Origin: Pseudoscleropodium purum
Lineage: Eukaryota > Streptophyta > Bryopsida > Hypnales > Brachytheciaceae
Direction of reading: 5' to 3'
Assembly (NCBI GenBank): GCA_963969395.1
Contig: OZ017803.1
Coordinates: 310,001-374,000 of the forward strand
DNA: 64,000 nucleotides
The position numbers and the translations under genes are program-made. This document shows, piece by piece, positions 1-64,000 of the stretch. The notes under the pieces were generated by a model. That model was not told the DNA's origin and did no database searches. It worked only from the letters and a program-made list of their open reading frames with translations. Position 1 is the first letter of the stretch. Every line of letters begins with the position of its first letter.

Positions 1-429
1 CTTCATATTTGTATTGTGCATCCATGTGTGTTGGACGAAGACTAGATGTCGGCTAAATGAGTGATTCTAATTCCTAAAACGAATGGAATATTTTAATATT
101 ATTTCCATTTAGAATTGATATTGTACAATTAGTTCTACTAATAAAAGTGACTTTAGTTGCATTATGTTAGACTATTTGATCATTTCTTGGATATTGAACC
201 TCTATACTGTAGTTTTGGGTGTTTTACAAAGTAAGAAAAATCTTAATTACAAAGGACAATGTAAGTACCATAGACATTTTCAAAGTCTAATTTTGAACTT
301 TCATATAGTTTTTGATTTTAAACATTTTAAAGCTTAATTCAAAAAATGTAGCTACATTAATCTACTCATTATTCCATTTTATTTTATTTTTAAAATTTTT
401 AAAATTTTAATTTCTACAGAACTTTATAG
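1..429. other. AT-rich intergenic DNA, no gene seen
   Basis: Low-complexity AT-rich sequence with no reading frame or repeat structure that I can support. It ends at the 8-bp direct repeat CTTTATAG that borders the miniature hAT element starting at 430. Confidence 0.6.
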
Positions 430-830
430 CAGGGTTAACAAATCAATACGTCCGCCCCAAAATAGCGTCCGTAACCTGGACGTCCGTCCTCACGGACGCC
501 AGCGGACGCAGCGTCCCTCCCGCCGTTGGAAGGCAGACGAGCGGGGCGGGGTGGTTTAGAAAACCCGTTTTGGGTTTTTTGTTTTGATTGTTTTTCACCA
601 ATGACAGATTGAGAGTGAAGTCATTTGGATTTGGATTTTTCTTATATTGCAATTGCGATTCAATAGAGTTGTATATCACTATTTATGTTTAAGGATTAAG
701 GGAGTGACCACGGGGCAATTTGGCTAGGGCAGTCAAGAGAAACAGGGCGGTCGAAGCGGACGGGGCGGTCCTGACAGACGCTGCGGACACAGCGTCCGCG
801 TCCAGACGTCCGATCGTCCTGTCAACCCTG
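430..830 (-). mobile_element. Miniature non-autonomous hAT element (copy A)
   Basis: The 401-bp element starts CAGGGTTAACAAAT and ends CCTGTCAACCCTG, so the termini are inverted repeats of the hAT type. It lies between CTTTATAG (422-429) and CTTTAAAG (831-838), an 8-bp target duplication with one mismatch. Both ends are CpG-rich and built of CGTCCG/GGACGC words, unlike the flanks. Its AT-rich core (about 550-690) is the inverted counterpart of 38320-38460, the 3' flank of the hAT transposase gene, so it looks like a deletion derivative of that family. It lies in the opposite orientation to the other copies here. No coding capacity; the 78-codon frame across it is incidental. Confidence 0.87.
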
Positions 831-1586
831 CTTTAAAGATAACATATTGAAAACTCAAAACACACCACTCTTGAACTTCTTTTAGTGTGAGCTCAAAAGT
901 ACATCAATTAAACTATGATGCTTGTCACTGTTATTTTCATTTTTAAAATTTTTTATACTATTAAAAGCATTTTTGAAATTACTATGATTTTTACCAAAAA
1001 ATTCTTTAAAAAATAATAAAAATTTCATTTTTGGAGGGTTCCAATTATTAAAAAAATGAGATTAAATTTTAGACATATTAATACCCTATGAGAGAAATAT
1101 GAAATTTTTAAAATGTGTGTTTTGATGTAGAAATCAAATGAAGTTTGACCAAGCATAAACATGAAATGTCTTTTAAGGGTTAAACTCATCTCATTCTTTA
1201 AAATGTTTTGATTGTTTTAAGTCAAAAACCTATAACAAGAACATTTTTTTGTAATAAAATTCTAATTTTGACCTTTAGATTAGACTTAGTTTAGCCAATA
1301 TTTTCTAAGAGATGACATTGGAGGTTCAATATACATTTGTAATGATGAATATAGGGTTTACTTTGCAACTTGGGGGTTTGTTTAAAGCCGCAACAAATAA
1401 AGTAGAATTTTTTTGAAGCCACAACAAATTAAAGCCCAAAGAAAATTTAAATGACTTTTCAATCTATTAGTGATGATCCTTTTGCTCATATTTCTAGGAT
1501 TAAAGAAAAGCAAGTTATTAAGAGCAACCAATGAAGCACTTGAAAAGATTTTTGAAGGAACTCACATAAATGAGTATTGAAATCAT
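831..1586. other. AT-rich intergenic DNA, nothing recognised
   Basis: After the 8-bp duplication at 831-838 the sequence is plain AT-rich DNA with no supportable gene, RNA gene or repeat. Confidence 0.5.
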
Positions 1587-1587
1587 A

Positions 1588-1839
1588 AGAAGATTTTGGG
1601 GGGCTTTGGAAGCCTATGAGTTATTAGTTGTAGGAACTCGAATCTACAGTGATAGTACAACGGTCTCACGTGGCCAAGCCCTTGCCACATCATTGTCCAA
1701 ATTTTTTTTTCAACTTTTTTTTTCATTTGAAGAATTTAATTTAACTTTTTTTTTGCAATTTTTTTTCTAACAATAGGCCATTCCCTTCGCTGTAGGGAAT
1801 AGGCCCGAAACAAGCTTCTAGAGCCCCTCCAAATCTTCT
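1588..1839. mobile_element. MITE-like short inverted-repeat element
   Basis: The left end AGAAGATTTTGGGGGGCT and the right end, read on the other strand, AGAAGATTTGGAGGGGCT form an imperfect terminal inverted repeat about 18 bp long around a 250-bp segment. An inner hairpin (ATTCCCT...AGGGAAT near 1770-1790) adds secondary structure. I could not find a convincing target duplication, so the class of element is open. The 66-codon frame inside ends in poly-T-encoded phenylalanine runs and is not a gene. Confidence 0.5.
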
Positions 1840-3467
1840 AATGGTTACAATTCAAGATTTCTAATTCTATCTAATGCACTTAGAAAATGAGTGTCAAAAA
1901 GTTGTTGAACTACATTGACTACATCAACAATGTAAGGTTTATGCCTATCCTCAATCTATTCCTACTATTTAGATTTCTAATGCATGTGTAAAAATTATTG
2001 TTGCTAAAGTTTTTAAAGCGAGGAACAAAGGCCAAAATTTTTAGTGGGGCATCATTGGGAGTGTAGAGAGTAGAGAAACACTATTGTTTTTATTATTTTT
2101 GTAGCTTTAGTCATAGGTTTTTTAATTAGATTGATGACACATATATTCTCTAAGAACTTTAAAGCAAACAAACTCACCTACTAGAAGATTACTATATTTG
2201 AATTCAAAAATAAGGTTTTATCAAGTTTCATCTCTTATGTTTTTTATTGAATAAAAATATTCTAATCATTAACAATGAACAATTATGAAGAAATCCAAAT
2301 AAATTTTTTTATTAATGATTTAAAAAAATTATTTTGAAATTTTATTACCTATATTATTTAGCATCAAATTGGATGATGCAATAAATTTTATATTTGCAAA
2401 ATTATTTTTAAAATATTGTTTGGCAAAGCATTGCACTTGAAAAATGTCGAGGCTAAAGAACTAAAGTATCTTCACCCTTTTGCAATACTAGTGGTTGTCA
2501 CTAGCTAGAATAGTGTTCCTCACAACTACTCATTGCCCAAATATAACAAACAAGTTACTCAAATTCAACTCTTCTTATTAAAAGGAACCAATTGATAATA
2601 GATATCAATAATAGACGTTCCTATGACCTCAACTTTGAAAATTTGTGGTATAATAATATAAACTCTAAAAATTCTCAAACTAATTGTATTCACTTCTACT
2701 TCATTTGATAAAATGATAGCATGATATTTTTCCCACATTGTATTTGTAAATGTTGATTTAAAAAAAAGAGAATGCAAATCCTTTAAATTGTTTGTACAAA
2801 ATAATATTAAAATCATATTGTGTGATTGGCTATAGAAACTAAAGCTCAATGAGGTTAATCAATATGATTGATGCAACTTTTACACATACTCATTCATAAA
2901 TTAGTCAAGACAAGAATTTGTCTGATATAACAAGCTAGGATATATCTTCAAATTGAATTTGAGAGCAAGTTGCATTCCCAATTAGCTTAGTGATTCTAAA
3001 AAAGTGCCTTCAGTTGTAAGAAAATAGCATTTAAAAAAATATTCTATTGCATGGGAGATTTCAACTCCACATGGCCATTTCAAAAGACAGAATAGAGTCT
3101 AAAAACTTCTACAGAGCAATTTGACTCATGCATATGAGTAAATGGAAACTAGAGAAAATATTTGTTGGTCACATAACTTAGACTCACTTGTATGAGTAAA
3201 CACCCTATGAGAGAATCTTGTCTGTTGATATCTACTAAAGTTGTATGAAACTGGCCAACTCTGCACATAAAGCCCATCATTTCTTTGACATACCTACGGA
3301 GTATTTGATAAGATGAAAGCAAAAGCTCTGTAATGCCATGCTAAATCTGTTCAAATTATGATAAGCTTATGTTCCACCAGCCATGGCAGTCTGGGAACAG
3401 CTCAGGTAGAATTGCTTTTCGAAATACAAAATGACCATGTTACACTTAAATACAAACATTGAAATTG
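1840..3467. other. AT-rich intergenic DNA, nothing recognised
   Basis: No exon-like segment, RNA gene or clear repeat seen. Short open frames such as the one at 2565-2849 have the composition of random AT-rich DNA and no flanking splice logic. The last few hundred bases may already belong to the 3' untranslated region of the zinc-finger gene transcribed leftward from 6674. Confidence 0.45.
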
Positions 3468-3695
3468 CTACATATTCGGCAGAAAACCTGAAAGAAGAAA
3501 AAACACAAAACAAACACAAAACCCTGTGACAGGTTGCAGGAGTATACAGCTATCAGGTATATGATACATGAGTGAATCGCCTAACGGATTCTCATAATTT
3601 GCTGAAAGCATACTATTTGCTACTTCGGCAATTCGCCTCGCTGCTTCAATATATACAGGTAGCTCCAACAAGTGAAACTGTAATTAACAATCACT

Positions 3696-6674
3696 TCATC
3701 CTGGTCTTGGAGTTTGATACCAAGTCTCGAGAACCTCCAGCGGAATAGCAATGGACGAATCCTTGTGATTGAACACCACCCTATCAACACAATACAACAT
3801 TAGCCAAACAAGAATCTACAAAAATCTGCAACACTGGTCGTGACTTGAGAGAACATAACATTCTTGGACGGAGCTCCAAACTGTTCTTTTACGGGAACAG
3901 TGAGCCCTCCCTTATCACCATAACACCGGGGAATATTTGGAGGGACGTGGCTGCAGAGGCCAAAATAACGTAGAACTGGCGAAATTTCGCCAGAAACCTC
4001 CCCCGCTCGAGGTGTCTTTTAACGGCAAACACCTTTAGCCCAACTGCAAATTCAAAGAAGAACTAGAATATCCAAAATGCTCCAGTTTTCTGACATCTTC
4101 TTTCTATGACAGAAATCCTCATACCCTGACTTCAAGAATGCAAGCATTGGCAATCAACCAACTACAGTAGGCAAGTGTACTTACTGCAACCAGTGAAGAG
4201 AGTGGGCGGTCAACACAGTACTAGAACGTGTTCGAAATGACAGTCCTGGAATACAGAGATCTCCTCCTACCTCGTTGACAATTGAGTGATTGTATTTAAA
4301 GCACAAAAGTGTCAAAAGCATACCCGTCATCAAACGTATTCTTTCATCAGGTCACTGTATAAAAGAGAAAAGAGTACCTGGGATTTAGATTTCTCTGATT
4401 TCACAAATTGCAGACCCAATGGGTTCCCTTGTTCCTCCATATAAGCTTTTCTAGTCTCTATGAGCTCCATGACCCATTCATAAACCTAAAGCGTGGGAAA
4501 AAACACCGTTAGCCCTTGAATGCATTGGATCATGAAGTGACAGGTTTCAGTAATGGCAGGGCCACAATTGTCTTACTTGGTTTAAGCGGAAGCGGGGACG
4601 TTCAAGTTGTGGGCCTTCCAATTTGACGCCTGTTCCTTGACATTCAGGACAAAAGATGCCCGTCTCACTTGTGAACTCAGTCTCCGTTCCAAAGCCATTA
4701 GCACTAAGTGCTTGAGCCTGGACATTGGGATGCACAGCTTTGCGGCGCTTCAGTTTTCGACTACTAGTGCAGGATGCATTCCACGTTTTGGCTTCGCAGA
4801 ACACAATCCACTCGATCAAGCAGGCACTGTGGAAAACATGAAAAACCTGCATGTATTAATAAGACTTATTAGTACAGTCCACCTTCTCTATATGTTTCAA
4901 GCTAGGGCTCTAACCTACGTGAAGTTCTAATACCTACCAAATAGCCAGGGTTTTAGTATAATTTTCTAATAATTAGTGAACATCCAATAGTATAATACTT
5001 ATAATAGAACATATTATGTTGTACTCCGTATTAAGGTATAATAAAGTATGCTGCCAATGTATGTGTATTTGCAGTACTCCAACGAGGCTGAAAACTTGAT
5101 TCCCAAATCAAATGTAAGGAATGTTGCGGAGGTTGTAAACAAATTGGCAAGTTGATGAGTTGAAGATCCCACTATATTCTCTAATTTCTAACCCACTAGT
5201 CATCTCTCACCTATTTCTCATGCCGATTTAACATATATAACAAATTAGTAAAGAAATCTCTTAAAAGTAAGACTTCTGTAATATCTAACTTCTTAACATA
5301 TACCTTTGGGATTTAGTAAGGGGCCCAGTGTTGTAACATAAGGTAGGTACACCCAAATCCCATTGTATCTAAAAGCGCCACTTCAACAAATCCTCAATCT
5401 ATGTACATCTTCTAAACCAATAGGTATGATATGTACCTATAGTTCAAGAAACGATTTTACAACATCTATCACAAAGAATTTTGACCCTTTGTAACTTTTG
5501 CATACATGCATATGGAATCAAAATTCAGCATTCTTTGGTGTATTGGAACCTCCTTTCATTTCCCAACAAGAAAATGTAAAAATTTGACCAACTGCACACA
5601 GTACAAAAAGTGACGATTCTGGGTGTCCCTACTTTACATGAGATTTTAGCTCTTATAAAATAAAATAGAAGTATGAACTTGGTTTTAGAAAATCAGAGAA
5701 AATGACACCTAACAAGGCATCTCGAAACATACCCCCCGTCTGTTCCGGCTTCCACAAATCATCTGCCCAGTCTTCACGTTCACCAGAGCAGCGACGTCTT
5801 GGCTAGCGAGCATTTTCTGATGACAAATGAAACATATTCTATCCAGGTTCTTGGCTTGCTTCTGTTTCCAAATCTTCCGAAACGTGGTGACCAGTCCGTC
5901 CTTCTCGAAACCCTTCACGGCTGGCTCGCCATCAATTTCCAGCACCTCGCCGGACGCTAATTCCGTGGGCTTGGTTCGAATGGTGAGCGTCAGTGGCGAC
6001 AACGGCGCTTTCCGACGACGTCCGCCTGGAGATGCCTCGGTGGACACAATAATCTCTCGGGAGACTTGCGTTCGAAGCCTGTCCCCTTTGCGTCCGTTGA
6101 GCACGCTTTTGTTGCGAGTCCCTTTCGTTTCTAACGACGGCCAGTCCCCTCCCCGGCCAATTCCGTCACTGTACGGGAACACAACCACGGCGTACTCCAT
6201 TCTGGCCGCATTGTCGTTCCAGCTCAAGTCCGCGCACTTGTACATCCCCTGCCAGGAAAACCACGACGCCTCCACGAACGGCGTGCCCGTGGCTTTCGTC
6301 CTCAAAAAAAGCTCCCCGCTGCCTATCCACTTCAACGACGTCGTGGATGCGCCCACGACAATCGGCTCCACACTTGGCTCCACTTTCACCGAACACTCCG
6401 AGGAGGAAGATGGCGACGCTTTTTCCACCGTCGGGTCCTCAGTGTCGTCATTGAAGATGCGCTTGCACTCGCTGTCCGAGGCATGCACGGAGTTGTAATG
6501 ACGTGCATGACCTTTCCCGTTCAAGTGATCCCCAAGGGCGGAGTCGTTGTAGCATCGGGTCCCGCATAACGAGCAGTAGAAAACCGCGGTCACTCCTTCC
6601 CGCCGAATCTCGACGTGCTCGTGGCCCTGATGTCGCAAATCACGCAACACTGCTCTCGCCAATTTCTCTCTCAT
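3696..6674 (-). CDS. C2H2 + RING-like zinc-finger protein, five exons
   Basis: I join five minus-strand exons: 6674-5733, 4846-4577, 4485-4378, 4270-4185 and 3780-3696. All have GT donors and AG acceptors and the phases agree, giving about 496 residues from the ATG at 6674 to a TGA at 3696. Residues 34-56 form a U1-type C2H2 finger (C34, C37, H50, H56). A RING-like zinc site spans the first intron: C281, C284, C307, then H317, H320, C323, with CPEC at 380-383. The middle is Ser/Arg-rich and carries an acidic Ser stretch. I know similar plant proteins only as uncharacterised zinc-finger proteins, so no symbol is given; RNA binding or a nuclear role is a guess. Exon 1 is much richer in CpG than its surroundings. 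The acceptor of exon 4 has a weak pyrimidine tract and is the least certain junction. Confidence 0.8.
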
Positions 6675-7440
6675 ATCGCAAATATCCCCCTATTTTTACC
6701 CTCCCCTGTCCTCCGCACTTAACCACGTATTGGAAAACAACAACAACAACGCCGTGAAGAAAAATTCCTACTCTGATGTATTCGAGCGATCCTTCCCATC
6801 TCCACCCACCGTAATAAGCTCTGTCCCTCCCTTGCGCTCGTCCTCACTCTCCCCATTCCCTACTCACTCCTCCAACTCCCGTCTCTTCTCTTCAATCGCC
6901 TCCCGTAGACGCAATTCTCCACGGGAAAACGAGATTGTCGCACTAGAAGAAACCGATTAAAATCTCACGCACACTCACACACACAATCCCTACTCACACT
7001 CGAAAATTGCGCCAATCCGTCACAACATCGCATCGATCACGCGACGCTCCCCTCCGCTTTCAAAACTTGAAAGTGGAAACCCCCTCCACGACGCCACATG
7101 AGCAATAAGCATGTGAGAGTGTGCGCGCGAGCGAGCGAAGGACGGATGGATGATTTCAGTCCAGGTCATCGGGATTCATCCTCATCCACGAGTCCAATTA
7201 TAGGATCCCCCAATCCTCGATACCCCTAGATTCCTCCACGCCTCCAGCTCTCCCGCCAACAAAATCTACCAAATTCTCTGTGTGAGCATTAAATGTACCT
7301 GTACAGTTGATTCACCCTTTCCAAGACGAGTCTGGAATCAACGGAATACGAACATTTTGGTGCGTCATAAAAGTGCCAGGTGTCAGCAGGGAGTGATTGG
7401 TTCCCCGGGCGGAGGATGCTTCAGTCTGAGTCTGCCCAAC
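6675..7440 (-). promoter_or_regulatory. 5' UTR/promoter region of the zinc-finger gene
   Basis: The region upstream of the ATG at 6674 is purine-rich on the minus strand and clearly higher in GC than the DNA beyond 7440. It includes alternating CG/GC runs near 7120-7145 and CACA repeats near 6965-6985. Composition and position suggest a promoter and 5' leader. No convincing TATA box could be fixed. Short plus-strand frames here (6503-6757, 6730-6960) run against the gene and are not supported. Confidence 0.45.
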
Positions 7441-10400
7441 ATTTTAAGTTACTAAACTGTCCAATGATTAGTAAGCCTAAATACAGTAGCCCGGCCCACT
7501 AATATTGAAGTTTGACTTATTATATCTGGAGTTGGAATTTTGAAATTATTTGGGCTCCTCTGATGAGTGTGGCTTATTTTTGTGTACTGTGAGCGAGGTC
7601 TTTGACCCTTATTTTTAGAGTTAATCATAAAGTGTGTACAATGAGGGACCATGAGTTTGAATATGAGAAAAAAAAAACATGACAAAATTCTTTGGAGCAA
7701 CAAAACTAAGGGAGTTTTTGATTTATTTTTTTATCAATCTCCCTTTTCCAATATGCAAGTTGCTCTCTTTCCATGATGTTGTTCAATTTTTAGAGTAGTT
7801 ATGGTGCATCATAATTGGTTGCAAGGCTCTCAATATTACAACCAGCCTTTGGTCAATTTTGTAATTAGCCTATGGTCACAAATAGAAAGTTCTATATCAC
7901 CATTATAGGTTAAAGAAAATCTTCCACTAAAAATTTCACATGAATTACATTTTGTGTAATAAAATTCTAAAAAAAAATGCAATCCTTCCAAACTCTATTT
8001 TTGTACATGAAAAAAATTCCACATTCAGAAAAACTTCACTCTAAATATGTGTAATTGCTTAAGTGGTTAAAAATGGGTTGGCTCTTTTAGGGTTTAATGG
8101 AATTAGTGTTGTATTTTTTTTTACTATTTTTGGTTAAACCTTCTTCTAACATCATTGTTACAACTAGGGAATATCTTTACAATTAATCCTACTGCTTCTA
8201 AAATTTTGAATGGATATACTTGTCTTTGAGCGACAATGTTGATTGATATAGTACTTGATGGCATAGAGTCTCAATTTTTTGTAGTACAAAAGTTTTTTTC
8301 TTTAAGAGAAGGCTTGAAGTTTATTGACTTTGTTATCCAAGAGTGAAAAAGAAGCTTCTTTTCTCACCTCAAACATTGTAATCTTTCAAATCATGTTGTC
8401 AAATAGACATAATAGTCTACTAAACCTTGGTACGATTGAATTTTAGAAAAAAAAAAGGTTTTATTTTCATTTTTTTGGCCAATGTGCTAAAACATGTCTA
8501 TTTTTGACATGTCTCTTGAAAAATACATCCAATTCTTTAGGAGAAGTTGAAATATTTGTCAAATAGGTATATATTAAATCACTTGTGTCAACTATCTTAG
8601 GAATATTTAAGTGCAATTTGAGTCTATACAATCAATTTATATATGAAAAATTTAATGAGGGATGAACATCTATAATCATGTGAGTATAGTTGTTATTGGA
8701 TGATATTTTCAATCTATGTATATGCCTTAAATCCCATCCTTTAACAAAAAGAGGTAACTATTTTTATTTTTTACTTGCCTTCTTTAACTTTAAAATGCTT
8801 GAGACAACATATTTTCTTTCTTTGAATGATTTGAAGAATGCCTCTAAGATGAAAGAATATATTTTTTCATTCATGTTTTTTTAAGGAGCTGCTTGAATAT
8901 GTTTTCTATAAATTGTGTTCAATATTCTCCTTAGTGATATTTTTTACTTTCTTAAATAAGAAAATGGCATAATCCATTGATCACCATATAGTGTATTTTG
9001 AGAATTTTTGCTCATTATCCGAATTTAAACCACAGCAATTATCTATTTTGAATTCAAGTCCAACTAAAGAAATGAAGTTGATGAAGTCTAGTTTCTACTT
9101 CCATTTGAAATTTTGAAAAATATATAAAATTCAATGTTTTATTGCAATTTGAACTTTTGGTCTCTTACAATGGAATGATGATTTTTGAATTTTAAAATGA
9201 CAAGTTAAGGTTTTTTGAACCATGATGTTCAACACCATGGAAAAAGAAATTTACACCTATAGAGAAATTTTCAAATTATTAAAGCACATTTTGTATTTGA
9301 TATGAATTGTTTATACTTTTAATTCAAAAATATATAGTAAATTCTAATTTTTCTTAAAACCAATTTTTTTAATAATTCATAGGAGACATGTGATTACATT
9401 TTTGAGAGATAAATACAAAAAATTAATTCATATTTAGTTGTAGGATGAGAATACACATGGAAAGAATTTTAAAGTTTAGAAAAATGGTTAGAGGCCCATT
9501 CTTTCACAATTAAATTACATTCTAACTTGAAATAATGTGGATTTCGCCACATTATGTTTGAAAATAGTCTCTTTGAAAACAATCATACTATAAGTCCCAA
9601 ATCTAAGTCCATCAAAAAGTTCAAACTTACAAATGACAGTTAAAGGGAAGTGTCATCCTTTAAGAGCACATCTATAAAATCAGTAGAGTAGAGGATAAAT
9701 ATTAGTTAGAAGATACTATAATAACGAGGTTGGTTCATCACAAAAGCAACAACATAATTATTTATACTTTTTAATTAGACTAATATGATATTTTCTAAGA
9801 ATTTCATATTTGTTTGGAAAATGCATTCAAAATAAATAATTTTCAAGTTAACATGTTAAAATTATAATGACAATTTATATTGTTTGTGGTTCAAAGATTA
9901 GAGTTTGATTTTCCAAAAATTTACCCTAAAAGTTGCAAGATGTGGCATATTTTCAAGTTTCCTATTCTATGATTATGTATTTACAAACAAGGGTAATTGA
10001 TAGGGTACATGCTACAATTCCTAAATATTCTTGCATTTAACTTGCAAATAGTGAGTTCAATCATTAGGATTTCTTGATTGACATAGGTGATGATAAGAAA
10101 TATGCTGTGGCACAAAGATGGTTGTCCCTCCTAAAAATAGGACAACTTCAATCATTTCCTAAGCAAAAAACTTGATTCTAGAAGGTCTACACACAATCCA
10201 ACAAGTTGTGTATTGAAGGTTACTAAAATCCCTACCTTCCTTGATGTTATCTACCCAATGACTTCACCATAGTGGTGAGCAAAGATAAGGCAAGACACAT
10301 AAAGTTTGAGGTAAGATCAATGTCGTATATAGTCCCAAATGAGCTCCATTTGAAAAATGCAACAAGTCAAAGTTTGCAAACATCAAACTCCCATATGCTT

Positions 10401-13137
10401 TAAAAGAATCAATTATTTTATATTCATCTACGAAGTGCTCTATTTCAAGGGAACCTAATGTTATCGTATTATCTACAATAGCAATCATGATTGCAAAAGA
10501 GTTTATGCAATGGACTCCGAATAGTCGGTTGAAATGATTCATTGTTTCATCAAAGAGTTACTATTATTTAATAAATCAGTAAGAAAAATCAACACAAGTA
10601 AATGGAACCTCTTTGTGAACAGTAGCACGAGTCCACTTCAAGGCATTTGAAGTTTTGAACAAAGCAAAAGTAAATTCTAGGGGCAAATAGTACTTGACAT
10701 TGTATCACTAGCATGTATGTTAATTTAGGTATTACTCCTTATCATAAACAAGTTTTATACATTTTGTACGTCTTGACATGTTATTTTTTACAATGAGACT
10801 CTACTTTTACATTACCTAACTTAATCCTTGATGAAGACTAAAACTTCATTGTTGTGCACATTTCCAACTACATAAATGATGCATTGTACCTATATCACCC
10901 TTATAAGGATAATTGAAAGATCTTACAACTATTCCTCATGTGAATTTTGCTAGAGCAATTTTGGTTCAATGAAACAAATCTGAATTTGTATTGGATCCAT
11001 AACTACATTTTTATCATGGTGAATCCATTGCCCCTAAATGTACAAAATTCAGAATGTTGTTCAATAAATTTTTCTAGAGTGGAAGACAAATGTTGTAATG
11101 GAGAGTATTGGCAATTTGGTTCAAGTAAAACTCAACAAGTAAAATTCAAAAAGTTTCCTACACTGTTGTAAAGAGGCAATTAAGTATGTTAATATTGGCA
11201 TCTAATTTAAGTTGTCTTATATATTTTGGACTTTTGTGAAATTAATTACAAATTTTTAAAGTTGAAAGTCAATATTCACTAGAAACAACCACCTCTTGAA
11301 ATGTACACTATTGATACATTAAAGAAAGAAAAATATACCTCTATATTAGTAGTCATTTTTAGAGTAGGGTCAATTTTAGAGCATCCTACCTTAATCTTTT
11401 TTTTTTTTTACATTGAACCCTAAACCAATTCAAAGTTAAAAAGAATTGCATTCAAGAAGTCATAACCTAGAAATTAGCAAATAAAATTAAAAAGTGAAAA
11501 CACAAAGAATGTATTATATTACATATTGTACAATTATATAGTATAATGCATAACTACAGCTATGTAATTTAACCAATCATACAACCTTAAGTCCTAACTG
11601 TGCCATCTTTAGTTTGTGATAATGATGGAGTTGGTATAGTCAATTTTTTTTAACTTCTACAATCCCAAGCCTTTTTTTCATCAAAAAAACACTCAAAATT
11701 GCCATTTGTATTGCAAAGAGAAAAAAATATATATCATTTTTTTTTTCATATTTAACAATGGGATCTTGTCATAAACTAATATAAAAATGTATGGAAGAAA
11801 TTTCATAAACTTTGCTTGTATACATTGCAAGATCTTTGTATTTAAAATGAAAGAAAAATCGAGGAGAAAATGGTTTTTTTTACCTTATTACACTAGATTA
11901 TAAGACTTCAAATCTACCTAACTAAAAGAATTTTGAAGATAGATTTTGAATTTCTAAATTTTTATATTGAAGGATTGAGTTGAGGGTTTGGAAAAAAAAA
12001 TGAAAACAACAACAACTTGATTTTCATTCTTACAATAAAATTAGAAAATACTTCTAAACACAAACCTTAATCCCTCCTAAATTTTATTTTTGTAGAAAGT
12101 AGGAGAGAAAAAAGAAGATAGTTTATTTTCTAGTTACTCTTTTATTTTAAAATGGTGGCCAATGAGAGTTAGGACTATTTTTAGTTTTACTTTGAGTGAA
12201 AATTTTCCTTTCTTGAAAGAAAAGGTGGAGTATAAAAAAAAGAATCTTTTTTTTATAATATATAGTTGGATAGAAAATATGTAGTTTTGAGATAGAATTT
12301 TAAGATATAGGTTTATATAATTTATGAGAAATAGATTTTTTGTTTTATGAAATTACAAATGAAAATTTGAGAGGATATTCTTCTTCATTTTTTCCTTCAT
12401 ATATTTGATCAAATTTAGCCACAACTAAAACCCCAATGTCTTTTTAAAAAGATTAAAAGATAAAGATAAAATTTGAAAAAATAATAAATTAAACTATATA
12501 AGAACATTAAGGCAAAACAAAATATACTCATCTAAAAAGAGGATTAGTGCAAGGAAGTCATAATGTCTAGTGCAGAGGAAAAAAATAACTTATTACTTCA
12601 AATACAAACCAAAAGAGTCACAAAATATCAAAGCTTGCAGTTAAAATGTCTATATGATTATATTAGTTTTATTATTATGTATACAAATTATAATCTTTAT
12701 CCTGATGAAATTTGTTAACTACAAAAATCTTTAATAGTATATATTAAATCCCTATAGCACCCACCTTATTTTTGATGTAAAATACTAAACTCTACTTGAG
12801 ATAAATTAGAAACATCCACATATGCTAATTTTGCTTTAGTGTGCTCAAATAGAATAAGTGCCAAAGTACAAAATATTTACTATAAATAGAAAAAATCTAT
12901 GATAGCAAGTTTTGGTCACACTTTCATTTTTCAAAGGTTCAAGCATCACATTGCATCTTTTGATAAAAAACATATAAAAAACACATAAAAATAAACCTTC
13001 CTCTCTACCTAAATTTTATTAAAGAATAATTTTAAAATTAGAATAATAATTTTAGATATAAAATGGATAAAATAATATATAACAATAAAACTGGTTCAAA
13101 TAATTTAATACAAAATATTTTTAAAATACATATAGGC
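7441..13137. other. Long AT-rich intergenic tract without genes
   Basis: About 5.7 kb with no supportable coding region. Short frames at 7452, 8690, 10264 and 10947 lack splice partners, domain features or codon bias. One segment, roughly 11640-12060, resembles 21380-21600 (listed separately). Composition is that of old, mutated repeat DNA. Confidence 0.5.
11640..12060 (+). repeat. Old dispersed repeat, copy 1
   Basis: Words around 11685-11715 (TTTTTCATCAAAAAAACACT, then CAAAATTGCCATTT) and around 11940-12060 (GATTTTGAATTTCTAA, AACTTGATTTTCATTC) recur in the same order at 21390-21590. The two stretches are diverged direct copies of one repeat of unknown class, with different internal lengths. 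No ends or target duplications were found. Confidence 0.45.
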
Positions 13138-13506
13138 TCTCCATCCAAGGGCATATATTTTTCCTTCTTTTGTCGTATGTTTGACAAAACTAGCACTGCT
13201 TTTAAGGTTTATAACTTATAAGTGTGGTTGTAAGTTTTTTATATTCTTCATACTATTCATATGATATTTGATCGCATGGGATAAATTGAACTAGAATCTT
13301 TTTATATTCGTGATACAAAATAAGACATCAAAAGAAATTGTCCTTGTAGTTCAATTTATTTTGTTCGATCAAATGTCATATAAATAGTAATAAGAATATA
13401 AAAAAATTTACAACCACACTTATAAGCCTTAAAAGCAATGCTTATTTTGTCAAATGTAATGAGCCTCAAAAAAGAGGGGTTCAAATGTATGCCCTTGGAT
13501 AGAGAG
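13138..13506. repeat. Fold-back (long inverted-repeat) MITE-like element
   Basis: The left arm starting CTCTCCATCCAAGGGCATA is mirrored by the right arm ending TATGCCCTTGGATAGAGAG. The match continues inward through the segments TGCTTTTAAGG, TTATAAGTGTGGTTGTAA, TATATTCTT and ATATGA-ATTTGATCG, so about 150 bp on each side can pair to form a 370-bp hairpin. There is no coding capacity. Flanking bases do not give a clear target duplication, so the superfamily is not assigned. Confidence 0.7.
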
Positions 13507-13779
13507 TAGTTATGTCCTCCATTTAATTTGTTATTAATTTCTTTGAATTTTTAAACTTTAATTTTTATCCGTTTGATATTTGAAAAACTATTATTCTGAT
13601 TATAAAATAGTTTTTCTAATAAAACCCAAAGAAGATTTTGGATAAGAATAGTAAAAATTAATCAGTGCCAAAATAATTTTAACCCCTACATGCCTAGGGA
13701 TATTTTTGAGCTTCTTAAGACTTTGCTCAAAACTAAATAAAAAGTCCAAGTTTTGATTAGTCTTATTAAATTAAAAAAA

Positions 13780-14700
13780 TTATAATTATACAAATTCAAA
13801 CTAGATGTATTATGGATCTTGTAGGAAAAGAAAACACAACAATATCACTTATAGATTGAAAGATTACAATACAAAGTAGTTGATTAACCCCTAAATGCAT
13901 GTAGCACTAAATTATAGTATCAACAATACTTTGAAGTTAAATGAAACCTAACCAAATTTCTATTTTTAGTAGTTTGTATTTTTGAAAAATTCTTCTTGAA
14001 GTCTAGTTTAAGCATCACAAATTTGATTTTGAAAATGATTGATTATGATTTTTCTATTTAAAATTTATGCAAGGGTCTCCATTGCAATCTTGACTTTCTG
14101 TGGTGTTGAGAGCTCTTGGAAATGAGCCTCAAATACATGTACTAGATCTTAGAGAAAATTTCACATTAGAAATTCATTTGAAAAAAATTGTGGAAGAGAT
14201 TTTGAGAAGCCATAAATTGATTGAGGATACATATGTTATATACTTTAACCTCATTTTTTAATCTAATGATGAAATTTTTAGATTTGACATGTGAAAAGAA
14301 AATTGAAATACTTCCAATCACTTTTACAATTTTGACACCTCAATGATCAAACATTATAATCTTTCAATCCATAAGTGATATTGTAGTATTTTCTTTTCTT
14401 ATGCAATCTCTAACATATCTAATTTGAATTTGTACAATTACAATTCAAGAAAAATTGATATAATTTATCAAAATTTTATCTATTTGTTCAATTTAGAATA
14501 AATTTTTAGAATCTCAAAAAACGCCATTGACATTTAGGGGTTAAGAAGGTGTTAAAAATTGTAAAAGTGATTTGAATTCTTTCAATCCACTTTTCAAATC
14601 TAAAATCTAAAATTGAGGTCATGAACAAAAATGACACTAAAGGATATAACTTGCATAAAGGAGCGGACCCATTTTCAATCAACATCCCATTTCCAAAGCA
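13780..14700. repeat. Cluster of diverged copies of an unclassified AT-rich repeat
   Basis: The segment AACACAACAATATCACTTAT with GATTGAAAGATTA (about 13825-13870) reappears inverted at about 14350-14400. The motif around GTGATTTGAATTC-TTTCAATCC recurs near 14560-14590. All of them match in order the stretch 48110-48440. This is one repeat family present here in several broken, partly inverted copies. No terminal structure seen and no protein. Confidence 0.5.
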
Positions 14701-15982
14701 TAGACTACTACATTTTCGATCAACTATGCTATAGATGATAGTGCACATACAACAAGAGCAATAGAATGTTTGGGAGGTATACATTGAAATTATAAAATGA
14801 TCACAATATGTACATTGAAAGCTACAATGATCACCTACATTGCTTTTGTAAATGGTCTATGGTTGGAAATTGGTTTCTCTACTAATTGGAAATGGACCAA
14901 AAAGAATCTTCACGAAAAAAATTTATGATCATTATGTTTTTGAGCAAAAAAATGTCAAATTATAAAATCCTTCTTAAGTCTATTTCTCTACATAGAGAAA
15001 TTTTCTCCTCAACTTCCCTATGTTGCAAATAGGCTAAACTACTTAAGTGATCAGAAATGGATAATCATCCTAATAATCATAATCAATTTGCATCTTTTCA
15101 AATCCCATTCTCTAATATTCTTAAATGATTTTGTAATGAGATTTTCTCCTCAAGATTTGCAATGGACAACCTTGCACAAAATTTTCATTATAAAAATCAA
15201 AAACATTTTTTGTTCAAAGCTGGGTTTTTTAATGCTTAAAATAGACTTTACTGGCTTCATAAGAATGTACCCAAAATAGTACTTTGGTAAGCTTGTATTT
15301 AGCTTCAAAGATTAATCAACAGCAAGCCATGGTGTCTTGGCCATGTGAGGATTAAATGAGGCAACCCTTCACATCACCACATAATTATCTAATCTTCTTC
15401 AAGCTCGTAGACTTGCAATTCTTGTCGTAGCACCTCTCAATTATGCTTCCAAGTTCGAAGAGCCGCAATGTATTGTGAAGAAGATTAACTGAGGGTTTTT
15501 AGAGTTGATTTTGCAAGAAGAATGCAGAAAGGTGTACTACTTCAATTCTGCGTCAAGAGAATAGCATTGAATAAGCATTAAGAATCCAGTAAGAAGACCA
15601 CTAAAGAAGTACTAATGCTGTATGGTCAGTCTCAAACACTCAAATAATTGGATCAAAGCTAGTGTACAGATTTATTACTTTTGTTCTCGAAAAGAATGTG
15701 ACATTGCAGTCGTATGGGGTGGAATGCACCCAAAAAAAATCGGTCGCTACTTGTGTGCAGAGAGCATATCATCACTCACCACAGGCAGAGCAAAGGAGAT
15801 GCTAGCCACACCTTATTATGTTCTCATATCATCGTGCCCCTTCAGTCTCTCGCTCGATACTTAATCATCGCAAATGTAATGGTACACACGTTGGCGGCAC
15901 TGCAATACAAAGAACATAGGTGATGGTCGGAAATTGCTCCAAGTTAACTAACAACCTATCCATGAATCAAAAGGTAGAGATC
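14700..15982. other. Intergenic DNA and 3' flank of the NDRG gene
   Basis: No gene seen. Base composition rises from about 15300 onward, which may mark the 3' untranslated region of the minus-strand NDRG gene ending at 15983. The overlapping plus-strand frames at 15622-15923 lie opposite or beyond that gene and look incidental. Confidence 0.4.
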
Positions 15983-18884
15983 CTATGAAGATACACGAGT
16001 CTTGATGGGCTTCAGCTTGAGGCCCAGACTTTCTGATGACAGAAGCTCGGCGGGCATGCAAGGAGGACTAAGAGGGCTTTTCGGGCTGGAAGTCAAAGAT
16101 AGTAAGGGGCGTTGATAAAACGCATAGCCTGTGAGGAACAGCTCAATTGGGACTAGCATGGCCTGTGGCCGCTCCTCCGTTACTAAAGATCCACATCCTT
16201 CAACCTGTGACAAACGTGTGGAATGGTCAGAGGACTGGATGCTGAAGATGGCGGGGGCAATCACATTGGGAAAGGTACCAACCACGGCATATTCATCTCA
16301 CCTCAATCAACGCATTATAACGTCTGTTCATGGCGTTGCTAATGTGCACAGCTTCACGGTGGAATGGTGACTGTTCACCAACCAATATCAGCGTGCGGCA
16401 CTTCATTTTTTTCAGATTCTCTGTTAAATCCCGCCTCTGGTGAAGCGCTTGCAGGTAACGCAAAACATTCTTACTACGTCTGTCATCCATGTACTGCACA
16501 GATCACCACGAAAACAAACGGGATTAGGCATGCAGCGGAGGACTTAATGAAATAAGCAAACTAAATTAGCTGCTTAACACATCAAAAGTATCACAAGCAT
16601 GATACAAAGTCTTTAGTAAAATTAGACTGTTTCAAGACGTTATAATGAGACAGCATTATTACGAGAATTTTCCAACATGATTCATTGGGAGATCTCTATC
16701 ACAAGCACATGAATACAGTTTAATTTTACTGATAACACTGTATTAGTTCTCTCCAAAAGTATAGCCTACTTACTCGACGGATCGTCGTTAGAGCGTCTGC
16801 CCCACCCTCTGAAATTGCTGCATCGCGAACTTCCTGGAAAAGCAAGCAGTGCCGTAAGCAAGCTACTTCCAATGCATATCCTCGAAAAACATACCTGTAA
16901 TGTAGCTAAAATGATACCACTCAAATGAAACGCGTTATCTCGATAAATATCGAACAGGCCTTCCAAATCTCCGCTTCTCTTTTGCATGAAGCTAAGGCCC
17001 AACAACAACTCGCATTGCAGAAGGCAGCATGCTTACCAAGTTGAAGTATCGCTGGAATAACCTCTCCTTGACAAACCCAGTCATTCCGCAGAAGTAAAGT
17101 AGGCTGATCATAGCCTGTACCAAACAGCACAATGCCCGAAGTTAGCCATGTGCGTTTCCCGAACATTAGGGGTAGCGTCAAGTATGTGAACTCAAAACCA
17201 AAAGCATTCGCTTGAAAGTAAAATGGACCTGATTGTGCATCCATTCTGTCCACGATGGGGTTCGAGCAAGAGGTGACACAAGGATCAACCCTAATGCTCG
17301 GTCTGGATGCTTGCACTGCACACCGCCAAGAAAGTTCTTGTAAGTCGGATGTATGATTACGTGCAAATTTTACAATAGAGTGTCCACAGGATTATATCTG
17401 CTTCCATATGCAAGGAAAATCCAAAGATTTCGATCAAGATCATACCGCGAACAAACTGAGGATATAAGCTCCACCTGTAACTCCCAGGCCGATCACTTCC
17501 TCCAGCCTGAAATGCACATGAACACAATCGTAACAGCTCAGGCTTTGATCCGTGAAGCACCTCTGCTATAAATGACCGATTCGATGGATTCTTTTGAGAA
17601 AAGCGTATGCCCAGATGGGATCAGATTTGATAACAACATAATCAGTGAAGAACATTGTATGTGTTGGTCGAAAAATCGATAAAACAGAACAAAAGGAAGA
17701 CCCATCATGACCTACTCTAAACTGTTAAAAAAAAGAGATTTCACTCGGGCCCTTCACAAGTTAAGGCCATGGCAATCATCTTGCCACTTTTTTTACATCC
17801 CCGAGAACAAAAGCGAGGTCGAAGCAGAAATCTGCTATGCAGCCAATGCTTACCCAAAATAGTCCAGCACTTCCGCCACTTGATCTGCTAAGTCATCCAC
17901 CGACGGTGTGGATTCTTGAGAAACGCTATCAGGTGCCCCAATCTGGCCAACAGCGCGAACAATGGAGCTCAGCGGACTCGAACCACCAACCCGGCAGAGC
18001 ATTCACATGGATACTGCAATATGGCGATTATTTGATTTAAAACCCAGATTCCTTCACCCAGAAACACGTACCTCGTGACCGGGTGGGTCGATGTGGAAAA
18101 TGCAAAAATTGTGGAAGAGCACCGAGGAAGCTTCTAGGCAGGAGAAAAGTCCCTCAAAGCAGGACAGATCTGTATGCATCCCAGCAAACATCGTCAGACC
18201 TCTCCATTTCTTGTGGCAGATCCTTGCCTCGAGATTCAATCATCTAATTAGCAAATGCAAGAGAAATCCGCAACATGGCTCTACATCATCCCCTCATACG
18301 ATGTCCATACGATGTTTCACAATGTTTCAAACCCTAATACCTATTCGGGTTACATGACTTACAATTGAGTCCGACATCAGGGTAGGTGATGAGGGCCGGC
18401 TTGTCTTGGTCTCCGCAAACAGCGACTGAAATGTGGCCATAGGAGGTCGGCACCATATACTCCTGTCCAGGCAAAGAAGAAACCGTTAATCCAATTGAAG
18501 AGACTTCGAAACACATTGACGTCACCCGTTCTCAAACACCAACAGTGTTCGTCAACCGTCTACCAAACTGTCCACCCTAGGGATGAAAGCCACTTCTTGA
18601 TTACGCTGCTGCACATCATTCTCTCAGCGTTACGACTCCCAGCAACCGAACACCTATCTCCACGTCTCTCCCTTATTCCACAATGGCACATGAGTACACC
18701 ATCGATCCTTACCATTCTCTCCCTACACACAAGACGAATGCGAAAACGCACACCCCATAACATTACACCCAGTAATATCACACCCCAAAACATAATAGAA
18801 CCTAACCTCTGTCTGTACCTGCCCACCCCACGGCGCAATGTCCATATCCAACGCGACGGAATCTTCGCAATCCCCGTGCTCCAT
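15983..18884 (-). CDS. NDR/NDRG-family (NDL/SF21-like) protein, ten exons
   Basis: Ten minus-strand exons splice in phase: 18884-18819, 18462-18363, 18169-18072, 17942-17854, 17506-17446, 17315-17229, 17114-17037, 16833-16774, 16493-16302 and 16204-15983, giving 350 residues, close to the roughly 345 usual for plant members. Family landmarks appear in order: [13 protein letters not shown] near the N-terminus, [14 protein letters not shown], the Gly-rich strand [20 protein letters not shown]...[21 protein letters not shown], and the C-terminal [14 protein letters not shown] proteins have an alpha/beta-hydrolase fold but are regarded as non-enzymatic; Arabidopsis NDL proteins partner the G-protein beta subunit AGB1 in auxin and stress signalling. 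Every donor and acceptor is canonical and no stop or frameshift was seen. The start ATG at 18884 is supported by the N-terminal DSVALDM, typical of the family. Confidence 0.93.
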
Positions 18885-19660
18885 TGCCCGTGCTCCAAAA
18901 CCCCAGAACGGGTAATATCACCTCCCCCCTCGTTCTCCTACATCGTACGTCCCCGCCCGTTGTCCTCTGCTCTCCACAGAGACTACCAACAAAAGCCCTC
19001 CTGCACCTCCTCGACCCCAAACGCTGCACCCCAATGAGGAACCCACCGAATGCAATGCAACGCAATTGTGAGTATCCTGGTGGCTGGGTACGTGTGGATC
19101 CCGATTTGATCGTTGTTTTCTTGTGTTGCAGTGCACTGGGGACTGGAAGAGGCGATGGCGAGGAATTGGGTCCCTGGAGACGTGATGTAACTCAGCGTTG
19201 TATGCAGAATTGGGTCCCGAGAGCGGAGATGCCGCGTTGCGAGGCTGGATGTGAGCTGGCTCTTGGTCTGTTTCGAGCATGGCGTGGCAGGGGAGAAAAG
19301 GATGTGAGTGAGTGCAGGGCTGCAGGAGCTGCAGGGGGTTGCAGGGGTTCGCCATCTCAGCCCGTCTGACACAACAGTCTCCTCATCAGTCAGGCGCGGG
19401 CTGTCAGTGGCTGTGTGCACAGAAGGGCTGGTTTTGTCGTCACCTTTTCCTTGCAGCGTCCAAGGCTTCTTGGCTTTTCCGGAAACTGAGAAGGACTCCA
19501 TTGGATTCCTGGTTCTGCGCTGTGGGCGTTCAGGTTTTGAGTGATTGCCGGGAGGCAGCTGGTGGAAGGTTGGCTTCAGGCTTAGCTTCCTGAAATAGGC
19601 CTTCTCCAGCGGTCAGAGCGAGGGGGGTACACATGTAGGGTTTAAGGTGAACTAGCCTAT
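18885..19660 (-). promoter_or_regulatory. GC-richer 5' leader/promoter region of the NDRG gene
   Basis: A sharp island of higher GC and CpG content runs from the first exon to about 19650, where AT-rich DNA resumes abruptly. Position upstream of the ATG at 18884 makes a leader plus promoter the simplest reading. Several overlapping open frames on both strands (for example 18918-19501 minus, 18884-19593 plus) exist only because GC-rich DNA has few stops; none shows family features. Confidence 0.5.
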
Positions 19661-22600
19661 GACAGGCAGGATCACTGGGATGTCATGTTGAAAAAAAAAT
19701 TATTTTATTCCGCAGAAAGAAATATGTGAAAAATGGGGAGAGCTATTGAATTTATTTAATTTTGAAACAACTGAAATATTTTTTAATTTTTTAGAATTTA
19801 TTTTTTATTTTGACAAAGTATGATTTTTTATGAATTTTTTGAAGTGTGCTACCCAATTGATCCCAAAGAATCTCTAGACCATACCAAAACTAATATCCCA
19901 AAAGTATATCCACAACGATCATTTTTCTTCATTTAAAGCAATCACAATATTTCTTAACATGGCTACAATATGAAGGCCTAAAAACAATTTCTTCCTTGTA
20001 TGAGTTTACACTCAAAAGGTGAAAGTTCCTCTAACCATCACTAATCACTCCATCATTGTCAATCACTACATTAACTAATTGTCACCACTAATTCAATCTA
20101 ATGTGGACAACATCTCATTTATTGAATTTTTTTTGTCATTAATTGAAACAAGACATTAGTGGATCATTTCTTAGTTGTTTGTGATGTATCTTTTGGCTAT
20201 CATAGGTTGGATTATCTTCTTTAGATCTAGTATGCATAAGCTCCAAACAAATGACTTCACTTAGAAAATTATTGCTTTTTTAGAATGCATATAGAAAGAA
20301 TGGAGAGGAGAATTAGGAAGGCTTCACCAAATTCATTTGAAAGTCTTCTCACCCAAGAGGGTGAACTTGGGCCATTTTACACTACATCCCAAATCCCAAG
20401 TTCCATTGAATTTTGAAAATCTCATTGGTGGAGAGCTAAAAATGGAGACTTGGGGTTTTACACTATGTCCCAAGTTCTAAATACTTCAACACTTGGAAAC
20501 ACCAACATAACAATATTGTTGAGAAGTTTTGGCATCAAAGAAGTGGAACTTGGAGGCTAAATTGGATCTAGTCAAAATCAAGATTTAACTTGATTTTCAA
20601 ATCCCAACATTTTTTTGGAATATATAAGAAAGTGAAAATACTATATAAGGCATCTTAATGGGCTAAATTTTTTCCTAAATTTGTCCTATGTAGGTTTGAT
20701 GCTAAAAATACCTCCAAAATGAGGGTTTAAACTTATTGACTCATTTTGAGCACTCCATTGTTGTATAAAGTTATACAAGAGTCAAGTTGGAACTTAGAGT
20801 TAGAACTTTGGCCTTCACACTATAAGTCCCAAGTTCCACATTTATCAATTTCTATTCACTTTCTACAATCTCTAGAAATTCAAATTTGACCTTGAACTAA
20901 GATTTAGAAAGTTGGAACTTGGGATGTAGTGAAATATGCCCCTAAGTTAAGGCCCGGTTAATACCAAATTGAGACATGAGAGGGCCAAATTTTGGAAGTT
21001 TTAGTTGATTGAAATCAATAAGACTTTGGAAAATGGGTTTACACTATGAAATGAGAGGTCATGGATCTCTTAGAAGGCCCAATGACATGGAGTGTAATTT
21101 TTTCCTACGTAGTAGCAAAAGTCCCAAAATTTTGAACCTTCAAAAATCTACACTATTCAAATGGGTAAAATTGAAAATTTGGGGTCTTTGTTGAAAAAAG
21201 TAATTTTGTAATATCTATTTTTTCTATTTTATGTCTTCTTGGTGGTTTACAAATCCAAAGTTTGAGGACTTGCATAATGTCTACACTTTGAACATTGTGC
21301 AATAAGCATCTACTTACTTCCTAGATTGTTTAGGACTTTGTTTGAAAAATGCATTTTAATTTGGATGATCCTCCTTTAACCTCATACACACCAAGACCAT
21401 TTTTCATCAAAAAGCACACTCAAAATTGCCATTTCTATTTCAAGGTCCAAAACTTTTTTTTAAATGCCCTATAAATTTTGAATTTCTAATTTTAAATGTT
21501 GAAAAATTGAGCTAAGATTTTAGAAAAATATTCAATAAACAACAATTTGATTTTCATTCTTAAAAAAATTGTCAAATATGAGTAGATAGGAAATAGAAAA
21601 ACAACTATATCATTAGTAGTTCTAAGATGAAATTGAAATATACTAATTCCAATGTTGAGATTATTCTAGTAAGCAAATTAAACCATGTGAATTTTTTAAT
21701 TATAATAATTGAGCTCCAAATTAATTTATAAGTTAATTTTTAAGATGCTTTGGTTGACTCTAAAATAAGACTCCATAACTCTCCCACCACTTGTCCCAAT
21801 AGAATGAATCAAATCTTTTTATGAAGACAAAATTATTTTTTATAAGAAAAAAAAATTATAAATTTAATTTCGAAAATTGTGATTTTTTTGTTCTACCTAA
21901 TGAATCCCATTTTATGTTTCTTTATCTTCAAAAAATTCAAAAAATCATACTAAAAAGCGTAATCATAGAAATATGCTTGAGCCTTAAAGTGGACACTTGG
22001 TCCTTTAAGGGTTAAGCTTAAAAAATAAGTTCCTCCATTTGCTACCAAGATGAAAATGCATAAGGCCAAATGGGTTCTAGCCTAGCTTCTTCAACCATCT
22101 AAACAGACTCCCATCTCTACTTCTTATAAAGCACTCTATAGATGGCAATCAAGTAGAGAACAAAGGCATGGGCATCATCATATGTATCTCATTTGTTTTT
22201 TGGCCATTTCTTCAAATTTGGAGTATTCTTGGCCACACATAATGGAAAGAATGTGAATTGATCTCTTATTAAACAAGGAGAAATCAATAGAATAAATTCT
22301 ACAATAAATTATTAGAGATTTAGAATACTACATGGCATGCCTAAATTTCATGCACGACACATTGAGGCCAATCAACTACCATCTAAAATTTTCATCCTCT
22401 CATATGTTAAGACAACTTTGACTTGTTAAATTGATTGATTGAGGGTGTCTATAATTCAAAGGGTGGTTTACATTAAGACTTAAGCATCATTGGTACTCCA
22501 TTGTATTACAGGTGATTATGGCAAACGGAATCCAAGATACAAGAAAATGCAATGGTATATGTCTTGGTGTAAACCCAAGAGAGATCTTATTCAATTTGAT

Positions 22601-25150
22601 AGTGTAAATTTGAAGATTGATTCAAAAAAATAAAATTTGTTGTTGTGAGATTTGAAGCACTATAGAATGCAAAAGTCCATTTAGCGTATTTTGAAGAAGT
22701 AGGAAAAAAGTCAATATATTTAATTTAATTTAAGTCACTCCTTAGTCTTGCATTTTTGTATAATTTGAGCAATTTCATTACTATTAGAAACAATCATACC
22801 TATTAGAAGAGTCATCAACTTTTTTAAGGAATATTTTTTATAAATAGAATGAAGGAATACAAGTGGAAGATTTACAATAGATGTTTGAAAGATAAAACAA
22901 TATAATTTAGACTTTTGCATTGTAAATACGTTTTATAGCATTGATCGTTCACAACTTAGTCAAGTGCAAAAATATGTTTATATGAGGGTGTTAGCAATTT
23001 TTGATAAATAGTTTTATAATATTAGAGCCCAAAGATGCACCATTGTACTTAATTTCTTTGCTTGAAGGTTTAAGATCATTACACCATTTGGTATTGATCA
23101 ACTATATGGAATGTGGTGGATTTTACTATATACAATTTGTGAATTTAATTGATTGAAGTTTGTTTGGTAAAATATTAGTGAGTTTAAGTATATGCTACCA
23201 TAATTTTTTTTAACTCTTTTAGATCAATGTGAATAAATACCTAGAATTAGTATTATATAATTGCCTTCTGGTATAAATCAATCTTATTTACATTTGGCAA
23301 GGATATACTTTCATTTTTTTGCAATGTGAGATTAGAATAAAGAAATGCATACATTCTAAAGAATCATAATTGTTCTTTATATTTTCTAAATTTTTCTTAT
23401 AGCATTAAAGTGTGAAAAAAATGTAAACAAAACTGCATATGTGACTTGTATTGTAGCTTACAACTCTTCATTATGCAATGGACTTACAATTTTATTTTTT
23501 CATACCATTGATTTGTAATTTGTAATTTTGCTATACAAAATATGACTTCATCTAACAAGATTTGCATATGCAAAAATGAGAGGCAAACTCATGGAAGATA
23601 TGAGGGGGCTTTCGTCTTGTGCTTGCATCTTGAGTTGAATTGCTAAATTTATGAGGGTTTTGAAGAGTCTTCAAGTTTTGGGGGTTTTGATCTTCACGAT
23701 TGGGTGGTTGGCGTTGTGAGGAGGGAGGATCTTTGCGTTTACTTTGTGTTCTGTCTTCCCTCACTACTAGTAAGCTTTCGATGGGTATTTAATGGCCAGC
23801 GTTTGATTAGATGGCACAGTGAATTTGTCTTGAAGCAAAGTAATTGTTATACTTTCTCGTAGTGTTTCGGAGTCATGTTGGATTTGTAGGGTTTTCTTTT
23901 CACGATTGTGGTTGCTACGTGATGAAGTTGGTTAGCACCTTCCATTTTGAGTCATGTTAGGAATTTAGCAAGCTGAAAAGCTCTGTACAAGGTTTTCTTT
24001 TCGGCTATATTTGTAGCTTACTTCATAGGTATATGTGCTGAATTTTATGCAGGAACAATGACCTGAAAACTGAGATGAAGTTCAAGCAATACATCTCACT
24101 CTCTTTAGTGACTTTTCCATGTTGTGTTGATAGAATTGGTCTATTGTTATGTTACTCTTGCTTGGGACGAACAAATAGAGTCAGGAATCGTATCTTTTTC
24201 TTTTCACCATATAACTAGTAGCTGGGATCAATGAAGTAGTTTGTAATTGGCGAAATTACTACATAATCATCAACTCCATATTTGAATTATCCAAACTTAA
24301 GATCATATCTGGTCCCCAAAACACTTGTCCTTGCATGAGGTGTTCATGTTTTATAGTAGAATTGTCTCTATCTTGGGTCTTGCAAGAAAATCAAATTTCA
24401 ATTGATTTCATACTCAAAGAATGTTACGACAATGTTAAGGTCTCTTTTCAATTTCTTGGTGTTTGCAAGTATCGTTGGATTTGAGTGCTCTTGTCGGTGT
24501 TGTTGAGTTCCATAGGAGAGATATATTGGTTGTTATGTTAGTCCTTGGGATGTAAATTAGGTTACCATTTATATTGTTTTTATGATGTTTGTTGGATGGA
24601 TATCATGTTTTGTTGTATAGACCTAGACTCATGGCTATTGGTGAGCATGGAATTAGCATGACTCTCCTGAAAAGTTGAGTTATGAGCTTTTTATAGATGG
24701 AATTGGCCCCAACCATGGCATGTTCATTATTTGAAAATTGCCATTGGAGTTATCAAAGATCTCTTGTGTCAAGGACAATGAGACTACAATCATTTCTATG
24801 AAGAAACTAGGGGAGGGGACAAAAGGCATTAAAGATTGGGCCAAAAATTTAAGTGCCTCTTTTTTGGTAAGGTCTTTAGTTCATTACTAGGTTAGATGGT
24901 TGCTTTCTTTTAGAAAGTTGCATGTGTAAGGTTGTTTATTTTTGGTTATGTAAAGGATTGTTAATTGTTCATCTTAGATAACTTAGTTGTGAGAAGTAGA
25001 ATCAATGTGAAACTCTTAGATCATTGTGTATTTTTTATAGTTGGAATTTTTTTTTAATTCAAATATCTTAGAATCATATGTTAATACCAATAGGGCTATG
25101 ACATATATCTTGATTTGAAATTGGTATGTGTACATTGACAAGTTTCATGT
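19661..25150. other. AT-rich intergenic tract without genes
   Basis: No supportable gene in about 5.5 kb. Between 20330 and 20960 the words CCCAAGTTCC and GGAACTTGG recur several times in both orientations, suggesting a decayed repeat. The minus-strand frame at 23552-23764 is rich in Pro, Arg and Asn, has no recognisable feature, and is not called. Confidence 0.45.
21380..21600 (+). repeat. Old dispersed repeat, copy 2
   Basis: Diverged direct copy of 11640-12060, sharing ATTTTTCATCAAAAAGCACA, CTCAAAATTGCCATTT, TTTTGAATTTCTAA and TTTGATTTTCATTCTT in the same order. Class and ends unknown. Confidence 0.45.
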
Positions 25151-25942
25151 ATAATTGGAGATTATTTAGGCCAAGGAAAGTGAGGGGCTAGCATCATCAT
25201 CAAATCCACAGGCGAAGGCTTTTTGAAAGGATTCTTACAAGGATTGGATTTTGTATCAACAATTCCAACCTAAGGTTCTTGTTGCTAGTGATGTCTTGGA
25301 AAGCATGCAGTTGAGATTGACATACTTTTTGCATAATAAGGAGGATTCTAACTTGGTGACTATGAAGTGGTCCCCATTTGAGCACGACATTGATTAAGTC
25401 TCTTATGCAAAGTTAATCTGGCATTATATTTGTAAGGAGAAGAATAACAGTTGGATACAAAATGCTTATGAGAAGGAGTGGATTGAGTTTTGTTTGTACT
25501 ACTCAAAAGTAGGATACAGTCTAAGGGTTATGTTTTGGGTTTGGGTGATGAAACCACGCACGCATTTGAAATTCGGAAGGAGATGGTTCAATATGTAACA
25601 GTTTTGAAGCAAGATAGAAATGTGGCTACACATATCTTCTCCTTAGCCATACGTCAAAAGACAACTCAAGGCGAGAGGTCGCAACCTAAAGTACACGCCC
25701 TATTTGAAACACTTGCTTTAGACTTGTCTGTTGGCATGCAAGGAAGTCTACTTCGAATGATACAAGATTTGACGATTAATCCCTCTGAAATCTTTCAAGA
25801 TTTAAAGCTTTGTTTCAAAATGCAATTACATTTCCTTCAAAATGTCTTGGAAAACTATCCAAGTTTTGAGTCATTACATCACGACATTCATGCTATGTCT
25901 CAGCATAATCCTCCTCCTCTAAACTTTCTAAGACTCAAATAA
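25150..25942 (+). pseudogene. Unrecognised coding relic with stops and a frameshift
   Basis: From about 25170 a plus-strand frame reads as convincing protein (for example KDSYKDWILYQQFQPKVLV, then LIWHYICKEKNNSWIQ) apart from two in-frame stops. Near 25490-25550 the coding signal jumps to another frame that stays open for 150 codons to 25942, with an amphipathic, Leu/Gln-rich composition. I do not recognise the family. It could be the remains of a transposon gene or an upstream exon block of the coilin-like gene that follows on the same strand; it does not resemble the coilin N-terminal domain that I expected there. Confidence 0.45.
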
Positions 25943-27336
25943 AATGAAGTAAGTTACTTCTATTGTTTTGTACTTTCATTGGTCTTTTATTTTCTCCACA
26001 ACTTGCTAAATACAATGTGTACATGCTAATTGCTAATTGTTGTTTGCCTCTTGCTAGGATTTTAAGGGAAGTTGAACCATATGGGCAGAGATCATTGTTA
26101 GGATCATTGGTGTTGCCATGGGCCCAAGTAGGGGGTCATTTTATTAGCTTACTAGACCAATCCTAGAATAAGTTAGGTTAAGTTAGAGGCAAAATCGTGG
26201 ATTTAGTGGAGACTTTTGTCCTTAGGGTTTGGTGCTTGAGGTGAAGCATAGTTGTTTTAGATCTTAGATTGTTTTGTTGAAGGAATTGAGGTTTGAGATT
26301 GCAAATTTAAACACTTAGAATTAGAATGATCAAATTTTTTGTATGTTTTTGTTAGCAGAGAAAAGAGGATTCCAATACACAAGAATGTGTTGTTTGGATT
26401 ATATAAGAATCGTAAGGATTCAAACTTTCACTGGTAGAGGAGTTCGGATATGAGTTTTGATGTTCAGGTTCACTTGTTGTATAAACTATTATGGCGTCTT
26501 AATTAGGGATGTGTCACAATTAGGTACCGTTGCCTAGGTGCTGGCAAATTGATGTATAGTTGCAATTGTACAAGGGGTGGTGTTTATGGAGCTCAATGTA
26601 TGATATTAGTGACTCAAGTCTGAGATTCATTCCAATGCAAATCATATAGCATTTAAATGTTCTTTTGAGGACTATTTTATTTTTGCAAAATGTGGAGGTA
26701 CACCTTGTTTGATGATTGGGTTTGTTGTGATTTTTTGCGGATGTGTGATCTTGTCCTACCTACAAGGCAATCGGTTCAAATTCTCTAAGATTCAAATCTT
26801 ATTAGTTCTAGAAATCTATATCGATTTCCATATTTTCTATCGACTTCCATATTTTCTAGTGGTAGACTACACGGGTAGTTGAGGCTCTACAAAATTGAGA
26901 ATGTCACTGACCGTGTCATTGACTATAGGAGGTCCATGCATTTCGCGAAGAAGTTGTACTTCAATTTCTTCTCTGATCGTAGTAGATTTAGGATTTGTAA
27001 TTCATATATTATGCTTATATTCGTGCCAATAATAAAATTTAAGGAATGGGAGTTTATCCTATAGTTTTTCAGTATACAATCATGTGGTAAATGTATTTTC
27101 AACATAATTTACTAAATTAAGCTTGCCTATTTGAATTAAGCTTGACTATGGGTAGGGTGAGGCGGAAATACGAAAGGGTCTCGAGAGTGCAGTCAAGGGA
27201 ATTGATTACTACAAACAATGTTTCTGTAGATAATGAGGAAATCGACCATGTATACTGTATTAGCCATGGGGGACTTTTGACAATCAATGAAATTGAAAAG
27301 GAGGCTGGTAGTTATCAAGGTGAGTGCTCAAATGGA

Positions 27337-27670
27337 CAGGGTTGACAGGACGTCCGGACGCGGACGCTGTGTCCGTAGCGTCCGCTGACATTTGCGGTCC
27401 CGGCGGACGCAGCGTCCGCTTGTCCCCCATTTGCCCGTCCGCCCCGTCCGCCCGTCCATCCGCCCGTCTGCCCGATTACGGCCGTCCGATCGACGCGCGG
27501 ACTGATATGGTCCGCATGATCTGGGCGTCCGCCTCGGGCGGTCAGGCCGTCCGCCCCGCCCGTCCGCTTTCCGACGGCGGTCGGGACGTTGCGTTCACTA
27601 GCGTCCGAGCGTCCGGACGTCCGGAAAACGGACGCTATTTTGGGGCGGACGTTGAGATTCGTCAACCCTG
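27337..27670 (+). mobile_element. Miniature non-autonomous hAT element (copy B)
   Basis: The 334-bp element begins CAGGGTTGACAGGACGTCCG and ends GATTCGTCAACCCTG. The flanks CAAATGGA (27329-27336) and CAAAGGGA (27671-27678) are an 8-bp target duplication with one mismatch. Its ends match copy C (56295-56614) and the ends of the 12.48 kb element in the same orientation. It sits in an exon-like stretch of the coilin-like gene; element plus duplication is 342 bp, a multiple of three, and the coding frame resumes after it (FSLSLGKEMQSTLNEQ), though stops inside the element block translation. A GT donor (CAAG/GTGAGT) lies just before the insertion, so it may instead lie at an intron start. Confidence 0.9.
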
Positions 27671-28690
27671 CAAAGGGAGATGTTGAGTTCTCATTGAGTT
27701 TGGGAAAGGAAATGCAATCTACACTAAATGAACAAAAGAGATTAAGGGCGTTGGAGTCGAGTGGGACGAAGTGAAAATGTTCCCTTCACATCGATTCACA
27801 TACATGAGTGTTTATCACATCAACATTCATTTTTAATGGATGAACAACCTTAATTATTTATATTTTTTGAATTTTGGATTGAGTATTGACGATTGAGTCA
27901 TTGGAAAGTATTAAGATCATACTTGTCTTTGCTTGGACGATCTTTGTCCATCTAGCTTTCTTGAAGAATGTAAAGGTTTCTTGGTATTTCACAATTTCAA
28001 CTAGAAAACGGGTTTTTGACATGTTTTGGTTGTGGATGTTTATTGTGCAAGCAAAACAATCTCTTAGTCCTACCTCCTAAACCTAGGGTGGATCCAAAAG
28101 GGATAGACGTAGAACCCTAGAAGTCCAAGAAGTCTTTAAGGAAGAAGAAACACGACAAAATAGCATGTGCAGACTATGGAAGTAGCCAAATTGTGTCTCA
28201 TGAATTGAATATGCTTGTAGGCTTGCCAAGATTAGAGCACATTGATAGAGGCGTTTCTGCAAAACCCAAGAAGAAAAAAAAGAAAAAAGAATAGAGAATT
28301 GGTTGAACAAGCTGGGCCAAATGTAAATTGTGTAGGTGCAAGTCCAACAAATGAGGCAGATGCACAGAAAGCAATGCCTAGCAAATGAAGGTACTATGTT
28401 TTGAACTCAGTTTTTCTCTTTTTTAATTATAGATTTTTTCTACTTGCAGGTCAAGTTTGTAGATGGTTTTTTTACTTTGGGAAGTCGATTAATAAGTTGG
28501 AAAGAACCTTCATTTCACTATTTTGCTTCTCTTACAGAAGCTAGAAGTTTGTGACATGCTCTCGTCACTTACTCTAGTTGGTGGTTAACTAATGTCGACC
28601 AAAGTAGAACCACTTAATTAACATATCTATTGTAGGTACAAAAGAGCTCAAGTGAGGCTGATAACATACACGGCTTGATTTTAATGTATC

Positions 28691-28916
28691 CAAGGTTGAT
28701 ACGACGTCCGGACGTCTGGGACGTCCGTACGCGGACGCTGTGTCCGCAGCGTCCGCTGACATTCGCGGTCCCCGCGGACGCAGCGTCCGCCGGGACCGCC
28801 CCGTCCGCCTGTCACCCCATCTGCCCTGTCCGCCCCGTTCGCTTTGACGGCCCTATTTCCCTCGACCGCCCTACCCAAACTGCCCCGCGGTCACTCCCTT
28901 AATCTTTAAACAATTT
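28691..28916 (+). repeat. Left subterminal CpG-rich block of the giant hAT
   Basis: After the left terminus the sequence consists of CGTCCG/GCGGAC words closely matching the left half of copy B (for example CGGACGCTGTGTCCG and GCGTCCGCTGACATT). It then continues into GCGGTCACTCCCTTAATC, which also occurs inverted in copy A near 698-715. AT-rich DNA follows from about 28917. Open frames across it are by-products of GC content. Confidence 0.75.
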
Positions 28917-29228
28917 AAAAGATTATAAAGTTTGACCATGAGTCCATGATAGTCTTGAAACTATGAAAAAATTCCAATTCATTTTCAGAAGGCAAACTAA
29001 AAAAGTTTGTGACTTCAAATATATATATATACTATTTAAAAAATCGAGATCAACACAAATACAAACATAATCAATATGGGCAAAATGTATTCAATTTAAT
29101 GTAGAATACCATACATTGTGCACATTTGGCTAATTGCACATATAATTTTTTTCATTCCAACTCTATATTTCTAAACTAATTTTTAATGCCTATATAACCT
29201 ATTCAACTACTACTTCTGCACTACCAAT

Positions 29229-30722
29229 CTAATATAAATGGCGGAAATGTTCATCTGGCATCGGCCAACGATATGTATTAGAAAATCGCGTAATCACATG
29301 GGCCAAACTAGTATTTTCATCGTCAGTTTTCGAAGAAATGCGCTTCAAGTAAGCATAAAACACTTTTGCAAAGTCATGAAAGGCAAATTGTGTCGCATTA
29401 GGTGTTTTTCGTAGCACGTTGAAATACGCCTCTGACATGTTGTTCCCATTCATCCGCCGAGCAATTTTTCGAATGGCATATTCTTCCGACTTACGTGAAT
29501 ACATCGGAATGACTTCCACATTTGCACCTGCTTTATGCAAATATACAATACGTGGATCCACCCACCATCTCCTCTGCAAAGTCTGTTTCATCTCATTTGC
29601 TGATGTAAACGTATGCAAAGACTTCATTGGTTGAGAAGTTAAGGTGGTCATGCCCCAATCGCAAACTCCAATGTACACACGTGACTCATCCTCTGGAAAA
29701 TGCAATAAGATGTTGTCCGGAGAAAGATCATTGTGCAAATGTCCAGCAAGATGCACTGCATACATTATATGCATAAACGCCCATGTCAACTCCGTGCGCT
29801 TCTTCCGATATCGTCCTAAATGGTGAGCTTTTACAACCTCCTCTTCGGTTGGATTTGTATACATCAAACGGATTTGAATGTTGTCTGGAAAGTCCTTATC
29901 CATATTCAACATTTGTCAAAGAGTTCCACCATTCCACCAATACGCATAACCTTCACACGTCGTTCCGTGCACCGCAGCAAACCGTATCACACCCGCGTGT
30001 GGAATTCGAACAGCCATTGATTCGTTTTGATGTTCTAACTTTGCAAAATCGGGTCGAGTTTAGTGGTGAATGGATTTCTTTGCCGCAAACTCCCAATGAG
30101 GAAGTATTCTTGGACATCCTTCAATACGAACCTTTCGAATCGTTGCATATCCACCTCTCATCGTTCTATCATCAACAGCAATCACGCGTGCTGTATCTGG
30201 AAGTGCTATGAGGTGCCGTTTGGTCCTTTTCGCTTCAGCAACTCCATCATTGCTTTTCCACCAACCAATTGAACCAACTCGATTGTGCGTTTTGGCGAAT
30301 GGAGCACATCGCCCTCTAAATAAGTCCGCTTTTAGAATCACTTCTTCAAACTGGGCGTCATTGGGTCGATATTCCTTGCCATATTTAACCAAAATGACTT
30401 TGGAATTCCACAAAGCGTCATGAACCTTGTTCTCCAAACATTTGGTGAAGTACGTTTTATGCATTTCGTCATGCCACTTCGTCACATTCAATGCATCCAA
30501 CAACATTTGTGTCATGTCTACCTTGAATTTAGACACGCACTCCTCTTGATATCTGATGTACTTATTGTTTAAAGACAATGTTGTTTCCGATTCATAAAAT
30601 TGAACGATGCGCTCAATCATAAATTTTTTGCATTCCTCCGAAGGACTTTGGCGAGCTACCTCCAAGTTTGATGGCCCCTCTCCATGTTTTAGCTTCGCAA
30701 CCTTCTTCTTCCCCTTCGTCAT
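29229..30722 (-). pseudogene. Protein-kinase-like gene with two in-frame stops
   Basis: One minus-strand frame of 498 codons runs from ATG at 30722 to TAG at 29229, broken only by TAA at 30060-30062 and TGA at 29916-29918, with no frameshift. Kinase features in order: a glycine loop-like MRGGYATIRKVRI (about codons 195-207), the lysine of EFAAKKS (about 215), a hinge-like stretch ending WWNGGTL just before the TGA, the catalytic loop HNDLSPDNILL (codons 330-340, HRD replaced by HND) and CDWGM (about 354-358, DFG replaced by DWG). The 190-residue N-terminal region is charged and unlike known domains. It lies between CpG-rich hAT blocks inside the 12.48 kb element, so it is probably transposon cargo. 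I cannot name the kinase subfamily. No introns were needed, which would fit a retro-copied or TE-resident gene. Confidence 0.8.
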
Positions 30723-30914
30723 CGTGACAAATGAAATTGATATAGATCAAATTTTTTAATTTGAAATTGAATTCACACGCAAGTGTCCAAAAAATTGGCA
30801 ACAAGGAGGCCCCAATAAATCACTCTTGCCTTGCCTCGAAAAGGAGCCAATGGAGGATGAACCACCAAGCTCTCCGCTCCACCTTGCATTCACAAGGGGC
30901 AAAGCAAAAGTGAC

Positions 30915-31456
30915 AATGCGGACGGCCCTAAACCGTCCGCCCGATCGGACGGGCCGGGGGTGGCGGTCGCATCGGCCGTCCGCCTCCCCGAAACCCTAGA
31001 GCCCCGTCCGCCCGATCGGATGGCCACGGGGCGGACAAATCTCGCGTCCGCCCGATTGGACGGTCCAGGGGGGCGGACGCATCGCCGTAACGAGGCGGAC
31101 GGGTATCGGGGCGGATGGGGCGGTCAGGGCGGACGCCGGATCCGACGGACAGGGCGAACAGGTATCGGGGCGGACGGGGCGGACAGGGCGGATGCATCGC
31201 CGTAACGAGGCGGACGGGTATTGGGGCGGATGGGGCAGTCAGGGCGGACGCCGGATCCGACGGACAAGGCGAACGGGTATCGGGGCGGACGGGGCGGACA
31301 TGGCAGACGGTGGACAGGTATCGGGGCGAACGGGGGTCTAGGCAGACGGGGCGGACGAGGCGGACAGGGCGGACGGCGGACAGGTATCGGGGCGGACGGG
31401 GGTCTGGGCGGATGGGGCGGACGGGTACGAGGGCGGATAGGGCGGTTTGACCCTAA
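30915..31456. promoter_or_regulatory. CpG-rich GCGGAC array upstream of the kinase-like gene
   Basis: Roughly 540 bp of almost pure GGGGCGGACGGG-type words, with the irregular repeat GGTATCGGGGCGGACG recurring at least five times. It begins about 190 bp upstream of the kinase-like ATG (30722, minus strand). The same short words make up the ends of all hAT copies in the window. Position suggests a promoter-proximal block and perhaps an array of transposase-binding sites; that is inference. An alternative is the terminus of another decayed copy. Long Gly/Arg/Pro-rich frames on both strands are artefacts. Confidence 0.5.
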
Positions 31457-34255
31457 AGCGACCCTAAACCCATATTTTGCACAATAAACAGAGGTCTTCA
31501 TGGCACTGTATAGTTCAACTAACTTTTCATTCATTCAATGTAAAATTTGAAATTAAAAAAGGTAGCCTTCCTTTATGACCAAATTTATGAATTCTTGGTA
31601 AATGATATTTTTGTACAAAGATATGAGCTAAAATGTGCAAAAATTCACGAAAGGATTGCGACGTTTAATATATGTATCCAAATATTCACGTTGCATTGTG
31701 TATAAAGCAATTGTAAGAAGGTAATTGAATAAAAATTCTACTATGAAATTGAATTAGTTGATGTCTAATCACTTAGTAAACCGCTAAATGTCCAAGTCCT
31801 TGCAAGTGTGTTTTGGCTATCGAAAAAGAGCATGGACTTATAGTTATCTCCAATGAAGCAAATTGTTCTTTTTTCAAAATCTCATGGTATAGATGTTTAA
31901 CCCCTAAAGTTCTTTTCACTAAAAACACTTCAAAACTGCTAGTAGTAGTGCAAATACCAAGTCTTGGAAGAAAAATACTTTTGGGCATATGTAACCGTAG
32001 GATCTTGTAGTAAATTAGTTGGAAAAGATGTGGAACAAATTTTAGACAAATCCACCATTTGGATTGTAAGATATTAGATATTGAGTGTTTCATTTAAGGG
32101 GGCTATTCAATTATGTCTATTAATGAACAATTGGTAGGCTAACAAACCTAACTTAGCATGTATTTTAATATTTGTTGCAATTGTTTTAGGAATATTATAA
32201 CATAATACTATTATAATATTCTTATAAATGATATAGTACTAAATCATTTCAAAATCAACAACATTTGAACACAATTTGTCAATCTTGTCTTCCATACTCC
32301 TTTAATGATATATATATATATAAATATATATAAATATATATACATATATAAAATATATTAGATAAATCAACATGAACAAATCAATGATTATATATTTCAT
32401 AGATCTATTCTTCATCAATCAAATAATAGTGCATGTGCAAATATAGACAAAGATGGTTTCTCCATTTGTTCCCAAAAATTAAATAAACAAATAGAGAAAG
32501 ATATGAAGTGAATGTTACTTGGAGAATTGAAGGGAAAGAAACTAAAGTACTCAATTGCATTTTATTAAATTGGAAAATTGCATGTGGATGGTATAAATTA
32601 ATCTTCATAGATGCTAAACTCATACGAGTTGCATTTCAACATTTATGATTTATGCAATTGATTGAATTGAAAGCTCTTGTAATTACATTTTCAAATTTTC
32701 GATTCAATCATTCAAATTTGCAAGAGTGATTTATGATAGATTTATAACTTTAAATGTGAAAGCATTCAATGCCTTTATGTGTTTGTTTATCAATATATTA
32801 ATTTTAAATAAATAATATTTTTTTTTATAACATATGCAGAAACCATTGCATTAAAAAAAACAAAAACTAAGAGCCAAGCCAAATAGGCTGGTCAAATGAA
32901 GAGAACAAGAGAACAAGAGCCCTACGAGAAAGCAAAGGAAAAAAAAAAATATCAAAAGGAATCAAAGGAAGGAGCAAGATGCATTCTTGCAAGACCGTAG
33001 AATACATAATGATTTCAAAATCCAAACACAAATATATTTTCCAATTTCAATGAGTCAAAAATGAACTCCCCTGCTCTCAAAGATTGTACAATGTACACGT
33101 TATACAAAACGAACATATAACAGAAAGAGTAGAAGACATCGTTTATCATGATTGAAAACTGAAATGATTTTTTCTTTCTATGTAGAATATTTTATGAAAT
33201 GTAACAATGTATTTAATTATCATAATAATTGGTAGAAATCTTTGTGCAATACATAGAAACATTTCATTCATGTGGAATTTTTTCATTTATTTAGGATTAA
33301 AATTGAAGTATTATACTCTACAAAGTACAAACCGAAAACAATATCATATACCTAAGTTCAAAAATTTGCAATTGTTTCGTGAATTCATTTTGAAAACTCA
33401 AACAAAGAAATATTTTATAATCAATATCTTGTTCATTTGAATCATTTCAAAATTCGAATTCCGAATTCAATTCCTATTTATAATAGAAATTATGTTTGTC
33501 AATTTTTTAGATCTTTAAACAATGAACCCTCTTTTTTTTAAAATTAATATTTAAAAACATCTGAAATAAGAATATTGGAATTACCCTTCAAAATAAATAT
33601 AGCACATGTATAAGTGTATAATGTATTCTACTCAACCAACTCAAGTAACGAATTTTTCTATGTTTTTAAGGAAAAATATAGCCATATATGATTTGAAAGT
33701 TAAAACATTGATTCTTTTTCTTTGTTTTCAAATCTAATCAAAATTTCATTAAAAAATATGAAAGACTCGATGTTCATTTGAAGATTGTGATGCACTTCTA
33801 ATTAGAAAACACAACCTTTCATTAAATATCATGAGGTTGAAATCCATTAAACTGTTATTCTAATTATGTATTGGGGCCTTTTTTTAAATTTTCATTTGCT
33901 TATGATGAAAAAGGAATTGATTATTTCTGCAAAACATTTGATTTCTTAATGAACTTTAAAAAAATCCCCACCATCTTCAGATCTTCTCAAAACCTATTTA
34001 GAAGGATAATATGAGTAAATAATCCAAACATATTTAACTTAACCACATTCCCCTCATTCGTAAAACAATTTAGGGGAGAAAAGAAAAGGTTTAGGGTAAT
34101 TAGGGTATAGGGTTTAGGGTTTACATTTTTTTTTAAAATAAAATGATAAATCAATTACATTGATCCTCATTTAGCAGTGATTATTAGGCTGTTTTTTTTT
34201 TGAAATGTTACCACTCTTTTTGAATAATATCGACCTCTTAGTATGCTCCAATGGA
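31457..34255. other. AT-rich interior spacer of the giant hAT
   Basis: About 2.8 kb separating the two cargo halves. A TA/TATATAAA microsatellite lies near 32308-32362. A short TTTAGGG-like run sits at about 34087-34125. No exon-like segment or domain was recognised; open frames at 31773, 32405 and 33207 look random. Confidence 0.5.
32308..32362. repeat. TA-rich microsatellite
   Basis: Alternating TATATA with ATAAATATATA interruptions, about 55 bp, within the AT-rich spacer. Confidence 0.75.
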
Positions 34256-34452
34256 CAGCTGGGCGGACGCCGTCGGCGGTCAATGTTTAAGTGGGGCGGT
34301 CGGCATGTCCAAAGCGCGGACGGCGTCGGAAGGCGGACAATGCGGACAGTCCCGTTCGACCGCCCCGTCCGACCGCCCTGTCCGCCGCGTCCGACCACCC
34401 GTCCGACCCGTTTGGCCTGTCCGCCCGACCGCCCCGTCCGGGCCGTTTCTTG
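34256..34452. promoter_or_regulatory. CpG-rich block upstream of the hAT transposase gene
   Basis: About 200 bp of GGGCGGACGCCGTCGG and CCGCCCCGTCCGACC words, bounded abruptly by AT-rich DNA, ending some 300 bp before the transposase ATG at 34758. It mirrors the arrangement at the kinase-like gene and uses the same words as the element's ends. A promoter/transposase-binding role is inference. The block might also be a relic terminus of a shorter element; its outer edge (GGACAGCTGGGCGGACG) does not match the family terminus well and no target duplication was found beside it. Confidence 0.5.
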
Positions 34453-34757
34453 TTTTTGAATGGAAACCCTAAAAATGAACCTTTAATTTTATGGAGGGGA
34501 CTATAAATGTTAGAAGAGAAGCTTTGGTATTCACTCTCGAAAAACCGAATGCTAAGATTTTCAAGGGCTATGAGTTTCAATTTATTAAGTCTTTTGCTTG
34601 GTAATGCATAGTTCGGTGGACGGGGGGGGGCTTTGATTTTCAAAGCTTTGTGTGACTAATTTCATTGATATTGTATACATTGTCACATTGTGGGTTTCAA
34701 ATTTAAAACATTCTATTGGTTTCTTTTGAAATTGAGGTAAAACATACACTTGTCAAT

Positions 34758-37700
34758 ATGGTGGCCAAACCGACGGGGGATTTTTCTCCTTGGTTTAGTG
34801 TGCAAGAGGGTGGTAAAGTAAAATGTAGGCTTTGCAAAGCGAGCATGTCAAGGAAGCTCAGCCGTATGTTCAGCCACTTAGGCTATTCTGGGCCTGAAGG
34901 TGTACGTGATAAAGGGGTGAGCCTTTGTCCACGATTACCAATGGCAGTTCGAGATTTATTTTGGCATTGCGAAGGAGTTTTTCCAAAACGCGTTGTAATG
35001 GACAATGTGGATGGCAACCCTGGCCCTTCAGATGTTCAAGAGTTTTCGGCCGGAAAGGTTGTGTCGCATTCTGATTACGAAGATTCTTGTCCAGCGTCCA
35101 AAGAATTGGTATCAATGGTATGTGCCACAACTGAAATGACTTTGAGTACGGAAGTTTTTGGTGAACGTGAAACCCCGAGGGCATCAAGTTCTAGGCCTCA
35201 GAGGCAAGGGAGCTTAGTGAATGGGTTTGAAGAAGGTCATAGACGCAAATTACATTCAGTGTGGGCAAATTTTTTTTATTCGGCGAACATACCATTTTCC
35301 GTGGCTCGAAATCCAGCTTTTAAAGAAGTAGTGAAGAAAACGGCTGCGTTTGGTAGGCCATACATTTCTCCTTTATACCACGACCTTCGGTACAAATTGT
35401 TGAATGAGGCGAAGATGAACATTCAGACACAGTTGAATGCACGGACTGAAGATAGCATTCGAAAATTTGGAGTAACATTGTCCATTGATGGATGGAGCTC
35501 CGTGACTAATCGACCTCTCATCAATGCCATGCTTGTATCATCCGCAGGTGAAGAATTTCTTGGATCTGTGGATACAAATGGTTGTGAAAAAAATGCGGAG
35601 TACTTGGCAGTTGTGTTGGAAAAGTTCATTGAACAAGTGGGGTCCAAGAACGTCGTGTTAATAACTACGGATAATGCTCCCGTGAATCCGTCCGCATGGG
35701 ATGTTATATCTACAAAATATCCTCATATTTTTTACCAAGGGTGCGTGGTACATGCATTGAATTTGTTGTTGAAGTTGGGCTGCACAGAAATGGATTGCTT
35801 CCAAATTGGATAAAGGAGTTCTTGTAGCTAAATTTATCAGGAAGAGACATATGCCGCTAGCTCTATTGCGAAAGTATTTGCCAAATCTTGGTCTCTTGAT
35901 GCCTAGGGATACAAGGTTCGCCTCTAAATTTATCATGATGGAGCGTTTGACAAAATTGAGAGGAGCATTGGAACAAACGGTGGTAGATCCGCAATGGGTT
36001 GAGTATGTAAATACTCTCAAGAAGAAACGTGGAGCTAAAGTCCAATCAAAAGACTTGGCCTTAGCGGTGAAGAAAATTGTTCTTGATGACCATTTTTGGA
36101 ATCGGTCCATCAATTATGTGGAGATGGTTGAACCAATCATATGTGCACTCCGCGATTTGGATTCAAAATCACCATGCATGGGGAAGGTGTTGCATATCAT
36201 GAGGAAGTTAGAGAAGCACGTGAACGGATTACAAAGTCCACCATTTTGTTTGCTAGAAGAACTTGCAATTCCATTGGTACAGTCTTTTTATGCCCGAAGA
36301 AGAATGGTGGACAACGATCTCCAATCAGCCGCAGCTCTTTTGAATCCATACCTTCTTCATGACAAAGAGCTAGCAGATGAGGCAGATGCAATGTCAGGAT
36401 GTAAGAAAGTTTTGGAGAGAATATGTAAACCGGATGAATATGCAGCAGTGGTGAAGGAATTTGTAGCTTTTCGACACAAGGAACCTCCATTCCACAATAT
36501 GTTGAATCCGGGAGATCAAATGTTGTCCGCACATGCTTGGTGGGATTTTGAAGGTGCATGTGGCAAGTTTATAGCTCCATTAGCGAAGAGGATATTGGCT
36601 CAACCGGTGTCATCATCTTCATGTGAACGAAATTGAAGCAACTATTCTTTTGTTCACAACAAATCTCGAAATAAATTGAAGCCGGAGAGCAACGGATTTG
36701 GTGTACGTGTATACCAATTCCAAAGTATTAAACGCATCGAAGGAAAAAGATGAAAAAAAATTGTATAATGATAATGTGGATCCGATGGAATCAGAGGATT
36801 CAGATAGGCCGACGTTAGAAGACGATGATGACGAGGATTTGGAAAGGGCCCTTTCAGCTGTAGATGGCGGAGATGACTTCAATCGTGCGACAGCATGGGG
36901 AGATGAAGACGTTATGGAAGGCTTTCCCTATTTGGTGAATGATACGCATGATTATCATCTAAACCGCAAGGATGTCGTTCTCGACAATGCAAACGATGCA
37001 TATACCTTTTGTGAAGACGAGGACAATGTAGGGGGAGAGGAGAATCTACCTTCTTTAGCTGCATATTGCAATAGAACGGGATACTTGAATAGCGAAAACA
37101 TTCTATCGGAAAAGGCAAACGCTATTGCCAAAGAGGTGAAAATCAATGAGAATGCTATTGGTGATGATGGGAGAAATGAAAAAGTTTTAATTTCTCAATC
37201 TCCATCTGTGGCATTAAATGTAGTGCAAGGAAACGACAAAAGAGAAGATGCGGTCATGGAGGTGGACGTTTCAAAAGATGTGGGCAATAATAGTGGTAAT
37301 GAGGGGGAATCAAATATTGCGGTACAAAAAAATAATGATTCACTTGGGATGGCAGTTACAAATTCGGCAATTGTGAAGAGTGATAAAAGAAAGGAGCCAA
37401 TGAAGTCAATTTTTGAAATACCGAGATCTAGTGCTCTTCCACCAATACCGTTGAAGTTTGTTAGCACACGATTGAATGATTCTCAGAGCTTTGGATATGG
37501 AAAACGCCTAATGAACATTTTCAAAGAAATTTCTACAGGCGGTAATCTACGGAAAGTAGCATCATCACCTACAAGCCTAAGTGATACGGATAGTGATCGG
37601 ATGCCATTGGCATCTTTGTGTGCTCGCATTTTAGCAAAAGGAATGGCGTAAGAACCGATCAAATCAACAAACGGCACTCTATTACTTCAAAAGAAAGCCA

Positions 37701-38092
37701 AAGTGGAGATAACCGTTCATGGACATGTCGACCCTACATCGAGATTGATGGTTCAAGAATCGAGTAACGTGAAAGCGAAAAGAGAAATGCAACTTTTTGC
37801 TATCTCTCCAGTGAAGAATAGGACCCCTCTTGATGAAAATGTTGCTACTTTGTCAAATAGAAAGAAAAGAAAGGTTCCTATTCAAAAAGCTTTTAATCGT
37901 TCTGTCAAAGTAAAAAAAGAAAAATTAAATTCGAAAGAAGGGAGTAAACCTACTTCGAGAGAAAACTTGAAGGAGACAACGATACTTGATTCCAACAATG
38001 AAGATGACTTCGATAATGAAGATTTTGAATGGAGAGCTGCAGGAGAAAGTAGTAGGGCTGAGGTTAGAGGAGATGTGGATTGGCGTCCATAG
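34758..38092 (+). pseudogene. hAT transposase, decayed, with long C-terminal extension
   Basis: Three connected plus-strand frames encode a hAT transposase. A BED-like finger (C23, C26, H40 from the ATG at 34758: KCRLCKASMS...FSHLGY) is followed by the RNase H-like core (LSIDGWSSVTNRPLINAML at about 35480-35530, LITTDNAP, and YQGCVVHALNLLL) and the C-terminal dimerisation region (WWDFEGACGKF, then SSSSCERN). Damage: a frameshift near 35775, TGA at 36634-36636 directly after CERN, a frameshift near 36690 and TAA at 37649-37651. Coding resembles protein again through VYVYTNSKVL and on to 38092. The roughly 460 codons after the dimerisation motif, first acidic (DDDDEDLE), later Lys-rich (NRKKRKVP), are unusual for the family, where the protein normally ends soon after. 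It would have been the mobilising enzyme of the elements here. Confidence 0.88.
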
Positions 38093-38309
38093 GAATTGTG
38101 GAGATGTGAATTGAGATGTTTGATTGTTTAGTTGCTTATAATATATGGAGCTCATGTTGACAAATGACAATGGTTTCTTCAATCATTTTATTATAAAATT
38201 GTTTGTTTATTGATGATATACATCTCGCTGGATTTTAAAGTGATTTTGTTTCTAAATCAAAATGAAATTCAACAAAAAAAATTAAAAATATATTTCATAT
38301 TTTAGCTTT

Positions 38310-38460
38310 TACATAAATAGTGATATACAACTCTATTGAATCGCAATTGCAATATAAGAAAAATCAAAATCAAAATGACTTCACTCTCAATCTCTCATTG
38401 GTGAAAACAATCAAAACAAAAAACCCAAAACGGGTTTTCTAAGCCGCCCCATCCGTCCGC
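38310..38460 (+). repeat. Right internal region shared with miniature copy A
   Basis: Sequence from AGTGATATACAACTCTATTG through AAAACGGGTTTTCTAAGCCG is the inverted counterpart of about 545-690 in copy A. It is the inner part of the right end of the transposase-bearing element. Its continuation (CCGCCCCGCCCGACC...) is found at 41033 onward, after the inserted segment 38461-41032. Confidence 0.8.
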
Positions 38461-38599
38461 TGTCGTGTTGTAAATAACTATATCATTTAAAAACATCAAA
38501 AGATTAACCTTGAACCCTAGTTCAAGAAAAGAGTTGAGATAGAAAAGGTGGGGGTCGTGGAGAAATCCACGGTCTTGGGTTGTACTGCATCTTATCACT

Positions 38600-38790
38600 T
38601 AGCTCAGGGGGACAGGGTGGCTGGCTGGTTGGCTAGTTATTTCTTGCTCTCACTAGCGGTGCCAAGTTGCAACTGCTCAGACCAAATCAACGAATCCGAC
38701 AAGATTCGAACCTGAAACCAGCTGACAGCTAATTGGGGACTTCTCCAACCAGCCAAGTCCGCAACTTGGCGGCCGTTGTTGATCCCAAGG
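38600..38790 (-). ncRNA. Possible tRNA-derived (SINE-like) segment
   Basis: On the minus strand the word GGTTCGAATC (38703-38712) fits the Pol III B-box. About 55 bases upstream GGCTGGTTGGAGAAGT resembles an A-box. The segment does not fold into a full tRNA cloverleaf that I could see, and no flanking duplication or tail was identified, so this is only a weak SINE candidate. Confidence 0.3.
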
Positions 38791-39089
38791 TGGTTTTATA
38801 CCACTGTTGATTGGCTGTTTAGTAAATTGACTAACGGAACAGTGTTCCTAAGTCTATTTTTTTTATCACATAGGTTACCTTTTGATACAAAAAAGAAAAA
38901 GAATATACGTTTGATTATTAGTATTTTGATTTTATTATAAAGATAGCTAGTATAGTGTGATTGGAGTATTTAAAGCAAAAGTAAGCTTCTTAAGGAAGCT
39001 ATTAGGTATAGAAATAGAGGAACTGAGTAGTATTGCTTCTCATGTTCTACTTTGAGTTGGTTATAGTTTGGGTTTTAGTATTCGTAGTT

Positions 39090-39503
39090 ATGGATTCACA
39101 AGACCCTGACGATTGGCAATTGCCATTATCGCAATTACCGGTTGTTCCAAATCAACCATCTTCATCAAGACTGCGTATGCAAGATGATGCTGGACCTTCT
39201 GAACGTCATGTTCAACCACGAACAGATCTAGGTAACCAGCAAACTTTATTGCCAGTTTTGCAATTGGATAAAAAGTCTTTGGTGATCGTTTTGGAATCTG
39301 AACCCGTGCTTTCCGAGAACTATCAAATGGTGTTTGAAGGGTGTTTTGAAAACAACGGTGAAGAACAAATGGTCACCTGTATTTCCAATGAAGTAGGCCA
39401 ACGCCTTTGGCTTCAAGGACCACTCAATTTATTGACCGCGGAACGGAGAGCTAAATACATTGCTGCTTTACTTTTGCGTGTTTTGGAGTTCTTAAGTGTG
39501 TAA
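39090..39503 (+). CDS. Hypothetical 137-residue protein
   Basis: An ATG-started frame with balanced protein-like composition: an N-terminal Asp/Gln/Pro-rich part (MDSQDPDDWQLPLSQLP), then a hydrophobic/charged part (KKSLVIVLESEPVLSENY) and an Ala/Leu-rich C-terminus. No signal peptide, membrane segment or known motif. It lies inside the 2.57 kb insertion at 38461-41032, so it may be a protein of that element. The codon composition is better than that of most short frames in the window, which is the only argument for it being real. Confidence 0.4.
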   Translation: MDSQDPDDWQLPLSQLPVVPNQPSSSRLRMQDDAGPSERHVQPRTDLGNQQTLLPVLQLDKKSLVIVLESEPVLSENYQMVFEGCFENNGEEQMVTCISNEVGQRLWLQGPLNLLTAERRAKYIAALLLRVLEFLSV

Positions 39504-41032
39504 AGCAAATGATTATGAAATCAGATTTTGTGGTGTTAAGGTAATGGATTTTAGCCTTTGTTTTAGGATTTTTGGCTACCACCAATTAAATTTTATTCAC
39601 ATTAGATGAAAGTAGTTGATTGTTTACCTTCCTTTTGTTGACTTTGGGATTAGTGGACCCAAAGAAGCATTTGGAATTTAGAATAAGTAGGATTTCAGGG
39701 AGCCTATAGGAATTTAGATGCTCACATGGGCTGATGTGGCCCATGTGGAAGGAGAAAGGGGGAAAGATTCTCTTCTCTCTCGTTGTCGACGTTGGTGTGA
39801 GGGTGTGAGTGTGTGGTGTGTTGTAGTGCAAAGAACCGAAACTTTGTTTGGTTGCTGTGTGTTGGAAAAGACGAATTTGAATACAAAATTTGGTGGAGTT
39901 ATACATGGTGGTGTTGCGCTTCTTTTAACAGTATTTTCACTTGATTTCAATGTTGTATGTAAATTTTATAGGCTTTTGAGTGAGGAGTAGTCTGTTGCTA
40001 CCCAAAAGGAGGAGCAAAGACTTTGTGCCTCTCCTAGAGTCACAAAAATTGTTAGAACAAAGTGAAAATCAAGTAGAATATAGATCAAGTTTTTATCTTT
40101 CTATCAAGCTATCAAACTTCTCATTACCATGTTTTTATCTCAAGTTATGAAGAGAAAGGCGAAGTAGTGTACTACCGCTAGAATTGCATGTAGGTGATCT
40201 TTGAGAGCACATAACTTGTAGGCAGTAGCTTTGTTTCAAGTGAAATTTTTATGCATCAAAGCTTACTGTATTAGCTTTCGAATGAGCTATCTCTTATCTA
40301 AAGTAGAGCTTTAGAACATTTTAGGTGCCCATTTTTGTACTGCTGATTTAAAAGAAGGTGAAAGAGACGATTGGAAGGTTAGAAGGTTGAAGATTGAAGT
40401 GAAGATTTGAAGAGTCAAGTGAAGACTTACCTTGCAAGGACCTAGCCTATGTTGTGGCTTGTGGCTCTGTTATTCCAAGCCAGATTTGGAGGCTCGTTGT
40501 CAATTTGTGTGGTGGGCATGTGGCTTTGTCAATTTTTTGCATTGTAAACCTTGTTTGCGGGTTTGGCCTGACATTGCGTACATGGCCTTACTCCATTTTG
40601 TGTCGTGGGCAACGAAGTGGGGTTGATGGCCCACATGGTTGAATCTTATGTCGTTCTCATGGTGAGACTGAATTGATCACCAGTAGACCGTGAATTTGAA
40701 AGTTTAGGAGCCATATTCACGGACGGTTCAGCTCGTGGTCTGCCGTCCGTTCTACCCGTCCCGTATCCTGTGGTTTCTTATCCCCTCCTTGACCCTTGAA
40801 CCCCTAGAACCATAACAGGATAGGCCAACATGGAGCTGATTCAAGAAAGTTGAAGATTCAAGGTTCGAGAAGACAACGTGTTGAAGATTCGAGGTGCAAA
40901 TGTACGAAAAGACATCCTATTGAAGATTCAAGGTTCGAGACAAGATCAAGCTAGAACCCCTACCCTTAAGTCATTTTTAGCAGCAGCCAGAATTCCTATG
41001 ATTTCCCAAGGCAAACTCCTCTCAATACGACA

Positions 41033-41170
41033 CCGCCCCGCCCGACCGCCCGGCCCCGTGCGTCCGCCTTCCGACGGCGGGAGGGACGTTGCGTCCGCTA
41101 GCGTCCGTGCGTCCGGACGTCCGGAAAACGGACGCTATTTTGGGGCGGACGTAGAGATTCGTCAACCCTG
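41033..41170 (+). repeat. Right terminal block of the giant hAT
   Basis: From CCGCCCCGCCCGACC to GATTCGTCAACCCTG the block matches the right end of copy B almost base for base, including GGAAAACGGACGCTATTTTG. It ends exactly at the AATGTATC duplication. Confidence 0.85.
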
Positions 41171-44039
41171 AATGTATCGACCCAGATTATGTGTAATATT
41201 CTAGACTCAGTCAACACTTTATAGTTTGAATTCTCTAACATATTACTTGCTTGCTTCGTTTTTGCTTAGAAAAGTCACACATGTGAAGGAGTCAACAAAC
41301 ACAGAAAAGCCTGCAAAAATTGAACCAATACCACAAAAGTTGAAACTAGAATTAGTCGGAAGGGAAAAAAACACAATAACCAACATGACACAAATCATGA
41401 TAATCATAAAACAGAAGTGCTGAATGAGAGGAGTTATGACAATGGTCTAATGAATATAAATGATGAAGTATTTGTGCCGCAATTCTTAAAATTTTTTAGG
41501 GCAAAAGTAAGGTTTGTAAAGTACACCTAGGATTAGTTATAGGTCTATAGGAAACCATGGGTGAATTTCGAATTCTTGGCATGACCCTAACCATATGCAT
41601 ATTTTGCGACACTTTCAAATTCTAATAGGCCCATTGTGCTTGTAGTAATTTTCTTTGGGCATATTACATTTACAAATACATTTAGTTAATGTGCAATTGT
41701 CCAAATGACTACTAATATTGATCCTCAAGTTCTAGCAAGATCTTACAATGTTATGCTGAGAATATCATCATTTAATACTGTTTTTATGTTTAATAGAATC
41801 ATCCATTGAGCGTATCCCAACCATGTTTGTTTGTTTACAATGTCATAGTATTGTAGTCTCTACGACAAATTGAATATTGTTGTTGTTTCATTTTTGGCAA
41901 TAATGAAGCGAAGGGAAACAATGGCATTCCTTTCAATAACAAAACCGCTCTTGAGCAAGCCAATACAACAAAGAAGGTTGCACTCTTGTTCTTCTCAGAT
42001 GTGGGATCACTTTCCAAAGTGAATTTTGAAAGTCTTATTAAAGAACAGATTAGAACTTTTTTTAAATTCAACAACAACTTACCAGCTCGAGTTGAAATGT
42101 ACCGAGGAGTTCTATTGATTGGAATGACGTTTGATTTTGACTGATGGTCAATTGATGTCCTGGCAGAGGCCCAACAGAAGTGCACGAAGGAAGAAAGCTA
42201 AGAGGAGGTGGTTGTGTGAACATGGACAAGTTAGCCTTTTATCAAAGCATTCTTTTATGAGTACATGTGTGTGTGGTCGACACTCTTAGAAGCTCTATTG
42301 TTGGCTGTCTTCTTCCTGCTTCCTACATTTCCTTGATGTTAATTGTCTATTTATTCAATTGGGTATAATTAATTTGATTTTAGAATGATTAGGTCAAAAG
42401 ATTATGTTGACTTTTGAAGTAGAGCCTATTTGTTTGTATTCATAATGGTATGCTCTTGTGGTTACAAAATGGCATTGTTCCAAAGAAAGATGATGCCAAG
42501 ATAGAGTAAAATGGAGCCAAAGAATCAAATAGATACCATGGATCTAAAACTTCAGAGGCTAAGGCAGAGGCAATGGTTGAGGCCACAATTGAGGCAGGGG
42601 CAAGGGCAAAAGAGGAAATTCTGCGTAGAATATGTGCCCTTGGTCAAATCCACTTTAAGCATGTTGAAGGTAATCACCATCATCATTGATGATTCATATG
42701 TTTGTCAGCCAAATCAATCATATTCTCTTATTCATATGTTAGTTTTTATTTCCCAAATGCTTTGTTGTCTTATTATTTTTCATACGCTCTATTTCTTGAT
42801 ATTGGTGTAGTATCTAATTTGAAGAATTGATATCATTATTTTTAAAAAGTTGTTTCTTATGATGACCATCATTTCAAGAAATTTTTTACTTGATGTAGAT
42901 GCAAGAGCTAAAGGGCAATGTACAACCGTAAGTCTTCTCATATTTGGAAATAAGGCGGGGATTGAGGGAAATTTCTTGGAATGTAGTAATACAACCCATT
43001 TTTTAGTACTCAAGAGGTGCTTTTCATATGGAGTAGTCCTTTGTGTCGAAACTAGCTAAAAGTGCATACTACACATGCTAGTGTTGAGACTATGTTGCAT
43101 ATTCATATACTTCTTTAGTGGTGAACAGGTTGACTTATGCTAAAAGCATTTGTTTCCAAGTAATTTTAATTTTTTGTTGTTTCAAGAAGTCTGGGTTTTT
43201 AAACATCTAATGATAGGGTTGTTCTCATATATGTAGCTTGCTTTGTTGTCATACATTGAAGTTCGCTGCAAAAAACAGGGGTAAGCCTAGAATCAAGGAA
43301 AATCCCAAGGTAGATATTTTGGAGATGGTTACAACAAGAATGGCAAGATGGAGAATAGACCCTCGAAGGGGATTGTGGAACAATCTCTTAGTGAAGGAGT
43401 TGTTGTGGACAAGATTGATTTTGAAAAGCTTCCTCTTCTCAATCGTATTCCTGTGGTATGCTTCTCTTCCTACCTCTTGCAATAGCATCTTTGTCTCAGA
43501 ACGTGAACTGTAATATGTGCATTAGTCAATGTTTCTTCTTTCTTCAAGATTGGGCTTACTTTAACAATTTTGTAGGAAAATTTGAATTCTTTATAATGGA
43601 ATCAAAGCTTGCTGCTAATACAACTTATTTAGAATGTATTTCTACATATTCTTTGTTTTTTGTTTAATGAGATTTGCTAATGTTGGATAAGGATTGCTTC
43701 TTTGACCAGGTAGGAGATCTTCCGGCATATCAATTGGTAGAACTGATGCCTTCTTGGACTCTTGAACTTTCCAGCTATAAAGTGTGTTTCATTTTGTTTC
43801 CATTATTGATATTTTGGTTGTAAAGTTTCTACATCAGCATACCTATATTACAATCGAGTATTTCTGACTGGCGTTTATATAGATACTCCTCCCAAGCTTT
43901 GTTATTGTGCAATGAGTGCATGTCACGTATTTTAGTGTCTAAGAGTTGTGTTCTTTTCTTGTTTTAGACCGGGAAAGTTTCTATCTATAATGGTGTGAGT
44001 AACATGATTACTTTGGAACCAATACCTGAGTATCCTATT

Positions 44040-45642
44040 GTCGCAGCACAGGGTAGGTAAATTCCCCATTATACTCACAAAAATCGCTCTAGAGTATAAC
44101 TAAGTGATTCTAAAGATCGAACCCACGAGATCCTGTGAAGTATCTAGCTCTATTAAGTAGTTAAGTTCAGTCAGTATCCCAATCTTATTTTCCGGTCCTA
44201 GATCTAGAACCAGAAATACCACCACACCAGATAACTATAGACCGGATTACTCCTTCTTCCGATCCTACTAACTATCCGGTCTGTCCAAATATCCAAATCC
44301 CAGGATCTTACAACTTCCGGTCCTGGAAATCCGTCCTGACCAATCCGGTCCGGATGGTCATCATGTATCCGTAATCCTATCTGGTTTGGTTTTGCCTCTG
44401 TTTCGCCATCAGAGGGGTCGCCGCTTACATTTGAGAGTGGTAGGCCCACCACTCCTTCCGTGACTTATAGTGGCTGAAGACCCACTATCCTACTTCCTAA
44501 ACTCCTAAGCTAATCCGGATCCGGTTTGGTCCTTCACAACAACCCAGATAGCAATCCGGGTTGTAGATCACACAAAGACCTACACTCGACCCTCTCATAC
44601 TACAACGACCTTGATGCTACTTCCGATCCGTGCGAAGATAGGTGGTTACAAGTGTACCCGTCCGTTCCAACATCAACTAAAGTTCTTCCGCTTACCCACA
44701 CGGGTGGTGAGACCTCACAGGAGATTGGACACTCGACCAGATTTCCTACCCGGGAGTTCTAGCGCAGCTAAGGAATCCCTCCCTACCTGCCTAGCCTAAC
44801 AACGGCTTTTTCACCCGGAACCTGGAACTCTAGAAGTGCTGAGGAACTAAGTTCACTCCCAACTTTTAGATACCTACTCACATGCATATAAAATCGGAAA
44901 AGAAAACACCAAGGGGAGAAATCACTCACAAACCGGCTCACACCATCCTAACTCCACATCATACAACCATGTCGCGCTGGAGAGAGACACACAATGAGGA
45001 GAAGAGGAAGGCACAAGAGATTTGCAAAATGAAGACTTCCAGTTCCCATCACAGGAACCAATTTATATACAAAGGGTAAAAACCCTAAAAGTACAAAGCG
45101 GAGCGGAAAACCCGTGGGGGTCCGCCGCCACCCTAATTCAACTTCCGGTCTAACCTAATACTGTTGAGCCGGATCTCGATCCGGATCCGCTCCTACTCCT
45201 AACTCAAATCAAAATCCTATCTATTCTACAACCCTAGATCCTACTGTCGGGCTTCTGCTCTACGGATCCAGCTGCTCGAAGACTTCACTCAAGTTCCGGT
45301 TCCGTTCCTCACGTTCTCTCTCCGATCTCAACCGGAATCAAAGCTTGCAGCACACAAACGCAAAAAACTCTACGACGCGCGCTCAAGGTCGAGTTTGTAA
45401 AAAGGGGTGCAACTGCGAAGGCTCCTCCTTATATAGTCTCTAGACCATTTCCGGTTTGGTCGTCTTGAATCCGGTTCACCCATAATCCGGTCCTAGACCT
45501 AATCCGTGTTGCATTCCGTTTTCGTTGATAGTTACTCCTGATCGGATTAGATCTAAGAGGCCCACTACTTCATGTTCTGTGCTAGTTTTGAGTTTTCCTT
45601 CTTCACCTAATCGGATCCGGTTCCCTAATGGCTAGTTTCCGT
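44040..45642. mobile_element. 1.6 kb insertion in the coilin-like gene, class uncertain
   Basis: TCCTATT occurs on both sides (44033-44039 and 45643-45649) of a 1603-bp segment whose composition differs sharply from its surroundings: GC-rich, with dozens of CCGG, ATCCGG and GGTCC words. Removing it with one copy of the repeat joins the coilin exon codons in frame to TTG followed by a GT donor, so the interval is an insertion. The ends show neither TG/CA nor matching inverted repeats. On the minus strand a good TATA box (CTATATAAGG near 45430) lies about 210 bp inside the right edge, as in the U3 of an LTR, so a solo LTR in minus orientation is one option. A decayed non-LTR element is another. 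No protein found. Confidence 0.7.
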
Positions 45643-48099
45643 TCCTATTTTGGTGCATGTTAAGAAAATCAAAATTTTAAGCTGCAATACCTATTCATGT
45701 TCAATAGTTTGAAGATGAGGATGGAAGTTTGAATGAGGATGTGTTTTTGCCACCTTATACCTCATATGGCACTTTAGAGATTTGTGGACATGGCTCTTAG
45801 CAATGATTTTGACTTCCATTTACAAATTGTAGTTCTAATTGACTTTCAATTTGTGCTCGTGCATACTCTTCTTGTCTATTGTGTTGTGGGCTTATTTTTT
45901 GTTTCAATTTTCGTTCCTGAGTCCTTATTTTTTGCCTTTTCTAGATAAATCTTGCCATGCTTATGGAGCTTAGAGTTGTGGAAGCATGGCTAATTCAAGT
46001 CAATTGTCAATCACAAGAGCCTCTTGATGTGAAAGCAATGATTGTCGACGTTCCAATCACGTCCCTCCAACCTGCAACGATCCCTCAAGAGCCTTCACAA
46101 CCTATTGTAGCTAATTAGTTGAAGACAACCTCAATCGCAGACGGGTCACCCAATGATCAAGCAAAACTTAGAGCTATTGGAGGCAATGAAGGAGTGGTAG
46201 AGTGCTCTTTGACTATGGAACTAGAGTCAATTTTAGAGCAATCAATTAATGCATATACATTGAATGCGATGTGTGAATTTGAAGTTATAAAATGGACTGG
46301 ACTGTGGCGTATCTATGAACTTGCTTGGGTGACATTTTGTTCCATCTTTGATTTGTGGAGTAGGTTGGCAAGAAATTCTTTCTCAAGAGATCAATAATAA
46401 GAAACTGGAGCTTCCTTTAAAAGCTAGCAAAGAGTTGGGAGGACAGAATGGTGATGGCCTAGTATCTATTGATGGTGCAAAAAGATGTAGTCAAATAAGA
46501 GCAGTAGAAATTAGCAAGAAGAAGCCTCGAGTGCCTAGTGCTCCCATCATTCGGCATTGGTACATGCGGATAAGTGTCTTGGGTCCTACTATGGCTTTAC
46601 TAAAAGCTGGCCAAAATTTGTCAATAAATAGGATCCCGAGTTGGTGATCTTGAAACAATTTTTTACAATTTAGTTGAATCCATGTCCACTAACCGAATGC
46701 ATCTCTAGAAAATGTCCTTGACAGATCATGGATTTTCGTGATTGCCCGGATTGTTGGCTTGGCATGCATTGCTTGACTAGTGAGAATATGTCTTGAGAGA
46801 GACTACATTGAACTACTGGAATTTGTCATTAGTTGTGGTTTACAAATATTTGAACCTAAAATTCATTTTTAAAGTCATGTTTGCACTGACATGAATTTAG
46901 TTTTGGAATGTTTGCACTAATGCACAAATATTGGAATTAATTTAGATACACCATCGAATGGATTCAGGTTTGTTTTTTAGTTAACCCAAGAAGGACATCA
47001 TAGACTAAATGTCTGTAGAAATGAAGAATGTGCTTGTTGATCCATAATGTTGACTATTTTTGTTTGACTACTTTGGTCATGTCATTCCAAGGTTAAAAGG
47101 AGTGGTGTTAATGAGGCTTGTAGGAATGCATTTTGGCACATCCAGTTTGAACTAAATTTGGTTTGCTTATCAGAATACCACTCTTAAGAGGTGTAGGCAT
47201 AACTTACTTTCACTTTAATTTGCAAACACCACCCCTTACATTATGTGTAGCATACTTGAAGGTAACTACATCTAATTATGACACCTACTTGAATATGACA
47301 CTCCCAAATCTTGTATATTGAATGCATATTGATTTAAAAATGTGAACCACATGAACATTAGAATTTGTATGTGTTTTAGATCATCTACCAAAAAATTTTT
47401 GAACCCTTATAATTTTTACACATGGTGTTGAAATTAAGCATTATTTGATGTTTTGGAATCTTTTTTGATATTCTAACTAGAATATTTGAAAATTTGACTA
47501 TATATTAAGTAAGAAATATGCTCATGTAACAAATGATTTAAAACTACTCATGCAACACAATATATGGAATCCATTGTTTATAAATTCACATTTGATTACT
47601 TCTCGAAAATGATTGATTTATCATTGGCCGATTTTAGTGATCTCATTCATATTTTGGAAAAGTACCAATCATTCATTTGTTATTAATTGTGAAAAGACAA
47701 GTCCTATCACCAAAGTACTATGCCAAAAATGGTTTGATTCATAGACCAATAGGTGCATTCTTCATTTCTATAATAATCTTAAAAACCATCCATTGGCCAC
47801 TTTTTGGTTTATACAATGTTTCACAATTGATCCTTGACAAAAAATTAAAAGACCAATTTGAAAAAATTTATAATGCATAATAGTAGGTCTAACAATGCTA
47901 TTTTTTCTTAAATCCCTTATAGTCTTTTTTCTTTCCATGAATATATTACTCAATGTCCAATGAATTTTAATTGAATGATAATAACCTTACAAAATATACA
48001 TCATCCACCTTATTAAATGCCTAAGGCCTTTTCTGAGCTTCTAGAAATTTGCTCTAAATTGAGCAATAAGCCAACATTTTGATAAGTTTTATAAATTTT

Positions 48100-48450
48100 T
48101 CTTGAATTGTAACTATACAAATTCAAACTAAACATGTTAGAGATCACATAGGAAAAGAAAACACAACAATATCACTTATGGATTGAAAGATTATAATTTT
48201 TTATCATGAGGGTGTTAAAACTACAAAAATGATTTGAAGTCTTTCAATCCTTTGTTCACATGTCAAATCTAAAAGGTTGATCACCAAAAAATATGAGGTT
48301 AAAGGGCCTAACATGTATAAATCCAATTAATTTATGGCTTTTTAAAATGTATTTTACAATTTTTTTAATTAGATTTTTAATCTGATTTTTTCTCTAAGAT
48401 CTAGTATATTTGAGGCTCATTTCTAAGATTGCAATGGAAAACTTTGCATA
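48100..48450 (+). repeat. Copy of the repeat family found at 13780-14700
   Basis: Shares AACACAACAATATCACTTAT, GATTGAAAGATTATAA, ATGATTTGAAGTCTTTCAAT, ACATGTCAAATCTAAA and GAGGCTCATTTCTAAGATTG in order with the cluster near 13.8-14.7 kb (partly inverted there). Unclassified, non-coding. Confidence 0.5.
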
Positions 48451-48660
48451 CAAATCTAAGAATTGCAACTCTCAATTATCCAAAGTATCTCTCACTTGAA
48501 TTATATTCTATATTTCACAATACATCTTGGCCAAATTATAACTTGATATAGTCACATAATATTGACAATCATGCCAAAAATGTGACTGTGTACTTTCAAA
48601 AATATAATTACATTCAATCATAAGATTACTAGCAATATTTCATGTGAAATTCCACATTAG

Positions 48661-48943
48661 CCAAAATTATGACTTTCATAAATCGTATTTCACATTAACA
48701 AAAATTATGACGTACAAGGGTCATATTCTATAGTATCAAAAATATGATTCACAAAAGTCAATATCCACATCACTAGAGAATATGAACCACAAGGTTCATA
48801 TTCTACATCAACTAAAAATATAACTCATGAGAGTCATTTTCTTTATTAGCAAAGAATATGAGTCATGAAAGTCATTTTCACATCAACAAAAATATGACTC
48901 ATTGTAGTCATATTCCACGTTGGCTAAAAATATGACTATATGG
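48661..48943 (+). repeat. Degenerate tandem array, period about 38 bp
   Basis: Units starting C(A/T)AAAAATATGA recur at 48661, 48699, 48737, 48773, 48812, 48850, 48887 and 48924, a period of 36-39 bp. Most units contain a small inverted repeat of the form ATGACTCAT...AGTCAT. Eight copies, strongly diverged, with further faint copies to the left. Confidence 0.7.
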
Positions 48944-49980
48944 AATTATATATTTATATGTTGTATAGGCTGGTTTTTTTTGTTGATCAAGCAAGCCAAA
49001 AGAAAGTCGAGCCCCCAAAGAATGTCAACATATACACCATATTTGCAAAATAGTGCTAAATATAGCTAATTTTACTCCTCAACACATATGATTGCATATA
49101 TGACTTAGGTCCAGAGTAACTTGTTGGTAATGACTAGACCCAGTTATATCACAAGTCATCTATAGTGCTTTCTGCGCGAGTCATATTTTGAAATATTACA
49201 ACTTACTACAATCATATTTCGCAATCATAAAATATTCATTTTCTTATAATAGTTCACATTCAACAAGGGATGCTTGAAGTTTAGAAGGATATTTATTACT
49301 CTTATTTTGAGATTTTTATATTGCCATATCTAAGGCAAACTTGTTGTAACTTAATTGTGCAATGTTAAATCTTCCTAAAGTTAAATTGATGGACTTGAAA
49401 ATGTTGAAGCTTGGAATATTGAGCTCTATAGCAAATTAGAATTTGAACATTTTACAGCATTGGACTTTGCATTCTAAAGATCATTACTTCCATTACATGA
49501 TTGTTGTCAACTAAATTGAAATGTTGATGTTGATGTTTACAGCTTGGACCTACAATTCTATAGAGATTACCTTCTACAAGCTTGAATCTAAATCATCACA
49601 TGTATATAAATAATGAATGTTATATTTACCACACTAATAAACATTCCGCACTAATAAACTAAAAAAGATGGGGGTTATATAGGACATTCCTTAGTAAATT
49701 TAGTTCAATGAATCACATGTATATATACTAAATTTTATAAAAATTATAAATATATATTATCAAAATTATTCTATAAGCTCATTTATCATACTAGACACAT
49801 GTCCAACAAGACATTGTTTTATAGTTGTCCTACTTGACAAATATATACAGAAACATGTCTTATAGACTACCATGGATGCAATCATTACAAGAAAATTATA
49901 TCTGTGACAACTAGCTAATATGCAAGTGAGTGTCTTATACAAGTATCCTGCGACTATAGCCTTTTCTATGGGGATGCTAG

Positions 49981-50036
49981 TATTGGAGCTTGTGAGCGTG
50001 AGCCTGTGGGCTTGTGAGCGTGTGAGCTTGTGAGCC
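49981..50036 (+). repeat. GTGAGC cluster, left end of the Mutator-like element
   Basis: Six or so GTGAGC/GTGGGC words in 56 bp, followed by a T-run. Inverted counterpart at 62531-62588. Confidence 0.6.
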
Positions 50037-50986
50037 TCTATTTTTTTTTTTCAATTTAAGGATTGTAATTCTGTTGGAAACCTATGACCATGGAATTAGA
50101 TGTAAAGATCTATATTTTGAATGAACAACAAATGAATATGTCGATATGCGGTTTTGTACCCAAAAAATGAACAAATAGATTTTTTTAAATTGAGATATAA
50201 TTATAATAGATAGTATTTGTAAGCAAATACACAATAATAGGTGTAGTGATTTAGGATGTCTCACTATGAAACACATAAATAAAAAATTGCAATACATCAT
50301 AGCACCATCATAGGGGTGATACTTGTAAAGTCTAAAATAGAAGGAGCGTCAAAAGTGGGCAATAGAGGTTGAATATAAATATGGCAACAACAAAAGTTGT
50401 AAACATTGCAACTTTATAAACATTAAATCATAAATAATAATTTTGAATGATTAAGTGATAAATTTAGTCTTGATCACAAACCTTCATATAAATTTTTAGG
50501 ATGAAAGTGGTCCACCTATTTTATTTTATTTTATTTTAAAATAATTTTGCTTTAAAAAAAATCTTGAACATAGAATATTTAGAATAAATTTACTAGTCAT
50601 ATATTACATAATAGATAAATGTATTAACCCCATAGCAAGTGAGTTGAAATCAATGATCATTTTTGAAGTCAATGTTTTTTTTTTTAATTGTCCTTTTTCA
50701 AATTTTATTTGGTTACAAATAAAAATCGTTTCTAAACAATAGAGTACATAATGAATCCAATGATAGTAGATTAGTAGTGCCATTGAACTCCAAGTTAAAC
50801 TTTGCTTTGTAGAATTTTATAAAACTAAGAGTTGGAGTATGATGTAAGACTCATGATTTAGTATTTTATTTGGGTATAGTTTTAAGTTTTAGGCCATTGA
50901 ATAAAATTGTTGTCACATCATATATAGACAAATTCAATTTAAGAAACAACACAATAGAAATCAATTACCAAATTATAAAAATAAAC
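50037..50986. other. AT-rich DNA inside the element's left end
   Basis: No gene seen. The segment lies between the GTGAGC cluster and the 3' end of the minus-strand methyltransferase-like pseudogene, and would be its 3' flank. Confidence 0.4.
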
Positions 50987-53900
50987 TTAGATATTGTCTA
51001 ACTCAGATGCACTGAGTTCAAAATAAAAACATACTCTAGGGTCATAAGATCTATGAGGTGATAGAGAACATGAAGAAGAATTAGATGAAACATTAGTATA
51101 AGCCAATGCTAAATCTTTAGCATAAACAGGGAGGCCACGGGGACTAAGAGAAGGACTTCTAAGAAATTCAAGGTACCGATAAAAAGGCAAGGGTTGCCTT
51201 GGTAATGGATTCATCCAACTACAAACAACAAACTATATATTAGAGTATGTAGTAACAAATTAAAATACAAATTTTTGAATTTATAACTAAAGTTGTTGAA
51301 AAACAAAAACAAAAACAAAACTTACTTACATAAGTCAAGTAGTGCAACGTCTTCAATTGGAGAGTCATCATCAATTTCCATACCATCATATAAAGTAGAA
51401 TCAAGAGTCTTGGAGACGCTTATAGGTGTTTGAAGAGGCTTTAGTACCTCTTCAAAGAGTTTGGCATCACTTTCCAATGCTAGAATATGGCGATTAAAAG
51501 AATGAGCCGCTTTAATAGAAGAACCTACATGAAACATAATACAAAATTATGAAGACATCAAAATTGAAGTGTAGATACAACAATCAAATATAAAATAGAG
51601 AAAAAAGTAATTGAAAATCGTAGTGAACAATACCTGTAGAGGCAGTCATGTCTGCCACAATGCTGCTTATAAGACTCAAGCCATAAATAAAAAGCTTCAT
51701 TAAAACCTTTGACTTCTCTTTAGCACCCCTCCATGGTTTGCCATCTTCTTTTCTACATAATTGGGTTGTTGTAGTAATGGAGTTGAAGAGAACGTCGTCT
51801 ATGCTTAAATCAACCTCGGTCATGGAAGGATCAACAGTAATGACAAGCTCCTGAGGTTGTCTTGCAATAGAAGAGGCAAATGATCGAATCAACAACAAAA
51901 CCTTAAACTTCAAAGTCTGGAAATCAAAATCAAATGAGAAAGTGTACATAAAATTTAAAAAAATGCAATAAAAGTTGAATCAAAGCTAAAAATGAAAATT
52001 TAAAATGCTACTTACATTTTTAGATGGGTTTGTAGGATTTGCCAAATGTTAGTAGTTAATGATGGTCCACTATTCCTTGATCTTTAACTTGTAGTTTTTG
52101 AAGAATCCTACCACTTCTCTTTTCACCATAGAACTGTTAGGATAAAATAGAAGGAATGTTCCATCATCATGAAGATAGGTAAGTGAAAAGGCCATCATTA
52201 TAGTCAAAAAACTTGGAATGTTGGCATTCCAAGGCGGAATAAGAGATGGCGGATCTGAAACCCCTGGAATTGGAAGACCATCTGGATATTCTGCAATGAT
52301 GAGATCCACGGCAAGTCTGTTTTGCAGTTTGCTATCAAAGAAAAACTCTCTGCCTTTACCAACCTACAAAGAGAAATTTGAAAAAGTTCATCTCAATTAA
52401 TGATTGAAGGTGTAAAAGCCACAAAACATTAAGAATTAAAAGACATGAATTATATACAACATGTAAGGTTTCATAACAAGAAAGTATGAATTAAAAAAGA
52501 AACCCAATAATACGAATGAACTCACTTTTGATAGAAAAGTCACAATGTCATCATATGATACTTCAAATGTACCATTCTTCTTTTCCTCGACAATTCTAAC
52601 AAATGAATCATTTAAGATTAAATCCAAATATGTATGATTTGTAGACAAAGGAGTCGAAGTACTCATCATACCTTTAAACTTGGAAGGTAGCTCAAAGATA
52701 AGAGAAGAAATTGACACCAAAACCACGGGAGTAGAAACTAGCTTTTGCTGCTTTGAAGGAGGAGGTACTACCTCAACATTTGAAGAAGATGGCTCAGTAA
52801 CAACAAGGTTCTTGAGAGTGTCTTGAATTGAAACATCTTCATCAGAATCATCAACTTGAACCACTAACTTCTTTGTCTTTGCCTTTGTCTTCTTGGGTTT
52901 CTTGGCTGCATCTTTGTCCATTGTTTTAGGAACATCTACAACTATACCTCTGAGAGTAGGTTCAATAGAATCTTGAAGTACAATGTCAAAAGTAGGAGGT
53001 TTTTTAAAGGGACAATCCAAATACCATCCATACTTATCTAAATGTATGGGATCCCAAGACTTCATAATCCCCTCAGTGAACATGCACTCTTTACTTTCTT
53101 TGTTCAAATAATTTACAAAAAAAATAAGAGATTTAGAGATGGCTTTAGTAGGAAAAATGACATATTTGAAGTACCTATACAAAATCCTTTGCATAGTTGA
53201 TTTGAAGTTGAGTTGCTTGTCAATCTTATAATTCTTGTGGATTCCCTTATCTACAGCAAATTCACAAAAGAAGGCAGTATCCTACAACAATATGCGCATT
53301 ATCTCCACATAATAAAAAATAATGGGCAAATGATCCATACCATCTGGAAGATAGTTAACAGACACTTCAAGATCAGCCACTATAACATCAAAAAGCTTTT
53401 TGTCTCAATAGCCAACTGCCACATATAAAATTTCAATTAGAAGAATTTAACAATTGAATGAAGAACAAAAAAACAATAGTAAAAAAATAAGAAAAAAAGA
53501 GAAGTACTGACCTGAGTCCACCATGTAGCTTTATGAAGCCACTCAAAGAAATCAATGTCGTTGAATTTTTGTTTAAGGAATTTGAGAGCTTTACGAAGAA
53601 GGGAAGACTTATTCCATCTTTCTAGCCACTTGACCTTCATGGAAGTGTCCATTGTTGAAGTTGCCAACATTCACAATTTTTTTTGAGTCATCTCTGGATT
53701 GTCATCATGAGTTTTATAGTAATATTTCACTTGCTCCAAGAATGCTATCGAGTGCTTCGAATTTGCAATGGGGAGTTTCTTCTTCATTTCTAAATGAGAA
53801 GCTACCTTTACCTTGTCAATTGCTTTGAAAATCCATTCATAAATTGTTGTTGGAGTCCAATCTATTGAATTGGAATACTTCTCATAAAATTTTCTTTGAG

Positions 53901-55042
53901 CAATAGCAGCAACATCTTCCAATTCTTGCTGCATAAAAAAATGATATATGAGAATAAGAAAAATTGCATATGATGACAAATGTTATGTATGTTAGAGCAA
54001 CCTAATATTAACTAAAATAACCAAAATAAAAATTTAAAGATTGGATTCAAATACAAAATAGTAAAAAAAATATTAAAAATGAACCTGATATAAGACTTCA
54101 TTAAGAGACTCAATAGTAAGAGTGAACCAAGTCCTCTATTTTGACTTTTGCTTAGCTTCAGCTACAATAAAATCCTCTTTGTAGACAAGGTTTTCAAAAT
54201 ATGAGAGTGGTTGTCCATCAATATTTTAAATGCGATAAAGCTTTTAAACAAGATTGATAGAAATATGGGATTTTTGGTTTCTCCTATCAAAACAAAATTC
54301 ATTGTATTAAAATGTACGAAGTAAACATCAAACCAATAAGAAAGTAGAATATTAAGAATTACAATGGTCCAAACCAAACAAGCTTGAAAGACTAAGTAGT
54401 AAAATAAAATCAGATTTGATAATGAAATAGAAGAGATTACTAATTGACTTCATGCAATACTGCCAATATAGTTGCAATGTCACCTTTGACTTTCAAAACA
54501 ATAATTTTAACAGCATAATGCTATGTAAAGTCATTGACATGATCACGGTTGATAATAGGCAACCATGTTTATAAATGGTGGTTGTCATTCCACACCATGA
54601 ACATCTTGTCAAAAAAAACTTTGAGATCTTCATCATTTTGCAATTCTTTCTCAAATGCAGCATTAGCCCACAGCCAATTGTCACTCCATGATTTCACAAT
54701 ATTATCCGTGACGTCAATTGTCTTCCCTTCATTATTTTTCAAAGCCACATAAAAATTCCATTCCCCTCCATGTAACTCTAAGTAACAAAGTGTGCAACTA
54801 GATTCATGACATCATTCTTCAAAAAAGGTCTTACAACCAGTAAAGAAATCATATGACACAAAGGAATATTGATTTTTGATTTCGCTCATGGTTGATACCT
54901 CAACCGCTCAAGACAAGAAGAAATGTTGACAGTCTCCTTCTTTAATAAGCTATGCAATTCTACCTCCAACTGATCTTTAGAAAGAGGTTGAAGTAAAGCA
55001 CCTAATCCTCATGCTTGTAGATCTTCTGGAGTCAACATCTCT
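50987..55042 (-). pseudogene. Permuted SAM-methyltransferase-like gene, multi-exon, decayed
   Basis: Minus-strand exons with good splice sites can be followed from about 55042 to 50987. The best are about 55042-54425, 54295-54086, 53935-53514, about 53282-52525, 52363-52016, 51916-51634, 51524-51320 and 51227-50987. Exon 52363-52016 holds a motif-IV-like strand (AVDLIIAEYPDGLPIPG, then LHDDGTFLLFYPN and WTIINY). Exons 51916-51634 and 51524-51320 join in phase to give a motif-I-like VADMTASTGSSIKAAHS followed by FNRHILALESDAKLFEEVL. Motif IV before motif I is the beta-class order of bacterial-type N6A/N4C DNA methyltransferases. The middle exon has a charged Lys-rich linker (PKKTKAKTKK). Stops at 52070-52072, 52049-52051 and 53671-53673, with others in the first exon plus a frameshift there, make it a pseudogene. 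Substrate and family are not established. Confidence 0.62.
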
Positions 55043-55113
55043 GAAATGACATGTAAATGAAGATTAGAAGAAGTTGAAGCTTCTTATATGTATTGTAGAA
55101 TATGTAATTGAAT

Positions 55114-56285
55114 ACCTCAACGGTTAATAGTTGAGGTGTAGAAAGACTAAAAAATTTCAACATTAGAGCAATTTCCACCAAAACACAAAAGCCAATCTAA
55201 GTCTCTAAAAGCGTGGCCGTTAACGGCTGGGGTGTAGAAGGGTTGAAAAATTTCAGCATTAGAGCAATTTCCGCCAAAACACAAAAGCAAATCTAAGTTT
55301 ATAAAAGCATGGCCATTAACAGCTAGGGTGTAGAAAGACTAAAAAATTTCGACATTTGAGAAATTTCAACCATAATACAAAAGCAAATCTAAGTCTCTAA
55401 AAGCATGGCCGTTAACAACTGTGGTGTAGAGGGGTTGAAAAATTTCAACATTAAAGCAATTTCAACTCAAACATAAAAACAAATCTAAGTGTCTAAAAGC
55501 ATAGCCGTTAATGGCTAGGGTATAGTAAGGCTCCAAAATTTCAGCATTAAACAAATATGTAGCATCTAATGAAGAAAATTTGAGTCTTTAAAAGTATAGA
55601 TGTTAACAGCTAGGGTGTAGGAAGGTACTAAAAATTTGAGCATTAAAGCAATTTCAGCCATGTAGTGAAGCACATTTGAGCCTCCAAAACTATGGCCATT
55701 AATGACTGGGGGTCTATGAGGGTTGAAAATTTCAGCAATGAATTAGTTTTTGAGAAAATGGAGGAATACATTTGAGCCTTCAAAAGCGTGGCCATTAATG
55801 GCTAGGGGTCTAGGAGGGCTAAAAATATTAGTAGTGAATTAGTTTTTAAGAAAATGGAGGAACACATTTGAGCCTTTAAAAGCGTGGCCGTTAACGGCTG
55901 GGGGTCTAGGAGGGTTGAAAATATTAGTAGTGAACTAGTTTTTAAGAAAACGGAGGAACACATTTGAGCCTCTAAAAGTGTGGCCATCAACGGTTGGAGG
56001 TCTAGGAGGGCTAAAAATATCAATAGTGAACTAGTTTTTGAGAAAAGACAAGAACACATTTGAGCCTCCGAAAGCATAGCTGTTAATAGCTAGAGGTCTA
56101 GGAAGGCTAAAAATATCAATAGTGAACTAATTTTTGAGAAAACTTAGAAATTCATTTGAGCCTCCAAAAGCATGGCCGTTAATGATTGGGGGTTTAGGAG
56201 GGCTTACAAATTTCAACAGTGAACTACTCAAACATATCAAGGAAAAAAATTTGCATCCCAAAAGTGTAGTCACTCATGGCTAGAG
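55114..56285. repeat. 96-bp tandem array (about 13 units), continued at 56654-56775
   Basis: The core GC(G/A)TGGCCGTTAACGGC(T) with GGGGTGTAG or GGGGTCTAG recurs at 55211, 55307, 55403, 55499, 55594, 55690, 55786, 55882, 55978, 56074, 56170 and 56264, a spacing of 96 bp with only three one- or two-base exceptions, plus an older unit near 55114. Two further units lie at 56654 and 56750, exactly 96 bp apart, beyond the miniature hAT insertion. Best-preserved units carry the 12-bp palindrome GCCGTTAACGGC. The array lies between the two divergent genes of the Mutator-like element. Because 96 is a multiple of three, long minus-strand frames with a 32-residue repeat run through parts of it (for example 55802-56077), probably without meaning. 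Confidence 0.92.
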
Positions 56286-56294
56286 TATTCTAGT

Positions 56295-56614
56295 CAGGGT
56301 TGATAGGACAGTCGGACATCCGGGACGTCCGGACGCGGACGCTGACATTCGCGGTCCCGGTGGACGCAACGTCCGCCGGGACCGCCCCGTCTGCCTATCC
56401 CCCCGTCCGCCCGGTTACAGCCGTCCGATCGACACGCGGACTGATGTGGTCCGCATGATCTGGGCGTCCACCTCGGGCCGTCCACCCTGCCCGTCCGCCC
56501 CGCCTTCTGACGGCGAAAGGGACGCTGCGTCTGTTGGCGTCCGTGAGGACGGACGTCCGGACGTCCGGGTTACGGACGCTATTTTGGGGTGGACGTACTG
56601 ATTTGTCAACCCTG
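56295..56614 (+). mobile_element. Miniature non-autonomous hAT element (copy C)
   Basis: The 320-bp element runs from CAGGGTTGATAGGACAGTCG to GATTTGTCAACCCTG and is flanked by a perfect 8-bp duplication ATTCTAGT (56287-56294, 56615-56622). Ends and interior closely match copy B. It has inserted into a unit of the 96-bp array, so it is younger than the array. CpG-rich throughout; the open frames in it are not genes. Confidence 0.95.
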
Positions 56615-56735
56615 ATTCTAGTACTGGAAACCCTAAATTGAAATCTGAAGAAAGCGTGGCTATTAACGACTGTCCATTGTAAAGTCCAAAAAAATAAGAG
56701 CATTTCAGCAAATTGTAATCTAACATGAAAGCAAA

Positions 56736-56936
56736 CTAAAGCTTACAAACCATAGCTGTTAATGGCTGGGTCCAAGAAGGCAATCCAAAATCAAGCGACA
56801 CATCTGAATTTGCTTCATTCCGTATTGTTGCTATCCCGTCATTTGCTTTGTTTATTAGTTCTCCATGCCTTCCTTGCCGCTTAAACTCTGCTGCAACTTC
56901 CCCTTCCTCCATGGTAGTAGCTTTCCCTTCCTCCAT
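56736..56936 (-). pseudogene. Possible N-terminal exon of the methyltransferase-like gene
   Basis: A minus-strand ATG frame with an acidic start (MEEGKATTMEEGEVAAEF) runs into SWTQPLTAM, where the DNA is already the first unit of the 96-bp array and a GT follows. Position upstream on the same strand suggests a first exon separated from the exon at about 55042 by the array. The link is inference only; no shared domain supports it. Confidence 0.3.
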
Positions 56937-57239
56937 TGATTCTTCTTCTTCCTCCTTGTCGAAATGTTACCTTGGCACTTTCGGAGGCAACATAAGGTTT
57001 AGGTTGAAATTAGTCTCCAAAAAAAAGCAAAAAAAATAAGGAAGAGATTGGTAGATATACCTCAAAAGAATCTTCTAAATAACTTCTTCAATTTTGAAGA
57101 TTTTAAGCCAAAAAAATTTATACCCATAGATTCTACAGGTCAGATTCACTCCAATTTTTTTCAAGATTTTTGGACACTTCAACAATTTTACAAAAATCGG
57201 CAAAAATTGCTAAAAATAAAAGTGTTGGATTTTGACTAA

Positions 57240-58455
57240 AATTCTTTGAAATTGGAAGATTTCAAAAAAGATTCCAAGATGCTGTTTTAAATTTTAGGCC
57301 ATAAAAGATTCAATATGTATCCGTTTTTTACATTTTATACATCGTTGAAATTGGGCTTTTGATGCACAAAAATGATGCAAAGTTGCTAAATCTGTATCTA
57401 AGAAATAATTTCATATGCATACAAAAGTAATGGCACTTGGGATAGTTATTTCCTTACCATTTCCTTTGTACTTCTAAGATTTGCCTCCAATTCCGATGCT
57501 AGTAGTGCTTATTGTTCTTCTTGTTCTTGCTCTTTTTCTTCCTCTTCCTCTTCTTTGTTAATGTATTGATCCCAATCACAACAACTAGAGGTAAAACTTG
57601 GTTCAGCTTCACATAAAATGGATTCAACCTCTACGATATTTTTCCTACTTGCTTCACATGAAACAATACCTTCATATGTTAAATTCCTTGTTGTGTCTAA
57701 CAAATCAACTATAGTGATTCGAGGCAACCGTCTAATCATTCTAGCCCTTAACAATTACCTTCCACTCGAATAATGAAAGCTACTTTTCCTCTTTCTATTT
57801 TTCCTACCTTCATTTGAAATGTCCAATGCTAACAATGGAAGAGATAAGTTTTCATGCATCTGAAATAATCAACTAGCAATGCATTACAATATCAACGTCT
57901 TTAAAACTACATCACAGACACTCTTTAGAACATGCATTTCTACATACTACTTCATTCTACTCTGCAAGATTTTATATTCTAAGAGACTTTAGAAACTCTT
58001 CTTTACACGATTTAAATTCTATTTCATTACTAACTAATGGTTTACGTGGTTTGCTATTAATAACATAATCAAATACAAGATTCTTAAGCAGTCTCCAAAT
58101 ATGAAATTACAATTGCAAGCATGTGGTGAATCACCATCTCGTATCAGTGCCCATTCATGCATTACTAATATGGTCTTAAAAAGATCGATATGTCATTTTT
58201 TAATTAATGCCATGCAGTACGTTGCCTTCCCTATTTCCATTTCAAATATTCTTCATATACTTTTCTCTATATCAAATCTTTATATGATATGTAATAACAA
58301 GCCCTCACATTATCAATCCAAATTCCAATTTCAATTCATCCATTTGGAATGATCCTTCTTTATATTCACAACCTTTGCACTTTCAAATATAATTGCTTGC
58401 TTCTTCTTCCTTTTCAGTGTTATTGCTTGCTCATTTATTTCTTTAATGCTTCGTT
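57240..58455. other. Spacer between divergent genes; one small acidic frame
   Basis: Mostly AT-rich. A minus-strand frame at 57509-57739 (from the ATG; IRRLPRITIVDLLDTTRN, ending in an EEEEEEKEQEQ tail) has some protein-like character but no recognised family. It may be an upstream exon of the minus-strand gene or chance. This region would hold the promoters of both divergent genes. Confidence 0.35.
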
Positions 58456-61400
58456 ATGGCTAGTATTGTCGCTAGAGGTCATGAGGTCCAATTTGTTTTA
58501 CCCTTAGGGAATGAAGGTTACATACATGTACTTTCTCATCTCTTTTATATCCGCTTTAGATTCTCCCCCTCTTCTATCATTGTAGAAGAAGAAATTCAAG
58601 GTGACTATAGTGTTGTTAAAGAAACTATCTTGCAGGCAAGATGTAGTGATCAAGAAAAATTCTATTGGCGTCTTCCAACAAGACGCTATAAAGTTTACGG
58701 TCTCTTGTTTGAATTTTTGCCAATTTCGACTCAAATACAAACACCTATTTTTGATTAGTCCAATGTTAAACTCCCATTATTACGACTAGTAAAGGTAGAG
58801 TTTTTAGATAGTGGATGTTCCCAAAATGATATTTTGTTCATCGTCAACAATGTCAAATGCAAGTTTCCAGTCATAGAGTTATCTAGTGATTCGGAAGGCG
58901 AGATTCCAATTAAAGCTTGTCAACCTTCTTCTTCAAATGCTACTTTGCCATCCACAGTGGATTCATTCATTCCTACTACCTTCCGCACTATTCCTAGTAG
59001 TCCTACATCGTCTAGATTTTTTTGTCCTCCTCTCCCTCCCAATCATTACAATTCTCTAAGTGTATTACGGTGCCTTTGCAAATTGTCTTCTATGCCCAGA
59101 TCACAAAATGAACTTGCCCAAATTGATTTTGATTCCATTGAATATCAGAAAGTCCAGTTTCTCCCGCCTCGTTTTGATGGGAATGTTCTCTTCGAATTGC
59201 CGCCATGTCGTGGATTTACATGTGAGGCTAGAGGTATAGAAGGCATGGATAAGCAATATGATGGTCACGCATGGTGTCGCACCATGACGTCTAACATTCA
59301 TAATGACTTAGGTTTAAAGTTCAGAAAGTCGCTTTGTATTGGGCATTTGATTTGTAAGAATCTAAAATGTGACTATTGCACACAAGCTTTGAAAAGTAAC
59401 AAAATTGAGTGGATTGGAACTACCAGACATCCTTTTAGCCTAATTCAAATTCCTTCACCAGATTCTACTGTGCTTTGTAAAGTTTGTAGACAATCTCCTA
59501 CTTGCTTTAATCTAAGTAACTCAAGAATATATTACATACTTAGAAGTGGAGATTTGTCACGTGCATGCGTCCATTTGAGTGTCCATTCACATCTAGTTGT
59601 TGATGGCTAATGTAGAGAGTCTTTTGAAGCAATCATTGGATTGATTGCTTACGAAGTGGTTAGAACTCCAACTGCCAAAACTTCCGCTATCACCATGGCG
59701 GCAAGTAAAGAATTCCTTGATACATTTTTTATTCATAATGGACTAGGACCAAAGGAGATGCTTCATGCCGTTAGAGAATGTTATGGATAAATTCTAGCTC
59801 TTTAGCTCACCAATGTACGCAATATGATATCTTCTTTTCGAAGCAACAATAAGGGTGGTGGCAAAATTGATTGAATTCTTAACATAAAGGAACGTGCCAA
59901 AATGGAGTATATCCACAATAGTGTGCTTCCTGAACAAGGACAAGAAAAAGTCTATTTGTTCAAAATGCTTGTAGATGGACCTAGTAGTGGAGTTGATCTC
60001 ATACAACAAATGCAATCAGGTGGTGACCTCAAGAATTGCTTTATTATGTTTGATCATGTAAAGAGGGTGAAATTATGGACAACTATTGCTTGTCATGTCT
60101 ATGACTCTACTTATTGCAAAGTCATGACTATCGCCATTTGTGATATGCAAATTGAAGGCACCAAAGGCCAAATCATTTTTTGGCATTGCTTGAATAAAGT
60201 TATGGTACAAAATAGAAGATCAAATTCAACCTTCAAGGGATTTATATGTGATAGTGCTCAAGCCAAATTTAATGCAGTTCGCATTGTATATGGGTCAGAG
60301 GATCCAACTGTTCCAATAGTGGATAGTGAAAGGACCTATTTATTTCATTAGACAACAAGTATGCACAAGTACATAGAGAAGCTAATAGCCAAAGAGTTCC
60401 AATACCAACATATCTGACTCTGTAAGTAATACAAGGATGCAATATTAATGTTTGAAGCATACAAGATGTATTTAGAAATTAAAGCTTAGTGGTACTCCTT
60501 TGGAGATGCGTCAGAATCAACAATTTATGAACTTGAGGATTGGCTCACATTTTAGCATTTTCGATATTGTCAATGGGGTGAATTCATGGAAATGGTATGA
60601 CCTTTTATCTACTTTTATTTTTTCCTTATTTTTTATTCTAAACAATAAACCATTTGAATAATGACTTCATTGATCATTTTTGCAGAAATTGACAATAGAG
60701 GAACTAGCAAACATTCCAACGTGTAACCTGGCAAAAACAGTGCACAACAAATGGATGCAAGCTTCTGGCAAACGCGAGTTTGACTTGTTTGTTGCTATGT
60801 GCGATGATTGGGTTCAAGCCTTTATATAGATGACCAACTATAGAGCTTATCTTTGTAGGGGCCTTTTTGAGAAAGGCCTTTTTAAAGAAGATTTGAAATT
60901 AAAGAGAGCATGGCATCTGGAGATGAAAAGAAAATTGTAGACGCACTCAGTGAGATGTTTAGAACGAAAGACATTTGTACTTGAATTCCACACTTGGAAG
61001 GAGAAGAGGTATTTCGATCTAGCAAAAGAAAATTGGATCTTCCAATTGATTCTGAAGGTGATTCTCATCATCTTGACAAGATGAACTTCTCTCATCTTTG
61101 GGTTCAAACTAGATTAGCCATTGCTAGAGTGCAACTTGGGACTACCGTTGAAGAGTTTAACATAGTTATATCCCATACTCAATCTAGGGTAGAAATGGAT
61201 TGCAATATATCAGAATGGCATATAACAAGAATTTCATACAAGTCAAGGAAACAATGTCACACCATTCAAAAATATATACAAGCCAAATGCAAGCTATTGA
61301 TTGTTAGGCATGGTAAATTCATTATTGCTTCTACTTACAAAGGGTAGAAGCATGAATATAAGGGTACAATAGTTCAAACCAAGGATTTTTGGTTTTGTGC

Positions 61401-62067
61401 TGACCAAATTGCACGACGTATTATGGGACCTAAGCGTTCCCATGTTCTTATCCAACCTAAGATCCCTGAGGTTTGGCTTGTTCTCACAAATACCAACTTT
61501 ACTCGTATTGAAATCATAGAGCTTGAAGAAGTTGACTTCCGTTTACAATCTAGTGTGCCAATGTCACCTCGACATGTATTCACCTCCTCTAAGATATTTG
61601 AGCCTATGCTTTGGATTCATCTTCAACCAACACATGCTAAAAGAATCCCCTCCATTCGGAATAGAAAACAAGTTCAGCAGAGTAGTAAGGCCCTCACTAA
61701 AAATCACCACAACCAATAGAAAAGTGCAAGGAATGTTACTACAAGTATAACTGGAGTGAATTTCCTTCCTTATCCTAGACTTGGGGCTATTATTACACTT
61801 TCATTTAGAATTGAGCCTAACCAAAAGATTTATAACATTACACTCTGTAATTTTCCATCTTGTACTTTTTCCCATTATGGAAGTATGACTGGAACCTCCA
61901 TTGGAAAGTGCAGCATGTACATAAATTGCAAACACCTTTATTACATCTTTCGTTATTTTTGCAAATTAGATTATAAGATAGATACATTCATCCACGTTCC
62001 TATCCTTAGCTTAAATGAAGTGAAGCAAGTACTTTTTGGAGCTAGGATCATCAAGACATGTGAGTGA
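58456..62067 (+). pseudogene. MULE-like (DDE) transposase, highly degenerate
   Basis: A chain of plus-strand fragments reads as one large protein broken by many stops and frameshifts, with at least one intron (donor at about 58515, acceptor near 58586). The longest intact piece runs to 59610 and contains Cys/His-rich segments (GHLICKNLKCDYC, VCRQSPTC) like an N-terminal zinc-binding region. The piece 59902-60351 has the transposase-like core: FIMFDHVKRVKLWTTIACHV (acidic residue at 60052), CDMQIEGT, and GFICDSAQAKFNAVRIVYG (acidic residue at 60250), ending before a Trp/His-rich region. Near 61860-61950 CTFSHYG...CSMYINCKHLYYIF resembles a SWIM zinc finger, which often follows the MULE catalytic domain. 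Assignment to MULE is by these features, from memory. Confidence 0.62.
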
Positions 62068-62530
62068 GTAAGTTAATTGATAGATATTAGTATGATATGA
62101 AGTAAATACGTAGATATGTAATACTAATATATTATCTTCAAAATTCCCAAATTTCAATAGCAAAATCTTATATTTAAATTCCAATGTGTATTCACTTCTA
62201 CAATGAAAAGATATTTTATTATGTACACAATTTTTGGCATCCTATGATATTTTTATTACATTTGTCTTCCTCCCATCTTTAGATTTGATTCTAAATTACT
62301 TGTATTCTCACTTCATCAATCCACTTTGGGACAGCCTCTTAAAATGTAATATAAATTTTAAAACATCCAATAATACCAACTTCCCAAGGTTTAGATTTCA
62401 AATCCACGGTTATAGATCATGTGGTAATAGGTCAAAAAAATTTAATTCAAAAAATTTTGTTGAAAAAAAATTAATATTTTAATTTTTTTAAAGAAAAATT
62501 TGAAATTACATCATATTTTAAATTTTTAAA
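62068..62530. other. AT-rich 3' flank inside the element's right end
   Basis: No gene seen; the segment joins the transposase relic to the GTGAGC-type terminal cluster at 62531-62588. Confidence 0.4.
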
Positions 62531-62588
62531 CTCTAAGCTCACACAATCCTTGCTCACTGCTCTTAAGCTCACGCTCACACGCTAGCGT
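62531..62588 (-). repeat. GCTCAC cluster, right end of the Mutator-like element
   Basis: Inverted counterpart of 49981-50036 with GCTCAC words at 62537, 62552, 62567 and 62573; cut at 62588 by the Copia LTR. Confidence 0.6.
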
Positions 62589-63095
62589 TGTTAGTGCCGA
62601 GGGACGCCCTCTCTGAAGTCCGCTCACGAAACTCATCCATCCATCGAGCCGGTGGTACAACCCGCACCTCGCTCGCCATACACCAGCAAACCACCACCAT
62701 CTCTATTTCTCTATTTTCCCTCCATTACTCAATCCCACTCTCCTTCCCCAATCTACAACCTCCGCAACCCTTTCTTCCTTCCTCCCCTTTTCCAACCGCA
62801 CAATTTGAGCTAATTTCCAACCTAAACGGACTCCTACATCCCTATTGAGATTACGAAGTATTGTATGGGAGAAAGGCTTTACTTAGATGGTAGAAGATAC
62901 AAAGCCACATGAATGGGCTCAACTTAAACTAGAAGCCTTTCCTAGTTATCCACAAACCATGTGGGATAACTAAACATAATGGGTTGCCTTTGACTACGAG
63001 CAATATCCATGGACTCTAACACTAACTAAGTGTCTAATGCTACTCCTAACGCTGAATCTACATCGTCTACACTAATATGTACACAATCTTTAACA
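62589..63095 (-). repeat. 3' long terminal repeat of the Copia element
   Basis: 507 bp, bounded by TGTTA...TAACA. The region 62600-62830 is CT-rich on the plus strand. The other LTR lies outside the window, so age from LTR divergence cannot be judged. Confidence 0.8.
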
Positions 63096-64000
63096 CTCCC
63101 ACTTTGAAAGTGCGTAAAGGCTCGAAGCCCCATCTTCTCAATGAAGCTTTGGTGTTGTGGCTTCCCAAGGGCCTTGGTCAACACATCAGCAACCATAGCT
63201 TGGGTAGGCACATACTTGAGCTCAATCACTTCATCCTCCACTCGTTCACGAATGAAATGGTGGCGCACATCAATGTGCTTTGTCCAAGAGTGATGGGTAG
63301 GATTCTTGGCCAAAGTAATGGTCCCTTGGTTGTCACACCAGATGGGTGTGCTCCCCTCTTGCGCAAGTCCAAACTCAGCCAAGAGTTGCCTTAGCCAAAT
63401 GGCCTCCTTCATGGCTTGGTTCATGGCCATGTACTCGGCCTTTGTTGTAGAAAAAGCTATGGTGGGCTGTCTCTTGGAATTCCATGAAATGGCACCCCTC
63501 CCAAGCATAAACACGTAACCGGTGGTGGATCTCCTATCCGCCTCATCACCCGCCCAATCCGCATCGCAAAACCTGTGCAAAGGCACTTGGGCACCTTCGA
63601 GTTGCAACTCCAAGCCAAGTGTGCCTTGAAGGTATCTCATCACCCTCTTCACCGCTGCCCAATGATTTGGGCCATACTTGGACATGTGTTGGCTTACAAC
63701 ACTCACCGGGAACGCCAAATCAGGCCTCGTGGCCACCATGGCATACATCAAACAACCCACCGCTGTCTTGTAAGGCACACTTTGCATTTCAGCCCTCACC
63801 TCCTCGAATTCTTTATCGGTGGGCTTGGGCAACTTTACATACGTGTTGAGTGGTGTACCTATGGCTTTGCACTCCTCCATGTTGAACCGCTTGAAAATCT
63901 CTTCAAGGTACTTGTGTTGGCTCATCGTGACGGTGCGGGCAGCCCTATCTCTCTTGAACTCCACTCCAAGGCAATACTTCAACTCTCCAAGATCAGTCAT
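63026..64000 (-). CDS. Copia pol: end of reverse transcriptase plus RNase H (partial)
   Basis: The uninterrupted frame of 324 residues continues beyond the window. It starts in the C-terminal part of reverse transcriptase (LGELKYCLGVEF, MSQHKYLEEIFKRFNM, VGCLMYAMVATRPDLAF) and passes to the RNase H domain (FCDADWAGDEADRRSTTGY with the catalytic Asp, ISWNSKRQPTIAFSTTKAEY with the Glu, WCDNQGTITLAKNP with the next Asp, HIDVRHHFIRE). These are standard Ty1/Copia signatures. The frame runs through the polypurine tract about 23 codons into the LTR before its stop at 63026; most Copia elements stop before it. No stops or frameshifts were seen, so the element could be young. Confidence 0.93.
   Translation of the reverse strand: MTDLGELKYCLGVEFKRDRAARTVTMSQHKYLEEIFKRFNMEECKAIGTPLNTYVKLPKPTDKEFEEVRAEMQSVPYKTAVGCLMYAMVATRPDLAFPVSVVSQHMSKYGPNHWAAVKRVMRYLQGTLGLELQLEGAQVPLHRFCDADWAGDEADRRSTTGYVFMLGRGAISWNSKRQPTIAFSTTKAEYMAMNQAMKEAIWLRQLLAEFGLAQEGSTPIWCDNQGTITLAKNPTHHSWTKHIDVRHHFIRERVEDEVIELKYVPTQAMVADVLTKALGKPQHQSFIEKMGLRAFTHFQSGSVKDCVHISVDDVDSALGVALDT

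Follow-up and report, generated by a model that had tools for sequence, protein, structure and literature searches.

A protein-kinase gene within a high-copy hAT transposon family of the moss Pseudoscleropodium purum

A two-gene hAT element and its decay

The window analysed here, a 64,000-nucleotide stretch of the Pseudoscleropodium purum genome, contains a single hAT element of 12.48 kb (28691–41170) and three miniature copies of the same family. Its features are as follows (strand given where one applies).

430–830, minus strand: miniature (MITE) copy of the family, made of both ends and a stretch 3' of the transposase; duplication matching at 7 of 8 positions
27337–27670, plus strand: miniature copy; duplication matching at 7 of 8 positions
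28683–28690: left target-site duplication AATGTATC, from the sequence
28691–28900, plus strand: left terminus with GC-rich subterminal repeats (CGTCCG/GTCCGCC words), from genome matches and motif counts
29229–30722, minus strand: kinase gene, one exon, 497 codons from an in-frame Met, broken here by two in-frame stops
30910–31450: internal GC-rich cluster of CGTCCG/GTCCGCC words by the kinase 5' end, from motif counts
34250–34450: second GC-rich cluster inside the element, 5' of the transposase gene, from motif counts
34758–38092, plus strand: hAT transposase gene, broken in this copy
38461–41032: a different repeat nested in the element, missing from the reference copy and identified by genome matches
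39090–39500, plus strand: 137-residue open reading frame inside the nested repeat, with 250 protein homologues (120 among the matches listed)
41033–41170, plus strand: right subterminal repeats and right terminus, ending ...GTCAACCCTG, from the sequence
41171–41178: right target-site duplication AATGTATC, from the sequence
56295–56614, plus strand: miniature copy with a perfect duplication, ATTCTAGT (8 of 8)

ARAGORN found no tRNA in the window, and no Rfam family in it reached the gathering threshold.

The element starts with CAAGGTTGATACGACG... at 28691 and finishes with ...GATTCGTCAACCCTG at 41170, and the perfect 8-bp duplication lies flush outside both termini, as the sequence-only reading of this DNA had proposed. 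Its orientation of the termini agrees with all three miniatures in the window, and the two departures that it saw in the left terminus fall at positions 3 and 10 relative to the commonest form among the copies read (CAGGGTTGACACGACG). Both are of the C-to-T type, one of them on the other strand, and C-to-T is the most frequent difference among copies. The kinase-like and transposase genes that it placed between the ends are present, and both are broken.

In the kinase gene the stops are a TAA at 30062–30060 and a TGA at 29918–29916. The transposase gene is thrown out of frame between 35773 and 35813, stops prematurely at 36634–36636, shifts frame again ahead of the reading frame opening at 36680, and has another stop at 37649–37651. 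Uninterrupted, the transposase has 1,121 codons; the first 981 residues of the uninterrupted protein match PF04937 (DUF659; 6.7e-32) and PF05699 (hAT dimerisation; 3.1e-9), both above the curated cut-offs. For a BED zinc finger (PF02892) the window copy gave a sub-threshold E = 0.018, and none was among the matches of the uninterrupted copy to E = 0.01. The protein ends in an acidic tail of 461 residues, which is apparently unusual for a hAT transposase.

The window copy is longer than the 10,004-bp reference copy because an unrelated 2.57-kb repeat is nested inside it; the two otherwise align nearly end to end, save for an adjoining 66-base difference. The nested repeat has the ends TGTCGTGTTG and CAATACGACA with CCGC on either side, and was scored at 39 other places in the genome at 92–96%, mostly ending at the same two borders. 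Because the 137-residue frame lies in a stretch that is missing from the reference copy and matches these 39 places, we rejected it as a third gene of the hAT element. The window copy would have arisen by insertion at AATGTATC, with the stops and frameshifts and the entry of the nested repeat following in either order.

Copy number and gene linkage across the genome

The reference copy has a perfect duplication, open genes for a 1,121-residue transposase and a 497-residue kinase, and the same CAGGGTTGAC at both ends, in the manner of the short terminal inverted repeats of hAT elements. A complete element is about 10 kb long and consists of a left terminus, the kinase gene read leftwards, a GC-rich cluster, an AT-rich spacer, a second cluster, the transposase gene read rightwards and a right terminus. 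GC-rich word clusters are found at both termini of the element and also next to the 5' end of each gene.

Copies of this family are numerous. A 28-base kinase word occurs at 887 sites in the whole genome (313 Mb) at up to 3 mismatches, and a transposase word at 511 sites at the same tolerance; control words gave 0. The left 210 bases have 45 scored matches including the window, 40 of which cover at least 177 bases. As kinase sites (835 and 887) exceed transposase sites (511), many kinase copies may sit in elements without a complete transposase, or the word used for the transposase may be less sensitive.

On contig C1, a head-to-head kinase lies 3–8 kb from 35 of the 40 exact transposase sites, where random placement predicts 0.19; the other 5 lack a correspondingly placed kinase within 16 kb. 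Conversely, only 35 of the 76 kinase sites on this contig are matched by an exact transposase site in the expected position. On contig C40, scored by the first kinase word on its own, only 19 of the 37 transposase sites are paired, and at 5 the kinase is arranged differently. The left terminus follows 454–881 bp past the last matched kinase codon at all 30 kinase loci read, window and reference included. Further copies with a kinase between such ends, whose absence the sequence-only reading had named as evidence against itself, are found.

That reading had also inferred one unusually large element that mobilised host-like cargo. Its first part stands: this is a single hAT element that has both termini and holds the kinase and transposase genes. 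A one-off capture of a host gene by the window copy, as in a Pack-type element, is not supported, because of the linkage on contig C1 and the terminus at every kinase locus read. The kinase is an established component of this hAT family and has spread with it, rather than being a gene freshly captured by the window copy.

Fold, relatives and sequence variation of the kinase

Pfam recognises the kinase weakly (PF00069, E = 1.1e-4, under its cut-off), and two of its motifs are altered, HRD to HND and DFG to DWG. Residues 170–488 have the canonical two-lobed eukaryotic protein kinase fold. K215, E234, D332, N337 and D355 are invariant across 46 aligned sequences, and we take them, by motif, to be the putative catalytic Lys, Glu, Asp and Asn set. 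The helical N-terminal part had no confident Foldseek match (best E 1.8).

In its own genome the kinase has 85 scored matches, the window itself and 84 others at 93–96% amino-acid identity, and the frame is stop-free over 503–504 codons in 36 of them and contains a stop in 49. Relatives at 73% down to 42% identity are of similar length and retain the catalytic residues; one cluster from Ceratodon comprises 126 member sequences. Scans of viral contigs and GTDB genomes returned no relatives.

Copies of the family are about 3% divergent from one another. In a selection test in which copies were chosen by protein similarity, variants were treated as independent and the mutational spectrum came from only 476 noncoding sites, amino-acid changes among shared kinase variants stood at 0.60 of the neutral expectation (p = 0.0027); the transposase value was much the same (0.63, p = 0.065), and neither it nor that for kinase singletons (0.81, p = 0.13) was significant. 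Distances between elements did not correlate between kinase and transposase (r = 0.15, p = 0.33; 10 elements, one of the 11 entered having been dropped for its length), which matches the expectation of a star-like burst.

Proposed role of the kinase in the element

We consider it highly probable that the window element is a decayed member of a two-gene hAT family, present in many copies, whose own kinase serves the element as an accessory protein. Points that weigh against this reading are the weak Pfam score and altered motifs of the kinase, the copy L054 with its unmatched flanks, the surplus of kinase over transposase sites, the unpaired sites on C1 and C40, the lack of correlation between the distances of the two genes, and the limits of the selection test. 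The presence of the kinase in most copies checked suggests a benefit to the element rather than to the plant. Movement of the element would be the work of the transposase, through cut-and-paste of the hAT type. The kinase would help the element itself; its target is probably the transposase, with the acidic tail as the obvious candidate, or a host factor that silences or repairs the element. A plausible but tentative extension is that this is an obligate two-gene lineage of plant hAT elements, in which the kinase licenses transposition, by phosphorylating the tail or disarming silencing, and that both genes have travelled through mosses as a unit.

The kinase might instead be an anti-silencing factor that acts like the VANC proteins of VANDAL elements, with the GC-rich clusters marking control regions of the family and the transposase not its target, a possibility that we regard as somewhat doubtful. 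The placement of the clusters favours it, as does the dominance of C-to-T changes between copies, which is expected of methylated DNA and makes silencing pressure likely. The VANDAL elements of Arabidopsis, which are Mutator-like, likewise pair their transposase with a second gene and have short-word clusters in noncoding sequence, and VANC proteins, which are not kinases, bind short motifs in these elements. VANC proteins counteract epigenetic silencing of VANDAL elements (PMC10398659). Against such a role, Pfam recognised no DNA-binding domain in the kinase and its N-terminal part lacks a confident structural match. Moreover, hAT transposases themselves bind subterminal repeats, so at least the terminal clusters need no kinase.

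It is unlikely that the kinase rides along as passive cargo, taken from the host a single time by an ancestral element and amplified with it by chance. Capture of host genes does occur among plant transposons, hAT elements included. Many kinase frames are broken, and with copies so little diverged, a single recent burst from a master element that held the kinase could yield the linkage without any function. However, over two-fifths of the scored frames are free of stops, shared kinase variants are poor in amino-acid changes, and one recent burst in this genome would not appear to explain the more distant relatives and the Ceratodon cluster. That the ends at 28691 and 41170 belong to two separate shorter elements whose flanking bases agree by accident can be dismissed: related ends are abundant and one miniature lies 1 kb to the left, but 7 of the 8 kinase-bearing copies with both flanks read (the window, the reference and six others, with L054 as the sole exception) show perfect duplications outside these two kinds of terminus, which at about 1 in 65,000 for a given pair of ends under equal base use excludes chance, no terminus-like sequence with fewer than 3 mismatches in 13 turned up inside the window copy, and the reference copy, by its near end-to-end alignment, and five others refute it.

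Classical hAT elements are known as one-gene transposons. The moss family shares with Ac and Tam3 the 8-bp duplications, short CAGGG-type terminal inverted repeats, miniature derivatives and a transposase with DUF659 and hAT dimerisation regions; it differs in its length of about 10 kb, its long, acidic-tailed transposase and its divergently transcribed protein-kinase gene. No plant hAT element with a kinase gene was found in the open-access literature searched. A study of rust fungi describes two partial parallels (PMC12730594). IS3EU DNA transposons also carry a kinase gene that runs opposite to the transposase gene, but they belong to another superfamily, their duplications are of 6 bp rather than the 8 bp found here, the gene encodes an alpha-kinase and the host is a fungus (PMC12730594). 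The other, hAT7, is a hAT element with an accessory enzyme thought by the author to serve the element; unlike the moss family, it has 7-bp duplications and its enzyme is a TET/JBP dioxygenase, of the DNA-demethylation type and not a kinase (PMC12730594).

A kinase kept in a fixed place over hundreds of copies would demonstrate that signalling enzymes can belong to cut-and-paste elements of eukaryotes. The family permits a direct test of whether phosphorylation tunes the transposase or counters host silencing, and it may explain groups of similar kinase-like genes that moss genome annotations assign to the host, the Ceratodon cluster among them.

A hAT element with a kinase gene and a nested insertion

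The sequence-only reading had proposed a single large hAT element at 28691–41170, and its structural claims hold: AATGTATC immediately flanks the element at left and right, its two end types also occur in three miniature copies of the family within the window, and between the ends lie a kinase-like gene and the hAT transposase gene. The kinase frame runs on the minus strand and is broken by two stops; the transposase frame, on the plus strand, is broken by frameshifts and stops. The duplications of the three miniature copies match at 7/8, 7/8 and 8/8 positions. Other copies, which that reading had suggested seeking, exist elsewhere in the genome, including a reference copy of 10,004 bp with both genes open (C47:1416807-1426810), which has CAAGATGG at either side.

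The extra length of the window copy is a separate insertion. Positions 38461–41032, missing from the reference copy, form a 2.57-kb repeat with TG...CA ends and CCGC flanks, which matches 39 other places in the genome at 92–96%, 38 of them nearly full length (among the best 40 of 489 candidates, window included). It contains one strongly conserved frame:

39090–39500, plus strand, 137-aa protein inside the repeat

This protein has 250 homologues, 120 of them listed and three of these assigned to Ceratodon by name, and 51 positions are invariant among 15 aligned sequences.

In all 30 kinase loci read, which include the window and reference copies, a left terminus lies 454–881 bp past the last matched kinase codon (the position for locus L062, on which the orientation test failed, comes from a separate analysis). 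The right flanks of six further copies were read, and five have a perfect duplication; one of these five, L048, had to be matched by eye, since it ends in A rather than G. L054, the copy that lacks a perfect duplication, sits at a locus where a second transposase copy lies inverted 13 kb away.

Inverted pairs of equally scoring transposase copies, 13–24 kb apart, occur in the transposase match list at seven places in the genome:

C1:12222233/12241875, inverted transposase pair
C42:10212991/10235321, inverted transposase pair
C46:390642/406860, inverted transposase pair
C40:20619470/20639737, inverted transposase pair
C44:13714889/13727917, inverted transposase pair
C49:12646982/12671316, inverted transposase pair
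C47:8233485/8246707, inverted transposase pair

These may be real palindromes or errors of assembly, or they may have arisen when hAT ends underwent alternative transposition.

Genome-wide linkage of kinase and transposase

We searched the 313-Mb assembly (52 contigs) for the left end (45 scored matches, the best of 2,514 candidates from a first look), the N-terminal part of the transposase and the kinase. The best 111 of 905 transposase candidates all have at least 90% identity, and five lack stops across the matched part and lie inside frames of 1,129–1,155 codons. The best 85 of 1,551 kinase candidates comprise 84 at 93–96% identity and the window itself; 36 are free of stops. With up to three mismatches allowed, two short words from the kinase match at 835 and 887 sites genome-wide and one from the transposase at 511, and every reversed control word has none. 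Given this excess of kinase sites, kinase-only derivatives of the element may exist.

A transposase among the matches listed lies within 15 kb of 37 of the 85 best-scored kinase matches. The arrangement is head-to-head in 36 of these 37 pairs (one is arranged otherwise), and the gap is 3.6–4.1 kb in all but three, where it is 4.2, 5.5 and 7.1 kb. Linkage was counted on contig C1, for which the exact-word sites are a complete set. There, 35 of 40 exact transposase sites have a divergent kinase 3–8 kb away (random placement averages 0.19) and 37 have a kinase within 25 kb (random average, 0.76). In the reverse direction, an exact transposase site is in place for only 35 of 76 kinase sites; word sensitivity accounts for some of the unpaired sites, and others may belong to kinase-bearing derivatives. 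When only the first kinase word is used, 21/40 transposase sites are paired on C1 and 19/37 in the first 40.4 Mb of contig C40, where five more have a kinase in a different arrangement.

Protein anatomy and selection

Counted from its Met, the transposase of the reference copy is 1,121 codons long, with PF04937 and PF05699 above cut-off within its first 981 residues. In the last 461 residues, which follow the dimerisation region, 19% of positions are acidic and CK2-like sites number 3.5 per 100 residues, compared with 1.2 in the remainder. The kinase (497 residues) combines a kinase domain with a helical N-terminal part in which no fold was recognised. K215, E234, D332, N337 and D355, which we take from motifs to be active-site residues, are invariant in an alignment of 46 sequences. 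Those relatives of the kinase and of the 137-aa protein that carry a plant name are from the moss Ceratodon purpureus, which makes a moss the probable host; a further named kinase relative is recorded under a Bacilli MAG. The words CGTCCG/GTCCGCC form GC-rich clusters at both element ends and adjoining both genes, against a background of 2–4 sites per 40 kb of window outside elements.

Amino-acid/silent ratios were set against a neutral expectation derived from 476 noncoding sites, after exclusion of 1/30 kinase and 10/30 transposase copies of differing length. Kinase variants common to at least two of 29 copies reach 0.60 of the neutrally expected ratio (p = 0.0027), and singletons 0.81 (p = 0.13); among 20 transposase copies, shared variants reach 0.63 (p = 0.065) and singletons 0.95 (p = 0.78). 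This is support rather than proof of selection, because the copies are those top-ranked by protein similarity, which biases towards low ratios, and the variants are non-independent. In the kinase flanks (L039–L068), C-to-T changes dominate the differences between copies, within CpG and beyond, as expected from heavy cytosine methylation.

A possible role for the kinase

Accessory enzymes are carried by fungal elements: IS3EU elements have an alpha-kinase gene oriented opposite to the transposase, and hAT7 elements a TET/JBP enzyme (PMC12730594). We found no kinase-carrying plant hAT in a literature search of chiefly open-access papers.

From its family membership, the transposase would move the element by cut-and-paste. 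The kinase probably serves the element itself, because its place is constant, its frames are open and it is conserved in distant relatives. Its candidate targets are the acidic tail of the transposase and the silencing machinery of the host, with roughly equal probability.
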